NCBI GenBank assembly: GCA_017508825.1
Contig: JAFWRC010000183.1
Coordinates: 1 to 52,451, forward strand
DNA length: 52,451 bases
Direction: 5' to 3'
From: Lachnospiraceae bacterium
GTDB taxonomy: Bacteria > Bacillota > Clostridia > Lachnospirales > Lachnospiraceae
Part shown: positions 1-52,451 of the stretch, piece by piece
Layout: every line of letters starts with the position of its first letter
Position numbering within the stretch: the first letter of the stretch is position 1
Notes under the pieces: generated by a model
Databases searched by the model: none
What the model saw: the letters and a program-made list of their open reading frames with translations, nothing else
What the model was told of the DNA's origin: nothing
Translations under genes and position numbers: made by a program

Positions 1-44
1 GATAAGAAATTCTGCAGCAAAGCCTTCCGAAATGGCCACTGCAT
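1..44 (-). CDS. Possible N-terminus of a further membrane protein, cut by window edge
   Basis: An open frame starts with ATG at 42-44 on the minus strand, reads MQWPFRKALLQNFLI and runs off the window. It lies downstream of the glycosyltransferase gene on the same strand. The first residues resemble the N-termini of the three tandem GT-C-like proteins at 2.3-8.7 kb (basic residues, then a KxLLxxxLI-type start of a membrane helix), so it may be another paralog. The best Shine-Dalgarno sequence (AGGAGGTG near 110-117) instead sits before an ATG followed at once by TAA, so the true start is unclear. This is a weak call. Confidence 0.25.
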   Translation of the reverse strand, partial: MQWPFRKALLQNFL

Positions 45-136
45 CAAACGCTCAAAACGGCTTTAAATCTATATATAACGCTCTTCCGAAACCTCTTACA
101 TCTTTGTCACCTCCTTTATTCGACACACGGTACAGA

Positions 137-880
137 TCAGCGGGATACCGCCTTCAAGCGGATCCATCCCAGATAAAAGACACTCTTCATATAACTGATG
201 ATAAATGCGATCAGCCGGCGTTTGGAATTGCCAAACAGACGCTTATCAAAGGTGATCGGTGTTTCCACCACCTTCAGTTTTTTTCCGCGTGCCTGCTTTT
301 TCAGTTTCAGTTTCAGCAATACTTCCTGCAATACATCATAGTTCTTACAGATCAGTTCCGGTTCCACTTCCTTAAGCCGGCAGGTATGATACAGACGAAA
401 ATCCGTAGACATATCTTTTGCACGGATTCCCAATACAAAACCATATACTGTATTCAGGATATGCGACATGATCTGTGATGTAATACTGTCATTATTCACT
501 CCGCCTTCCGTATAGCGGGACCCGATCGCCACGTCCGCCCTCTCTGCCATAAAGATCCGGTAGATATCCGGTATATAAACCGGATTATGTGACCCGTCAC
601 TATCCATGATAAAAAATTTCCGGTATTCCGCATACCGGATCCCGGTACGGAATGCCCCGCCAAATCCAGCTTTCTCCTGGTTCACATAGCGTACACCGTT
701 TTCTTCGCATACTTTCTTACTGTCATCCAGCGGTTCCATCGAATCGATCACGACGATCTCGTACGGTTCGCCGCATTCCTGCAGCTTTTCCCTGATCTGC
801 GGCAAAAATACACGCAGATTCTCCTCTTCTTTGTAGGAAAGCAACACCATACTGATCCCGTTTTTCAATACTTCTGACAT
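137..880 (-). CDS. Family 2 glycosyltransferase, polyprenyl-phosphate mannose/glucose synthase-like
   Basis: This 247-aa protein has the GT-A fold signature of DPM1-type enzymes, which move a sugar from a nucleotide donor to a polyprenyl phosphate at the inner face of the membrane. An N-terminal SMVLLSYKEEENL strand is followed by IVVIDSM, and the metal-binding MDSDGSH motif lies around residues 100-106. IGSRYTEGG and the C-terminal FGNSKRR region follow. No multi-helix tail is present, only one hydrophobic stretch near the end (IAFIISYMKSVFYLGWI). The RBS AAAAGGACAGG lies upstream of ATG. The neighbours include GT-C-like proteins, which in other systems use the lipid-linked sugars that such enzymes make. 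The substrate sugar cannot be told. Confidence 0.85.
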   Translation of the reverse strand: MSEVLKNGISMVLLSYKEEENLRVFLPQIREKLQECGEPYEIVVIDSMEPLDDSKKVCEENGVRYVNQEKAGFGGAFRTGIRYAEYRKFFIMDSDGSHNPVYIPDIYRIFMAERADVAIGSRYTEGGVNNDSITSQIMSHILNTVYGFVLGIRAKDMSTDFRLYHTCRLKEVEPELICKNYDVLQEVLLKLKLKKQARGKKLKVVETPITFDKRLFGNSKRRLIAFIISYMKSVFYLGWIRLKAVSR

Positions 881-1090
881 ACTATATATCCTGTCCTTTT
901 CTCTATACCCGTCATTCTATTATTCTCTGAAACCATCGGTCGATGCTGAAAGCATTCATCCTATGCCCATATAAGGCTGTGTAGAGTCTTCATCAAGCTG
1001 AATGCAATGGTATCATATCTTCCGGAATAACGCAAGTGGATTTTATGAAACGTTAAGTGCGCATCCCCCTCGGAGGGCTTGGCAGCTATA

Positions 1091-1124
1091 AAAAAAAAGA
1101 AGCCCCTGTATCAGAGGCTTCTTC
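1091..1124 (-). terminator. Rho-independent terminator of pilT
   Basis: On the minus strand a hairpin with arms AAGAAGCC and GGCTTCTT (inner CAG/CTG pairing) is followed by a run of T's at 1091-1098. It lies 18 bases after the pilT stop codon. Confidence 0.85.
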
Positions 1125-1141
1125 CATTTCACTCATTATGC

Positions 1142-2203
1142 TTATCTCAACTTATTTGCCATACCGTCCGGATCAACCGCATACTGGATCGCCATATCTC
1201 TGGTGATACGGCCTTCCTGGAACAGATTAGTAATGGATGCATCCATGGAGATCATACCCAGTTTCGCGTTGGTCTGCATTACGGAAAGCAGCTGGTGGGA
1301 TTTACCTTCACGGATCAATGCACGTACTGCAGAGTTTGCGATCATTACTTCGAATGCCGCCGCACGTCCCATACCGTCTGCCGTCGGGATCAGCTGCTGG
1401 GAGATAACGGCTTCCAGCACGTTTGCCAGCTGCACACGGATCTGCTGCTGCTGATGAGGCGGGAATACGTCGATGATACGGTCGACGGTAGATGCCGCGC
1501 CAATGGTATGCAGCGTGGAAAGCACCAAGTGTCCGGTTTCTGCTGCGGTTACCGCAACGGAGATGGTCTCAAAGTCACGCATCTCACCGACGAGAATAAC
1601 GTCAGGGTCTTCACGAAGAGCTGCACGAAGCGCATTTGCGTAGCTCATAGAGTCGAATCCGATCTCACGCTGGTTTACCATCGAAGTCTTGTGCAGATGC
1701 AGGTACTCGATCGGGTCCTCCAGAGTGATGATGTGGCAGTCTCTGTGATCATTGACCATATTGATGATGGATGCAAGGGAGGTAGACTTACCGGAACCGG
1801 TAGGACCTGTTACCAGGATCAGACCTCTCTTTCTGGTATACAACTCTACGAATGCTTCCGGCAGCCCCAACTGTTCCGGGTTAGGAACTACGGTATTTAC
1901 GGTTCGGAGCGCCATGGCAACGGAACCACGCTGACGGAATGCATTTACACGGTAACGTCCGATCGGATCCACCGCAAAGGACATATCCAGCTCACCCTTA
2001 CTGTTGAAGATCTCACGCTGATGATCGGTCGTGATCGAAAGAAGCACTTCCAGTGTATCATCCGGTGTCAGGATCGGAAACTGTTCCATCCTTACCAGGT
2101 GACCGTTCACACGCATCATCGGCGGCAACTGTACCGTCAGGTGAATATCGGAAGCCTTTGCCTGCTGTGCTACCAGTAACACATCGTTGATTCTGATTGA
2201 CAT
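1142..2203 (-). CDS. pilT: Type IV pilus retraction ATPase PilT
   Basis: This 353-aa hexameric ATPase powers pilus retraction at the inner membrane. The full PilT layout is present: an N-terminal PAS-like domain (about 1-100), Walker A GPTGSGKST (133-141), the Asp box LEDPIE (161-166), Walker B DVILVGEMRD (201-210), the His box HLVLSTLHT (225-233) and the C-terminal AIRAG-type motif ALIREG (about 299-304), which separates PilT from PilB. Length matches the family (about 345-370). No other pilus gene lies nearby, so the partners must be encoded elsewhere. A good promoter and a terminator bracket it, so it is probably transcribed alone or with read-through from the upstream run. Confidence 0.95.
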   Translation of the reverse strand: MSIRINDVLLVAQQAKASDIHLTVQLPPMMRVNGHLVRMEQFPILTPDDTLEVLLSITTDHQREIFNSKGELDMSFAVDPIGRYRVNAFRQRGSVAMALRTVNTVVPNPEQLGLPEAFVELYTRKRGLILVTGPTGSGKSTSLASIINMVNDHRDCHIITLEDPIEYLHLHKTSMVNQREIGFDSMSYANALRAALREDPDVILVGEMRDFETISVAVTAAETGHLVLSTLHTIGAASTVDRIIDVFPPHQQQQIRVQLANVLEAVISQQLIPTADGMGRAAAFEVMIANSAVRALIREGKSHQLLSVMQTNAKLGMISMDASITNLFQEGRITRDMAIQYAVDPDGMANKLR

Positions 2204-2286
2204 CCCTTTACCCTCTTTCTCTTATAAGATTTTTGTTCTCCCGTATCTTTCGGGGAGCTAAATTTCCAACCAATAATCCTCTTGCC

Positions 2287-2316
2287 ATTATAACAAATCC
2301 CCCCCGCTTCTGTAAA
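2287..2316 (-). promoter_or_regulatory. SigA promoter of pilT
   Basis: On the minus strand TTTACA (2311-2316) and TATAAT (2287-2292) are 18 bases apart, with an extended -10 (TGTTATAAT). The leader to pilT holds a small hairpin with arms CTCCC and GGGAG near 2245-2265. Confidence 0.75.
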
Positions 2317-2345
2317 GCAGTATTTCATGTCGCTTTCATCTGTTT

Positions 2346-4448
2346 TCATTTCCAGAATTCGATCAGATGTGAGATCTGTGCATATGCTTCAGGGTTCACC
2401 TGCAGCAGGGAGCTGACGCCCTCCGCCGCATACGTGAGCGCGCTGACCACGGCGGCCAGCAGCGTGAGCAGCACTCCGGCCGTCTGCAATGCAAGCCGGC
2501 CTTTTTCCGGCAGGATCTCTTTCTTTCTGCTCATTACGCCCAAGCCCATTGCTGCTGCCGCAAATACCGCAAAATCAAGCTTGTAACGGTCCATCAGGCC
2601 GCCCATCAGTGCATCCGCGATCACCAGGACCGGAACCATTGCCAGAAACAGTCTTCCGACCGCATATAATTCTCCTGTCCGTTCTCCTGCTCTGCTTTTG
2701 CCAGCCAACAGGAGCATTCCGGCCCAAAGCACCGGATACAGGATATAAAGACCTCCTATGGACGGATGGTTGGCCAGAAGCCCCGGATTGTTCCAATCCA
2801 GTAATGTCCTCTGCAGATACGGATACACCCCCGTCAAATGAAACGGCCGCAGCAGGTAATAAAACAATCCGGCCCCTGCCGTTTCAGGATAGAGCCCGCC
2901 CTGATTGACATAAGCAAATGTCAGGTTATATTTCGTACCAAATTCCAGCCCGCTTCCAAACCGTACGTAATTATACAGCATCAATCCTGCCGCCGTCAGC
3001 AGATACGGCAGCGCATAGCAGGCGATCCGCCCCCATACCGGTCTTTTGCGACCCTCCACATTTCTGAAAAGCAGCGGAAATATAACCGGAAGAGAAACCA
3101 CCGCGCCCAGCACCATCTGCGGTCTGGCGCCTGCCGTAAAAGCCGTCAGGAACGAACCTGCTGCCAGCAGTATACCGGCTTCCCTCGTATTCTCCGCCTT
3201 TTCCGCAGCCCGGAAATAGAACAGCAGACCATAGAGAACGAATACGATCCCGGATAGCTGCGGGATATAATAATTGCAGGCATCTCCCAAAACCGATGGC
3301 AGGGAATACACCGCTGTTCCCGCCACCCACAGAAGCCCGAAGACCGCCTGCGAGAGATCCGGCCGGTAACGCTTTGCCATGTTCAGTAACAGCAGGGCAT
3401 TCCCCAAAACGATCAGCCAGACCAGAGAAACCAGCACCAGCCAGCCGGGTACATCCACGCCAAAAAGCGCATACAGCGGCAGATAAAACAGCAGACAGGG
3501 GATCACCCCGAAATATACATAATACTTTCCGTGATAAAAGGCATAATCCAGATAAAAAGGCACCTCCTGCTCCAAACGTGCTACCGGGTCATACGGATCC
3601 TCCATAGCGAGCAGTTCCGGAGATACTTTCAGCCCGATCTCCGTATGCCCTTCCGCCAGAGCGTGCGCCAGCTCCCGATAAAATGCAAAACCGCCCTCAC
3701 TCTGCAGATATACGGTATTGTTGGAAAGAAGAAACATCAGCAGCGGGAAAAGCAGTACCAAAGTGATGATCATAGCAAAAAGCACATGTTTGTCCAAATG
3801 CCCCTGTTCATCCCACAGCCGCTTCGTCCACAGTACACTCTGTGGCCAAAACATCCGCAGGAACAGAAACACTCCGAATGCCGCTGCCACCCGGCTCCAC
3901 GAGAAATGAAATGCCGGACGCGTGTTCAGCATGATCCCTTTCAGCAATACGGTATGCCCCTTCACTCCGCTCAGCATCACCGTCACGATATCCGGATCCT
4001 CTGCTGCGGATATGCGTATACTGTCTTCCGCTCCGGCACACAGCATACGGTCTTTCAGCAGTTTGTTTTCCCCGCCCCTTGTCAGGATCACCTTCGCCCA
4101 TACTGCACGGGAATCCAACACTGCATAAGTCTCCCGCGACCGGTTCCACCACTCTTCATGTCCATCCGTGCATTCGGCCTGCAAAAGAATGCTGCTGACC
4201 GGAACCGTTACATTCCGCAGATCCACCTGAAAAACATTGCTTCCGTCCTGATCCGAAAGAAGCGCCCCTGCTTCCGATATCTCCGCTCCGTCCTGAAACC
4301 AGACCATCGACAACGGTACTTCGGTCTCTTCTCGCCCGCCTTCCGTCCAGAAACGGACCTGGAACACGGATATCTCCATCAGGACTGCGAGCAGAAACAG
4401 AATTATCATTATGCCCCATTTCGGTATTTTTGCTATCCTGTCTTTCAT
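2346..4448 (-). CDS. Polytopic membrane protein, GT-C-like glycosyltransferase candidate (paralog A)
   Basis: About 700 aa, the last of three tandem paralogs. The layout is one N-terminal membrane helix, a region of about 130 residues likely outside the membrane, then about ten helices. The shared core motif is here DPYDPVARLEQE followed by YLDYAFYHGKYYVYFG, in a long loop after the third helix. GT-C enzymes place acidic catalytic residues in such loops and use polyprenyl-linked sugars, but no named family is certain. The start is uncertain: the RBS AGGAG overlaps the stop of the upstream gene and touches an ATG at 4460, while the ATG at 4448 has a 12-base spacing and is preferred. Translation is probably coupled to paralog B. 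Confidence 0.8.
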   Translation of the reverse strand: MKDRIAKIPKWGIMIILFLLAVLMEISVFQVRFWTEGGREETEVPLSMVWFQDGAEISEAGALLSDQDGSNVFQVDLRNVTVPVSSILLQAECTDGHEEWWNRSRETYAVLDSRAVWAKVILTRGGENKLLKDRMLCAGAEDSIRISAAEDPDIVTVMLSGVKGHTVLLKGIMLNTRPAFHFSWSRVAAAFGVFLFLRMFWPQSVLWTKRLWDEQGHLDKHVLFAMIITLVLLFPLLMFLLSNNTVYLQSEGGFAFYRELAHALAEGHTEIGLKVSPELLAMEDPYDPVARLEQEVPFYLDYAFYHGKYYVYFGVIPCLLFYLPLYALFGVDVPGWLVLVSLVWLIVLGNALLLLNMAKRYRPDLSQAVFGLLWVAGTAVYSLPSVLGDACNYYIPQLSGIVFVLYGLLFYFRAAEKAENTREAGILLAAGSFLTAFTAGARPQMVLGAVVSLPVIFPLLFRNVEGRKRPVWGRIACYALPYLLTAAGLMLYNYVRFGSGLEFGTKYNLTFAYVNQGGLYPETAGAGLFYYLLRPFHLTGVYPYLQRTLLDWNNPGLLANHPSIGGLYILYPVLWAGMLLLAGKSRAGERTGELYAVGRLFLAMVPVLVIADALMGGLMDRYKLDFAVFAAAAMGLGVMSRKKEILPEKGRLALQTAGVLLTLLAAVVSALTYAAEGVSSLLQVNPEAYAQISHLIEFWK

Positions 4449-4463
4449 TTTCCCGGACATCTC

Positions 4464-6560
4464 CTAAAAGAAATTAAACGTATGGAAAAGACGATAATAC
4501 GCCCCTGTATCGCCGTATTGCAGGTTCGAGATCAGATAAAAACAGCTATGGTAGATAAAAGACCAGGACGCGGCAACGATCAAAAAGCCCCGGAAATACG
4601 CCAATCCCGCCGTTCCTTCCAGCCGTTTCCAAAGTACCGTTGCACCGATCCATCCCACCAGCAGGAACAACGCCGAAAAATCCGTCAGATAATGCCATGC
4701 TACACCGGCTACACTGATATTGATCAAAAGTTCTGCCACAGAGATCACAAATAAGCATAATGCCGGTACATTCCGTCCCTGTAACAGCCCTCTTTTCTTT
4801 GTTCCGTCAGTATCCTCCTGCCTCTGCAGCGCTGCCGGAATACACCATACGATCCAGTTGCAGACCAGAAGTCCGCCATAACACCAGGTATAATAAAATG
4901 TTCCGTGTCCAAAAGCATCTCCCTGCGCAAAACTTCCCTGCTGTAAATACGGAAAACGATAACCCATACGCGGAATACGAAACACATACTCGTATATACC
5001 GATCACAATACGATCTAAAAAGAGATTCTTCTGTGTATAATCCAAAACCGTGAGATTGTAATCATACCCAAAATCTGTTACGCTGCCAAAACGCACCATA
5101 TTATAATACATCAGACCGGCAGCCACAAGGATATACGGCACTGCATACGCAATGATCGCAGTATTTCTCTGTCTTTTTCCATAGGTTCCGTCCGTTTTCA
5201 AAAACGGCAGAAAAATCGGAAACGCTGCAAAAGAATAAAGCAGCTGATTCGGTCTGCATCCGACCGCTAACGCCATAAACAAAGAGCCCAGCACCAGCAG
5301 TAATATCTTAGGACCATTTCCCTTATCTACGCAAACCGATCGCTTCCATAGATACAGCCCCCACACAACAAAGACCAGCCCGCATACTCTCGGTACATCG
5401 TGTGCATCCGGCGCCGCCATACAGCCGGTGATACAGCTTCCCCAAAAAACAGTTGCACTTGCCAGCAACTGAAATGCATAGGGAATTTTCCGGGCCGATT
5501 GATCCAATACACTCCTGCACAGCAGATAAATGCCCGCATATAATAAAGTTCCCAAAAACAGGAGCACATATACTTCCTGTATATGTGAACCCGTCAATAT
5601 ATACCAGGGCAGATATAATAACAGACATGGTACTACACCGAAATACACATAGTATTTTCCCTGATAATATGCCATATCCCAAAGATAATCCGCATCTGCC
5701 ACAAGGCCTGCCGCTTCTCTTGCCGTGTGATCATAAGGATTCCGTAAAGCCTGCAGTGCAGCCGAAGGTTCTTCCAAAAGATAGGGTCTGCCTTCGGCAA
5801 GTGCTTCCGCCAATTGCTGATACGGCCGGAAATGCATATCCGCCATCACATAGTCATTTGTCATATTCAATGCAAACGCCGGCAGCAGCAGAAAAATGCC
5901 TAAAAGCAACGCATAAAACAATTCTTTTCTGCCGGATATCCCGTTTTCTGCATTCCAAAGATCACTTTTTCCACGCAATCCGTACAGGATCACAAGGATA
6001 ACAAACACACACAGCATCCGTACCGGTGATACCGAAAACGTTTTCCCGGAATTCAGACGTATTCCTTTGATCCGCAGGATGTCTCCTTCCGAAAGCGCTG
6101 TATCCAATACTAATGTCTTTACTTTCCCATAGGTATCCAGCCATAAATACCCGGTTGCCTCCACGTCCGGACGTATCACCTGTTCTTCCAGTACCGCATA
6201 ACGGTCGTGGCCTTCATCCCGGACATACAACTGTACCTTCGCCACACCGCTTTCCAGATCCGGCCGGTCAAAGGCCTGCGGCAATTCCAGTTCAACCCGG
6301 ATATTCTTAAGTTCTGCTCCCTGCAGAACATCATCAAGATCCGTCAGGTAAAACTGCCCCCGCCCGTTTTCCCCCGTCAGGACATAATAACCATCCTCAT
6401 AAACATCTGCATTTTCCGCTTCGATCTTCTCCGCCGGATAAGATATCTCCCGATATGCCATGGATTGAAGCGCACGACAGTTAAACACCGCAAACTCGAT
6501 CACCGTCGAAAGCAGCAGAAAAAACAGCAATATCTTCCATAAACCGGACATCTTCTGCAT
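4464..6560 (-). CDS. Polytopic membrane protein, GT-C-like glycosyltransferase candidate (paralog B)
   Basis: 698 aa, the middle of three tandem paralogs and closest to paralog C. An N-terminal helix ending in VFNCRALQSM is followed by a soluble region rich in beta strand, then many helices. The family motif reads NPYDHTAREAAG, then YLWDMAYYQGKYYVYFG, and a PCLLLYLPWY helix follows. The start ATG at 6558-6560 has RBS GGAGG at 8 bases. Upstream in-frame ATGs lie inside or before that RBS. The gap to paralog C is 16 bases, so these are one transcript. Likely substrate and product are unknown. Confidence 0.82.
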   Translation of the reverse strand: MQKMSGLWKILLFFLLLSTVIEFAVFNCRALQSMAYREISYPAEKIEAENADVYEDGYYVLTGENGRGQFYLTDLDDVLQGAELKNIRVELELPQAFDRPDLESGVAKVQLYVRDEGHDRYAVLEEQVIRPDVEATGYLWLDTYGKVKTLVLDTALSEGDILRIKGIRLNSGKTFSVSPVRMLCVFVILVILYGLRGKSDLWNAENGISGRKELFYALLLGIFLLLPAFALNMTNDYVMADMHFRPYQQLAEALAEGRPYLLEEPSAALQALRNPYDHTAREAAGLVADADYLWDMAYYQGKYYVYFGVVPCLLLYLPWYILTGSHIQEVYVLLFLGTLLYAGIYLLCRSVLDQSARKIPYAFQLLASATVFWGSCITGCMAAPDAHDVPRVCGLVFVVWGLYLWKRSVCVDKGNGPKILLLVLGSLFMALAVGCRPNQLLYSFAAFPIFLPFLKTDGTYGKRQRNTAIIAYAVPYILVAAGLMYYNMVRFGSVTDFGYDYNLTVLDYTQKNLFLDRIVIGIYEYVFRIPRMGYRFPYLQQGSFAQGDAFGHGTFYYTWCYGGLLVCNWIVWCIPAALQRQEDTDGTKKRGLLQGRNVPALCLFVISVAELLINISVAGVAWHYLTDFSALFLLVGWIGATVLWKRLEGTAGLAYFRGFLIVAASWSFIYHSCFYLISNLQYGDTGAYYRLFHTFNFF

Positions 6561-6576
6561 TGGTTCCATCCTCCGA

Positions 6577-8664
6577 TCACCAGAACATAAAAGCATACCG
6601 GATCCTGTAATATAAACCGGTATTTCCCCACAACAGCGGATACTTCAGCCCGCTGAGCCAGTAAAAATTCACATGAAACAGCACAGAAGCAATACACATC
6701 AGTATTATCGCACAACGGAAGATGTTCGCCGCCTCTGTCCCTGCCAGCTTTTTATGACACAGCATCACAGCGATCGACGCCGCAACCAGCAGCAGCAGTG
6801 AAAAATCTGCAAGATACCGGTAGACGACACCGGCCAGCTGCGTATCCAGAAGCATGAGCAGTACTGCGATCACTGCCGCAGCTGCGCCAAATCTTTTCAA
6901 CTCCTTCTCCGCAGCATCCGCATCTTTCTTTTTTGAAAATACCGTCGGAAGCAAAAGAAGTATCAGGTTGCAGGGGATCAGTCCGCCAAAGATATACTCC
7001 ATCTGAAAGACCGTATGCGCAAACAGGTTTTTCTGCGTTCCGTCACCGGCGATCGACATAAACGGGAAAGTATACGTCAGGTCCGGAAGCCGGAAGAGAT
7101 ACTCACAGATCCCTGCCCACAATTTATCGAGAGACCACACCATGCGGCTGGTATCCTGTGTTGTCAGGTTATAGGCGAAGCCAAAATCAAACGGGCTTCC
7201 GAACCGTACCGCATTGTAATACATCAAGCCTGCAGCCACCAACACATAAGGTAAAGCAAAACAAAAAACCTGCGCCAGAACACACTTTTTTTCTTCTTTC
7301 GTTCCCTGAACTACCTGTTTCAATTCATCCGCAAAGAGCACAAAAGCCAGAAAACTATACAGCGCCATATTGGGCCTGCAGCCGGCAACCAGCGCCATAC
7401 ACAGCGATCCTGCTGCCAGAAGAACTTTTTTCAGCCGTCCCTTTCGCGTTTTCGCACACATCCATAGATACAGCCCCCATACCGTAAACATTTCCCCGCA
7501 GATCACCGGTACGGCATACGCATCCGGCTGGTTTAAAAAAAACGGGATCTGGCAGCCATAGTAAACTGCCACCGTAAGCATAAGCTGTAATGCATACGGC
7601 ACATTTCCGATGCGGCGCGCGATCTTTCGGATCAGCAAAAAAATACCGGCAAATGTGGCGATCGCCGCAAACAGGATCGGCAGCGTGTTCGGCATATGCG
7701 TTCCCAGCATCAGATAGGTCGGCAGATAAAACAGAAGGCACGGAACGATTCCAAAATATACATAATATCTTCCGTTAAAATATGCATAATCCCACTTAAA
7801 ATCCTGTCCCGTTTCCTCCGCCAATACCGTACGAAGCGTATCGTCATACGGATTGTCCATCTCCTGAAGCCACTGCGGTACCTCCTCCGTCAGATACACT
7901 CTTCCATCCGCCAGCGCTTCTGCCAGTTCATGATAAGGCTGAAAATTCACCGATGATGTAAGATAGTCATTTTGAAAAATAAGATACGCCGCCGGCAGGA
8001 TCAAAAGGCAGCCAAGCGCAGCAGGCAGCCACCGCTGCCAGACAGTCGCACCTCCTTCTTCTTTCCAAAGAACCGACTCTTTCCGCATCCCATAAACCAT
8101 ACTGCACAACACAATAAGCAGCAGAAACCGCCATACGGAAAAACAGACCGGCTGATGCGCATTCAGTGTGATCTTATGGATCTGGATCAGCTTCCCATTA
8201 GTAAATGACAATCCAAACGTAAGTGTTTTGATCGCCCCGGCTCCGCTTACCCACAGATATTTCGAAACCGGGATATCATCTCTTACTTTATGCTCTGCCA
8301 GCCGTGCATAAGCATCATGCCCGGCATCTCTCATATACGGCTCAATGGTTAAGATACCCGTTTCCACCATCGGCATGTCGATCGCATCCGGCAGTGAAAT
8401 ATCCAGATGAACGTTATGCAGCGTCCTCCCGTCCATTTTTTCTTCCAAACCTGTCAGATACATCACACCATTGTCCGCCTTTAGTTTAAAGACATGATCA
8501 TCATATTCATCAAAGTATTCCATCTCACATTCTTCAAGCGGATAAGATACTTCCCTATAAAAAAGAGACTGCAGCGCCCGGAAATTGAATACCAAAACCT
8601 CCAATCCGAGCGCTGCCAATACTATAAGAATAAGTTTTTTCAAAAAATCAGCTGATATCTTCAT
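6577..8664 (-). CDS. Polytopic membrane protein, GT-C-like glycosyltransferase candidate (paralog C)
   Basis: 695 aa. Residues 8-28 form a membrane helix, about 35-165 a likely extracytoplasmic region, and the rest about ten helices. NPYD at 271-274 and WDYAYFNGRYYVYFG at 291-305 are the core signature shared with A and B. The start ATG overlaps the hemW stop in an ATGA arrangement (8661-8664), so translation is coupled to hemW. A longer reading frame upstream is only an antisense-free extension into hemW and lacks a start signal. The family is recognisable only as a GT-C-like membrane protein. A role in moving sugars from a lipid carrier is inferred. Confidence 0.82.
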   Translation of the reverse strand: MKISADFLKKLILIVLAALGLEVLVFNFRALQSLFYREVSYPLEECEMEYFDEYDDHVFKLKADNGVMYLTGLEEKMDGRTLHNVHLDISLPDAIDMPMVETGILTIEPYMRDAGHDAYARLAEHKVRDDIPVSKYLWVSGAGAIKTLTFGLSFTNGKLIQIHKITLNAHQPVCFSVWRFLLLIVLCSMVYGMRKESVLWKEEGGATVWQRWLPAALGCLLILPAAYLIFQNDYLTSSVNFQPYHELAEALADGRVYLTEEVPQWLQEMDNPYDDTLRTVLAEETGQDFKWDYAYFNGRYYVYFGIVPCLLFYLPTYLMLGTHMPNTLPILFAAIATFAGIFLLIRKIARRIGNVPYALQLMLTVAVYYGCQIPFFLNQPDAYAVPVICGEMFTVWGLYLWMCAKTRKGRLKKVLLAAGSLCMALVAGCRPNMALYSFLAFVLFADELKQVVQGTKEEKKCVLAQVFCFALPYVLVAAGLMYYNAVRFGSPFDFGFAYNLTTQDTSRMVWSLDKLWAGICEYLFRLPDLTYTFPFMSIAGDGTQKNLFAHTVFQMEYIFGGLIPCNLILLLLPTVFSKKKDADAAEKELKRFGAAAAVIAVLLMLLDTQLAGVVYRYLADFSLLLLVAASIAVMLCHKKLAGTEAANIFRCAIILMCIASVLFHVNFYWLSGLKYPLLWGNTGLYYRIRYAFMFW

Positions 8665-9863
8665 TCCACAAATTCCGCCATCACAAGATTCGCCAGATCC
8701 CGTCCGCGAACACTCAGATGCAGTCTCCCCTCTGTTTTTTCGAGCAGCCCTTCTGCTCTCATCCTGTCGATCGTCTGCCCGTAATAATACTCCGGCGCCT
8801 GTCCGTATCGCCGGGCAAAAGCAGCACTGTCCACTCCCTCTGTCAGGCGCAGACCGAGGAACATCGCTTCGCTTCTCTGTTCCTCCGCCGTAAGCTCTTC
8901 CCGCTCTGTCTGCAGATCCGCAGTCTGTCCGCAGGCCAGGTATCGCTTCAGATCCGTTTCGTTCTTCCACCGCACATCGTTCACGCACGATGCCGCACCC
9001 AGCCCGAATCCGGCATAATCTCCTCGCTGCCAGTAAACCATATTGTGCCGGCATTCCCTGCCGGGCTTTGCATAATTGGACAGTTCGTACTGCCGATACC
9101 CATATTCTGCAAGGATCTCAGCAGTCCGATGGTACATCTCCCGTTCCGCATCTTCGGAAGGAAGCAGACCGGCATCCTGCATATTCACCGGTATCCTCTG
9201 CAGTATCTCATCCGGTTCCAGGCCCTTCTCCCGAAGCTCCAGCTGCCGGTGATACCGTCCGTAAAACGGAGTGCCTTCCTCGATGATCAGGCTGTAGGCT
9301 GAGATGTGCTCCGGCATCAGTTCCGCAACCGTACGCAGATTATCTTCCCAGTCCGGCACCTGCTGTTCCGGCAGCCCGCTCATCAGGTCCACATTGATAT
9401 TTTCAAACCCGGCCTCACGCGCCGAGTGATAGCAGTCCAGGAACTGTTCCCTGCTGTGGATCCGACCGAGCCGCTTTAATTCCCGGTCGTGTACCGACTG
9501 ACAGCCGATGCTGATACGGTTTATGCCGGCTTTCCGGTACGCGGACAGCTTCGCCGCATCCGCCGTTCCCGGGTTACACTCGATCGACCACTCCGCATCT
9601 GCGGCAATCCTATAGCATTTCCGCAGTGTTTCCGTCACCTGAACAATCTGCTCTGCCGGGATGCTTGTCGGAGTGCCGCCACCGATAAAGACCGACTGCA
9701 CCTCATATTCCCGGTAAGCCGGAGCGCTCTCCCGTATTTCCCACAGCAGTTTTTGTACATACTGCTCCTGCATCTCCTCTGTTCCGGGGAAGGACAGGAA
9801 GTCGCAATAGGCACACTTCTGTATGCAAAAGGGGATGTGGATATAGATTGAAATGTCTTTCAT
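8661..9863 (-). CDS. hemW: Radical SAM heme chaperone HemW
   Basis: This 400-aa radical SAM protein is often annotated as oxygen-independent coproporphyrinogen oxidase. The cluster motif is CIQKCAYC (residues 13-20), with only the CxxxCxxC form. True HemN has an extra cysteine right after, so HemW, a heme chaperone, is the better name. GGGTPTS is the glycine-rich SAM-binding segment, and a C-terminal HemN-type domain follows. Position next to lepA is usual in Firmicutes. ATG at 9863 is chosen from the conserved KDISIYIHIPFC start. A GTG at 9884 also has a purine-rich RBS but lies inside a GC-rich repeat fragment. Confidence 0.9.
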   Translation of the reverse strand: MKDISIYIHIPFCIQKCAYCDFLSFPGTEEMQEQYVQKLLWEIRESAPAYREYEVQSVFIGGGTPTSIPAEQIVQVTETLRKCYRIAADAEWSIECNPGTADAAKLSAYRKAGINRISIGCQSVHDRELKRLGRIHSREQFLDCYHSAREAGFENINVDLMSGLPEQQVPDWEDNLRTVAELMPEHISAYSLIIEEGTPFYGRYHRQLELREKGLEPDEILQRIPVNMQDAGLLPSEDAEREMYHRTAEILAEYGYRQYELSNYAKPGRECRHNMVYWQRGDYAGFGLGAASCVNDVRWKNETDLKRYLACGQTADLQTEREELTAEEQRSEAMFLGLRLTEGVDSAAFARRYGQAPEYYYGQTIDRMRAEGLLEKTEGRLHLSVRGRDLANLVMAEFVE

Positions 9864-9925
9864 TTTGTATACCCCATCTCTCACCAGTCCCCCTCATCCG
9901 GCGCTGCGCGCCACCATAGATTTTT

Positions 9926-11737
9926 TTAGTTATCCTCGTCCAGCTTCAGCACGCTCATAAAGGCCGCCTGCGGGATCTCGACATTTCCGACCTGACGCAT
10001 ACGCTTCTTGCCTTCCTTCTGCTTCTCCAGCAGTTTCTTCTTACGCGTGATATCACCGCCGTAGCACTTCGCCAGCACATCCTTGCGCATTGCCTTGACC
10101 GTCTCGCGCGCAATGACCTTGCCGCCCACCGCTGCCTGAATCGGGATCTCGAAAAGATGTCTCGGAATCTCATCCTTCAGCCGCTCGCACATCCGGCGTC
10201 CGCGCTCATAAGCGCTGTCCGCATGCACGATAAAGGACAGCGCATCCACTTCTTCCTTATTGATCAGGATATCCAGCTTCACCAGCGTCGAAGGCTCATA
10301 CCCTTTCAGTTCATAATCGAAAGACGCATAGCCCTTGGATCTGGACTTCAGCGCATCAAAGAAATCATAGATGATCTCGTTCAGCGGCAGTTCATATTTG
10401 AGCAGTGCGCGGTTTGCTTCGATGTATTCCATGGACTGATACCGTCCGCGCCGCTCCTGGCACAGTTCCATGATCGGACCGATAAAGTCCTTGGTCACCA
10501 TGATCTCTGCCTTTACGATCGGTTCTTCCATATGATCGATCTCGGACGGGTCCGGCAGGTTCGAAGGATTGGTCAGTTCGATCATCTCCCCATTGGTCTT
10601 ATATACTTTATAAACAACGCCCGGTGCCGTCGTCACCAGATCCAGATCATATTCGCGCTCCAGACGCTCCTGGATCACCTCCAGATGCAGCAGTCCCAGA
10701 AAACCGCAGCGGAAGCCGAATCCCAACGCCACGGAGGTCTCCGCCTCAAAGAACAGCGAAGCATCGTTTAACTGCAGTTTTTCCAGCGCATCGCGCAGAT
10801 CCGGGTACTTTGCCCCGTCTGCCGGATACAGCCCGCAGTAAACCATGGACTGCACTTTCTTATAACCGGGCAGCGGCGCATCACAGGGCCGGTCCGCTTC
10901 CGTCACAGTATCGCCCACCGCTGTATCCTGCACATTTTTTATAGAAGCCGTCAGATATCCTACCATACCGGCTGCCAGTTCTTCGCAGGGCAGGAACTGT
11001 CCGGCGCCAAAGGTACCGACTTCCACCACTTCCACAGTTGCTCCGGTGGCCATCATCTTTACCCGCGTGCCGCGCTTTACCGTACCGTCCACCACACGCA
11101 TAAAGACGATCACACCTTTGTAGGAATCGTATAACGAATCAAAGATCAAGGCCTTTAACGGTGCCTCCGGATCTCCCTTCGGCGCCGGGATCTTATGCAC
11201 CACGGCTTCCAGCACATCTTCAATGCCGATACCGTTCTTCGCCGAGATCAGCGGGGCATCCATTGCTTCGATGCCGATCACGTCCTCGATCTCTTCCTTT
11301 ACCAGATCCGGCTGCGCGCTGGGCAGATCGATCTTGTTGATCACGGGAAAGACCTCCAAATCGTGATCCAGAGCCAGATATACATTGGCCAGCGTCTGCG
11401 CCTCAATGCCCTGCGCCGCATCCACCACCAGGATCGCGCCGTCGCATGCTGCCAGTGCACGGCTCACTTCATAATTAAAGTCCACGTGTCCCGGAGTATC
11501 GATCAGATTGAAGATATACTCCTGCCCGTCCTTTGCCTTATATACGGTACGTACCGCCTGCGCCTTGATCGTGATGCCGCGTTCGCGTTCCAGATCCATA
11601 TTGTCTAACACCTGCTCCTGCATCTCACGTTCCGTCAAAAGCCCTGTCCGCTCAATGATTCGGTCCGCCAGCGTACTCTTGCCGTGATCGATATGCGCTA
11701 CAATACAAAAATTACGGATGTTTTCCTGTCCTGTCAT
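9926..11737 (-). CDS. lepA: Elongation factor 4 (LepA), back-translocating ribosomal GTPase
   Basis: This 603-aa protein has the full family length. The N-terminus shows G1 [10 protein letters not shown]3 DTPGHVDF and G4 NKIDLPSA. The EF-G-like domains follow, then the LepA-specific C-terminal domain with basic residues ([16 protein letters not shown]). It acts on stalled or mis-translocated ribosomes. It heads the run lepA > hemW > C > B > A. The 62-base gap to hemW holds a repeat fragment rather than a clear terminator. A good promoter lies upstream. Confidence 0.97.
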
Positions 11738-11787
11738 ATACTTCCATTTCCTTCTACAAAACTATTTATGCAAAATACACCTTTTTT

Positions 11788-11816
11788 ATCATAATCGCTG
11801 AAAGCACTTTTCGCAA
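11788..11816 (-). promoter_or_regulatory. SigA promoter of lepA
   Basis: On the minus strand TTGCGA (11811-11816), 17 bases, TATGAT (11788-11793). It diverges from the rpsT promoter about 65 bases away. Confidence 0.75.
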
Positions 11817-11880
11817 TCTTTTTTCTCTTTTTTACCGGTAAAATTCCGTAAATTTCTGCAAAATATTGTTTCCTACCCCC

Positions 11881-11909
11881 TTGACAGAAATCACTTTATT
11901 TCGTACAAT
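11881..11909 (+). promoter_or_regulatory. Strong SigA promoter of rpsT
   Basis: A consensus TTGACA (11881-11886), a 17-base spacer and TACAAT (11904-11909), as expected for a ribosomal protein gene. Confidence 0.9.
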
Positions 11910-11919
11910 TTGCTTTGTG

Positions 11920-11952
11920 TTTATCGGACTGTCCGTGTCCGGCCCCGATAAA
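11920..11952 (+). promoter_or_regulatory. Hairpin in the rpsT 5' leader
   Basis: TTTATCGG (11920-11927) pairs perfectly with CCGATAAA (11945-11952). The loop contains GGACTGTCC-type complementarity. It starts within a few bases of the predicted transcription start and ends about 30 bases before the RBS. It could be a regulatory leader, but no known class is recognised. Confidence 0.5.
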
Positions 11953-11995
11953 TGCCTGTAGAAACATTATTATCAAAGTCAGGAGGTGTAGGGAC

Positions 11996-12259
11996 TTGGC
12001 AAATATCAAATCTGCAAAGAAGAGAATCATTGTCAGCAAGACAAGGGAAGAGCGCAACAAGGCGATCCGTTCCGGCGTTAAGACTGCTGTAAAGAAAGTT
12101 TACGCAGCAATCGATGCTAACGATAAGGAAGCAGCAAAGGCAGCACTGCTGAATGCTACCAGCGTGATCGACAAGGCGACCAGCAAGGGCGTATATCACA
12201 AGAATTACGCATCCAGAAAGATTTCCCGTCTGAATCTTGCTGTGAACAAGATTGGCTGA
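11996..12259 (+). CDS. rpsT: 30S ribosomal protein S20
   Basis: This 87-aa basic protein binds 16S rRNA early in 30S assembly. It has the usual NIKSAKKRI N-terminus and a helical body ending NYASRKISRLNLAVNKIG. The start is TTG at 11996, which gives the conserved (M)ANIKSAKKRI and is set by AGGAGGTG at 11981-11988. TTG or GTG starts are frequent for this gene. The leader hairpin and strong promoter lie upstream, and a terminator follows. Confidence 0.97.
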   Translation: MANIKSAKKRIIVSKTREERNKAIRSGVKTAVKKVYAAIDANDKEAAKAALLNATSVIDKATSKGVYHKNYASRKISRLNLAVNKIG

Positions 12260-12287
12260 GCCAATTCATAAAGAAGATACTGTAAAG

Positions 12288-12324
12288 GATCCCGGGTACC
12301 GTCATGCCCGGGTTCTTTATATGC
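12288..12324 (+). terminator. Terminator after rpsT
   Basis: CCCGGG pairs with a second CCCGGG around a 10-base loop, followed by TTCTTTAT. The T-tract is short, so some read-through into the next gene is likely. Confidence 0.6.
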
Positions 12325-12374
12325 CGAAAACCTCTTATGGCAAGGCATCCAAAATCGCTTTCGGAGAAGATGAT

Positions 12375-12797
12375 ATGAGAAAACGAATCAATGCCTATCT
12401 GGCTTTTATCGACAAGATCCTGGCGCACGACCTGCCCATCACCTCTTCTTTCCACGATGGTGGCGAGCACACCGATACACTGGTCAAGGACACGATCCCT
12501 ACGCGCAAAGACTATGAACGGATCATGACTTTGCATCTGCAGCAGATTGCTTTCTTCCAGCACGAGCGCCTGATCCATCTGTTGGTCACGATCCTGTTCG
12601 CCCTGCTGGCCTTCGCCATATTTATACTCAACTATATGGAACTGATGGCAGGCCGCCCGAACATCGGTCTCATCCTTTTGTTTGTTCTGATCGTCGTACT
12701 TCTCGTTCCCTATATAATGCACTATTTTCTTTTGGAAAACGGGGTGCAGAAAATGTACCGCCAGTATGATGAAATGGTAAGACAGATCCGCAGCTGA
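12375..12797 (+). CDS. Small two-helix membrane protein of unknown function
   Basis: 140 aa. The family is not recognised. An amphipathic N-terminal half (about 1-70) is followed by two adjacent membrane helices (LLVTILFALLAFAIFIL and LILLFVLIVVLLVPYIM) and a short charged tail. Both ends are probably cytoplasmic. The ATG at 12375 is set by GGAGA at 8 bases. Earlier in-frame starts would run into the rpsT stop and terminator. It lies between rpsT and a palindromic repeat, on the plus strand. Confidence 0.75.
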   Translation: MRKRINAYLAFIDKILAHDLPITSSFHDGGEHTDTLVKDTIPTRKDYERIMTLHLQQIAFFQHERLIHLLVTILFALLAFAIFILNYMELMAGRPNIGLILLFVLIVVLLVPYIMHYFLLENGVQKMYRQYDEMVRQIRS

Positions 12798-12873
12798 AAT
12801 AAGCCAAGGGGACGGTTCTTGTGGCTAAAGATCTTCGATCTTGTTGCCATAAGAACCGTCCCCTTGGCTTATT
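12798..12873. repeat. Long palindromic hairpin element, copy 1
   Basis: About 76 bases that fold back almost completely. The arms AATAAGCCAAGGGGACGG and CCGTCCCCTTGGCTTATT are perfect, and AAGATC-TTC-GATCTT closes the tip. A second copy in reverse orientation lies at 26205-26284. It sits between convergent genes and overlaps the stop codon of the DUF1836 gene. Small reading frames inside it are artefacts. REP-like or MITE-like origin is inferred. Confidence 0.85.
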
Positions 12874-13528
12874 ATTTATCCCGTTTCTCACCGGAATTCC
12901 GGAATCCCGACGCCTTTTTCTTCTGTACTTCGTGTTTTTCCGTGTATCCGTCAATGATCTTTTCGATCATCAGCTTCTTTACATACACATCAAAACTCAG
13001 ATCACAGATAAAAGCAAATAGCTGAAGAAACTCTTTCTCCTCCCCTTCCGGCAGTTCGTCGAAAGAAGTCTGTGATGCCCGGAATGTTTCCAGGATGTCT
13101 TCTTTAAAATCTTCGATGCGCTCCCGCTGGGCGCCGATCACTTCGTTATAGATCTTTTCGATCGTTACTTTTCCGTTTTTTCCGTAATACTTCTCCGCCA
13201 TCGGCCCGAGCATCTGCTGGATATCGCTGATGGACAGGATGTTCTTGAAATAATAGATAAACACCAGCAGCATGATATGCTCTTTGTTGTATTTCTTCTT
13301 ATCCGGCGGCGGCAGCAGATCATTCTTGGCATAATTGTTGATCATCGTTTTGGTCAGGATACGGTCCGTCCCCTGGTGCCGCGCCGTTTTTTTCAGTCTT
13401 GTATCAATATACGATGTCACCTGATCCATATACAGATCGATATTCGGAATGTCTTCCGGTTTGATAAAATCGATCCGTCCCAGACTTGCCATGATCGAAT
13501 TGATCAGGTCCTCCATATCTATCGTCAT
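12872..13528 (-). CDS. DUF1836 domain protein
   Basis: 218 aa. It matches the DUF1836 family of Firmicutes, small cytosolic proteins of unknown function with a MerR-like N-terminal part. The typical core TKTMINNYAKNDLLPPP and KKKYNKEHIMLLVFIYYFK is at about residues 59-93. The C-terminus is lysine-rich and ends within the palindromic element. The ATG at 13528 has RBS GGGAGG. The gene is convergent with the preceding membrane protein gene. A role as a DNA-binding regulator has been suggested for the fold, but nothing here proves it. Confidence 0.85.
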   Translation of the reverse strand: MTIDMEDLINSIMASLGRIDFIKPEDIPNIDLYMDQVTSYIDTRLKKTARHQGTDRILTKTMINNYAKNDLLPPPDKKKYNKEHIMLLVFIYYFKNILSISDIQQMLGPMAEKYYGKNGKVTIEKIYNEVIGAQRERIEDFKEDILETFRASQTSFDELPEGEEKEFLQLFAFICDLSFDVYVKKLMIEKIIDGYTEKHEVQKKKASGFRNSGEKRDK

Positions 13529-13559
13529 TTCTGCCTCCCTAAACGCCTTACTTTATCCC

Positions 13560-13602
13560 TCTTGGCTTCCCCTTGAGGGGAAGCTGACTGATGAGGTGTC
13601 CT
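13560..13602. repeat. GC-rich palindromic repeat (GGCTTCCCC type)
   Basis: GCTTCCCC-TTGA-GGGGAAGC forms a perfect 8-bp hairpin, followed by TGACTGATGAGGTG. A sibling is at 29443-29473. Such sequences are scattered in many gut Clostridia genomes. Confidence 0.7.
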
Positions 13603-13619
13603 GCTTTCAATAAACGATC

Positions 13620-14381
13620 TCATCCATTGATATCAATCGTCTCCAGCGGATCCATCCAGTTTTCTTCATACCGCATCCAATAGGTAAACGTATTGATCTC
13701 GTCTACAAAATACAGCAGCACACTTCCGCGTCCCACCGTATCGTTTTCGTTTACAAGCGCCAGGCCAAATCCTTCATACACTGTAATATAGCCATTTCCA
13801 TGATCCAATACGATCTGATAGCCCTTATGCGCATCGCCGCTCACCTTACTCACCGTACCATCCGCAGTGGCGATCGCGCGGCTCTCCGCCGCAGTCATAA
13901 ACTTCGCTGACGGGGCATCCTTCGGGATCACCAGCCGCATCTGCTCTTCTTCTGTTTCTTCCGGTTCCCCGATTTCCTCTTCTTCGTCATCCGGTTCCTC
14001 TTCTTCCTCCTCGTCCGGGATCTCTACGTCCTGCACCAGGGAAGAATTTCCGCGCAGCGGAAAGATGTTCGGAATATACCGGGCAGCCTCCTGCTCCTGC
14101 ATCGCTTCCAGCTCATCCGTTTTGGTCGTCAGTGATTTACTCATTGCCGCCAGTTCTTTATCCTGCTCCGCATCCCGGTTGGCCAGATCCTCGATCTGTC
14201 CGGCCTGTTCCATATTATTTGCGCGCAAAGCATCCGTCAAACGCTGCAATTCCGCGATCTGCGCGTTTAAAGCCCGGCTGCTCGAAATATGCACACCAAC
14301 CACCAGAACAAACGCCAGCACAACCGCTATCACAACTGCCGCGATCAGTATTTTCTTTTTCTGCCCAGAATGCTCTCCCAT
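13620..14381 (-). CDS. Membrane-anchored degenerate LytM/M23-like protein
   Basis: 253 aa. Residues about 11-33 form a membrane anchor. A coiled coil of about 60 residues follows, then a very acidic linker (long runs of E and D), then a C-terminal LytM-like domain recognised from ADGTVSKV, LDHGNGYITVYEGF and NDTVGRGSVLLYF. Active M23 peptidases need a second histidine in a YxH motif where this has YEG, and no HxH is seen, so it is probably inactive. Such proteins can activate other wall hydrolases, as EnvC does. The RBS GAGG lies 5 bases before ATG. Confidence 0.75.
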   Translation of the reverse strand: MGEHSGQKKKILIAAVVIAVVLAFVLVVGVHISSSRALNAQIAELQRLTDALRANNMEQAGQIEDLANRDAEQDKELAAMSKSLTTKTDELEAMQEQEAARYIPNIFPLRGNSSLVQDVEIPDEEEEEEPDDEEEEIGEPEETEEEQMRLVIPKDAPSAKFMTAAESRAIATADGTVSKVSGDAHKGYQIVLDHGNGYITVYEGFGLALVNENDTVGRGSVLLYFVDEINTFTYWMRYEENWMDPLETIDING

Positions 14382-14466
14382 AAACACCTCATATTTATTA
14401 CCTACTGTTTACATAAAAGACCATTGAATAGTATATCATATTTTCGTCATTTTTTACAGTTTTTTC

Positions 14467-14495
14467 TTTACTTTTCTTTGCCGCTGTGCTATATT
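14467..14495 (+). promoter_or_regulatory. SigA promoter of the cold-shock gene
   Basis: TTTACT (14467-14472), 17 bases, TATATT (14490-14495). The leader is only about 45 bases and holds GGAGG before the ATG. Confidence 0.7.
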
Positions 14496-14543
14496 GACAT
14501 TGTCATTGTTTTTGACGCAAACATTTTTTGGAGGTAGTAAGAC

Positions 14544-14744
14544 ATGCAGGGTACAGTTAAGTGGTTCAACGCACAGAAGGGTTATGGCTTCCTTTCTACT
14601 CCGGAAGGCAAGGATGTATTCGTACATTTCTCCGCAATCCAGAACGTAGAAGGTTACAAGTCCTTGGACGATGGTCAGGAAGTAGAGTTTGACATCGTTG
14701 ATGGCCCGAAGGGACCCCAGGCAGCAAATGTAATTAAGAAATAA
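14544..14744 (+). CDS. Cold shock protein (CspA family)
   Basis: A 66-aa single OB-fold RNA chaperone. It has both nucleic-acid-binding motifs: RNP1 KGYGFLST (residues about 12-19) and RNP2 VFVHF (about 25-29). The length is standard. GGAGG lies 11 bases before ATG. It is monocistronic between its own promoter and a strong terminator. Which Csp paralog it is cannot be decided. Confidence 0.95.
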
Positions 14745-14800
14745 TTCTTGTGCGGCCACGATTTTAATCTGTTGCAATCATATGGAACGATTAAATCAGA

Positions 14801-14836
14801 AAGACAGATTGTCATAAGACAATCTGTCTTTTTTCT
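14801..14836 (+). terminator. Strong terminator after csp
   Basis: A perfect 12-bp stem (AGACAGATTGTC, 4-base loop, GACAATCTGTCT) is followed by seven T's. It separates the gene from convergent hisA. Confidence 0.93.
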
Positions 14837-14841
14837 TTCCG

Positions 14842-15639
14842 TTACGGATTCGGAAATGCCTTACAGAATTCCAGCACCTCTGCAAAATGCATTTCCCCGC
14901 CAAACAGGTCAAGCGCAGAGCCTACCGTCACATTGACCCGTCCATGCCCCAATTCCGCCAGACGCATCAGATCATCAAAACTGTGCACGCCCCCTGCATA
15001 AGTAACCGGCACTCCCTTATAGGTTCCGAGGATCTTAGCCACATCCGTCTCGATCCCCGATGCTTTTCCCTCTACATCTACCGCATGGATCAGATACTCT
15101 GAAGCATACTGCTCCGAATCCACCAGCAATTCCGCATTCATAACCGTATCGGTATATCTGCTCCACCGGTCAGTTACAATATAATACTCCGGATCCGTCG
15201 GATCATCCTGTTTTCTTCTGCATGAAAAATCCAGCACCAGATGTTCCCGGCCAACCGCCTGCACCATCCTGTCCAGACGTTCCTGATCGATACGGCCTTC
15301 CCGGAAAACATACGAAGTTACGATCACCTGCGCTGCCCCTGCATCCAGAAAATCCGCCGCATTTTCCGGCGTGATACCGCCTCCCACCTGCAATCCTTGC
15401 GGATATGCCCGCAATGCCATCAGCGCCTGATTCTTCGTCTCCTCATATCCTTCCGTTCCAACGCCGTTCAGCAGGATCACATGTCCGCCGCGGATCCCCT
15501 GTTCCTGATAAAAACGCGCATACCAGGCTGCATCCTGCTCTGCCACAAAATTCTCTGCCGCCGTCGTTCCGTTCAGGGACCCTCCTATGATCTGCTTTAC
15601 CTTTCCGTTATGAATATCAATGCATGGTCTGAATTCCAT
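14842..15639 (-). CDS. hisA: ProFAR isomerase, eukaryotic-type HisA
   Basis: 265 aa. It catalyses the fourth step of histidine synthesis (ProFAR to PRFAR) in a TIM barrel. The FRPCIDIHNGKVKQIIGGSL start, the VGGGIT phosphate loop and VTYAGGVHSFDDL fit the yeast HIS6-like branch rather than usual bacterial HisA. The gene stands alone, with no other his gene in view, which suggests a separate history. The ATG at 15639 has GGAGA 7 bases upstream. It is on the same strand as the dapB operon but beyond that operon's terminator. Its own promoter was not clear. Confidence 0.85.
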   Translation of the reverse strand: MEFRPCIDIHNGKVKQIIGGSLNGTTAAENFVAEQDAAWYARFYQEQGIRGGHVILLNGVGTEGYEETKNQALMALRAYPQGLQVGGGITPENAADFLDAGAAQVIVTSYVFREGRIDQERLDRMVQAVGREHLVLDFSCRRKQDDPTDPEYYIVTDRWSRYTDTVMNAELLVDSEQYASEYLIHAVDVEGKASGIETDVAKILGTYKGVPVTYAGGVHSFDDLMRLAELGHGRVNVTVGSALDLFGGEMHFAEVLEFCKAFPNP

Positions 15640-15663
15640 ATCCACTCTCCGTCTGCCTGTGCA

Positions 15664-15692
15664 TAAAAAAGCGTTCTGCTTACAGAACGCTC
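15664..15692 (-). terminator. Terminator of the dapA-GT-dapB operon
   Basis: On the minus strand AGCGTTCTG-TAAG-CAGAACGCT is followed by TTTTTT. Confidence 0.9.
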
Positions 15693-15755
15693 GCGCTGAG
15701 CGCGGGCCGTCCGCATATCTGCGTAACAGCCCGTGTTCTCACTGATCCGCTGCTT

Positions 15756-16514
15756 TTAACCGATCACATCCGACATATCATACAGCCCGGCCGGCTTATC
15801 CGCCAGAAACTTGGCTGCTTCGATCGCGCCTTTCCCAAATACTGCCTTGGAATACGCTCTGTGAGAGAATGTGATCACCTCATCTGCGCCTGCAAAGATC
15901 ACATCATGATCTCCTACAATGGTACCGCCGCGAACTGCGGAAATGCCCAATTCCTTCTTCTCTCTCTTCTTGCGCACCTGGCTGCGGTCATACACATATT
16001 CATACTGTCCGTCCATCTCATCGTTGATCGCATCCGCCAGAGCCAGCGCAGTACCGGACGGCGCATCCACCTTCAGGTTATGATGTTTCTCTACGATCTC
16101 AATATCAAATCCTGCCGGCGCAAGTGTCGCTGCTGCCTCTTTTAACAGCTTGAGCAGTGTATTGATCCCCAGAGACATATTGGCCGATTTCAGTACCGCG
16201 ATCTTCTGGGTGCTGGATTTGGTCGCGCGCGCGATCTGCACCTCACTTAATCCCGTAGAACAGAGCACTACCGGCATCATTTTCTCTTCGCACCAGTCCA
16301 GCAGAGCATCGATTGCCGCTGCGCTGGAGAAATCGATCACTACATCCGCTTCCACATCACACTCCGTGATCTTCGAAAATACCGGATATTCATTATGAAT
16401 ATGATCCGATACATCGATGCCTGCTACGATCTGTGCATCCGCATCTTCTTTTACCAGATTGGTAATGGTCTGCCCCATCTTACCGTTGCAGCCATGCATG
16501 ATAATTCTCGTCAT
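15756..16514 (-). CDS. dapB: 4-hydroxy-tetrahydrodipicolinate reductase
   Basis: This 252-aa enzyme reduces the DapA product with NAD(P)H, the second step of the diaminopimelate/lysine pathway. The N-terminal nucleotide loop is HGCNGKMGQ. The catalytic motif is EKHHNLKVDAPSGTA, with the paired histidines and the lysine used in catalysis. GAGGTG lies 5 bases before the ATG at 16514. It is third in the operon after dapA and a glycosyltransferase gene, and so under the lysine riboswitch. Confidence 0.97.
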   Translation of the reverse strand: MTRIIMHGCNGKMGQTITNLVKEDADAQIVAGIDVSDHIHNEYPVFSKITECDVEADVVIDFSSAAAIDALLDWCEEKMMPVVLCSTGLSEVQIARATKSSTQKIAVLKSANMSLGINTLLKLLKEAAATLAPAGFDIEIVEKHHNLKVDAPSGTALALADAINDEMDGQYEYVYDRSQVRKKREKKELGISAVRGGTIVGDHDVIFAGADEVITFSHRAYSKAVFGKGAIEAAKFLADKPAGLYDMSDVIG

Positions 16515-16542
16515 AATCACACCTCACAAATCTATACAATTC

Positions 16543-17256
16543 TTACGCAAAAAAATTATATTTGATAATACAATAGATCGCTCTTACTGCATCTTTCCAG
16601 CCGATCTTTTTTCCCTGTTCAAAGGTTCTGGGATGATAGGATACCGGCAGTTCGTAGATCTTGCATCTTTTCTTCGCGATCTTCGCAGTCACTTCCGGCT
16701 CGAAGCCAAAACGGTTCTCACAAAGTTTCACCGACTGTATCACGTCCCTCCGGAACATCTTGTAGCAGGTTTCCATATCCGTTAGGGAAAGATCCGAACA
16801 GATATTGGAGATCGCCGTCAGCATCTTATTGCCGAATTCGTGATAAAAACCATCCACCCGGAACCGGCCGTTACGAAGATATCTCGAACCGTAAACCACA
16901 TCCGCATCCGCTTCCCCGTAGATAAACGGTTCCACCAGTCTCTGAAAATCCTTCGGATCATATTCCAGATCCGCATCCTGCACGATCACAAGATCGCCCG
17001 TTGCAGCCTGAAACCCGGTGCGAAGCGCCCGGCCTTTTCCCATATTTACCTTATGGAATAAGATCTTATCAACGCGCCCGCTCAATTCTCCCTTCAGCAG
17101 CTCCCTGGTACCATCGGTAGATCCGTCATCCACCACAATGATCTCTGTTTTCAGTCCGCAATTCCTTACACGTTCCAATGCGATCTCGATCGTATCCTTC
17201 TCGTTATAACAGGGTATCACTACCGATAATACCAGGTCTTCTTTATTCAGATTCAT
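16543..17256 (-). CDS. Family 2 glycosyltransferase (DPM1/GtrB-like) in the dap operon
   Basis: 237 aa with a compact GT-A domain and no C-terminal membrane helices. Motifs are SVVIPCYNEKDTI, IVVDDGSTDGT, the metal-binding QDADLEYDP, YGSRYL and the acceptor-loop FGFEPEVTAK. Such enzymes make polyprenyl-phosphate sugars at the cytoplasmic face. It sits between dapA (gap 24 bases) and dapB (gap 28 bases), so lysine would affect its expression too. The biochemical link with lysine synthesis is not obvious. Either of two adjacent ATGs may be used; the second has better RBS spacing. Confidence 0.88.
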   Translation of the reverse strand: MNLNKEDLVLSVVIPCYNEKDTIEIALERVRNCGLKTEIIVVDDGSTDGTRELLKGELSGRVDKILFHKVNMGKGRALRTGFQAATGDLVIVQDADLEYDPKDFQRLVEPFIYGEADADVVYGSRYLRNGRFRVDGFYHEFGNKMLTAISNICSDLSLTDMETCYKMFRRDVIQSVKLCENRFGFEPEVTAKIAKKRCKIYELPVSYHPRTFEQGKKIGWKDAVRAIYCIIKYNFFA

Positions 17257-17280
17257 CATCTACTCCTTGTATCTGCTTTT

Positions 17281-18168
17281 TTACAGAATACCAAATTTCT
17301 TCATCTCTGCTTCCAATACTGCTGCATGCTCCGGCTCCATTTCTGTCAAAGGTCTGCGTAATACGCCTGTACAATGTCCCATCAGCTCTTCTGCTTTCTT
17401 TACCGGGATCGGATTCACTTCACAGAACAGCGCATTGATCAGCGACAAAGCTTTTAACTGGATCTCACGGCTGCCTGCCACATCACCATCAAAGAAACGC
17501 TGACACATTTCATGCGTTTCCTTCGGTGCCACATTTGACAGAACCGAGATCACGCCCTTGCCGCCCAGAGACAGCAGCGGTACCACCTGGTCATCGTTTC
17601 CGGAATACAGATCCACATCATTTCCGGCAATGCTCATCAGTTTTGCTACCTGGGAGATGTTGCCCGTTGCATCCTTTACGCCGACAATGTTCTTCACTTC
17701 GCGGCAAAGAGCTACGATCGTTTCCGGCAAGATATTCACGCCTCCGGTACGTCCCGGGATATTATACAGAATGATCGGCAGCTTTACGCTGTCTGCAACC
17801 ATCGTGAAATGCTCTTTCAAACCTTTCTGTGTTGCCTTGTTATAATACGGTGTTACCACCAGCAGAGCATCTGCGCCTCTCTTCTCTGCTTCCTGCGACA
17901 GATAGATCGCCGTCTCGGTGCAGTTGGAACCGGTTCCCGCAATTACCGGAATTCTTTTATTTACATACTTCACACAGGCTTCGATCACATCCAGATGCTC
18001 CTCATGTGTCAAAGTCGATGCCTCGCCTGTCGTTCCGCATACGATGATCGCATCCGTTCCGTTTGCGATCTGGAACTCAATGTTCTTAGCGAACTGTTCA
18101 TAATCCACCGAACCGTCTGCTTTGAACGGTGTGGTGATCGCTACACCTGCTCCTGTAAATACTGCCAT
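17281..18168 (-). CDS. dapA: 4-hydroxy-tetrahydrodipicolinate synthase
   Basis: This 295-aa TIM-barrel aldolase condenses pyruvate and aspartate semialdehyde, the first committed step to diaminopimelate and lysine. GTTGEASTLTHEEH forms the substrate loop, ILYNIPGRTG holds the catalytic tyrosine, and IVGVKDATGN holds the Schiff-base lysine. AGGAGG precedes the ATG. It is first in the dapA-GT-dapB operon and directly follows a lysine riboswitch and terminator. Confidence 0.97.
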   Translation of the reverse strand: MAVFTGAGVAITTPFKADGSVDYEQFAKNIEFQIANGTDAIIVCGTTGEASTLTHEEHLDVIEACVKYVNKRIPVIAGTGSNCTETAIYLSQEAEKRGADALLVVTPYYNKATQKGLKEHFTMVADSVKLPIILYNIPGRTGGVNILPETIVALCREVKNIVGVKDATGNISQVAKLMSIAGNDVDLYSGNDDQVVPLLSLGGKGVISVLSNVAPKETHEMCQRFFDGDVAGSREIQLKALSLINALFCEVNPIPVKKAEELMGHCTGVLRRPLTEMEPEHAAVLEAEMKKFGIL

Positions 18169-18231
18169 TTTCTTTTCCTCCTATGCATTTGTCTTGAAAA
18201 TGATAATCCGGGGAAACGTTTTTCGGAAATG

Positions 18232-18254
18232 AAAAGCCGACATGAAATGCCGGC
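18232..18254 (-). terminator. Regulatory terminator of the lysine riboswitch
   Basis: On the minus strand GCCGGCATTTCATGTCGGC is followed by TTTTC. It lies between the aptamer and the dapA RBS, as in transcriptional L-boxes. The U-tract is short. Confidence 0.65.
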
Positions 18255-18271
18255 GTATCTTTTCAATATCT

Positions 18272-18432
18272 GATAGCGCCCCATCTTGTGTAAGATGACA
18301 GTGATACCGGTATTCCCGGCACCCCCAAGGTGAATCTTACGGTTTCGATCCCCTTTCGGCGGTCTCCCCTTTCGCCTGCCTTCTCCTGTTTTCCGAACAT
18401 CCGGCAGATTACTGATGAAACCCGCAACCTCT
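18272..18432 (-). promoter_or_regulatory. Lysine riboswitch (L-box) upstream of dapA
   Basis: On the minus strand the leader begins with GAGGTTGCGG, passes CCGAAAGGGG, GGGTGCCGGG and ACTGTCATCTTAC, and ends GGGGCGCTATC. These blocks match the order I know from L-box aptamers (GAGG.TGCG at the 5' side, a closing GGnGCGCTATC). Position before dapA supports it. The span is about 160 bases. Confidence 0.78.
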
Positions 18433-18457
18433 ATCTTTGTATTTTGTTATAAACCAT

Positions 18458-18486
18458 ACTATAGCATTCCGCCTGTTCTATGTCAA
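18458..18486 (-). promoter_or_regulatory. SigA promoter of the dapA operon
   Basis: On the minus strand TTGACA (18481-18486), 17 bases, TATAGT (18458-18463). The riboswitch starts about 25 bases downstream. Confidence 0.88.
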
Positions 18487-18592
18487 TCATACTTTTGCTA
18501 TTCTCCATACTATTTTTCTTCCTGACCATCATAATATTTCCGCTATGATCATTTCTCTTACTTTATTATTTTCGTGATTTTATACATTTTAC

Positions 18593-18621
18593 TTGCGTGT
18601 TTTTGTGTATAATGTTATACT
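18593..18621 (+). promoter_or_regulatory. Promoter of typA with extended -10
   Basis: TTGCGT (18593-18598), 17 bases, TATACT (18616-18621), preceded by TG in the extended -10 position. An alternative TATAAT at 18608-18613 lacks a good -35. Confidence 0.65.
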
Positions 18622-18659
18622 TTCCCCGTTTGTTGGTTTTATACTTGGAGGAAACTATT

Positions 18660-20507
18660 ATGAAGCAGAAACGTGAAGACATCCGTAACGTGGCGATCAT
18701 CGCCCACGTAGATCACGGCAAAACGACCTTAGTAGACGAATTATTGAAACAGAGCGGTGTATTTGAAGAGCACCAGGAAGTAGCAGAGCGTGTCATGGAC
18801 TCCAACGATATCGAACGCGAGCGCGGTATCACCATCCTGTCCAAGAATACGGCTGTCAACTATAACGGCACCAAGATCAACATCATCGACACCCCGGGAC
18901 ACGCCGATTTCGGCGGCGAGGTAGAACGCGTGCTGAAGATGGTAAACGGCGTGATCCTGGTGGTAGACGCTTTCGAAGGTCCGATGCCGCAGACCCGCTT
19001 CGTGCTGGGCAAGGCTATGGAGCTGAAGCTGCCGGTGATCGTATGTATAAATAAGGTAGACCGTCCGGAGGCACGTCCTACAGAAGTCATCGACGAGGTT
19101 CTGGAACTGCTCATCGACCTGGGTGCCGATGATGACCAGTTAGAGTGCCCGTTCGTATTCGCATCCGCAAAAGCCGGCACGGCTTCCCTGGATGCCGATA
19201 CCGAGGGTAAGGATATGATGCCGCTGTTTGAAACGATCCTGAAATATATCCCCGCTCCGGAGGGTGATCCGGAAGCCGGCACGCAGATCCTGATCAGTAC
19301 CATCGACTACAATGAATATGTTGGCTGTATCGGCGTAGGCAAGGTAGACAACGGTTCCGTCAAGGTCAACCAGGAAGTGGTGATCGTCAACCACCACGAT
19401 CCGGATAAAATCCGTAAAGTAAAGATCAGCAAGCTGTATGAGTTTAACGGTCTGGAAAAAGTTGCAGTAGACGAAGCACAGATTGGTTCCATTGTGGCAG
19501 TCTCCGGTATTTCGGATATCCACATCGGTGATACCATCTGCGATCCCGAGCATGTAGAAGCCATCCCGTTTCAGAAGATCTCCGAGCCGACCATTGCGAT
19601 GAACTTCATCGTAAACGACTCCCCTCTCGCCGGCCAGGAGGGCAAATATGTGACCAGCCGTCATTTAAGAGACCGTCTGTTCCGCGAACTGAACACCGAC
19701 GTCAGCCTTCGTGTAGAAGAGACCGATACCACCGAGGCATTCAAGGTATCCGGCCGCGGCGAGCTGCATCTGTCCGTACTGATCGAGAATATGCGCCGTG
19801 AAGGTTATGAATTTGCAGTAAGCAAGGCGGAAGTACTCTATCACGAAGATGAAAACGGCAAGAAGACCGAGCCGATGGAGCGCGCTTATGTTGATGTGCC
19901 TGAGGAATTCTCCGGTGCAGTCATTGAAAAACTGAGCACCCGGAAGGGCGAGCTTTTGAATATGGGTACCGCAAGCGGCGGTTACACCCGTCTGGAATTT
20001 ATGATCCCGTCCCGCGGACTCATCGGTTATCGCGGCGAGTTTATGACCGATACCAAGGGCAACGGTATCATCAATACCATTTTTGAAGGTTATGCACCGT
20101 TCAAGGGCGAGATCAGCTACCGCAAGCAGGGTTCCCTGATCGCATTTGAGACCGGTGAATCCGTAACTTACGGTCTGTTCAATGCGCAGGACCGCGGCAA
20201 TCTGTTCATCGGGCCGGGCGAGAAAGTATATGCCGGTATGGTCATCGGTGAAAATCCGAAGCAGGAAGACATCGAACTGAATGTCTGCAAGAAGAAGCAG
20301 CTGACCAATACCCGTGCTTCCGGATCGGACGACGCCCTGAAACTGACGCCGCCTAAGATCATGAGCTTAGAGCAGTCCCTGGAATTCATCGGTACGGACG
20401 AGCTTCTGGAGGTCACCCCGAAGCACCTGCGCATCCGCAAGAAGATCCTGGATGCCACCCAAAGAAAGCGCGCTATGATCTCCGCGCAGGCCAAGGCTGC
20501 AAACTAA
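18660..20507 (+). CDS. typA: Ribosome-associated GTPase TypA/BipA
   Basis: 615 aa, the family's usual length. It is an EF-G-like GTPase that helps ribosome assembly and growth under stress. G motifs are AHVDHGKTT (P-loop), DTPGHADF and NKVDRPEA, and the BipA C-terminal domain contains [16 protein letters not shown] precedes ATG at 18660, while reading further upstream gives no plausible start. It is monocistronic, diverging from the dapA operon and facing a convergent membrane gene. Confidence 0.97.
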
Positions 20508-20515
20508 ATCAAAAA

Positions 20516-20546
20516 GATATGCCCCGGATCACCCCGGGGCTTTCTT
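20516..20546 (+). terminator. Terminator of typA
   Basis: GCCCCGG (20521-20527) pairs with CCGGGGC (20534-20540), then TTTCTT. The hairpin overlaps the last codons of the convergent gene. Confidence 0.8.
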
Positions 20547-22370
20547 ATCTTCTTTCCGAAAACGAACTATCATGATCTCATTTCCTGAATAAACAGCTTC
20601 CACCTGTACCGTCATCCCACTCCGATGTTCCAGATAAGTTACCATCCACGGGATATACAACTCAGCCACATTCAGATTTCCCCGAAAAGCCCGTACTACA
20701 TAGTATACCGGCTTATCTTCCAATAGCGACATGATCGGATTATCGATTCCCTGTTCTTCAAAAAAATGGAGATTATGATATCCTTCTGCAACCCAGCCAC
20801 CGCTTAACGCAAATCCCGAAAAGAAATGGTCAAACCGGCTTCTTGTAAAGTTCCTGGGATTTCTCACCCCCATACGATCACTCCAGAGAATCCCCCCATC
20901 CAAAACACAACAGCTCCCTGTCTGATGCACTTCCTCCAGTACCTGTTCTATCTCTGTTCTCTGTAATAGCGTATGGTACGTAAGCCGTAACCCCGTCACC
21001 TCAAACAGCAACAGCATTACCGTCACGATCGGGATTATCTTAACAGCCAGAGTACTATTCGCCCCTTTCCCGGCCTTCTCCGGTTCCGGTCGTTGCATCC
21101 CTGTAAAGATCAATATCCCCGGGAACAATTCCAGCGCCATCCGAAGCCCGATCAGGATCCTTCGGGGAATACGCCCCCACATCAGCAGAAAAGCAGTCTC
21201 GGCTACGACCAATAAAAATACGGATAGTATAAATATATATTTTTCCTTCTGCTTTCTATCATAACGCACCATGCAATACGCTGTAAATGCAAAAAAGAGA
21301 ACATTCCATCCAAGAAAACTCTCCAGTCCGGCAATAATTCCCCAAAATCCCACCGGGCTTCCCCATTCATCATTGTATTGCTTCGGCATTCTGTAAAGGC
21401 TTATGATCGTCTCTGTCAAAGAAGAGATTATCGTATCCGTACTTGACGGCGTCCTGCGATAACCGAGTAATCTGTTTAGCTCTTCCAGAGAAAAATACTC
21501 CGGATCCATGTAATGATAATTATACAACAGATTTATGTCTTCCGGAATAAAACCTGCTGCCGTAACTCCATCCATATCAAAATCACGCAAATACTCTTCA
21601 TCCAAAAACGGAACCGTTCCCTGCTGATGATACTGCTCATAGCTCTTCCATGGTTCCTGCTCCCAAAAAAGCAATCGATCTAATCCCGCATTCAGCCCGC
21701 AAAGCAACATCCCCGCCAGCAGGCACGCGATCATCCGCCTTTTCTCGTCAATCAGTCTTTTTGCCACAGCAGAGGCCAGCTCTTTTTTCCGAAAAAAAGC
21801 CACCACTTCATCCCAAAAAAGAAGCAGCAATCCGAATGGCAATATCATAAGCATGCACTTTACACGGATCAATCCTGCCAATACAAGAAAAAATATCCCA
21901 ATTCCAAAGAAGAGCTTTTTCTTCTTTGGCAGTTTTTGTCCGGTATAGAATGCAATGAACGCCGTTATCGCATATAAAAAGGCATTTTCGGAAAACTGCA
22001 TTTTTTCATAGAATTCAAATGCAAAATAGAAATGAAGAAGAGCCCCTGTCGCCAATGCCCGTTTTTTTCCCATCTGTATTGTAGCACACACTATGATCGA
22101 TGAAATTGCCAGAAAATTAAAAACATACTGTAATGTAAGATACCAGTTTGTTTCCGGCAGAATAAGATACAGAATTTTCAAAAAATACCCATAGATGACA
22201 TTATTATACGTCAGATACTGACTCTGTTCCCCAAACGCTCCCGCCGCGATCAGATTCATAGCCGTATCATCTGCTGAATCCGAACCTACCGGCCCCCATA
22301 AAAAATAAGGAAGAAAAAAAAGCAGGCTCATTCCCAGCAACATAATACTTTTTTTCTTATCTATCCTCAT
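20529..22370 (-). CDS. Large polytopic membrane protein, GT-C-like glycosyltransferase candidate
   Basis: 613 aa with about ten helices plus soluble loops. The first loop after helix 1 carries GSDSADDTAMN, an acidic cluster in the place where GT-C enzymes keep catalytic residues. A TYNNVIYGYFLKILY segment follows. The C-terminal part is a soluble domain of about 140 residues (ends VRFRKEDKKAPG). It is not a close relative of the paralogs at 2.3-8.7 kb. It lies 7 bases after two SMR-type genes, and sugar-lipid transporters of this kind are often paired with such transferases. The RBS is weak. The function is inferred only. Confidence 0.75.
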   Translation of the reverse strand: MRIDKKKSIMLLGMSLLFFLPYFLWGPVGSDSADDTAMNLIAAGAFGEQSQYLTYNNVIYGYFLKILYLILPETNWYLTLQYVFNFLAISSIIVCATIQMGKKRALATGALLHFYFAFEFYEKMQFSENAFLYAITAFIAFYTGQKLPKKKKLFFGIGIFFLVLAGLIRVKCMLMILPFGLLLLFWDEVVAFFRKKELASAVAKRLIDEKRRMIACLLAGMLLCGLNAGLDRLLFWEQEPWKSYEQYHQQGTVPFLDEEYLRDFDMDGVTAAGFIPEDINLLYNYHYMDPEYFSLEELNRLLGYRRTPSSTDTIISSLTETIISLYRMPKQYNDEWGSPVGFWGIIAGLESFLGWNVLFFAFTAYCMVRYDRKQKEKYIFILSVFLLVVAETAFLLMWGRIPRRILIGLRMALELFPGILIFTGMQRPEPEKAGKGANSTLAVKIIPIVTVMLLLFEVTGLRLTYHTLLQRTEIEQVLEEVHQTGSCCVLDGGILWSDRMGVRNPRNFTRSRFDHFFSGFALSGGWVAEGYHNLHFFEEQGIDNPIMSLLEDKPVYYVVRAFRGNLNVAELYIPWMVTYLEHRSGMTVQVEAVYSGNEIMIVRFRKEDKKAPG

Positions 22371-22377
22371 AACCTTA

Positions 22378-22725
22378 TCATCCCAAAAAAGAATATACTA
22401 TGATCCCTGCAAGGATCATTCCGATAGCCAGGGCTTTCCATCGATTAAAGCTTTCATGAAAGATCTTCACTCCGAATATCATAATATAAATATACCCTGT
22501 CGCCTCCAATACAGGTCCCATGGATAACGGAATTCCCTTATAGGCATATACTCCCAGTAAAGTCGCACCGAAAAAAACAGCATAGGAAAGTATCACCACC
22601 GGATTCAGATACTCCTGTATCACGGATTTATATTCCTTCTGCGAAGCTTTCTTCAGAAACACCTGAGCGATCGAAGAAACAAGGGTTCCTAACAAAAGCG
22701 CGCCTGCGCAGATCACTACGGACAT
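22378..22725 (-). CDS. SMR/DMT-type four-helix membrane transporter, second of pair
   Basis: 115 aa with four predicted helices. The sequence MSVVICAGALLLGTLVSSIAQVFLKKAS starts like EmrE/ArnE relatives, and IFHESF is the conserved His-Glu spot. Such half-size proteins work as antiparallel heterodimers. Relatives move undecaprenyl-phosphate-aminoarabinose (ArnE/F) or small molecules. It overlaps the preceding SMR gene by 10 bases, and the downstream partner is a GT-C-like protein. A flippase for a lipid-linked sugar is the favoured but unproven reading. Confidence 0.8.
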   Translation of the reverse strand: MSVVICAGALLLGTLVSSIAQVFLKKASQKEYKSVIQEYLNPVVILSYAVFFGATLLGVYAYKGIPLSMGPVLEATGYIYIMIFGVKIFHESFNRWKALAIGMILAGIIVYSFLG

Positions 22726-23105
22726 TGATCTTCCTCCCCTTCCTCTTTCTTCGAAACTTCCTGCCGGTCCGAAAACGCAAATAATACGATCCCCCCCACA
22801 ACCAGGAGCGCACCGATGATCTTGCCGGGTGAGATTTCTTCATGAAAAAAGATTATCCCCCAGACCATCGCCCATAAAACCGAAACCGCTTTATTTGCGT
22901 ATGCCATAGTCAATGGCAGCCGTTTGATGATCTGCTGCCATGCGACTGCATAGACCGCCAGCAGAAATAATACAATCCCATAAAACAGAAGAAAGCGTCC
23001 ACTAAGGAACGCCTCTCCTGCTGCTAATTTGCTGCATACTCCGCTTAAAGAATACACCAGCAATAAAACATTCAATATAATGATCGTACGATAATGATCT
23101 TTCAT
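22716..23105 (-). CDS. SMR/DMT-type membrane transporter, first of pair
   Basis: 129 aa with four predicted helices and a charged tail (about residues 114-129). The motif IIFFHEEISPGKIIGALLVVGGI is typical of the EamA/SMR superfamily. The ATG overlaps the ilvE stop in a TAATG arrangement, so expression follows ilvE. Together with the next gene it should form an asymmetric dimer. The substrate is unknown. Confidence 0.82.
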   Translation of the reverse strand: MKDHYRTIIILNVLLLVYSLSGVCSKLAAGEAFLSGRFLLFYGIVLFLLAVYAVAWQQIIKRLPLTMAYANKAVSVLWAMVWGIIFFHEEISPGKIIGALLVVGGIVLFAFSDRQEVSKKEEGEEDQCP

Positions 23106-24127
23106 TAAATCTCCACGATCCAGCCTTCGGGCGGATCCAGACGTCCCATCTGGATACCGGTCAGCGTATCATACAACTTCTTAGTGATCGGGCCCATCTC
23201 ATCCATACCGCTCGGGAAGCAGATCTCCTTGCCGTGATCCACGATCTTGCCTACCGGAGAGATGACTGCTGCCGTACCACACAGGCCGCACTCTGCGAAG
23301 TCTTTTACTTCATCAAAGAAAATCTCTCTTTCTTCTGCTTCCAGTCCAAGATATTCCCTGGCAACGATCATCAGGGAACGTCTGGTGATGGAAGGAAGGA
23401 TCGAATTGGACTTCGGGGTTACCACCTTACCGTCCTTGGTCACAAACAGGAAGTTTGCGCCACCGGTCTCTTCTACCTTGGTACGGGTTGCTGCATCCAG
23501 GTACATATTCTCGGCATAGCCTGCCTTGTGTGCCTCTACGATCGGATGAAGGCTCATCGCATAGTTTAAGCCTGCCTTGATATTACCGGTACCATGCGGC
23601 GCCGCACGGTCAAAATCGCTTACACACAGAGTCAGCGGCTTTGCGCCACCCTTGAAGTACGGTCCTACCGGAGTACAGAAGATACGGAACTGATATTCGG
23701 TAGCCGGCTTTACACCGATGACCGGGTTGGTGCCGAACATATACGGACGAAGATACAGGGTCGCACCGGAACCGTAAGGCGGAACGTATGCTGCATTTGC
23801 CTTTACCACAGCCTTTACCGCTTCCACGAACTTATCCTTCGGGAACGGCGGCATTTCCAGACGCTGCGCGGTTGTATACATACGATCTGCGTTCAGGTCC
23901 GGACGGAAGGTCACGATACGACCGTCTTCGGTAGTATACGCCTTTAAGCCTTCGAAGCAGGTCTGCGCATACTGCAGTACGCCAGCGCACTCATTCAGGA
24001 CGATATTGGCATCTGTAGTCAGACCGCCCTCATCCCATTTGCCATCCTTAAAGTTGGACACATAACGCTGCTCGGTCTGTACATAGCCAAACCCGAGAGA
24101 TGCCCAGTCAAGATCTTTCTTTTCCAT
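23105..24127 (-). CDS. ilvE: Branched-chain amino acid aminotransferase
   Basis: 340 aa, a fold-type IV PLP enzyme. It makes the last step of valine, leucine and isoleucine synthesis (or the first of their breakdown) with glutamate as partner. The large-subtype BCAT features are present: CFEGLKAY, LRPYMFGT, the PLP lysine in GTGNIKAGLNYA, EETGGANFLFV and CGTAAVISPVG. The ATG at 24127 gives the normal start, with AAGGAAG 10 bases away. It heads an unusual operon with two SMR genes and a GT-C-like gene. Confidence 0.95.
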   Translation of the reverse strand: MEKKDLDWASLGFGYVQTEQRYVSNFKDGKWDEGGLTTDANIVLNECAGVLQYAQTCFEGLKAYTTEDGRIVTFRPDLNADRMYTTAQRLEMPPFPKDKFVEAVKAVVKANAAYVPPYGSGATLYLRPYMFGTNPVIGVKPATEYQFRIFCTPVGPYFKGGAKPLTLCVSDFDRAAPHGTGNIKAGLNYAMSLHPIVEAHKAGYAENMYLDAATRTKVEETGGANFLFVTKDGKVVTPKSNSILPSITRRSLMIVAREYLGLEAEEREIFFDEVKDFAECGLCGTAAVISPVGKIVDHGKEICFPSGMDEMGPITKKLYDTLTGIQMGRLDPPEGWIVEI

Positions 24128-24181
24128 TGTCAGATAACTTCCTTTCCATAACATTATAGTGTAGTTATTATCTAGTTTTTT

Positions 24182-24210
24182 AGTTTACAACCAGCGTTTT
24201 GCCATGTCAA
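24182..24210 (-). promoter_or_regulatory. SigA promoter of the ilvE operon
   Basis: On the minus strand TTGACA (24205-24210), 17 bases, TAAACT (24182-24187). Confidence 0.75.
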
Positions 24211-24239
24211 GAAATATATCGTTTCCCTTTAACGGGCAA

Positions 24240-25205
24240 CTATCTCTTTTTCATAGCATTGATTATGCTTCCTATATTGGTGTCTGTCAGGTATCCGGAG
24301 GGTAATTTTCCCTTTCCTTTCGGATATTTCAATTTTTCCCTGTTCCTGCTTTCCTCCACCAACAGGTATGTAAAGAATCTTTCCCAGCTGAAATAGACCT
24401 TACTCTCGATATGCTCCACCGGATCATTAAGAATACTTCTCACATTTTCATTTCCGTCAAAGATTGCGGATTTTAATATCAGCCACTCAAAACTCTCCGG
24501 CAGAAAAAAATCGATTTTCTTCCCGCTCAGGTTCTTATATCGTACCAATTTCTGTATTTCAGAGCCCAATGCGGCTGCATCTGCAATCACAAGGACCCTT
24601 CTCTCCCTGCAATCGTCTAATGCTGACAGGATATTGCTCTTTCCTTTCGCAGATTTGCAAACTACTCCCCATTCCTCCGTAACTTTTTGAAAAAACCGGA
24701 AACCGGCTTTCGAATCTTCAACGATCACCAGATCATACTGAGCAGCCCTTATGTCTCTGATGGAAACATTGTCATAAATCTTTTCAATCTTTGGTTTGCT
24801 GTCATTTTTTATAATCTGCCGGATAGCCTCTATACTATACGGAATCTGCGGTAAAGGCTCTCTTGAAACTAACACATAATAGTTATCTGTACGCATTATC
24901 GTCTGTGCAAAACTATATTCCGGCAAAAATTTTGCCCCCTCATCCACAAAAACAATGCTGTTTTTCGTTTTTTCCAGGATCGTATCCCAGTTATTCCCCT
25001 CCAGAACAACACAAGGTTTATCACATTTCAGGGTTACGCCACTGGCCTTTCCTTCTGCAGCATAGTTTTTTACCATATTGATCAGTTTTGTTTTTCCCGT
25101 ACCGCTATCACCAGTAAGTATTGTTACATTTCTCTCAAGAACGAATCTGAAGGCGATATGCCTGTTTTTAATCGAAAAAGAAATTCTACCTTTCACTGCC
25201 ATCAT
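24240..25205 (-). CDS. P-loop protein with possible TOPRIM-like half, partner of DUF4869 protein
   Basis: About 320 aa; the family is not recognised with certainty. Counting from the second ATG, Walker A GDSGTGKT is at 31-38 and a Walker B-like SIVFVDEG at 82-89. The second half has VIVEDSKAG (about 159-167) and VLVIADAAALGSEIQ (about 203-217), which are spaced like the E and DxD strands of a TOPRIM domain, although the second D is replaced. No ABC signature motif or helicase motif is seen. It overlaps the DUF4869 gene by 20 bases or fewer, so the two are translationally coupled. Two adjacent ATGs (25205, 25202) are possible starts. Confidence 0.6.
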   Translation of the reverse strand: MMAVKGRISFSIKNRHIAFRFVLERNVTILTGDSGTGKTKLINMVKNYAAEGKASGVTLKCDKPCVVLEGNNWDTILEKTKNSIVFVDEGAKFLPEYSFAQTIMRTDNYYVLVSREPLPQIPYSIEAIRQIIKNDSKPKIEKIYDNVSIRDIRAAQYDLVIVEDSKAGFRFFQKVTEEWGVVCKSAKGKSNILSALDDCRERRVLVIADAAALGSEIQKLVRYKNLSGKKIDFFLPESFEWLILKSAIFDGNENVRSILNDPVEHIESKVYFSWERFFTYLLVEESRNREKLKYPKGKGKLPSGYLTDTNIGSIINAMKKR

Positions 25206-25650
25206 CCCCTTTCAAGTAATGATGTGCAAGCATAAGGAACTCGATAGGGTCCTTTACAACCCGTCTCTTACCTTCATTTATCACTTTGACCGAAAAGGAT
25301 GTTCCGAAATCCATCGCATGATGCAGCGTAACTTTTATATCGCGCGCTTCCGCCAGTTGAAGCAGGTATTTCGCGCAGTTATCTCCGCAATTCGAAATAT
25401 TGAAGGTCTTGTTAGGCATATTTCTGATCAGCAGCAATGTTTTAACGCCGGCCGACAACTCTGTAGACGAAAACGTTCCAAAGATATCGTTTTGAATCAT
25501 ATCCGGCGCAACTACCTGCGAATCATCGATCTCCCGGATCACTTCACGGGCAAAATCATCTATCACCCAGTTTCTGTCATACTGGTTCTCGTAGAACATT
25601 TCCGTATTATAAATCTCATCCGGAAGACTTCCAAAATAGATCCGTAACAT
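25186..25650 (-). CDS. DUF4869 domain protein
   Basis: 154 aa, matching the DUF4869 family common in Lachnospiraceae, with no known function. Recognisable family blocks are MLRIYFGSLPDEIYNTEMFY at the start, WVIDDFAREVIREID, LSAGVKTLLLI and the conserved NCGDNCAKYLLQLAE. The RBS AGGAG lies 6 bases before ATG. It follows folA by 41 bases on the same strand and overlaps the next gene, so it is probably made together with the P-loop protein. Such a compact pair resembles an effector-regulator module, but this is inference. Confidence 0.8.
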   Translation of the reverse strand: MLRIYFGSLPDEIYNTEMFYENQYDRNWVIDDFAREVIREIDDSQVVAPDMIQNDIFGTFSSTELSAGVKTLLLIRNMPNKTFNISNCGDNCAKYLLQLAEARDIKVTLHHAMDFGTSFSVKVINEGKRRVVKDPIEFLMLAHHYLKGDDGSER

Positions 25651-25691
25651 AAGAACTCCTTTTTGGCGAAAACATATTAAGTGTTCCTCTT

Positions 25692-26183
25692 TTATTTCTT
25701 CCTGTTATATCTCACAAACCGGTATTCCAAGTCAAAATAGGTCTCTTCTTCACCCTCGGCGGTCATCTCCCACTCCGGATCCTCGTCCAGGTTCGGAAAG
25801 AAAGCATCCGCCTGATACTCGTGATCGATCTGCGTGATGTGCGCCGTATCGCAATAGGGCATCATCTGCTGATAAATACTCTCGCCGCCGATGATGTAAA
25901 CATCCTGAGAAGGGTACTTCTTCAGTTCTTCCATGAGTTTTTCGATAGAATGAACTACAACAGCGCCCTTTACCTGATAGTTCTTATCGTGGGTCAGGAT
26001 GATATTTGTGCGGTATGGCAGTGGCTGCTTCTGCGGGAAGGTATCCAGCGTTTTGCGGCCAAGTACAACCACCTTACCGGTGGTCTCCTGCCGGAACATT
26101 TTCTGATCCTTCGGGATGCTGACCAAAAGCTCGCCCCGGTTACCGATGCCCCAATTTTTATCGACTGCTGCAATGATGTTCAT
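25692..26183 (-). CDS. folA: Dihydrofolate reductase
   Basis: 163 aa. It reduces dihydrofolate to tetrahydrofolate with NADPH, which regenerates the folate that thymidylate synthase oxidises. Motifs are MNIIAAVDKNWGIGNRGELLVSIPKD, VVVLGRKTLDTFP and YIIGGESIYQQMMPYCD. The ATG at 26183 has AGGAG 8 bases upstream, and the longer frame runs into a palindromic repeat and is not coding. It follows thyA after 107 bases that hold the repeat. Confidence 0.96.
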   Translation of the reverse strand: MNIIAAVDKNWGIGNRGELLVSIPKDQKMFRQETTGKVVVLGRKTLDTFPQKQPLPYRTNIILTHDKNYQVKGAVVVHSIEKLMEELKKYPSQDVYIIGGESIYQQMMPYCDTAHITQIDHEYQADAFFPNLDEDPEWEMTAEGEEETYFDLEYRFVRYNRKK

Positions 26184-26204
26184 ATCGTTATCTCCTATGT
26201 GTCC

Positions 26205-26284
26205 CGGCGAGCCACGGGGACGGTTCTTATGGCAACAAGATCGAAGATCTTTAGCCATAAGAACCGTCCCCATGGCTCACCGGC
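26205..26284. repeat. Long palindromic hairpin element, copy 2
   Basis: About 80 bases, near identical to the reverse complement of the copy at 12798-12873. The arms are CCGGCGAGCCACGGGGACGG and CCGTCCCCATGGCTCACCGG. Differences between the copies tend to keep pairing (including G-T pairs), and flanking bases are also self-complementary. It stands between thyA and folA in the same operon. Confidence 0.85.
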
Positions 26285-26290
26285 CGTATC

Positions 26291-27139
26291 TCAGATTGCT
26301 ACCGGGATATCGCCGATCTCCGGGCCGTATTGGTAGTCGATCACCTTCACGTCATTTCGGGTAAACTGATAGAAATCGTGGATGTCCGGGTTGAGCCAGA
26401 ACTTCGGCGCCGGATACGGTTCCCGGCTGATCAGTTCCTTCACCATCTCCACATGCCGGTCGTAGATATGCGCATCCGCGATCACATGTACCAGTTCGCC
26501 CACCTGCATATCGCAGACCTGGGCCAGCATATGTACCAGCACGGCATACTGCACCACATTCCAGTTATTTGCCATCAGCACATCCTGGGAGCGCTGGTTT
26601 AAGATCGCATTCAGGGTCAGCTTGTCCTCCCCCTTGCGCTGTGTTACGTTAAAAGTCATACTGTAAGCGCAGGGATACAGGTTCATCTCGTGCAGGTCCT
26701 GGTGCACATAGATATTGGTCATAATGCGGCGGCTGAAAGGATTGTTCTTCAGGTCCCAGATCACGCGGTCCACCTGGTCCATCATGCCTTCCTTATACTG
26801 ATGCTTCACGCCCATCTGGTAGCCATAGGCCTTGCCGATGGTACCGTCCTCATCGGCCCATTCGTCCCAGATATTGCTGTGCAGCCAATGCACATCATTG
26901 GATTTCTGCTGCCAGATCCACAGCATCTCCTCCGTTGCGGATTTCAATGCGGTCCGGCGCAGCGTAAAGATCGGGAATTCCTTCCGCAGGTCATAACGGT
27001 TTACCACACCGAATTTCTTGATGGTGTAAGCACTGGTGCCGTCTTCCCAGTGGGGGCGGACTTTCTCGCCTTCCGTACTGGTGCCGTTTTCCAGAATGTC
27101 CTTACACATATCGATAAAGATTCGGTCTGCCATGCTCAT
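26291..27139 (-). CDS. thyA: Thymidylate synthase (ThyA)
   Basis: 282 aa. It methylates dUMP to dTMP with methylene-tetrahydrofolate. The catalytic cysteine lies in LYPCAYSMTFNV. The substrate-binding segments RRIMTNIY and LNQRSQDVLMANNWNVVQYAVL (with QRSxD) are intact. The ATG at 27139 has AGGAGG 9 bases upstream, 13 bases after the mgtE stop. thyA and folA together form the dTMP cycle. Confidence 0.95.
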   Translation of the reverse strand: MSMADRIFIDMCKDILENGTSTEGEKVRPHWEDGTSAYTIKKFGVVNRYDLRKEFPIFTLRRTALKSATEEMLWIWQQKSNDVHWLHSNIWDEWADEDGTIGKAYGYQMGVKHQYKEGMMDQVDRVIWDLKNNPFSRRIMTNIYVHQDLHEMNLYPCAYSMTFNVTQRKGEDKLTLNAILNQRSQDVLMANNWNVVQYAVLVHMLAQVCDMQVGELVHVIADAHIYDRHVEMVKELISREPYPAPKFWLNPDIHDFYQFTRNDVKVIDYQYGPEIGDIPVAI

Positions 27140-27152
27140 GGTTGTTTTCCTC

Positions 27153-28505
27153 CTATCCAATATGCAGCACTCTCGTTGCGATCGCAAAGTAGATCAGCAG
27201 CGACAGGGCGTCTACAATGGTCGTGATGAACGGGCTGGCCATGACTGCCGGGTCGAAGCCCAGGCGCTTTGCCAGCATCGGCAGGGTGCAGCCCACCAGC
27301 TTGGCAATCAACACCGCCATCATCAGGGTCATACATACGACAAGCGCTACCCATACGCCCACCTGGTCAAACAAAAGCAGTTTCACAAAATTGGCTGCTG
27401 CCAGAGACAGTCCGCACAACAGCGCTACGCGCATTTCTTTCCATACCACTGCCATTACATCCTTGAAATTGATCTCTCCCAGGGAAAGACCACGGATGAC
27501 GGTCACGGATGCCTGCCCGCCGGCATTACCACCGGTATCCATCAGCATCGGGATATACGCCACCAAGATCGGCAGGGATCCCAAGGCATCTTCAAAACCG
27601 GAAATGATACTGCCCGTAAAAGTCGCAGAGATCATGAGCAGTAGCAGCCACGGCATACGCTTGCGCCAGATCTCGAACACGCCGGTACGCATATACGGCT
27701 TGTCCGACGGCACGATCGCGGCCATCTTTTCCATATCCTCGGTGGCCTCTTCTTCCATAATGTCGACAACGTCGTCGACGGTAATGATACCGACCAGTCG
27801 TTCTTCGTTATCCACGACCGGCATGGAAGTAAAGTCATATTTCTGGAAGGTTCTCGCCACCTCTTCCTGGTCCATCAGGGTGTGGATCGATACGACATTT
27901 TCGTGCATGATCTCGCCGATGATCTCATCATCCTTCGAGAGCAGCAGGTATCGCAGTGCCACGGTGCCCTTCAGCTTGCGTGTGCTGTCGCAGACATAGC
28001 AGATATTGATGGTCTCGGAATCGATCCCCATGGTCCGGATGCGCTCAATGGCCTCCTTGACCGTGATGTCTTCCTTCAGATCCACATACTCGACTGTCAT
28101 CACCGATCCGGCGGAGTCTTCCGGATAGCGCAGCAGATGGTTGATATCACGTCTCGTTTCCGGGCTTGCATTTGCCAGGAGTTTCTTAACGATATTCGCC
28201 GGCATCTCCTCCAAAAGGTCCGTCGCATCATCGGCCATCAGGTTATCGATGATGTTGGCCGCATCCTTTTCGGAAAGGGATGTGATGATAGACGACTGGT
28301 TCTCGATCTCCAGATAGGAGAATACGTCCGCCGCCATGGATTTGGGCAGGATGCGGAAGATCTTAAGCATCTCCTCCCCGTCCATCTGCTCCAAAAAAGA
28401 AGCAATATCCGCGTCATTCATTTCCGCCAGTTCCTGGCGGAGACGCGTATACTGCTTGGTCTCGATCAATTCCTGTAATTCACTGAAGTCTTCTACGTTT
28501 TCCAT
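27153..28505 (-). CDS. mgtE: Magnesium transporter MgtE
   Basis: 450 aa. An N-terminal helical domain (about 1-130) is followed by two CBS domains (about 135-255; VDLKEDITVKEAIERIR and FTSMPVVDNEERLVGII), which sense cytosolic Mg2+, then a connecting helix and five membrane helices with the pore motif PMLMDTGGNAGGQAS. The start ATG at 28505 is weakly set by AAGGAA, with an upstream GTG also possible. It heads mgtE > thyA > folA > DUF4869 > P-loop gene. A 35-aa ORF with a very good RBS precedes it. Confidence 0.95.
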   Translation of the reverse strand: MENVEDFSELQELIETKQYTRLRQELAEMNDADIASFLEQMDGEEMLKIFRILPKSMAADVFSYLEIENQSSIITSLSEKDAANIIDNLMADDATDLLEEMPANIVKKLLANASPETRRDINHLLRYPEDSAGSVMTVEYVDLKEDITVKEAIERIRTMGIDSETINICYVCDSTRKLKGTVALRYLLLSKDDEIIGEIMHENVVSIHTLMDQEEVARTFQKYDFTSMPVVDNEERLVGIITVDDVVDIMEEEATEDMEKMAAIVPSDKPYMRTGVFEIWRKRMPWLLLLMISATFTGSIISGFEDALGSLPILVAYIPMLMDTGGNAGGQASVTVIRGLSLGEINFKDVMAVVWKEMRVALLCGLSLAAANFVKLLLFDQVGVWVALVVCMTLMMAVLIAKLVGCTLPMLAKRLGFDPAVMASPFITTIVDALSLLIYFAIATRVLHIG

Positions 28506-28562
28506 TTTAAGCACATTCCTTTCCCGCCACCCGAAAACACACGGAAAAGAAATGCATACGCG

Positions 28563-28670
28563 TTAAAACGGCATTTCTTCCTTATATACAGGCAGCGACC
28601 GATTTTCAGAACTATGATACGCCGGATGATATGCCACATCCGGCTTGGGATTCTGACTATGACTATCCAC
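28563..28670 (-). CDS. Small 35-aa ORF upstream of mgtE
   Basis: It starts with GTG at 28670 behind GGAGGTGGTGACC and ends with TAA at 28563. The product, with GTG read as Met, begins MDSHSQNPKPDVAYHP and ends KEEMPF. It has five prolines and no membrane segment. An 8-bp inverted repeat (GCCGGATG/CATCCGGC) lies inside the frame. It is either a real small protein or a leader peptide that tunes mgtE. Proline-rich leader peptides control Mg transporters in enterobacteria, but homology to these is not seen. Confidence 0.5.
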   Translation of the reverse strand: MDSHSQNPKPDVAYHPAYHSSENRSLPVYKEEMPF

Positions 28671-28731
28671 GGTCACCACCTCCGATCTGCTTTAAGAATT
28701 GCTTTTCCCAAGGGAAAGCCATACGTTACTT

Positions 28732-28761
28732 ACTATACTATCTGAAATCACCCTTTGTCAA
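28732..28761 (-). promoter_or_regulatory. Promoter of the mgtE operon
   Basis: On the minus strand TTGACA (28756-28761), 18 bases, TATAGT (28732-28737). The -35 lies inside the 3' end of the upstream YigZ-family gene. The small ORF starts about 55 bases downstream. Confidence 0.75.
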
Positions 28762-29377
28762 GGAAGACGCACGCGCCCATCTTTTCCGCCAGCACACGCC
28801 CGGCCGTCAGCTCCGTTACTTCCTTAATAAAGTCATCCGCCTTCTCCGCCGCCACGATCAGCTCCATCGTAACATCCGCGCCATAGTCGGAACTCTCCGG
28901 CGACAGCGCATTGGTTTTCAGGCAGTTCAGTACCCGGTCCACATCCCCGTATTCCAGTCCCAGCATCAGCCGCTCGCCATCCCGTTCCACGGCCGACACG
29001 CTGTTCGCGATCCCTTCCTTGACCGCCTGCGTATACGCCCGCACCAGACCGCCGGTCCCGAGAAGCGTACCGCCGAAATACCTGGTCACCACCACAGCCG
29101 CATTGTGCAGATCCGCTCCGGTCAGCACTTCCAGCATGGGGCGCCCTGCCGTCCCCGACGGCTCCCCGTCATCCGAGCACCGCGTGATCTCGTTATTCCG
29201 CCCGATCACGTAAGCGCTGCAATTATGCCTGGCATCCCAGTAGCGCTTCTTCATTTCTTCTATAAAAGAAGCTGCCTCTTCTATACTGTTTACCGGGCGC
29301 AGCGTCGCGATAAAACGGGATTTTTTCTCCTCGTACTCGCCCTGCCCGCCCTCGATTAAAATCCTGCATTCACCCAT
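28748..29377 (-). CDS. YigZ/IMPACT family protein
   Basis: 209 aa. The N-terminal UPF0029 domain is recognised by EEKKSRFIATLRPV, DARHNCSAYVIG, CSDDGEPSGTAGRPM, VVVTRYFGGTLLGTGGLVRAY. A C-terminal DUF1949 ferredoxin-like domain follows (about 140-209). Eukaryotic IMPACT regulates Gcn2, while the bacterial function is not settled and is often suggested to involve translation. The start ATG at 29377 has a weak RBS. It is a single gene between two promoters. Confidence 0.93.
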   Translation of the reverse strand: MGECRILIEGGQGEYEEKKSRFIATLRPVNSIEEAASFIEEMKKRYWDARHNCSAYVIGRNNEITRCSDDGEPSGTAGRPMLEVLTGADLHNAAVVVTRYFGGTLLGTGGLVRAYTQAVKEGIANSVSAVERDGERLMLGLEYGDVDRVLNCLKTNALSPESSDYGADVTMELIVAAEKADDFIKEVTELTAGRVLAEKMGACVFLDKG

Positions 29378-29442
29378 GATGTCTATTTTATAATAAACCC
29401 GGGGGATTTTCTACCATAAATTCATGTTTAGCGGTAAACAAA

Positions 29443-29473
29443 TGGCTTCCCCCTTCCAGGGGGAAGCCAGGAT
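29443..29473. repeat. GC-rich palindromic repeat (GGCTTCCCC type)
   Basis: GGCTTCCCCCT-TCC-AGGGGGAAGCC is a perfect 11-bp hairpin lying before the PBP promoter. Related to the repeat at 13560-13602. Confidence 0.75.
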
Positions 29474-29483
29474 AAACATGGAT

Positions 29484-29512
29484 TTGCCATTTAAAGGTGA
29501 TTGTGATATAAT
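29484..29512 (+). promoter_or_regulatory. SigA promoter of the class A PBP gene
   Basis: TTGCCA (29484-29489), 17 bases, TATAAT (29507-29512). Transcription should start near 29519, only about 3 bases before the first ATG. Confidence 0.82.
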
Positions 29513-29521
29513 GCAGTCGCT

Positions 29522-32149
29522 ATGGATTATTCAAGGGAAGGGGTGCGCCGCAAGCAGCGGCAGCTCAATTCAAAAGGAACAAAGATTAAAAAAATGATCG
29601 GTCTCACCTTTGTGAAGGCGATCCTGATCTGTATTTTCTCGGGAACGGTGATCGGCGCCTGTCTGGGGATCGGTATGTTCAAAGGTATCCTTGCTTCCAC
29701 GCCGGACTTTTCCACAATCGATGTAACCCCCAGCGGTTATGCGACGAACCTGTATGACAGCGAAGGCCATCATATGCTGAAGCTGATCGCGGAAAACTCC
29801 AACCGTACCTATGTAAATATGGATAAGATCCCCAAATGTCTGGCAAATGCTTTTGTTGCTGCCGAGGATGAGCGTTTCTATCAGCACAACGGCATCGACA
29901 TTCAGGGTATCATGCGTGCTTTTGCCATCGGCGTCAAGAACCGTCACTTTTCACAGGGTGCTTCCACCATCACGCAGCAGCTGATCAAGAACAACGTATT
30001 CCAAAACTTTACGGATGAGGAAGGCTTTGATAAATACCGCCGTAAGATCCAGGAGCAGTATCTGGCTCTGGAGCTGGAAAAGCGGATGACCAAGGCCGAG
30101 ATCCTGGAAAACTATATGAACACCGTAAATCTCGGGCACAATACCCTTGGTGTACAGGCCGCATCGCTGCGCTACTTCGGCAAGCCGGTCTATGAACTGA
30201 ATCTCTCCGAGGCTGTCACCATCGCCGGCATCACGCAGAACCCTTCTGCCAATGACCCGATCCTCCATCCGGAGACCAATTCCGGCCGCCGCAAGCGTGT
30301 GCTGGATAAGATGCTGGAACTGGAAATGATCACCCAGCAGGAATATGATGATGTATTAGCGGATGATGTGTATGCGCGCATCACCGAGACCAATACTCTC
30401 GTTGGCGAAACCGAAGTTTATACCTACTTTGAAGACGCCGTGATCGAGTCCGCCGCAAAAGATCTGACACAGATGCTGATCAACAACGGCTATTCCGAGA
30501 CGCAGGCTTCTACCCGTGCTTACAACCTGCTCTACAGCGGCGGTTTAAGCATCTACACCACGCTCGATCCGCAGATCCAGGGTATGGTGGATGAGATCTA
30601 CAACGATGAATCAAATTATCCGGCGAACACCCGGTGGTACTTAAACTATCGTGTTTCCATCCAGCATGCGGACGGCAGCACGACCAACCACTCCACTGAG
30701 ATGTTCAAGGCATTTTACAAGGAGAAGAATTCGAGCTTTAATATGATCTACTCCTCGCAGGATGCCGCTTATGAAGCCATTCAGAACTACCTGGATAATG
30801 TGATGATCGGCGGTGACGAAGTGATCGCCGAGAGTGTCACATTGACACCGCAGCCGCAGGTCTCTCTCACCGTGGAAGACCAGCACACCGGATATGTGGT
30901 GGCTATGATCGGCGGCCGTGGTGCCAAAGAGACCAGCCGTTCCCTGAACCGTGCTTACAATACTACGCGTCAGCCGGGATCTACCTTCAAGGTTGTATCG
31001 ACTTACGCGCCGGCATTGGATTCCGCCGGCATCACTCTGGCAGACGTGTTTATAGACGCGCCTTTCAACTATGCAAACGGACGTCCGGTTTCCAACTGGT
31101 ACGGACGCAACAGCTACAAAGGCCCCTGTACCGTTCGTTACGGTATCGAGCAGTCGTTAAACATCATCGCCGTTAAGGTGCTCACTGTGATCACCCCTCA
31201 GGTCGGTTATGATTACCTTCTGGATTTTGGCTTTACCACGCTGGTGGATCGTCGAATCGACTCCTCCGGCCGAGTACACTCCGATATCCAGCAGGCTCTG
31301 GCTTTAGGCGGTATCACCGACGGTGTGACCAATCTGGAACTGAACGGCGCTTATGCCACTATTGCCAATGGCGGGGTCTATAAAGAGCCGATCCTATATA
31401 CCAAAATCGTGGATCACGACGGCGCGATCCTCATTGATAAAACGGATATCCAGGACCAGCACCGCGTGATCAAGGAAACCACGGCTTTCCTGCTGACGGA
31501 TGCCATGGTGGACGTAGTTACCAAGGGTACCGGTACCGCAGTAAACTTCGGTGATATGGCAATCGCCGGCAAGACCGGTACCACCACCGATTATAAAGAT
31601 GTATGGTTTGCCGGTTTCACACCGTACTATACCGCTACCTGCTGGACCGGTTACGATAACAACGAAAATCTCTCCGGTGACGAAAAGAACCTGTCCAAGA
31701 AGATGTGGAAAACCGTAATGCAGAAGATTCACGAGAATCTGGAATACGAGTCTTTCGATATACCGAACGGCATCATCACTGCTTCCGTCTGCCGCAACTC
31801 CGGTCTGCGTCCGGTTGCCGGCCTTTGTGACGGTCATCTTCGGACGGAGTACTTTGCAGAAGGTTCCGTACCTACCGAAACCTGTAACTGCCACTATTCC
31901 GGCAATGTCTGCTTACAATCCGGCAAGCCGGCAACGGATCTGTGTCCGTTCAAGGTGCCCGGCGTAGTGACGCTGAGTCCGCAGGAAAATCCCGCGCTGC
32001 ACGGCGGCTCCAGCTACCGCGGCGGTGGTGCCGGAAAGTGTCCTCACAACGCTGAGTTCTTTGCGGATCCGAATTACCGTATGATCCTCGAACAGCAAAA
32101 TGCAGAACTATTGCAGCAGGGCCACGTATTCTCGCTGGATGGATATTAA
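29522..32149 (+). CDS. Class A penicillin-binding protein (PBP1A family)
   Basis: 875 aa bifunctional peptidoglycan synthase. A cytoplasmic basic start is followed by a membrane anchor (about residues 26-50). The GT51 glycosyltransferase domain has AAEDERFYQHNGIDIQG and QGASTITQQLIKN. The transpeptidase has S487-T-F-K490, S545-L-N547 and K684-T-G686. A cysteine-rich C-terminal tail follows (CRNSGLRPVAGLC, CNCHYSGNVC). The promoter is so close to ATG 29522 that this start would be nearly leaderless. GTG at 29543, behind AAGGGAAGG, is a reasonable alternative giving 868 aa. Confidence 0.93.
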   Translation: MDYSREGVRRKQRQLNSKGTKIKKMIGLTFVKAILICIFSGTVIGACLGIGMFKGILASTPDFSTIDVTPSGYATNLYDSEGHHMLKLIAENSNRTYVNMDKIPKCLANAFVAAEDERFYQHNGIDIQGIMRAFAIGVKNRHFSQGASTITQQLIKNNVFQNFTDEEGFDKYRRKIQEQYLALELEKRMTKAEILENYMNTVNLGHNTLGVQAASLRYFGKPVYELNLSEAVTIAGITQNPSANDPILHPETNSGRRKRVLDKMLELEMITQQEYDDVLADDVYARITETNTLVGETEVYTYFEDAVIESAAKDLTQMLINNGYSETQASTRAYNLLYSGGLSIYTTLDPQIQGMVDEIYNDESNYPANTRWYLNYRVSIQHADGSTTNHSTEMFKAFYKEKNSSFNMIYSSQDAAYEAIQNYLDNVMIGGDEVIAESVTLTPQPQVSLTVEDQHTGYVVAMIGGRGAKETSRSLNRAYNTTRQPGSTFKVVSTYAPALDSAGITLADVFIDAPFNYANGRPVSNWYGRNSYKGPCTVRYGIEQSLNIIAVKVLTVITPQVGYDYLLDFGFTTLVDRRIDSSGRVHSDIQQALALGGITDGVTNLELNGAYATIANGGVYKEPILYTKIVDHDGAILIDKTDIQDQHRVIKETTAFLLTDAMVDVVTKGTGTAVNFGDMAIAGKTGTTTDYKDVWFAGFTPYYTATCWTGYDNNENLSGDEKNLSKKMWKTVMQKIHENLEYESFDIPNGIITASVCRNSGLRPVAGLCDGHLRTEYFAEGSVPTETCNCHYSGNVCLQSGKPATDLCPFKVPGVVTLSPQENPALHGGSSYRGGGAGKCPHNAEFFADPNYRMILEQQNAELLQQGHVFSLDGY

Positions 32150-32196
32150 AAACAGTAATATAACAGCGTTCTGCCTGCAGAGAACATTATAAAGCC

Positions 32197-32236
32197 AAAA
32201 AAGATCGATCAGGAGCATTCCCGATCGATCTTTTTT
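32197..32236. terminator. Bidirectional terminator
   Basis: AAAAAAGATCGATC pairs with GATCGATCTTTTTT around a 12-base loop. It serves the PBP gene and the convergent SH3 gene. Confidence 0.88.
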
Positions 32237-32248
32237 ATTTTTATATTT

Positions 32249-32743
32249 TTACTCTTCTACCTTCGGAATATCCGTAAGCTGTACTTCTTCCTTCGTTTCG
32301 TTTCCATCTGCATCCTGTACTTTGTAATAGTAATCCAGATAATCGTTGTGGATGTATCCTTCCTCGCCATGGTAGCTCAGCTTGGTCCATCCGGCCGCCA
32401 GTACACTGATCACTTCAAACTCTTCGCCGGCGGATGCCGAACCCAGCTTATCAAAATTGGTTCCTGCGCCACTGCGGACATTTACGGTACTGGACGTATC
32501 CGGGGTCGCATAAAGGATCTTCTCTTCCGCCGGCTCTGCTGCCGCTGCTTCGGTCGGTGCTTCCGTTACCGCGACAGTTCCCTGCTCAGCCGTGACCACC
32601 GGCACCAGTGGTTCCTCCTTTTGCTCCTGTGCCTGCATCGGCGCCGCTCCGCGCTTTCCGATCATCATAATGAGCATGATGATCGTGATCACCAGAAGAC
32701 CGATGAACACATCCAGGATAATGCTTAATGTTTTCTTTCTCAT
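32249..32743 (-). CDS. Membrane-anchored SH3b-domain protein
   Basis: 164 aa. A membrane anchor at about residues 8-29 is followed by an Ala/Glu/Pro-rich linker, then a bacterial SH3 domain (about 78-140: VNVRSGAGTNFDKLGSASAGEEFEV, GWTKLSYHGEEGYIHNDYL). Such domains bind the cell wall outside the membrane. No catalytic domain is fused. It follows a zinc-ribbon gene by 18 bases and probably shares its transcript. Confidence 0.88.
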   Translation of the reverse strand: MRKKTLSIILDVFIGLLVITIIMLIMMIGKRGAAPMQAQEQKEEPLVPVVTAEQGTVAVTEAPTEAAAAEPAEEKILYATPDTSSTVNVRSGAGTNFDKLGSASAGEEFEVISVLAAGWTKLSYHGEEGYIHNDYLDYYYKVQDADGNETKEEVQLTDIPKVEE

Positions 32744-32761
32744 ATACTGCCGCGCCTCCGA

Positions 32762-33172
32762 TCAGGACTGCATATCGCCGGATGACTGCTGTTCTGCAGT
32801 ATCCTCCGTATTCCCGGCCGGCTGCATCGGATTACCGCAATTCTTGCAGAAACGGCTGTTTGATTCCGTCAGCCCCCCGCATTTCGGGCAGGGTACCATA
32901 CTTTTTGCGATCTCGATCTTTTTACGCAGTTCATCCGTTATTGCTTCTACACCGGCTACCTGCTCAAAGATCTCTGCGTATTCGCCTTCGCCTTTGCCCT
33001 GCTTCTCCTCATAATACTGACGTCCGATCTTTTCATACAGCCCTTTTAAAGTATTCTCGTGCTGTCTCAGCTGGTTATTCAGATTGGACTGATCCATCAT
33101 ATTCTTCGTTCTGGCGCTCATGCCGTTTCCGAAACTGGTCAGGGATTCGCCCACTTTATTTAAGAAATCCAT
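32762..33172 (-). CDS. Coiled-coil zinc-ribbon protein
   Basis: 136 aa. The N-terminal 90 residues are helical and likely coiled coil (NNQLRQHENTLKGLYEKIGRQYYEE). A single zinc ribbon follows, CPKCGGLTESNSRFCKNCG (about 95-113), with four cysteines. The C-terminal tail is disordered. Such zinc-ribbon proteins are common next to membrane or secretion genes, with no defined role. The gene starts at 33172 with AGGAG-type sequence upstream and is followed closely by the SH3 gene. Confidence 0.82.
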   Translation of the reverse strand: MDFLNKVGESLTSFGNGMSARTKNMMDQSNLNNQLRQHENTLKGLYEKIGRQYYEEKQGKGEGEYAEIFEQVAGVEAITDELRKKIEIAKSMVPCPKCGGLTESNSRFCKNCGNPMQPAGNTEDTAEQQSSGDMQS

Positions 33173-33233
33173 GTTTTCTCTCTCCTTTATAATGATCTTT
33201 TTTAGGTGCTATCATAAACAGCCTCCGGCGGAT

Positions 33234-33262
33234 AGTATACCACAAATCCTCCGGATTGACTA
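33234..33262 (-). promoter_or_regulatory. Possible promoter of the zinc-ribbon/SH3 pair
   Basis: On the minus strand TAGTCA, 17 bases, TATACT. The -35 overlaps the last codon of the PAS gene. Confidence 0.45.
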
Positions 33263-34804
33263 CTCTTCTCTTAATCCCGTCATATCCGTGCAGTCCTCAA
33301 ACGCCAGGATCACCTCTTTGAATCCGTGTTCCTGCGGCACCGGATAGATATGCAGACGCATCCGCCGGTCATCCACGCTCTGATAGAACAGTACTCTCTC
33401 CGACTGGTCTTCCTGTCGCTGCAGAAGGCTTTCCCGGGACATCTGCGCCCGGAAATCCTCGCGGAACCGTTCCAGTACATAAGCTTTGGCGTAATGCTCG
33501 ATCGCATCGCCGGCAGACGCGAACTGCTTCTCAATATAGCGGAATTCCTGCGGCGTAGCTATGGAATGGAAGCTGTCATCGGTAAGGTTCACAAAATATA
33601 CCCCGATATACCTGGAAGACAGCGCATCGACCACGATGTTCTTTTCATTCCGTTCCGCTTCCACACGCTTCTGCGCCGTGATATCCATAAAGGTCAGCAC
33701 GCATTTGTCTTCCATTCCCTGCATACAGGGTGTTTCAAACGCCGTGACCGCCATCCAGCTGACCTGCTCATTTAATGCCGACATATATTCTTTGGCCACA
33801 TTCGGAGCCCCTCCCGCAAAAGCCGCCGCCAATGCTCCGGCCGAAAAGCAATTCTGATAATCGGCTCTTTGCCCCTCATCCGGGATCAATTCCAGCGCGA
33901 TGTCGGTCAGGGTATCATAATCCCCGGCCTCAGGGATCCCGAACAGAAACGCATCCCGCTTGACCGTGCTGTATTCGGACGTTTTCATATCCACCAGATA
34001 AATAGAGCGATACACGTTCCCCAGCGTTCGCAGAACGATCTCACTCTGTCGGTCCCTGCTGCCCGGAGACATTTCCCGGTCCGCATCCCGTTCGGTGCAT
34101 ACAATGCGGCCTTCCAGCTCTTCCGGCTGCAGGAAGCGCATTTCCGACCAGATATATTCACTGCCGTTCTTCCGGCGATATTGGAATACATATTCGCCAT
34201 GCTCCAGCGCATCGATCACCTTGGGCATTTCCAGGAACATTTCGATCATTTTCGCATCATCCGGGTGTGAATGCACCTGGACAAGATCACGCTTCCATTC
34301 ATCAAAATGCACCGGGTGATAATACACGGTCTGGTAATTGCCTTCCGCATCCCGCCAGGTCGGTTTCAGCAGAGTCGTTACTTCTCCGCTGTATTTGTCG
34401 ATCAGGAAAATATGGCGGTACGAGCGTCCCAGCAGATTAAAGATCTTTTCCCGCTCGCTCTCTCCCTGCGCATCCGCCTGCGGAGTGATCAGGAAGCAGT
34501 ACGCCAGTATCCCCTTACTCCAGACCACCTTGCTGACCGTCACATTTTTGCGTTTGCCGAAACGTGAACGCTCCGCGCGGTAACGATAAGTCCCACCCTC
34601 GTTACAGCGCGCCGATGCTTTTTTGTAGTCCTCAATATCCCATACCTCGGATACATGGGAACCCATATGCCCGTTTGTCAGGACCGTCACCAGATGATTG
34701 CAGTACAGCAGCTTTCCGTCCCGTCCGCTGACCACAAAGATCCCCACATCATCTGCATTGTCCAGGATATTCATAATGCCCCAGAACTCTTTGATATCAC
34801 TCAT
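33260..34804 (-). CDS. Multi-PAS sensory protein without output domain
   Basis: 514 aa cytosolic protein built from about four PAS-like modules. The first is residues about 8-110 (GIFVVSGRDGKLLYCN), with others at about 120-240 (YRHIFLIDKYSGEV; FQYRRKNGSEYIW), 255-385 (YRSIYLVDMKTSEY) and 395-510 (YIGVYFVNLTDDSF). No GGDEF, kinase or DNA-binding domain is present, which is unusual because such modules normally end in one. It may signal through a partner or be the sensing half of a split system. It follows pepD by 32 bases, so it is likely co-transcribed. Confidence 0.75.
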   Translation of the reverse strand: MSDIKEFWGIMNILDNADDVGIFVVSGRDGKLLYCNHLVTVLTNGHMGSHVSEVWDIEDYKKASARCNEGGTYRYRAERSRFGKRKNVTVSKVVWSKGILAYCFLITPQADAQGESEREKIFNLLGRSYRHIFLIDKYSGEVTTLLKPTWRDAEGNYQTVYYHPVHFDEWKRDLVQVHSHPDDAKMIEMFLEMPKVIDALEHGEYVFQYRRKNGSEYIWSEMRFLQPEELEGRIVCTERDADREMSPGSRDRQSEIVLRTLGNVYRSIYLVDMKTSEYSTVKRDAFLFGIPEAGDYDTLTDIALELIPDEGQRADYQNCFSAGALAAAFAGGAPNVAKEYMSALNEQVSWMAVTAFETPCMQGMEDKCVLTFMDITAQKRVEAERNEKNIVVDALSSRYIGVYFVNLTDDSFHSIATPQEFRYIEKQFASAGDAIEHYAKAYVLERFREDFRAQMSRESLLQRQEDQSERVLFYQSVDDRRMRLHIYPVPQEHGFKEVILAFEDCTDMTGLREE

Positions 34805-34836
34805 AACCCCAATGCCTCCGCATAAGCTGTACTTCT

Positions 34837-36327
34837 CTATTCCTTATCTTTCAGGATCTCCAGTACAAAATCCCACGTCCGGCGCACGCTTTCGATCGAT
34901 AAGCGCTCCCTCGTCGTGTGGATATCCTGCATATCCGGCCCGATGGATACCGCATCAAAATCTTCGATCTTCTGCGCCAGTACGCCGCATTCCAGTCCGG
35001 CATGGATCACTTCCACCACCGGCTCCTTATGATACATATTCCGGTAGATGCGCACCATCTTCTTCCGAAGCGGTGAATGCTCGCGGTATTCCCATTCCGG
35101 ATAGGATGCCGAAACCTCAGTCTTCGCGCCAAACGCTTCCGTTACTGCTACCACGCGGTCTCTCAGTGCCATCGCCGCGGAACCGATCATACTGCGCAGC
35201 TCATAATATGCTTTCAATACGCCGTCTTTCAGTTCCACAATCCCGCAATTGAGTGAAGTTTCCACCAGTCCCTTTACGACGCCGCTCATATCCTGCACAC
35301 CATCCGGCGCCGCCACCAGGAAACGTGCCGCATATATGCTCTGCGCCACCGTATGCGCCGATTCCCCGGCTCCCAATACGGTACAATTCAGGCGCAGATC
35401 CTCATCCCGTCCTTTGTACTCATGCCGCAGGATCTGTTCTTCCAGACGAAGCCACTCAACAAATGCATCCGCTTCCGTCTCTCTGACTACGATCTCCATC
35501 TCTGCCGCCATAGGGATCGCATTGCACGCCGTACCACCGCCAAATGCGGATACGCCTATCGCAAAGCGTTTTTCTGCCTCCAGTAAGGTTCTGGCAAGGA
35601 TACGGCAGGCATTCCCGCGCCCCAGATGTATCATCTGCCCGGAATGACCGCCCTGCAGTCCGCTCACCGATACCCGCAGCGCAGTTCCCTGCACCTTATC
35701 GTCTTTTTGCTCCACACCATCCAGGACCGCAAGCTCATCTGCCTCTTTTTCATTCAGATCCAGTGTCGCGACCACGCGCACACCTCCCGCACAGCCTACG
35801 GTAAAGATCCCCTCATCTTCCGAATCCAGATTGAGCAGACGTTTGCCCTTCAGCACCGATGCATCCAGACCGATGGCCCCGTCCATCCCTACTTCCTCAT
35901 TCGTCGTGATCAGCAGTTCCAGCGCCGGATGCGGGATCGCGGGATCGTCCATCAGTGCCATCATCATCGCCACCGCAATGCCGTCATCTCCGCCCAGACT
36001 GGAATCCTGCGCATAAACCCACTCCGTATCATGACTCACGTTTAACGGTGTCACCTTCATATCCACCGACGGATCATCATGCACCGCCACCATATCCATA
36101 TGCCCCTGCACGATCAGTACCGGCTCGTTCTCATAGCCCTCGCTGGTCGGCAGATTAACTATGATATTCTTTTCCTTATCCTGGATATACGAAAGACCGC
36201 GCGCTTTTGCAAACGCCGCCAGATGATCACTGATCTCATCCACATGATAAGAACCATGCGGGATCCCACAGAGTTCTTCGAAAAACGCAAACACCGGTTT
36301 CGGTGCTAATTCCGATAATTTTCCCAT
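34837..36327 (-). CDS. pepD: Aminoacyl-histidine dipeptidase (PepD, M20 family)
   Basis: 496 aa cytosolic metallodipeptidase that cuts carnosine-type and other dipeptides. Metal ligands are visible in VQGHMDMVAVHDD, GGDDGIAVAM (bridging Asp), TTNEEVGMDGA (Glu pair) and the late IHAGLECG (His). The dimerisation domain lies in the middle, with QGGHSGQMIHLGRGNA. The length fits PepD (about 485). AGAGG lies 6 bases before ATG. It has its own promoter, with the PAS gene downstream. Confidence 0.94.
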   Translation of the reverse strand: MGKLSELAPKPVFAFFEELCGIPHGSYHVDEISDHLAAFAKARGLSYIQDKEKNIIVNLPTSEGYENEPVLIVQGHMDMVAVHDDPSVDMKVTPLNVSHDTEWVYAQDSSLGGDDGIAVAMMMALMDDPAIPHPALELLITTNEEVGMDGAIGLDASVLKGKRLLNLDSEDEGIFTVGCAGGVRVVATLDLNEKEADELAVLDGVEQKDDKVQGTALRVSVSGLQGGHSGQMIHLGRGNACRILARTLLEAEKRFAIGVSAFGGGTACNAIPMAAEMEIVVRETEADAFVEWLRLEEQILRHEYKGRDEDLRLNCTVLGAGESAHTVAQSIYAARFLVAAPDGVQDMSGVVKGLVETSLNCGIVELKDGVLKAYYELRSMIGSAAMALRDRVVAVTEAFGAKTEVSASYPEWEYREHSPLRKKMVRIYRNMYHKEPVVEVIHAGLECGVLAQKIEDFDAVSIGPDMQDIHTTRERLSIESVRRTWDFVLEILKDKE

Positions 36328-36392
36328 TGTATGCCTCTGAAAAATGTTATTTTGGCACGCCCTGTTCTCAGACCGGATATGCCTCTGTTACA

Positions 36393-36420
36393 ATTATAGC
36401 AAAATAAAAAATTAACGCAA
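36393..36420 (-). promoter_or_regulatory. Promoter of pepD
   Basis: On the minus strand TTGCGT (36415-36420), 16 bases, TATAAT (36393-36398). Confidence 0.68.
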
Positions 36421-36426
36421 ATCAAT

Positions 36427-36453
36427 TAAAAAGGGTTCCGCGAACGGAACCCT
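36427..36453 (-). terminator. Terminator of the infC-rpmI-rplT operon
   Basis: On the minus strand AGGGTTCCG-TTCG-CGGAACCCT is followed by TTTTA; the loop is the stable TTCG tetraloop. Confidence 0.92.
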
Positions 36454-36478
36454 GAATGATCTTATTTGATCTTCTTAC

Positions 36479-36835
36479 TTATGCAATCTTGCTCTTTGCA
36501 ACTTCTGCCAGAGCGGTGAAGCCCTCTGCATCGTTTACAGCCAGATCTGCCAGCATCTTGCGGTTAACATCAACCTCAGCCAGCTTCAGACCGTACATAA
36601 ACTTGCTGTAGGACAGACCGTTCAGTCTTGCTGCTGCGTTGATACGAGCGATCCACAGCTGACGGAACTGACGCTTACGCTCCTTACGGCCTGCGTAGGA
36701 AGAAGCCAGTGCACGCATTACGGACTGCTTAGCTACACGGTACTGCTTGGAACGGGCACCACGATAACCCTTTGCCAGCTTTAATACTCTGTTATGTTTC
36801 TTCTTGGCATTAACGCCACCTTTAATTCTAGCCAT
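36479..36835 (-). CDS. rplT: 50S ribosomal protein L20
   Basis: 118 aa, the normal length. This basic protein is needed for early 50S assembly and is the known autoregulator of its operon in Firmicutes through the leader RNA. It starts [26 protein letters not shown], the family signature, and contains [26 protein letters not shown] precedes ATG. It is last in infC-rpmI-rplT, before the operon terminator. Confidence 0.98.
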
Positions 36836-36889
36836 TGTTTTCTACCTCCAACTAATTAATGTAACTTGCGTTTCGATCCAGCTGCTGAA

Positions 36890-37087
36890 TTACAGATACG
36901 GAAGGATCTTCTTCATGTTCTTTGCATTCGTAGCATCTGTCACGATATCCTGGCGCAGATTTCTCTTAAGCTTAGTAGACTTCTTGGTCAGAATGTGACG
37001 CTTATACGCCTTGTTCCGGATCAGCTTACCGGTACCGGACTTCTTAAATCTCTTAGCCGCTGCTCTGCTTGTTTTCATCTTAGGCAT
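36890..37087 (-). CDS. rpmI: 50S ribosomal protein L35
   Basis: 65 aa, highly basic. It has the typical [21 protein letters not shown] start and the [17 protein letters not shown] body. The ATG at 37087 behind AGGAGG is chosen; a longer frame upstream has no support. It lies between infC and rplT, as is standard. Confidence 0.97.
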
Positions 37088-37219
37088 TTCTTTTTCCTCC
37101 TGACTTTCCTCTAAAATTCTTGTTCGACCGCACAAATACCTGCGGTACATCTATCTCATAATGCGTGCCCGGACGGGCCGTCTTTATGACATATTTACTT
37201 CTTAATTAACTTCTAAACT

Positions 37220-37726
37220 TTACTTCTTTGCTGCAAGGAACATCGTCATCGACCGTCCCTCAACCTTAGCAGCCTTTTCCACGGTTGCCACATCTGCCAG
37301 CTCCGTTGCGATATCATCCAGGATATGCTTGGAATTTGCCATATGCGCCATCTCACGTCCGCGGAAACGCAATGTCATCTTCACGCGGTTCCCTTTGGAC
37401 AGGAATTTTCTTGCCGCAGTAACCTTGGTATTCAAGTCATTGGTGTCAATATTCGGAGACAGACGGATCTCTTTAATCTCAACCTCGTGCTGTTTCTTTT
37501 TCTGCTCCTTCTCACGACGCTTCTGCTCGTAACAGTACTTTCCGTAATCAACCAGTCTGCATACCGGCGGCTTCGCTGTCGGTGCGATCAGTACCAAATC
37601 GACCTCTGCTTCATCTGCCAGACGCTGTGCTTCCTGGATCGGCATTACGCCTAAAGACTCGCCGTCTACGCCTGTAACACGTACTTCCTTTTCCCTGATC
37701 TGTCCGTTGATCAAATTTTCGCTAAT
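37220..37726 (-). CDS. infC: Translation initiation factor IF-3, AUU start
   Basis: 168 aa. It binds the 30S subunit and checks start codons. The frame has no ATG, GTG or TTG at a fitting place. ATT at 37724-37726, about 10 bases after AGAAGGGGG, gives (M)SENLINGQIREKEVRV, the usual IF-3 N-terminus. AUU starts are known for infC in several bacteria and allow the factor to limit its own synthesis. The body shows LVDYGKYCYEQKRREKEQKKK (linker) and the C-terminal KVTLRFRGRE-like KMTLRFRGREMAH. It is first in the operon, behind a leader with a terminator. Confidence 0.95.
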   Translation of the reverse strand: MSENLINGQIREKEVRVTGVDGESLGVMPIQEAQRLADEAEVDLVLIAPTAKPPVCRLVDYGKYCYEQKRREKEQKKKQHEVEIKEIRLSPNIDTNDLNTKVTAARKFLSKGNRVKMTLRFRGREMAHMANSKHILDDIATELADVATVEKAAKVEGRSMTMFLAAKK

Positions 37727-37757
37727 GGCTTTATACCCCCTTCTGGTCACCAACAAT

Positions 37758-37784
37758 GAAAAATGGATGCTGCGCAAGCATCCA
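37758..37784 (-). terminator. Attenuator hairpin before infC
   Basis: On the minus strand TGGATGC-TTGCGCA-GCATCCA is followed by TTTTTC. It is about 30 bases before the infC start codon, within the leader. Confidence 0.75.
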
Positions 37785-37797
37785 CTCCGATATCATA

Positions 37798-37875
37798 CTC
37801 CCAAAAAGGTTATCTGAATTATCTGACGCCTGAAGCCCGTTCGCCGCAGGGTGAGAGTCGGAACTCTGCTTGCAC
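37798..37875 (-). promoter_or_regulatory. Leader RNA of infC-rpmI-rplT (L20-leader-like)
   Basis: A structured leader of about 110 bases between the promoter and the attenuator. Blocks on the minus strand are AGCAGAGTTCCGACTCTCACC and GGGCTTCAGGCGTCAG. In Firmicutes such leaders bind L20 and cause early termination when L20 is in excess. Assignment rests on position plus the downstream terminator. Confidence 0.55.
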
Positions 37876-37881
37876 TGTAAT

Positions 37882-37910
37882 AAGATACCACGATACGCCG
37901 TGGCTGTCAA
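37882..37910 (-). promoter_or_regulatory. SigA promoter of infC-rpmI-rplT
   Basis: On the minus strand TTGACA (37905-37910), 17 bases, TATCTT (37882-37887). Confidence 0.8.
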
Positions 37911-37949
37911 GCAGAATTTTGTGTTCCGCCAAAACCTCCTCCATATGTC

Positions 37950-38312
37950 TTACGCAGGGGCATTTCCGCCTTCCGGAGCCGTCTCCGCTGCTGTATCGAT
38001 CTCGCTGACCGCTTCCTCCGCAACATCCTCCGAAGTATCTACATACTCGTACGGCTTGCGTGCCTGCTCCCGAGCCGCTTTCCTGCGTGCGATAAATTCC
38101 TTCAGTTCTTTCTTATGAATGGTCAGTGTGGAGAATTCCCACTCCATGCGCTTGATCGTATCCTTATCGTTCGCCGCCAGCGCGGTCTCATAAGCCACGA
38201 TCACTTCCTCCTTCAGGTTCTCCACCATATTGCTGTGGACCGGCTTTAAGGGATTGTCATCCCGCTGCCGGAGAACCCGTTCCCATTCGTTGTCTTTTGT
38301 ATCTGCTGCCAT
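37950..38312 (-). CDS. Small charged protein of unknown function
   Basis: 120 aa, not recognised. It has no membrane segment. The N-terminal two thirds are helical and rich in Lys, Glu and Arg (NMVENLKEEVIVAYETALA, HKKELKEFIARRKAAREQA), and the tail is acidic and probably disordered. The ATG has GAGGA 8 bases upstream, and a good promoter lies about 110 bases before it. It is between thrS and the infC operon on the same strand. Confidence 0.65.
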   Translation of the reverse strand: MAADTKDNEWERVLRQRDDNPLKPVHSNMVENLKEEVIVAYETALAANDKDTIKRMEWEFSTLTIHKKELKEFIARRKAAREQARKPYEYVDTSEDVAEEAVSEIDTAAETAPEGGNAPA

Positions 38313-38421
38313 AAACTGATATCCTCATCCTTGTTGTATTGCAATCCTTCGGACTGCATCCCAACAAATACCTGGTCATTTTGTCTCTATAATAATTACA
38401 TCTTTTTCAGCTACAGGCAAG

Positions 38422-38450
38422 ATTATACACGATAACACAATATCCCGCAA
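38422..38450 (-). promoter_or_regulatory. Promoter of the 120-aa gene
   Basis: On the minus strand TTGCGG (38445-38450), 17 bases, TATAAT (38422-38427). The leader carries a small hairpin (GCAGTCC-GAA-GGATTGC). Confidence 0.78.
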
Positions 38451-38533
38451 GTTTTCTGCCCGTATGATAAACAGATCGGCAGAACCATAGAGTCCCATGA
38501 TCCTGCCGAATGAGCCTGCTTCGTTCTTATTCT

Positions 38534-40321
38534 TTACTGTCTCTTCTTATTGTCAACTACATCTGCAATAAGTGCTTCGAATGCATCCAGGGAAAGTGCT
38601 CCCAGATCCTCACCGGTTCTGGTACGAACGGAAACCGTACCGTTCTCGATATCCTTATCGCCCAGGATCAGCATGTACGGGATCTTCTCCAGCTGTGCAT
38701 TGCGGATCTTGTACTTCAGTGTATTGGAGCTGGTATCGATCGTCAGACGGTACTTGTTCTCCAGCTTCTTCGCTACGCTCTCGGCATATTCCACTGCTCT
38801 GTCCGTGATTGTAAGGATACGGATCTGCTCCGGAGCCATCCAGGTCGGAAGTGCCCCCGCATACATCTCGATCAGGTAAGCCAGCGTTCTCTCGTAGCAG
38901 CCCAGGCTTGTTCTGTGGATGATGTATGGCAGCTTCTTCTGTCCGTCGCTATCGATATAGTACATACCGTACTTTTCTGCCAGCAGCATATCGATCTGGA
39001 TCGTAACGATCGTATCTTCCTTGCCGAATACATTCTTATACTGGATGTCCAGCTTCGGTCCGTAGAAAGCAGCCTCATCGATACCGATCTCGTACTGTAC
39101 GCCCAGGTCGTCCAGGATCTTCTTCATGGCAGCCTGTGCCATTTCCCACTGCTCCGGAGTACCTTCGTATTTGTTGTTCGGGTTGGCCGGATCCCACTGG
39201 GAGAAACGGAAAGTACAGTTGTCCAGCAGCCCTACCGTACCCAGGAAATATTTGCACAGATCGAGGCATCTGCTGAATTCCTCTTCCAGCTGGTCCGGAC
39301 GGATCATCAGATGGCCCTCGGAGATCGTGAACTGTCTTACACGGATCAGGCCGTGCATCTCACCGGAATCCTCGTTACGGAACAGGGTGGATGTCTCACC
39401 CAGACGCATCGGCAGGTCACGGTAGCTTCTCTCACGGTTTAAGTATACCTGATACTGGAACGGACATGTCATAGGACGCAACGCGAAGCATTCCTTCGTC
39501 TCATCGTCCGGATCGCCCATGATGAACATACCGTCACGATAGTGATCCCAGTGACCGGAGATCTTGTAAAGCTCTCTCTTTGCAAAGTACGGTGTCTTGG
39601 TCAGCTGATAACCGTTCTTCTGCTCTACATCTTCTACCCAGCGCTGCAGCAGCTGAATAACTCTTGCACCCTTGGGCATGATGATCGGCAGACCCTGGCC
39701 GATATAATCTACAGTTGTAAAGTATTCCAGCTCACGTCCCAGCTTGTTATGGTCGCGCTTTCTTGCCTCTTCTCTCTGTGTCAGGAACTCATCCAGTTCT
39801 TCCTTGCTCTGGAACGCGATACCGTAGATACGCTTCAGCATAGCGTTATCGGAATTGCCGCGCCAGTATGCGCCTGCAGTGGATAACAGCTTAAAGCCGT
39901 TATGCTTTACATAGCCCGTGGAATTCAGGTGCGGGCCTGCACAAAGGTCGGTAAACTCGCCCTGCTTGTAGAAGGAGATCTCCTCTCCTTCCGGAAGATC
40001 GTTGATCAGTTCGATCTTGTACGGCTGGTCCTTCATCAGTTCCAGCGCCTCATTCTTAGGCAATACAAATCTCTCCAGCGGAAGTCTTTCCTTGCAGATC
40101 TTCTTCATTTCCTTCTCGATCTCTTCCAGTACCTCCGGTGTGATCGCCACATCAAGATCCATATCGTAGTACCAGCCCTCATCGATCGAAGGTCCGATTG
40201 CCAGCTTTACCTCCGGATACAGTCTCTTTATTGCCTGCGCCATGATATGGGAGCAGGTATGCCAATAGGTCTTCCGAAACTCCTTGTTTTCAAATGTGTA
40301 CTCTTTTGATTCTTCTGCCAT
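38534..40321 (-). CDS. thrS: Threonyl-tRNA synthetase lacking the TGS domain
   Basis: 595 aa, about 45-50 residues shorter than the usual enzyme because the N-terminal TGS domain is absent. The protein starts directly at the editing domain, which is intact (HTCSH, the HxxxH motif near residue 21, and DLCAGPHL near 127). The class II core has RPMTCPFQYQVY with a zinc-binding cysteine, RVRQFTISEGH and HRTSLGCYERTLAYLIE. The anticodon domain ends the protein. ATG is preceded by AAAGGATGG. A threonine T-box controls it. TGS-less forms exist in other Clostridia and Bacteroidetes. Confidence 0.94.
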   Translation of the reverse strand: MAEESKEYTFENKEFRKTYWHTCSHIMAQAIKRLYPEVKLAIGPSIDEGWYYDMDLDVAITPEVLEEIEKEMKKICKERLPLERFVLPKNEALELMKDQPYKIELINDLPEGEEISFYKQGEFTDLCAGPHLNSTGYVKHNGFKLLSTAGAYWRGNSDNAMLKRIYGIAFQSKEELDEFLTQREEARKRDHNKLGRELEYFTTVDYIGQGLPIIMPKGARVIQLLQRWVEDVEQKNGYQLTKTPYFAKRELYKISGHWDHYRDGMFIMGDPDDETKECFALRPMTCPFQYQVYLNRERSYRDLPMRLGETSTLFRNEDSGEMHGLIRVRQFTISEGHLMIRPDQLEEEFSRCLDLCKYFLGTVGLLDNCTFRFSQWDPANPNNKYEGTPEQWEMAQAAMKKILDDLGVQYEIGIDEAAFYGPKLDIQYKNVFGKEDTIVTIQIDMLLAEKYGMYYIDSDGQKKLPYIIHRTSLGCYERTLAYLIEMYAGALPTWMAPEQIRILTITDRAVEYAESVAKKLENKYRLTIDTSSNTLKYKIRNAQLEKIPYMLILGDKDIENGTVSVRTRTGEDLGALSLDAFEALIADVVDNKKRQ

Positions 40322-40369
40322 GTTGTTGCACCATCCTTTCTTATAATTAATATGTCATTGTTTCCCAAA

Positions 40370-40610
40370 ATAAAAATCCCTTGCACACAGTTACTGTATG
40401 CAAGGGACGAAATAACAATAGTCTTTCCGCGGTTCCACCCTGATTACCGACTTGCTGCCGGTCTCTCTTTTGACGATAACGGAATCACCGGGCACCGATT
40501 AAGGGCCTGCTCCGGGGTGGTCTTCACTTCGCTTTCCGCCGCAGCGCTTTCAGCCGGTGACGCTGCTCTCTGTTGACTTCCGACAAAACTACTGTCCCCT
40601 TCGACGCATA
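40370..40610 (-). promoter_or_regulatory. Threonine T-box leader of thrS
   Basis: On the minus strand the leader has CGAAGGGGACAGTAG at its 5' side (stem I AGTA), a specifier region GAAGACCACC with ACC (Thr) near 40516-40524, and the invariant antiterminator TGGAACCGCGG (40427-40437). A terminator follows: TCCCTTGCA...TGCAAGGGA (40377-40407) and five T's. Uncharged tRNA-Thr should favour read-through into thrS. This accounts for most of the gap between thrS and the tRNA gene. Confidence 0.93.
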
Positions 40611-40703
40611 AATATTTGGTTGCTTATGTCCGCTTACAGTCCGATTGTTTCTCGGAGTGGCTCGCAAGCGGCCACGACGTTAAACTTTCATCTTGTTTAT
40701 ACG

Positions 40704-40774
40704 AGCAGGATACGGGAGTCGGACCCGCCTCTCAAGCTTGGGAAGCTTGCATACTACCGATGTACTAATCCTGC
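40704..40774 (-). tRNA. tRNA-Gly (anticodon CCC)
   Basis: A 71-base cloverleaf without encoded CCA. Acceptor arms are GCAGGAT and ATCCTGC, the anticodon arm is CAAGC-TTCCCAA-GCTTG with anticodon CCC, and the T arm is GCGGG-TCCGACT-CCCGT (one G-T pair). The D loop contains GG. The 5' end lies in the duplicated att sequence, so the promoter and first bases now come from the mobile element's left end. Confidence 0.92.
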
Positions 40775-40797
40775 ATTTCTAAAGCCCTATTCTACAA
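40755..40797. repeat. Left attachment site (direct repeat of tRNA 5' end)
   Basis: A 22-base segment (40755-40776, starting TACCGATGTACTAATCC) is repeated exactly at 51389-51410. Similarity continues through TCTAAAGCCCTATTCTAC with few changes. It covers the tRNA acceptor 5' strand, the D arm and the start of its promoter region. Confidence 0.9.
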
Positions 40798-40817
40798 GAC
40801 TTTAGAGGCCGTGTCAA
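40789..40817 (-). promoter_or_regulatory. Promoter of tRNA-Gly, supplied by the element end
   Basis: On the minus strand TTGACA (40812-40817), 17 bases, TAGAAT (40789-40794). The -10 ends 15 bases before the tRNA 5' base. Confidence 0.88.
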
Positions 40818-40845
40818 GTTTTTCTAACTTTTTTTCTAACTTTTG
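40815..40845. repeat. Left integrase arm-type repeats
   Basis: Two copies of TTTTTCTAACTT, 12 bases apart, next to the left att site. The same pair occurs in the same orientation at 51255-51284 near the right end. They probably bind the N-terminal domain of the integrase. Confidence 0.7.
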
Positions 40846-40867
40846 GGGCATAAAAACTGCCCCAAAA
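40841..40867 (-). terminator. Terminator after int
   Basis: On the minus strand TTTTGGGGCA, a 7-base loop and TGCCCCAAAA, then further A/T. It starts 1 base after the integrase stop and overlaps the arm repeats. Confidence 0.75.
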
Positions 40868-40868
40868 A

Positions 40869-42059
40869 TCAGAACATGACAAAGGTTTTCATCTCATCAT
40901 CTGCCTGCTCTTCCGTAGTATGTACGTACAGATTCATGGTCATTGCAAAATCCGCATGTCCGAGGATTGCCTGTAAAACCTTGGGACTTTTTTTGTTCTC
41001 GATCCACCGGGTAGCAAAGGTATGTCTCAGGCAATGCATCGTCAGGTTATCAATCCCTATCCGTTTCGTTATTGCCGTCAGACTGCGATTGAAACTTGTA
41101 TTCCTTGTAGGCTCTCCATCCTTATTCAGGAATACATACTTTTCAAAGCCCTCCGACATATCCCCCTTTAAGGGGATGACTTTTCTCTGATCTCTTCGCT
41201 TACACAGTATCTTATAAGCCGTCGGGTCGAGAGGGATCGTTCGCTGACCTTTCTCCGTCTTGGTGGAATTCTCCCGGAAGCACTTCTGATCATTATCCCA
41301 ATACAGCGTCCCGTTGATCCTGATTTTCCGTTCTGCCCAGTTTATATTTGACCATTTTAATGCAGACAGTTCACCACAGCGTAATCCGGTATGAAGCGCA
41401 AACACAAATTCATCATAATGCGCACTGAACGTTCCCTTTTCTTCAAAAAGCCTCTGTTCCGCCTGCGAAAGTACCCTTCTTTCCTTCTGCTTACCCTTAG
41501 GCATATCAAACTCCACTTCATCCAGCGGATTCGTATTGATCAGCTTTCGGCGGCGAGCTTCCTTGATCAGCGAAACGATTATATATTTCACCTTCGAGAG
41601 CATACCATTTGCATCATTCTTATCTATGCAGGCGATCCAGATCCGTTCGATGTCTTCAGAAGTAACCTGATCGATATAAAGATCCCCGATATACGACTGG
41701 ATCCTGTGTTCGTACCTGCACCGGTAAATACGTATCGTATTATACTTGCATTTACGCTTATGGATGATCACTTCCGTCAGCCAGTCCTCAAAAACTTCAT
41801 CGACCTTTTTGCGACAATGCATAACCGGCTGGCTCTTCGCAGTACACTGCTCCCTGCCATTTGCTTCTGAATGAAGGTCCTTGTGCTTTTCTTCTATAAG
41901 CCACCGTTCCGCTTCTTCAAAGTCCTTAAAAGACTTCTGTACGCGTTTACCATATTGATTATCAAAGTGCGCCATATAATAAGTATACACATTTCCATTG
42001 CACTTTTTTGTGTATGTACTTATCCCCGTTTTCTTCTTGCCTCGTTTCCTATCTGCCAT
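40869..42059 (-). CDS. int: Tyrosine recombinase / integrase
   Basis: 396 aa. It has an N-terminal arm-binding domain (about 10-65), a core-binding SAM-like domain (about 85-180) and a catalytic domain. Catalytic residues are visible as TGLRCGEL (Arg), HCLRHTFATR (His-x-x-Arg), GHADFAMT (His) and the tyrosine in LYVHTTEEQ. It belongs to the Tn916/phage integrase group of Firmicutes. It sits right beside the left att site, as such integrases do, and is preceded by xis. A second broken homolog lies at 51533-52451. Confidence 0.95.
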   Translation of the reverse strand: MADRKRGKKKTGISTYTKKCNGNVYTYYMAHFDNQYGKRVQKSFKDFEEAERWLIEEKHKDLHSEANGREQCTAKSQPVMHCRKKVDEVFEDWLTEVIIHKRKCKYNTIRIYRCRYEHRIQSYIGDLYIDQVTSEDIERIWIACIDKNDANGMLSKVKYIIVSLIKEARRRKLINTNPLDEVEFDMPKGKQKERRVLSQAEQRLFEEKGTFSAHYDEFVFALHTGLRCGELSALKWSNINWAERKIRINGTLYWDNDQKCFRENSTKTEKGQRTIPLDPTAYKILCKRRDQRKVIPLKGDMSEGFEKYVFLNKDGEPTRNTSFNRSLTAITKRIGIDNLTMHCLRHTFATRWIENKKSPKVLQAILGHADFAMTMNLYVHTTEEQADDEMKTFVMF

Positions 42060-42079
42060 ATTTCCTCCTTTCCGGCAGA

Positions 42080-42121
42080 CGAGGTTCCCAATACAGGTAT
42101 TATACCATATCAGGAACCTCG
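42080..42121 (-). promoter_or_regulatory. Promoter region of int inside an inverted repeat
   Basis: CGAGGTTCC (42080-42088) and GGAACCTCG (42113-42121) are perfect 9-bp arms. Between them on the minus strand lies GGTATAATACC with a TATAAT -10. It may be an operator or a hairpin that shields the int RBS. Confidence 0.55.
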
Positions 42122-42137
42122 CGTGTGCTATAAATGT

Positions 42138-42341
42138 TTATAAGTAGTAGTGCTTGTTCAGGTAATCCTCGAACATATTCCGCCGGATCAGGAATTTCGT
42201 TCCAACACGGACCGTAAAATCCCCGTCCGGTTTCTTAACCAGTTCACGGATCTTTTTCGTCCCGATATTGGTATACGCAGCCGCTTCCTCTATCGTCAGA
42301 AGAAACTTGCGGTCAATTGCAACATTGTTTTTCTGTTCCAT
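42138..42341 (-). CDS. xis: Excisionase / helix-turn-helix DNA-binding protein
   Basis: 67 aa with a winged HTH of the MerR/excisionase type: FLLTIEEAAAYTNIGTKKIRELVKKP (about 13-38) and a RVGTKFLIRRNMFEDYL wing and helix. This is the pattern of Tn916-like Xis, which bends DNA and tips the integrase toward excision. GGGAGG precedes ATG at 42341. It lies directly upstream of int on the same strand. Confidence 0.88.
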   Translation of the reverse strand: MEQKNNVAIDRKFLLTIEEAAAYTNIGTKKIRELVKKPDGDFTVRVGTKFLIRRNMFEDYLNKHYYL

Positions 42342-42469
42342 AACGCTTTTCCTCCCATTTTTCTTTGTCAGCCTTGCAATCCGCCGGCCGGAAACAAAGT
42401 CCGGCAACAGACTGCAAAAACTTATTTTTCTGTATAGATTCTTTGTTCCTCATTCCTGAAAAGCCCGTA

Positions 42470-43798
42470 TTATCCGCATTCAAATGGGATTTCCATCTGC
42501 GTGCCGTCTTCGATGATGGTTTTTTCCTCTCTGTTTCCGGAGTTTGTTTCCACCCTCATCCAGCCCCGCTGTTTTCCGTAATGCGGTATATTTCTCGGAT
42601 TTGGATACGCCTTCCAGCCGGTGATCGTCCCGTTCATGATCTCCCCGATCTCTCTGGCCACACTGTTACGCGGTTTTCCAAATTCCTTCAAGGCTTCGTT
42701 ATAGATCTGCTGGACACAGACCACATCATTTTTCGTATGATCCAGCCATTCCTGGATCAAACCAGTCCAGGTATCTTCCTGCATAAACGGTCTCTGATAC
42801 TCGATCAGGTTCTTTTCCATCTCGGGCGGAAGCTTAAGCCGTACCTTTCCGTCACCGTACAAAACCATCATCTCCGCCCACATCTGGTCAAAGTACGCCC
42901 GGGATGCTGCCTCATCTTCCAGGATATGGATCTCCGCCTTGGAAGCATCGCACATGACCGGCAGGAATCTTCGGTTTCCGCTCCGGTCCAGGGGCAGGAA
43001 ATTCACCACATTGGTCGTGCCGGCAAAGACGCACTGTCTCGGAATATCTTCCGCTCTGGTACCGTAGGGTTTACGATAGTTATCGACCTGACTGCTTAAG
43101 AAACTCTTGATAGCTTCGTTATACCGGGTATTCAGTAAAGCGAGCATCTCGGCCATCTCACAGAACCAGTGTCCGGCCAGACGTTCGTAGATCTTGTCAT
43201 CATCCAGCTTCTTGATACTGTCCGTAAACCAGCTGTCGTTCCCACACAGAAAACGGACAAAGGAAGATTTTCCTGCTCCCTGGCCACCCACCAGGCACAG
43301 TATGTATTCAAACTTGCATCCCGGCCGGAATACCCTGCTGATCGCCCCCAACATACATAACTTCAGCGCCTCATATTCAAAGTCGCTGCCGGCCGCTCCT
43401 AGGAAATGCGACAGGGCATATCGCACCCGTTCCACACCATCCCACCGAAGATCCGTAAGGTAATCCCTGACCGGATGGTACTCGCGTTCTGCCGCTACGA
43501 TCTGCAGTGCATGCTGCAGGGACTTATCGTTTCGGTAGTGATAATACTTTTCCATGTAATGCCGGATAAAGACCTCATCCTTATCCGTAAGATCCGTTAC
43601 TGCCCGGCTCCATGGCATCGCTCCCTCCAGTTCGATCCGGTTCCTAAAAAGATTGGCTCTGATACTCCCCTTGAACAGGTCATCATTCTCCAGGATGATC
43701 TTCGCATTCTCGATCGTGCTATACGGCCAGCCTTTCTCCGATTTGTCCAGCATCGCATCCACATAGTTCTGATTCTGTGTCAGTATTTCGTTTTTCAA
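42470..43798 (-). CDS. VapE-family P-loop helicase (replication of the element)
   Basis: 442 aa, the virulence-associated E family (superfamily 3-like ATPase). Walker A GGQGAGKSS is at 171-179, followed by FCEMAEML (Walker B) and FAGTTNVVNFLPLDRSGNRRFLPV, the typical sensor/arginine-finger region. Such proteins act with a primase to start replication of integrated elements and phage satellites. The start is TTG at 43798, set by AAGGAG, inside the 3' end of the primase gene, with an 80-base overlap in another frame. Confidence 0.88.
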   Translation of the reverse strand: MKNEILTQNQNYVDAMLDKSEKGWPYSTIENAKIILENDDLFKGSIRANLFRNRIELEGAMPWSRAVTDLTDKDEVFIRHYMEKYYHYRNDKSLQHALQIVAAEREYHPVRDYLTDLRWDGVERVRYALSHFLGAAGSDFEYEALKLCMLGAISRVFRPGCKFEYILCLVGGQGAGKSSFVRFLCGNDSWFTDSIKKLDDDKIYERLAGHWFCEMAEMLALLNTRYNEAIKSFLSSQVDNYRKPYGTRAEDIPRQCVFAGTTNVVNFLPLDRSGNRRFLPVMCDASKAEIHILEDEAASRAYFDQMWAEMMVLYGDGKVRLKLPPEMEKNLIEYQRPFMQEDTWTGLIQEWLDHTKNDVVCVQQIYNEALKEFGKPRNSVAREIGEIMNGTITGWKAYPNPRNIPHYGKQRGWMRVETNSGNREEKTIIEDGTQMEIPFECG

Positions 43799-44360
43799 TT
43801 TTTTCTATCTCCTTTACCATTTCTTCATATTCGGAGCGCAGCTCCTCATCTGTCGCTTCAAAAACGCAATACTCAAAGAGATAATCCACATAGGACACAT
43901 CTTTGAGTGCGCAAACAAAAAGAGGACTCACATCAGAGTCCTCACTATCCTTTGGTTCATATCGTGCTATCCTTTTTCTCAGCTGATCGTGGAGCACGGA
44001 AATGCGTTCAAACAGTTTTCTTTTATCGAGGATCCATCGCCTCTGCGCATCCACTCTTGCGATATACTGTTTTCGTCCGGTATCTTTCTTCCCGGCATCA
44101 TCGTATAAGATACCAAACTCCTCTGCCAGCTTTTCTGCGGCATCCTTCATTCCTATCCCGTAATAATTCGCCGCAAAGTCGATCGCATCTCCCCTGGCTC
44201 CACAGCCGAAACAATAGTACCGCACATCCACTTTCATACTGGGATATCGGTCTGCATGAAACGGACAGCAGATCATCTTACTCCGATTCGGTCTTAATCC
44301 TGCCATAGTAGCAACATCGTAAGCCGTAACACTTTCCTTTACTGCCTGAAATACATTCAT
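43719..44360 (-). CDS. CHC2 zinc-finger DNA primase-like protein
   Basis: 213 aa. The DnaG-type zinc finger has CCPFHADRYPSMKVD then YYCFGCGARGDAIDF (about 31-67). The rest is helical and charged, without a TOPRIM catalytic domain, so it is either a loading factor or one part of a split primase. The ATG directly follows the relaxase stop (TGAATG), and vapE starts inside its 3' end, so the three genes are translationally linked. The usual partner of VapE in mobile elements. Confidence 0.88.
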   Translation of the reverse strand: MNVFQAVKESVTAYDVATMAGLRPNRSKMICCPFHADRYPSMKVDVRYYCFGCGARGDAIDFAANYYGIGMKDAAEKLAEEFGILYDDAGKKDTGRKQYIARVDAQRRWILDKRKLFERISVLHDQLRKRIARYEPKDSEDSDVSPLFVCALKDVSYVDYLFEYCVFEATDEELRSEYEEMVKEIEKIEKRNTDTESELCGCDAGQIGERLAV

Positions 44361-45827
44361 TCATCGGCTCCTTTCCGCCTCTCGTTTCCTGGTCTTATGC
44401 TGATCATAAATCTGTTTCTTAAAGGCATAAGCCTGGGAAGCCGCCTTCTTATACTTCTCCAGATCCGGTTTCAACGCCTGTATCTGCGCCTTATATCCGT
44501 CCCTTTCTTTGATGAGTTTATTGACCGGGATCTTCATATCGGGATACTGTTTCTTCAGTTCCCGCTCCGCCATATGATATGCATTCAGCTGTGGCTCATA
44601 CTTCTCGGCGAAGGCTTTCTTTTTCCTCGGATCCGCGATGCGATACCACTTCTGATATACCGGTCTGAATTCCTTATAGATCTTATATCGCTCCAGCACT
44701 TTATCGCAGGCTTTCACTTTCTCTTCCCATCCCTTCATTTCCTGTCGGATTCCGGACAGCTTGTCATACATCAACTTGGAATAATCCTTAAAATCTTCCA
44801 GATCATGAATATTGTTGTTTAGCACAAACTGATAAAGATCCAGCATTTTCCGGCTGGCGATCTTGCCCCTCGCATAGGTATACTTTTGTCTTATTTCTTT
44901 CTCGTAATCACCTAATGCTTCGAAAAGTTCCTTTGCTCTTGCCCGGTTCTCTTCCCTTGCCAACGCCTCGGCTTTCTTCCTTTCCTCAATATCCTCCAGG
45001 ATGCTTTTGAACGTATTCAGGATCTTCGTGAGTGCCTTATTTATACTCTTTATAAATCGGTTCCATTCACCCTTATCCGTTTTGAGCCCTCTGGCTTCCA
45101 TCGCCCTGACCTTTGGTCCTTCATGAACCTGCGGGAGCAGATCCAGCCCCTGATCGATATAGGAGCGATGATCTACCCGCTCCGGGATCCCGTTTCTCTC
45201 AAAAGCCTCATTCACTGTTCTTGCCCATTCCGCTCTCCAATGCTGCAGTGTCTCCGGCCGTCCCCAGTCCGTATCCCAGACGGCATTAAAGAGGTCTTCG
45301 CCATCCGGTCCTTTGATCCGGTTTCCGTTTTCGTCGAGAACATATTCCCTGTGCTGTTTGCTCCCCCAGGAACCATCTTCCTTCAGCGGACGTATCGGAG
45401 CCAGCACATGGACATGCGGATTGGGAATGTCATCCTCTCCTTTCCCCGGATCATGAAAAGCCACATCACAGATCATCCCCCTAGCCACGAAATTCTGCAT
45501 GATAAACTCTCTGGCGATCCGTATGTTTTCTTCTCTGCTCAGTTCGTTCTGAAGAGCAAAGTCAAAGGAATATGCCAGCTGCGCTTTGGGATGTTTCTCG
45601 ACTTTTTCCAATTCGTTCCAAAGGGTCTGCCTGTCAGAAAACCGTTCCGGTGCATTCTCCGGCAATAGGATTTCCGACATGATCACACCGCCTTTCTTTG
45701 TGTAATCATGAAATCCGCCGTAATAATCATCCTGCAGTTTTTCCCCTGCCCGGTACGCTGCAGCAGCTACTGCGCTTTGCCCGGCTCCTCTGGATACCCG
45801 GTCAACATGAAAATGATAAAGTGCCAT
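44361..45827 (-). CDS. MobA/MobL relaxase (MobQ family)
   Basis: 488 aa. The N-terminal relaxase domain (about 1-220) starts MALYHFHVDRVSRGAGQSAVAAAAYRAGE. The catalytic metal site is NPHVHVLAPIRP, with HxH of motif III. The C-terminal half is a long coiled, lysine-rich region with no primase or helicase. It nicks oriT and pilots the strand into a recipient with a helper secretion system. It overlaps the preceding small gene by a TAATG. A candidate oriT lies about 560 bases upstream. Confidence 0.93.
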   Translation of the reverse strand: MALYHFHVDRVSRGAGQSAVAAAAYRAGEKLQDDYYGGFHDYTKKGGVIMSEILLPENAPERFSDRQTLWNELEKVEKHPKAQLAYSFDFALQNELSREENIRIAREFIMQNFVARGMICDVAFHDPGKGEDDIPNPHVHVLAPIRPLKEDGSWGSKQHREYVLDENGNRIKGPDGEDLFNAVWDTDWGRPETLQHWRAEWARTVNEAFERNGIPERVDHRSYIDQGLDLLPQVHEGPKVRAMEARGLKTDKGEWNRFIKSINKALTKILNTFKSILEDIEERKKAEALAREENRARAKELFEALGDYEKEIRQKYTYARGKIASRKMLDLYQFVLNNNIHDLEDFKDYSKLMYDKLSGIRQEMKGWEEKVKACDKVLERYKIYKEFRPVYQKWYRIADPRKKKAFAEKYEPQLNAYHMAERELKKQYPDMKIPVNKLIKERDGYKAQIQALKPDLEKYKKAASQAYAFKKQIYDQHKTRKREAERSR

Positions 45828-46138
45828 TACTGCATCACCTCCCCGATCGGTTTCGGCTTAAAGTTCCTTGCGTACTCTTTCACTCCCGGGATCTTTAACA
45901 GCCCTTCGCAGAACTGGATGAAATCCGTTTTGCTCGCATCTTTGATCACCGGAAAGAAATGTTCCATATCTCCGGCCTTCGTGCACAGCATGTGCGTGCG
46001 TCTGGATCTTTCGATCTTCCCCAGCTTCGCAATCTTATTCTCTGTTCGGATAAGCTGATGCTCGTCCTGCTCCAATCGCGTTTTTGAGTCCTCCACCTCC
46101 CTTCGCATTCTTTCAAAATTCTCTTTTTTCTCTGCCAT
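45827..46138 (-). CDS. Mobilization accessory protein (DUF3847-like)
   Basis: 103 aa. A coiled N-terminal half (EKKENFERMRREVEDSKTRLEQDEHQ) is followed by the RRTHMLCTKAGDMEHFF block typical of small proteins encoded before MobA/MobL relaxases. It probably assists nicking or DNA binding. AAAGGAGGAG precedes ATG at 46138; a longer frame starting upstream overlaps a terminator and is unlikely. The stop overlaps the relaxase ATG. Confidence 0.8.
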   Translation of the reverse strand: MAEKKENFERMRREVEDSKTRLEQDEHQLIRTENKIAKLGKIERSRRTHMLCTKAGDMEHFFPVIKDASKTDFIQFCEGLLKIPGVKEYARNFKPKPIGEVMQ

Positions 46139-46168
46139 GTTCTTCTCCTCCTTTTGATTTTTTGGCAT

Positions 46169-46206
46169 AAAAAAAGCGCCCCGGATTTTTCCGAAACGCT
46201 ATTTTT
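46169..46206 (-). terminator. Terminator or attenuator ahead of the mob operon
   Basis: On the minus strand AGCG-TTT-CGG-AAAAAT-CCG-GGG-CGCT is followed by seven T's. It lies only 31 bases before the mob operon's first ATG, so it might attenuate it or end upstream transcripts. Confidence 0.75.
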
Positions 46207-46246
46207 CACAAGTATAATAATATCAGCCCGTTCCATTCTTGAAAAT

Positions 46247-46301
46247 GGACAAACGGTAGACAATCGGTGGACAGCCGGTGGACAATTGGTGGACACCGCC
46301 C
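46247..46301. repeat. Direct repeat array I: TGGACANNNGG, five copies, 11-bp period
   Basis: TGGACA or TAGACA starts at 46247, 46258, 46269, 46280 and 46291, exactly 11 bases apart. The same hexamer with the same period recurs outside the right att site (51459-51491). Confidence 0.9.
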
Positions 46302-46368
46302 TTCTCCGCAGCGCAGCGAAGGCAATCCCCGGCTATGCCGGATCCCTTCCGGCTCCTGCCGGACGCAC

Positions 46369-46410
46369 TACATCCCATAGGGATGTATAGAAGTGCGCCC
46401 TTATTAAAAT
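46369..46410 (+). other. Candidate oriT with RSF1010/MobQ-like nic region
   Basis: An 8-bp inverted repeat TACATCCC-ATA-GGGATGTA (46369-46387) is followed by TAG and AAGTGCGCCCTTATT. The core AAGTGCG/CCCT equals the nic consensus of RSF1010 and Ti-type MobQ origins, which also follow a short inverted repeat. The nick is predicted between 46397 and 46398. The relaxase upstream is of the matching family. Confidence 0.75.
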
Positions 46411-46512
46411 AAGGGAAAAAGAAAAGGACCGCTCCTCATCGGTGGCGATCCTTACATCTTTTATCGACATTATAATCTTATCACAGTTTTCCTCCGTCCG
46501 AAAGTGTAAAAA

Positions 46513-46589
46513 GGTGGTATTCATGTGGTATTCAGGTAGCGTAAAGGTGGTATCCAGGTGGATCCAAGGTGGTATCCGGGTGCAACGTC
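46513..46589. repeat. Direct repeat array II: GGTGGTATYCA, seven units, 11-bp period
   Basis: Units begin at 46513, 46524, 46535, 46546, 46557, 46568 and 46579. Most read GGTGGTATTCA or GGTGGTATCCA; units 3, 5 and 7 are degenerate. Confidence 0.88.
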
Positions 46590-46682
46590 CAACTATTCTC
46601 ACCTTATCAAAATAAGGGATGCTGCAAAAAAGCTTCCTTATCGCTCCATCATAACTATAACACCATCCTCATCCCGCGTAAA

Positions 46683-46732
46683 AGTTCATTGCGGGTTCAT
46701 GCTGGGTGAATTTCGGTTCCGATCGGGTTCAC
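46683..46732. repeat. Degenerate direct repeat array III around GGGTTCA
   Basis: GTTCA-like cores occur at 46684, 46695, 46706 (GTGAA), 46716 and 46727, with spacings 11, 11, 10, 11. Confidence 0.55.
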
Positions 46733-46793
46733 TTTGCAAACCGATCACATTATAAATATATCAGGTCTGCAAGAAGAAAAAAATACTAAAACA

Positions 46794-46837
46794 GTACTAT
46801 TTCCGTACTATTTCGGTACTATTTTCGTACTATTTCC
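46794..46837. repeat. Direct repeat array IV: GTACTATTTYC, four copies, 11-bp period
   Basis: Four head-to-tail units start at 46794, 46805, 46816 and 46827, about 30 bases before the end of the DUF6273 gene. The rest of 46139-46868 holds no gene that I can support. Confidence 0.92.
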
Positions 46838-46868
46838 TTCCGTTATTTTATTCTTTTCTAATCCTTAA

Positions 46869-48041
46869 CTACTTCTTGATTTGGTACCACATTGCCGGAC
46901 GAACACCGATATTTTCAGAATCCACCTTCAGCCCCGCATCGTGTTTTGATATTTCTTCCCAATCCAAATTGTAACCGTTATCAATATACTTTATAATACA
47001 ATAGTTTTGACCAGCTCCATGGTCTCTAAGCCACCAGGGAGAGCTTCCATCCTCCCTTACTTTTAATCCTCTGTAAATTGCCTCTGTTGACCCTACCGTC
47101 CAAGCATTATCATAGTCATCTTTATACATTCCACTAAGATTTTGCATCTCAAATGCCAGTGTCAGCATATATTCTTTTTCTGAAAGGATAAATATATGAT
47201 CCGATGTATCATTCCCCCCTTGTATATCATAATATTTTTCTTGATCTCTATATCTTGAATCTTCGTTTTCCAAATGTGTATTCTTGATCTGTGCTCGTTC
47301 TTCTTCAGAAAAAGCCTGGTTATAAAAATCTTCATTAAGCCATTTACGTAATGTACTATTCTCCCAGGTTATATTTTCCAACGAATCATTATACGGCTTG
47401 CTATCCAGGATAAAACGGCTTAACAAAAGCACGGATTCATCGTCTTTTTGCAGAAGGATCCATTCTATATCTTCCGAGCCATTATCCGTATTATGATCCT
47501 GTTCATATTTTCCTACGCAAACAACATCCCCTATGCTTGCATCTTGTATCAAAACCGGATCCTGCACTCTGCTTTCCCAATAGTTTTCGCCCAGGGAAGC
47601 TCTCATTCTTTCAACACCATCCCGACAAGACAGTTCAGGATCATGCAGCAAATCAATACGATACTTCAGATCCAATACATATCCGTCAATCTCTTCATTA
47701 TCTTTTGGTGTACGATATTGCTCAACTGCAGCTATTCCTTCTAAATATATCTTTTCCGCCTTTTCAAGTCTTTCGTTCTTTTCTTCCCACTCTCCCCATA
47801 GAACATAACCGTAATGCACCCTCACTGCGTATGGTTCTGATTTAAATAGTTCAATCATTTTTTTATACTCATGATGATCAGCGTAATACATCCCCTTTTC
47901 GTACGTATCCATATTACTCCATTCATCAGAGTGTTCCATTCTGGCCACCTCTGAATTAATAGTTTTTATACATTTTCCAAGTAGGATTGCTATCACCATT
48001 ATCAGGAATATGATTATGCAGATATTTTTTTTATGATTCAT
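46869..48041 (-). CDS. DUF6273 domain membrane-anchored protein (cargo)
   Basis: 390 aa. A membrane anchor at about 5-24 is followed by a helical TPR-like region (about 45-125, YEKGMYYADHHEYKKMIELF) and a C-terminal DUF6273 domain (about 165-390). Its landmarks are IEWILLQKDDESVLLLSRF, TWENSTLRKWLNEDFYNQAF, SPWWLRDHG and VRPAMWYQIKK. DUF6273 has a lectin-like or sulfatase-modifying-factor-like look, with no proven role. GAGGAG lies before ATG 48041. It follows the ABC module on the same strand and is much more AT-rich than the core genes. Confidence 0.82.
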   Translation of the reverse strand: MNHKKNICIIIFLIMVIAILLGKCIKTINSEVARMEHSDEWSNMDTYEKGMYYADHHEYKKMIELFKSEPYAVRVHYGYVLWGEWEEKNERLEKAEKIYLEGIAAVEQYRTPKDNEEIDGYVLDLKYRIDLLHDPELSCRDGVERMRASLGENYWESRVQDPVLIQDASIGDVVCVGKYEQDHNTDNGSEDIEWILLQKDDESVLLLSRFILDSKPYNDSLENITWENSTLRKWLNEDFYNQAFSEEERAQIKNTHLENEDSRYRDQEKYYDIQGGNDTSDHIFILSEKEYMLTLAFEMQNLSGMYKDDYDNAWTVGSTEAIYRGLKVREDGSSPWWLRDHGAGQNYCIIKYIDNGYNLDWEEISKHDAGLKVDSENIGVRPAMWYQIKK

Positions 48042-48056
48042 TTTTTCTCTCCTCAT

Positions 48057-48722
48057 TCAATCTCTCCCAAATCTCATAAAATAGCTATTCCTTGGTTCGA
48101 TTTTATTATACTCAAGATTTTCATTTATACACATAATATTCCATGAATTTCCCACCGATGTAAGGATAACATACATGCATAACGTTGAAAGCCACGTTCC
48201 GCTCAACGAGAGCGCCAACAACATCAATGCCATAGTAAATACTGCCCCCGCCATATAACAGCCAAGCGTCAGGAAAAAGCTGTTTTCGTCACCCATTCTG
48301 ACATTAGGAAGCATCGCTGATAATCCTTCCAAGAGCAATCCCTCAAACAGAAATATCCCGGCATCAATCGTAAGTACTGCCAATGCATTCGTTAATGCAA
48401 AGCTCTTTTTTGTTATCGGCAACGCAAGAATACAGTCGCTCCCGGCCTGTCTGTTCTGCCACGCAAACAGAAAAAACAGCAATGCAGGAGAAACCACAAG
48501 AAACACTAAGATCATCGGATAAGAAAGTCGCACAAACGAATAGTATATCCGATCCGCGCCAATCTGTCTCCCGACTGTCTGATCCACATGCAGCAAATAT
48601 GCAATCTCAAACAATGCTAAAAATGCCGTGATCGCTGCTACTGGAAATGATAGTCTGTGCACTGCCTCCTTATATGCTCCTTTATGAAACAATCTGCCAT
48701 CATGCCTGTTCATCCTGTCCAT
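48057..48722 (-). CDS. ABC transporter permease, apparently C-terminally truncated
   Basis: 221 aa. It starts MDRMNRHDGRLFHKGAYKEAVHRLSFP, like permeases of GntR-linked YtrABC-type exporters, and has about six helices (for example ITAFLALFEIAYLL, LVFLVVSPALLFFLFAW, FTMALMLLALSLSGTWL). Known relatives usually extend several hundred residues further, so the short length and the abrupt end SYFMRFGRD point to truncation. It overlaps the ATPase gene by 23 bases in another frame. The complex may be partial or may rely on a second permease. Confidence 0.7.
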   Translation of the reverse strand: MDRMNRHDGRLFHKGAYKEAVHRLSFPVAAITAFLALFEIAYLLHVDQTVGRQIGADRIYYSFVRLSYPMILVFLVVSPALLFFLFAWQNRQAGSDCILALPITKKSFALTNALAVLTIDAGIFLFEGLLLEGLSAMLPNVRMGDENSFFLTLGCYMAGAVFTMALMLLALSLSGTWLSTLCMYVILTSVGNSWNIMCINENLEYNKIEPRNSYFMRFGRD

Positions 48723-49623
48723 CTCCTTTCACCTCGATATCGAATGAGTATCCAATCGTCTGCACTTCGCAAAGAAACATCTCCTCTAACGTAAGCGGCA
48801 GAATTTCCATCAGCATAGGATGTTTCCCCTTCAGAAAACCGCGTATTTCTTCTTCACTACCACGGACAACAAGATTTGTCACTGCACCTTTTTTCTCATA
48901 TTTCACAATTTCCAAACCTTCAAAAATACTACGGTCATATTTCTTCTGAAATGCCACTTGTACTTTTAGCAATTCATTCCCTATCGAATCCATGCTCTGA
49001 TCCAAAAGTATTTTTCCATCATGCAAGAACAAAAGCTGGTCGCATAGATCCTGAAGTTCACGAAGAGAATGACTGCTTACTAATACCGTCATAGCCCGGT
49101 CTGCCACTTCACAACACAATAGTTTACGCATTGCATCTTTTACTACCGGATCCAATCCATCAAAACTCTCATCCAGCAAAAGTACTTCCGGTCTGGATGC
49201 AAGCGCCATCACCATAGCCGCCTGTCGACGCATCCCTTTTGAAAAACTCTGGAGTTTTTTCTTCGAATCCAGGCGGAATGTCTCACAAAGAGAATGAAAA
49301 TAGTCTATGTCATACGCTTGATAGTACGATTTATAAAACTGAGCCATATGTTCCATATCTGCCCCACCTGGGAAATAGGATTCGTCCGCTTGAAAAAACA
49401 TCTTCTGCTTAACCACCGGATTTTCATATAGTTCCTGCCCGTCAACCAGTATTTCTCCTGACAACGGCTTGTAAACACCACTTATGCATCGAAGCAGGGT
49501 AGATTTTCCGGCTCCATTGGATCCGATCAGTCCGCAGATGCTTCCTGATGCAATCTTTGTCGTCACGCCTTTCAGCACCATTTTGTCCTCAAATCCTTTG
49601 GACAGGTTCTTAAGCTCTATCAT
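48700..49623 (-). CDS. ABC transporter ATP-binding protein (YtrB-like)
   Basis: 307 aa. Walker A GSNGAGKST (about 34-42), the Q-loop QADES, an atypical signature SFSKGMRRQ and Walker B VLLLDESFDGLD are visible, then the H-loop SSHSL. The C-terminal extension of about 90 residues is typical of drug or lantibiotic exporters. It overlaps the GntR stop by ATGA and the permease start, so the three are one unit. Likely exports a peptide or toxic compound; the substrate is unknown. Confidence 0.9.
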   Translation of the reverse strand: MIELKNLSKGFEDKMVLKGVTTKIASGSICGLIGSNGAGKSTLLRCISGVYKPLSGEILVDGQELYENPVVKQKMFFQADESYFPGGADMEHMAQFYKSYYQAYDIDYFHSLCETFRLDSKKKLQSFSKGMRRQAAMVMALASRPEVLLLDESFDGLDPVVKDAMRKLLCCEVADRAMTVLVSSHSLRELQDLCDQLLFLHDGKILLDQSMDSIGNELLKVQVAFQKKYDRSIFEGLEIVKYEKKGAVTNLVVRGSEEEIRGFLKGKHPMLMEILPLTLEEMFLCEVQTIGYSFDIEVKGDGQDEQA

Positions 49624-49994
49624 TCCCCGTCACCTCCATAAACCTTCTCTATGCATTTCAGGATCTCTGATTTATCAATTCCCGCCAAGCGAAAATTCCT
49701 CAGGTATTTCTCCAGTTCTTTCAATTCTTCCCTATGCTCTCCGGCCAACACCTCCCTGGCCTTTTGTGAGATGAAACTGCCCTTTCCCGGAACAGAACAC
49801 GTGATCCCTCGCCGGTCTAATTCCGCAAATGCTTTCTGTATCGTATTTGGATTGATTGCAAGGCTCCCCGCCAGCGTACGAACGCTGGGCAGTTTGTCGC
49901 CTTCACGCAACACCCCGGTTAGTATATAGTTTTCCACCTGCCGTATCAGTTGCTCATACACCGGCACATGGCTCAGATTATCAATCTGAAACAT
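49620..49994 (-). CDS. GntR-family regulator, YtrA subfamily
   Basis: 124 aa. An N-terminal winged HTH (about 1-72) has the GntR marks VPVYEQLIRQVENYI, LREGDKLPSVRTLAGSLAINPNTIQKAFAELDRRG. A short C-terminal dimer region lacks a ligand domain, as in YtrA. AGGAG precedes the ATG at 49994. It regulates the ABC module that it starts, through the operator just upstream. Confidence 0.92.
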   Translation of the reverse strand: MFQIDNLSHVPVYEQLIRQVENYILTGVLREGDKLPSVRTLAGSLAINPNTIQKAFAELDRRGITCSVPGKGSFISQKAREVLAGEHREELKELEKYLRNFRLAGIDKSEILKCIEKVYGGDGE

Positions 49995-50019
49995 AATTAC
50001 TCCTAATCGCCTCGTGTTT

Positions 50020-50044
50020 ACTGTATTACTTCGCATAGTACAGT
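50020..50044 (-). promoter_or_regulatory. Operator of the GntR/ABC operon
   Basis: A 25-base inverted repeat with ACTGTA and TACAGT ends and partly matching inner bases (ACTGTATTAC, ATAGTACAGT). On the minus strand it covers a possible -10 (TACTAT). The regulator encoded 26 bases downstream is the likely ligand. Confidence 0.75.
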
Positions 50045-50178
50045 TTAACTAAAAGTATCACATTCGTATTCCTGTGTCAAGTATTACCTCGATCCCCGAT
50101 GGCGTAATTGCGACAGGTTCGCCTAAAAAGGCAGACCCGTGATTTCCCTACAACAACTTACTTTTATTCCAGAATACC

Positions 50179-50397
50179 TTACCTTTTCCAAAAAGGTACC
50201 ACCTCATATTCTTCAAAAGGAAGCTCCGGAACTCCATACTCGTCATCTTTTCCAAAAAAATCACCATTTCTATCCAAAAACAGTACCGCCCTGACTTCGT
50301 GCGGGTCAACTATGATATTAGTAGCTCGTGAATAAACAAACAAAAGAGAGGCATACTCATTCCGGAAAAAAACTATTGTATATCGTGTCGTTATACA
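50179..50397 (-). pseudogene. Possible gene remnant, 72-codon open frame without start
   Basis: The minus-strand frame from 50397 to TAA at 50179 reads protein-like sequence (NEYASLLFVYSRATNII, VDPHEVRAVLFLDRNGDFFG, PELPFEEYEVVPFWKR) but has no start codon with an RBS. It may be the C-terminal remnant of a lost gene. It overlaps the promoter of the toxin-antitoxin operon on the other strand. I do not recognise the family. The stretch 50045-50436 holds nothing else apart from that promoter. Confidence 0.4.
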
Positions 50398-50404
50398 TTA
50401 TAAT
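50376..50404 (+). promoter_or_regulatory. Promoter of the toxin-antitoxin operon
   Basis: TTGTAT (50376-50381), 17 bases, TATAAT (50399-50404). The AT-rich TATACATTATAATACATA around the -10 is nearly symmetric and could be the antitoxin operator. Confidence 0.7.
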
Positions 50405-50436
50405 ACATATAGATCTTATGAAAGAAGGTGAAGCAA

Positions 50437-50745
50437 ATGGCTAAAACTGCTAATGTCCTTGCACGAATAGAGCCCGAAGTAAAAGAAGAAGCTGAAAGCA
50501 TTTTAAACCAGATCGGAGTACCTTCATCTGTAGTTATAAATATGCTTTATAAACAGATCATTTATACAAGAGGGATACCCTTTGCCCTGACACTAAATCA
50601 CGAACCGGTTTCCCGTGAAGAAATGACGGACCGGGAATTTGATTCTATGATCGAAACAGGCCTGGCACAGGCAAAGGCCGGTAAGGGTCGTTCAACCTCC
50701 GATGTTGCTAAAAGCATTAAGAAAAAAATTAAGGAGTGGAAGTAA
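50437..50745 (+). CDS. RelB/DinJ-type antitoxin
   Basis: 102 aa. The N-terminal ribbon-helix-helix NVLARIEPEVKEEAESILNQIG and PSSVVINMLYKQI (about 5-45) is the RelB/DinJ DNA-binding and dimer domain. GIPFALTLN and the charged C-terminus that wraps the toxin follow. GAAGGTG precedes ATG at 50437. The stop overlaps the toxin ATG (TAATG). Confidence 0.92.
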   Translation: MAKTANVLARIEPEVKEEAESILNQIGVPSSVVINMLYKQIIYTRGIPFALTLNHEPVSREEMTDREFDSMIETGLAQAKAGKGRSTSDVAKSIKKKIKEWK

Positions 50746-51080
50746 TGAATGTATTTGAAGTTACTATCACACCGCAGGCAGAATCCCAGTTAGAAAACAT
50801 CGCTCACTATATTGCATCAGAACTAAAAGATCCTGATGCTGCTGAAAACCTTGTTGATGATATCATCGATGCAGTGGAAGGATTGTCCCATAACCCGGAG
50901 AAATATCATCCCATCGATGAGGAGCCCTGGGGCTCTCAGGGTGTAAGAAAGATCCATATAAAGAACTATTATGCATACTTTGGGATAGATATTGAGAATG
51001 CTACTGTATGGATCATAGCGATTGTTTATGCCAAAAGAGACCAGAAGAAATTCTTATCTTCGTTGAATAATCAATCATAG
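50745..51080 (+). CDS. RelE/ParE-family toxin
   Basis: 111 aa, single-domain fold. Residues typical of the family are FEVTITPQAESQLENIAHYIASEL, ENLVDDIIDAVEGLSHNPEKYHPI and VRKIHIKNYYAYFGIDIENATVWIIAIVYAKRD. The ParE-like layout (long helical hairpin) makes gyrase inhibition possible, but RelE-like mRNA cutting cannot be excluded. Coupled to the antitoxin through TAATG. Likely stabilises the element in the host. Confidence 0.9.
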   Translation: MNVFEVTITPQAESQLENIAHYIASELKDPDAAENLVDDIIDAVEGLSHNPEKYHPIDEEPWGSQGVRKIHIKNYYAYFGIDIENATVWIIAIVYAKRDQKKFLSSLNNQS

Positions 51081-51165
51081 CCTCGACTGCCGCTCCGTTT
51101 TCTTCGATCTCATCCTTCAACAGGTAGTCGGTGCTATACTCCATATTCTAAACTCATAAGCAATC

Positions 51166-51201
51166 AAATAAGAGCATAGCCATAATCCTATGCTCTTATT
51201 T
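51166..51201. terminator. Bidirectional terminator after the toxin gene
   Basis: A perfect 14-bp stem, AAATAAGAGCATAG and CTATGCTCTTATTT, with an 8-base loop. It also guards the element from transcription starting at the orphan promoter in the right att site. 51081-51532 otherwise holds only att and repeat sequences. Confidence 0.85.
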
Positions 51202-51254
51202 CAATACTCATATATTGGAACCTCTATCTACCTGCAACAAAAATTGATGTTTCC

Positions 51255-51284
51255 GATTTTTTCTAACTTTTTTCTAACTTTTAG
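51255..51284. repeat. Right integrase arm-type repeats
   Basis: TTTTTTCTAAC twice, 11 bases apart, then TTTTAGC. It matches the pair at 40815-40845 in orientation and sequence. It lies about 105 bases inside the right att copy. Confidence 0.7.
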
Positions 51285-51388
51285 CGGAAAAACTGTGACA
51301 TTTTATACCAGGATATGCTATGTTCAAAAGGCTTGAAATCCCTAAAAACATTGAATATTAGCCATTTTCGGATAAACCCCTCATCTTT

Positions 51389-51430
51389 TACCGATGTACT
51401 AATCCTGCATCTCTAGAAGCCCTATTTTAC
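51389..51430. repeat. Right attachment site (second copy of tRNA 5' end)
   Basis: 51389-51410 equals 40755-40776. TCTAGAAGCCCTATTTTAC after it matches the left copy with three differences. The rest of the tRNA is absent here, so this copy is not a tRNA gene. Confidence 0.9.
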
Positions 51431-51452
51431 ACGGCTTCCGGGGTACTGTCAA
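51424..51452 (-). promoter_or_regulatory. Orphan tRNA promoter at the right att site
   Basis: On the minus strand TTGACA (51447-51452), 17 bases, TAAAAT (51424-51429), leading into the first 19 tRNA bases and then the element end. It parallels the promoter at 40789-40817. Confidence 0.82.
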
Positions 51453-51458
51453 GGGAAA

Positions 51459-51491
51459 TGGACAATTTTTGGACAAGATTTGGACAATCCA
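51459..51491. repeat. Arm-type repeats beside the second integrase: TGGACA, 11-bp period
   Basis: TGGACA at 51459, 51470 and 51481. They stand between the right att copy and the second integrase in the same relation as the CTAAC repeats to the first integrase. Confidence 0.75.
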
Positions 51492-51532
51492 TATGATTTT
51501 TTTCCGCTTTCTCGCCCAAAAATCCCCCCTTA

Positions 51533-52451
51533 CTATGACACCAACATAAACTTTTTCATTTCCATCATAGACTGCTCTTCCGTCGTATGAACATACCTGT
51601 TCATAGTGAAAGAAACGTCGCTATGTCCCAACCACTCCTGAACCGTCTTCGGGGCAATCCCACTCTCGATCGCTCTCGTGGCAAAAGTATGCCGCAAGAC
51701 ATGACAGGTCAGCTGCTTTTCAAAATGCATCCGTTTCTTGATCGCCGCAAGACTCCGGTTATAGACCGCATCTAAAGTCGGCAGTCCGTCCTCCTTAAGA
51801 AAGATCGTTCCAACTTTGGTAAACTCCGTCATCTTAATACACTTAAGCGGCGTCCTCTTCACACGAAGCAATGTTTCATAAGCCAACGGATTAAGCGGGA
51901 TCGTTCTCTTGCCCTTTTTGGTCTTCGGCGGATTCGTATGAAAAGTCTTGGTCTCCTGATTATAATATACCGACCGGTTCACAAACAGGGTTCCTGCATC
52001 AAAATCAATATCCGACCAACGTAGTCCTGCCAGTTCCCCGTATCTGATTCCGGTATTTAACATCAGAACAAACGCATTATAATGAACACTCTTTTCAGCT
52101 TCCTCCATGAAGGCCTTGTGCTCTTCCCTGTCAAGCGGATCTACTTCCTTCGGTTCCCGTTTGGGCATTTCCAGTTCCAGCTCTTCCATAGGATTGCTTC
52201 GAATAAGCCTTCTGACTCTGGCGTGCTTGAACATATTGCTCATCACATACATTGTCTTGTTCAAGGTGCTTTTCGCGACTCCACTCCTGACTGCCTTCTC
52301 CCATACCATATCAATATGGTACGTCAGCACTTCCCTTACAAGCATCTTCCCCAGAAAAGGTTTAATACGACGATTTTAATTTTAATGATATACACGGATC
52401 GCATTATAACGAAGCTCTTTATCAATCTTCCATTGGATCCAGGTATCAAAA
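51533..52451 (-). pseudogene. Second tyrosine integrase, broken by two in-frame stops, cut by window edge
   Basis: The intact C-terminal 270 codons (from ATG 52345) hold the core and catalytic domains: TGIRYGEL, HVLRHTFATR, GHSDVSFTMN and the tyrosine in RYVHTTEEQ. Upstream the same frame continues with WIQWKIDKELRYNAIRVYH, then TAA at 52382-52384 and 52376-52378, then NRRIKPFLGKMLVREV. This aligns with the first integrase (YNTIRIYRCRYEHRIQSYIG), so the stops interrupt a once-complete gene. Single A-to-T changes in AAA codons would explain both. The start lies beyond the window. Confidence 0.8.

What the first reader, a model, noticed from the sequence alone, without database searches (positions are those of the whole stretch)
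46247..46837. Four different direct-repeat arrays, nearly all 11-bp period, in one intergenic region
Within 600 bases there are arrays of TGGACANNNGG (5), GGTGGTATYCA (7), GTTCA-like (5, degenerate; spacings 11, 11, 10, 11) and GTACTATTTYC (4). Units differ between arrays, but the period is 11 bp in all except one 10-bp step, so a helix-phased protein filament or array could bind. Iterons, partition centromeres bound by ribbon-helix-helix proteins, or stacked integrase arm sites are options. I know of no described locus with four such arrays side by side.
Basis: seen in the sequence. Interest (0 to 1): 0.78.

Follow-up and report, generated by a model that had tools for sequence, protein, structure and literature searches.

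The report
Bank of interchangeable promoters near oriT
A small mobile DNA element in a bacterium of the gut family Lachnospiraceae carries a row of look-alike promoter sites, each preceded by a different short repeated sequence, which may let it listen for several different partner elements before it moves.

Summary
Four 11-bp direct-repeat arrays lie in the oriT region of a 10.6-kb integrative mobilizable element (int, xis, VapE, CHC2, MobL, DUF3847) in tRNA-Gly. Each is followed, in the direction of the mob operon, by the same promoter-like motif: TT, about 20 nt, TGnTAnnnT, TATAAT. The arrangement recurs in five other loci. In 26 modules (picked by eye) from 6 loci the period is 10 or 11 bp (24 of 26 beat shuffles) and the units differ; the array reaches the -35 position in at least 14, stops about one unit short in 9 and is weak in 3. 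Two close relatives keep one promoter but have different arrays in front of it. Array-free relatives exist; 19 of 55 loci match a Cro/CI-type repressor upstream, the five array-bearing elements do not. Best reading: a bank of activator-dependent promoters for the mobilization/replication/excision operon, each read by a different protein encoded outside the element, as SGI1 uses its helper's AcaCD. Arrays, geometry and swapping are shown; activation and the readers are inferred. Candidate readers are integrase or excisionase-type proteins of other elements (suggestive, not decisive) or phage-type initiators. A terminator before the operon is unexplained.

The parts
46246..46300 (-). Array A, five 11-bp units (mob-sense TGTCCACCNNT)
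   Evidence: (p=0.005); like units in L033, L057, L130
46211..46245 (-). Promoter-like site A: TTTTCA, 17 nt, TG before TATTAT, then TATACT
   Evidence: reported by the consensus scan
46513..46578 (-). Array B, four clear units, one weak, others by register only (mob-sense GGATACCACCT / TGAATACCACC)
   Evidence: (p=0.015)
46469..46503 (-). Promoter-like site B (TGATAAGAT TATAAT; -35 position by register)
46416..46453 (-). Possible terminator downstream of promoter B (inverted repeat and T-run, seen by eye; not reported by the scan)
   Evidence: position; not folded
46683..46736 (-). Array C, five degenerate units (mob-sense TGAAC)
   Evidence: (p=0.035)
46648..46682 (-). Promoter-like site C: TTTACG, 17 nt, TG before TATAGT, then TATGAT
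   Evidence: reported by the consensus scan
46784..46837 (-). Array D, four units plus a partial one (mob-sense GGAAATAGTAC)
   Evidence: (p=0.005)
46749..46783 (-). Promoter-like site D (TGATATATT TATAAT; -35 position by register)
46363..46415 (-). Putative oriT: two hairpins around GGGCGCACTTCTATAC
   Evidence: motif in relatives; hairpins folded in 6 sequences; likeness to the RSF1010-type nic region is recalled, from no call
46169..46200 (-). Intrinsic terminator between promoter A and the DUF3847 ribosome-binding site; present in the 6 sequences folded
45827..46168 (-). DUF3847 gene, first of the operon
   Evidence: PF12958
44361..45827 (-). MobA/MobL relaxase gene
   Evidence: PF03389
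43719..44360 (-). CHC2 zinc-finger primase-like gene
   Evidence: PF01807
42470..43798 (-). VapE-like gene
   Evidence: PF05272
42138..42407 (-). Tn916-type excisionase gene
   Evidence: PF09035
40869..42059 (-). Tyrosine integrase gene
   Evidence: PF00589
40756..40776 (+). att repeat at the integrase end, overlapping tRNA-Gly (40703-40774)
51390..51410 (+). att repeat at the other end of the element

Best explanation
The region is a bank of tandem, activator-dependent promoters that read into the element's mobilization-replication-excision operon and lie around its oriT. Each has no good -35 box; at or just before that place stands a phased array of 10- or 11-bp direct repeats. A protein, or a filament of a small winged-helix protein, bound to the array would touch RNA polymerase and switch the promoter on. 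Because the units differ within an element, each promoter should answer to a different protein. Because no matching set of regulators was recognised in the element, and it lacks the repressor that a good part of its relatives have, these proteins are most likely encoded outside it, by helper or neighbouring mobile elements. The result would be an OR gate: any one of several partners turns the element on. Shown: arrays, period, promoter-like motif and its position, exchange of arrays at one promoter, no match to the relatives' repressor. Inferred: that the motifs are working promoters, that binding activates, who binds, and that transcription gets past the terminator in front of the operon.
For: 26 modules in 6 loci, anchored on TATAAT: best three-unit repeat at period 10 or 11 in all 26 (periods 7-15 allowed); over 21 non-redundant modules T in 19 and 20 of 21 at -29 and -28, TGnTAnnnT in 18, 21, 20, 21, 20 of 21, TAnnnT in 21, 21, 20 of 21. 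Periodicity beats dinucleotide shuffles in 24 of 26 (p<=0.05). An automatic scan of the 1.47 Mb then held, for arrays 26-32 nt before such a motif, gave 17 rows with repeat score 16 or more (14 of them in these regions, some echoes of one array) and none in one shuffled copy. The general scanner reports two of the four window sites as TTTnnn-17-TG-TAnnnT. L033 and L130 share GGTAAAATATATAATAACAAAT but have different arrays in front. Cro/CI-like match upstream in 19 of 55 loci, sigma70_r2 gene in 11 of 55, neither in 5 array-bearing elements (Pfam for three and two of these proteins). SGI1: AcaCD promoters lack a -35 box, -10 box 22-24 bp after the activator site (PMC5058578, passages); here 23 nt lie between the -35 edge and TAnnnT. 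Helper regulators drive excision genes of such islands (PMC5704250 section 7).
Against: No expression data. I picked the 26 modules by eye for an array and a TATAAT-like motif, so the conservation of the TGnTAnnnT/TATAAT columns is partly built in; the T's at -29/-28 are not. The array does not always reach the -35 edge: a block scoring 14 or more ends 27-31 nt before TATAAT in at least 14 of 26, 35-40 nt before in 9, and 3 stay under 14. L057 module 1 and G112 module 2 fail the shuffle test. A strong terminator stands between promoter A and the operon and another may follow promoter B, so only short RNAs may be made. No helper promoter with a matching array is in hand: TGTCNACCNNNTGTCCACC only in array A (1 of 200 genomes), TGTCACG x3 only in the same elements (3 of 24 and 1 of 299 genomes). 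Of 52 array-free loci, 33 match neither repressor nor sigma gene, so the repressor-for-array exchange is not general. Which -10-like hexamer is used is unknown.
Confidence: 0.55

Rival explanations
1. The arrays are arm-type binding sites of tyrosine integrases (or of their excisionases) of other elements; those recombination proteins either regulate the promoters, or the modules are captured ends of other elements.
For: Exact repeated 7-mers at lag 10-12 lie within 300 nt behind integrase genes in 94 of 116 flanks, against 20 of 116 in the shorter stretches beyond. The neighbouring integrase of the window has TGTCCA x3, the core of array A; L033 module 3 shares TTGTCCATTTCCC with it and has TAAAAT at the same 29-nt distance (by eye). 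With 106 flanks plus all 19 ends, 10 of 22 modules share a repeated hexamer, reached by 3 of 1000 letter permutations; reversed control 3, complement 2. Excisionases acting as transcription factors for transfer genes have precedents (PMC9956884 and PMC11963761, passages).
Against: With the 106 flanks alone 6 of 22 modules share a hexamer and 134 of 1000 permutations reach that; the reverse complement scores 6 in every version. Two of the ten hits rest on the neighbouring integrase alone and two more partly. Repeats beside integrases are mostly 11 or 12 bp apart (38 and 37 flanks; 10 at 10 bp), modules 11 or 10 (16 and 5 of 22). Integrase flanks in general have no promoter behind the repeats (5 of 94, 2.2 expected).
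Confidence: 0.3
2. The arrays are iterons for replication initiators: either the element's own, or phage-type initiators that would replicate or betray a partner to it.
For: TGTCACG at 10-bp period, the unit of L033 module 2, occurs three times in a row in 40 viral contigs, in about 19 of them inside genes that look like replication proteins by eye; of three tested, one has a DnaT domain and one a Phage_rep_org_N match just under the curated cut-off. P4-type iterons resemble GGTGGACA (recalled, from no call).
Against: Repeated cores of 56 initiator genes are shared by 3 of 22 modules, reached by 452 of 1000 permutations. Repeats in related initiators are mostly inverted pairs followed by a purine-rich stretch absent here (by eye). 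A single initiator would not read four units, and VapE type does not follow the arrays.
Confidence: 0.15
3. The modules make short RNAs that end at the terminators and act near oriT, as the small RNA of SGI1 does, rather than drive the operon.
For: Terminator directly after promoter A, present in the 6 sequences folded; SGI1 needs a small RNA encoded beside its oriT (PMC9299015, abstract).
Against: The stretches behind different modules differ and several modules run straight into the next array; the terminator is also in L055, which has no arrays.
Confidence: 0.2
4. The arrays are the relaxosome's binding sites (DUF3847 or MobL accessory sites at oriT).
For: They flank the putative oriT, and DUF3847 lies beside MobL in several relatives.
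Against: L055 and L112 keep the relaxase and the oriT motif without arrays; units differ within one element.
Confidence: 0.05

Closest known systems
AcaCD-responsive promoters of SGI1 and related islands (IncC helper plasmids)
   Same: A mobilizable island whose excision and transfer genes have promoters without a -35 box; activator site 22-24 bp before the -10 box (PMC5058578, passages)
   Different: SGI1 answers to one activator family at promoters spread over the island; here several different arrays stand in tandem before one operon, and units are exchanged between elements
CTnDOT Xis2d and Mesorhizobium RdfS: excisionases that act as transcription factors for transfer
   Same: Recombination proteins that bind promoter or mob/tra regions; RdfS and BldC form head-to-tail filaments, BldC with one DNA turn between molecules (PMC11963761 abstract and passages, PMC9956884 passages; the Xis2d paper seen only as a reference title)
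   Different: RdfS shows no consensus motif; here units are sharp and differ from array to array
Repeats beside tyrosine-integrase genes (arm-type sites of Tn916-like elements)
   Same: Short direct repeats about 11 bp apart, some sharing a core with array units
   Different: Arrays have up to five clear copies, 10-11 bp spacing, and stand before promoter-like motifs inside the element, not at its ends
Iterons inside phage replication-protein genes
   Same: TGTCACG x3 at 10-bp period in 40 viral contigs
   Different: No purine-rich stretch behind, promoter-like motif instead, no initiator gene of that kind beside it

Membership tests
Integrative mobilizable element (IME) | Own integrase and excisionase | tested here: met
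   PF00589 and PF09035
Integrative mobilizable element (IME) | Own relaxase and oriT | tested here: met
   PF03389; hairpins and GGGCGCAC motif upstream, (oriT activity not tested)
Integrative mobilizable element (IME) | att repeats at both ends, tRNA target | tested here: met
   21-bp repeat at 40756-40776 and 51390-51410; tRNA-Gly 40703-40774
Integrative mobilizable element (IME) | No mating-pair formation genes of its own | tested here: inconclusive
   none among the 10 proteins scanned; other ORFs were not scanned
Helper-activated promoters of AcaCD type | No -35 box, activator site ending at the -35 position | tested here: inconclusive
   TTTnnn in place of TTGACA; array reaches that position in at least 14 of 26 modules, stops short in 9, weak in 3
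Helper-activated promoters of AcaCD type | Binding of a helper-encoded activator that raises transcription | not testable with these tools
   needs binding and reporter assays
Helper-activated promoters of AcaCD type | AcaCD/FlhDC-type recognition core | tested here: not met
   the published core GCCCAAAATGGGC is not among the array units (compared by eye); not a member, only alike in layout
Integrase arm-type sites | Unit sequence shared with repeats at the ends of an element with that integrase | tested here: inconclusive
Replication origin iterons | Array next to its initiator gene and a melting region | tested here: not met
   no Phage_rep_org_N match in the own, incomplete genome; no purine-rich stretch (by eye); VapE does not follow arrays

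The most novel reading that the evidence does not exclude
A mobilizable element that eavesdrops on several unrelated partners at once: it keeps a bank of swappable sensor promoters, each carrying the recognition array of a different integrase, excisionase or initiator of another mobile element, so that any partner's activation launches its own excision, replication and transfer. The arrays would then be a record of which partners a lineage has met.
Probability: 0.3. Interest if true: 0.87.

Novelty: new variant of a known kind. Interest (0 to 1): 0.7.

Why it matters
Helper-dependent elements are known to borrow one helper's activator. A modular, exchangeable bank of inputs before a single operon would show how such elements keep or widen their set of helpers, would give a sequence code (array unit to partner protein) that can be read across genomes, and would make the open question of how Firmicute mobilizable elements time their transfer directly testable with reporter fusions.

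Tried and rejected
Own-replicase iterons: disfavoured because arrays do not follow the VapE type. Own integrase repeats: these are TTTTTCTAACTT at both ends. Partition site: no par gene among the proteins scanned. Coding repeat: only short ORFs overlap the region. Relaxosome sites: contradicted by array-free relatives with the oriT motif. Search for other places with the same arrays: none found; (array-D end plus promoter) matched 6 of 397 genomes, three of them real modules (G000, G134, G112) and three (G054, G248, G345) taken for chance without being read; one search was badly designed (one base too many in the spacer) and its four hits were taken for chance. Plasmid and phage collections: no match to the region (window against plasmids, L057 against phages and plasmids). 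Viral contigs: TGTCYACC x3 in 2, AATAGTAC x3 in 0, TGTCACG x3 in 40, CCACC/TGTCCACC in 6, AGTAC-type in 9, a GTAGG-promoter pattern in 0; the 2, 6 and 9 were only glanced at and look like unrelated phages. The initiator hypothesis was my lead for a while; the direct test did not support it. The first integrase test used 10 of the 19 integrase ends, picked after I had seen them; one search repeats it without that choice and is the one to trust. The idea that integrase repeats generally stand before promoters failed.

Rows dropped: one search used 20 upstream stretches (L042 left out). One search used 60 of the 62 loci (L114, L115 left out, weak partial matches). One search counts the 55 loci with at least 1 kb upstream. 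Searches fetched 76 of the 85 integrase rows without a locus (nine left out: stops inside, contig ends, a fragment, or already held). One search drops five near copies from the column counts (26 to 21); drop four (26 to 22). On re-checking I lowered the main confidence from 0.6 to 0.55, because the array reaches the -35 edge in about half of the modules, not in all.

Full report
What the region is in. The window's 40.76-51.41 kb stretch is one integrated element: a 21-bp repeat at 40756-40776 and 51390-51410, the first copy overlapping tRNA-Gly 40703-40774; on the minus strand int, Tn916-type xis, VapE, CHC2, MobA/MobL relaxase and DUF3847; then the intergenic region 46169-46868 of the finding; then DUF6273, ABC- and GntR-like genes (named from the ORFs, not scanned) and RelB/ParE genes. 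A second integrase gene follows at 51533 in the same orientation behind a copy of the att repeat, so a second element seems to be integrated in tandem. The element's own integrase has repeats TTTTTCTAACTT at both ends. The genome is 3.78 Mb in 328 contigs. Its family is probably Lachnospiraceae: a contig of a same-family genome (G122:C58, 52,872 bases, listed's source table) has the length of the Roseburia hominis record found.

The observation. The four arrays are present at the stated places; A, B and D are also found by TRF. Of the four strict three-unit 10/11-bp arrays in the window, three lie here; the fourth is beside the second integrase gene. Against dinucleotide shuffles the four stretches give p = 0.005, 0.015, 0.035, 0.005 (A, B, C, D).

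What the arrays are attached to. In the sense of the mob operon each array is followed by a TATAAT-like hexamer. I saw this by eye in the window and in the closest relative L033 (relaxase 64% identical), then in L057 and L110, L130/L131 and a stretch of G112. The 26 modules are those I picked this way. Anchored on the hexamer, their best three-unit repeat has period 10 or 11 in all 26 when periods 7-15 are allowed. Over 21 non-redundant modules the most conserved columns are T, T (19 and 20 of 21) at -29 and -28, TGnTAnnnT (18, 21, 20, 21, 20 of 21) and TAnnnT (21, 21, 20 of 21). The last two were part of what I looked for; the T's were not. The array columns are weakly conserved at best (0.88 bits at -41). 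A repeat block scoring 14 or more of 18 ends 27-31 nt before the hexamer in at least 14 modules, 35-40 nt before in 9 (among them window B and the GTAGG type, where a partial unit seems to fill the gap, by eye), and 3 modules stay under 14 (L057-3, L110-4, L130-0). I read this as a promoter with a degenerate -35 (TTTnnn), a 17-nt spacer and an extended -10 TGnTAnnnT, with a second -10-like TATAAT behind it; the general scanner reports two of the four window sites in this form. Periodicity beats shuffles in 24 of 26 modules at p <= 0.05; L057-1 and G112-2 fail. As a check without hand-picking, a scan of all 1.47 Mb then held found 17 rows with repeat score 16 or more at 26-32 nt before such a motif and none in one shuffled copy; 14 of the 17 lie in these regions, some of them echoes of the same array.

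Relatives. Of 20 upstream stretches only L033 had several arrays. Of 60 loci from named genomes three had them: L056 (the same sequence as L033), L057 and L110. A search of the 24 genomes in the genus of L033's host gave two more, L130 and L131, which print identically in this region. So the arrays belong to a subset of elements: L055 (relaxase 63%) and L112 have the oriT motif and no arrays. Unit types recur between elements: TGTCCACC-like in window A, L033, L057, L130; AATAGTAC in window D, L057, G112 and, shortened, L110; GTAGG in L033, L057, L110, L130, G112; others were seen once or in the L033/L130 pair (TGTCACG at 10 bp in both, TGTTACC in L110, TGACCGC in L057, TGCTCACG in L033). L033 and L130 have the same last promoter with different arrays in front of it: the unit changed, promoter and period stayed. 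L130/L131 carry one more array (GGCAACT) 32 nt before a weakly matching site in front of a DUF4417 and a Tox-GHH gene.

What replaces what. In 8 of 13 array-free loci that I looked at, a Cro/CI-type gene lies divergently upstream, in some followed by a sigma70_r2 gene (Pfam for three of the former and two of the latter). By tblastn such a repressor matches in 19 of 55 loci, the sigma gene in 11 of 55, neither in five array-bearing elements. Thirty-six of the 55 match neither; three of these are the array-bearing L056, L057 and L110. The exchange is a tendency, not a rule, and other kinds of repressor were not sought.

Mechanism. An array at or near the -35 position of a promoter that lacks a -35 box is the layout of activator-dependent promoters. 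The AcaCD promoters of SGI1 have no obvious -35 box and a -10 box 22-24 bp behind the activator site (PMC5058578, passages); here 23 nt lie between the -35 edge and TAnnnT. The review of mobilizable elements says that helper regulators (AcaCD, SetCD) switch on excision genes (PMC5704250, passages and section 7). I therefore propose a bank of promoters in front of the mob-rep-xis-int operon, each read by a different outside protein. No transcript or binding was measured.

Who reads the arrays. (1) Recombination proteins. Integrase genes of this family often have 11-12-bp direct repeats behind them. The neighbouring integrase of the window has TGTCCA three times, the core of array A, standing 29 nt before the -10 of a tRNA-Gly promoter (by eye). 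A test of shared repeated hexamers gives 10 of 22 modules with 125 flanks (3 of 1000 letter permutations as high), 8 of 22 with the 106 flanks plus the neighbour (15 of 1000), but 6 of 22 with the 106 alone (134 of 1000); the reverse complement scores 6 each time. An earlier, better-looking figure used hand-picked flanks. Suggestive only. Excisionases that act as transcription factors, and winged-helix filaments with one DNA turn between molecules, are known (PMC11963761 abstract and passages; PMC9956884 passages). (2) Replication initiators. TGTCACG three times at 10 bp occurs in 40 viral contigs, in about 19 inside genes that look like replication proteins (by eye; three tested: one DnaT, one Phage_rep_org_N under the cut-off, one without match). 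But initiator genes in general do not share cores with the modules (3 of 22, 452 of 1000 permutations) and their repeats are mostly inverted. (3) Helper promoters with the same array. None found, but the genomes searched are samples and many are incomplete.

Open problem. A strong terminator lies between promoter A and the first gene in the six sequences folded, including array-free L055. Either transcription is antiterminated, or enough reads through, or the modules make short RNAs beside oriT, as an SGI1 small RNA suggests (PMC9299015, abstract only).

Literature. The listings, searches of an open-licence library, show no title or abstract start describing several different arrays side by side at an oriT; that is the extent of the claim.

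Noticed in passing
window 51390-52451: A second tyrosine integrase behind the same tRNA-Gly att repeat: probably two elements in tandem. Its repeats TGGACANNNNN x3 lie just before a TTGACA-17-TAAAAT promoter towards the att repeat; the first element brings a similar promoter at 40789-40817 (by eye).
   Followed up: partly
L131 12749-14156 (and L130 8120-9601): Array GGCAACT (11 bp) and a weak promoter-like site before a DUF4417 gene and a Tox-GHH (HNH) gene beside a related element.
   Followed up: partly
L125 about 12770-13090 (G112:C61): Three array-promoter modules with no MobL gene near by, between genes that look like remnants of another mobile element.
   Followed up: partly
L142-L181: TGTCACG direct repeats at 10-bp period in 40 viral contigs, about 19 of them inside genes that look like replication proteins, several followed by a purine-rich stretch.
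   Followed up: partly
L198-L302: Phage_rep_org_N initiator genes carry short, fast-changing, mostly palindromic repeats just before a CACCAGAGATAGAG-like purine stretch; several lie near MobL matches (G013, G035, G119, G133, G138; coordinates).
   Followed up: partly
L055 1212-2569, L073 7998-9292: Array-free relatives pair a Cro/CI-type gene with a small sigma70_r2 protein upstream of the oriT motif.
   Followed up: partly
window 50428-51080: RelB/ParE-type toxin-antitoxin genes near the right end of the element.
   Followed up: no
L002 1501-1523 (G000:C164): A 23-nt exact match to window 46772-46794, the edge of array D, elsewhere in the same genome.
   Followed up: no
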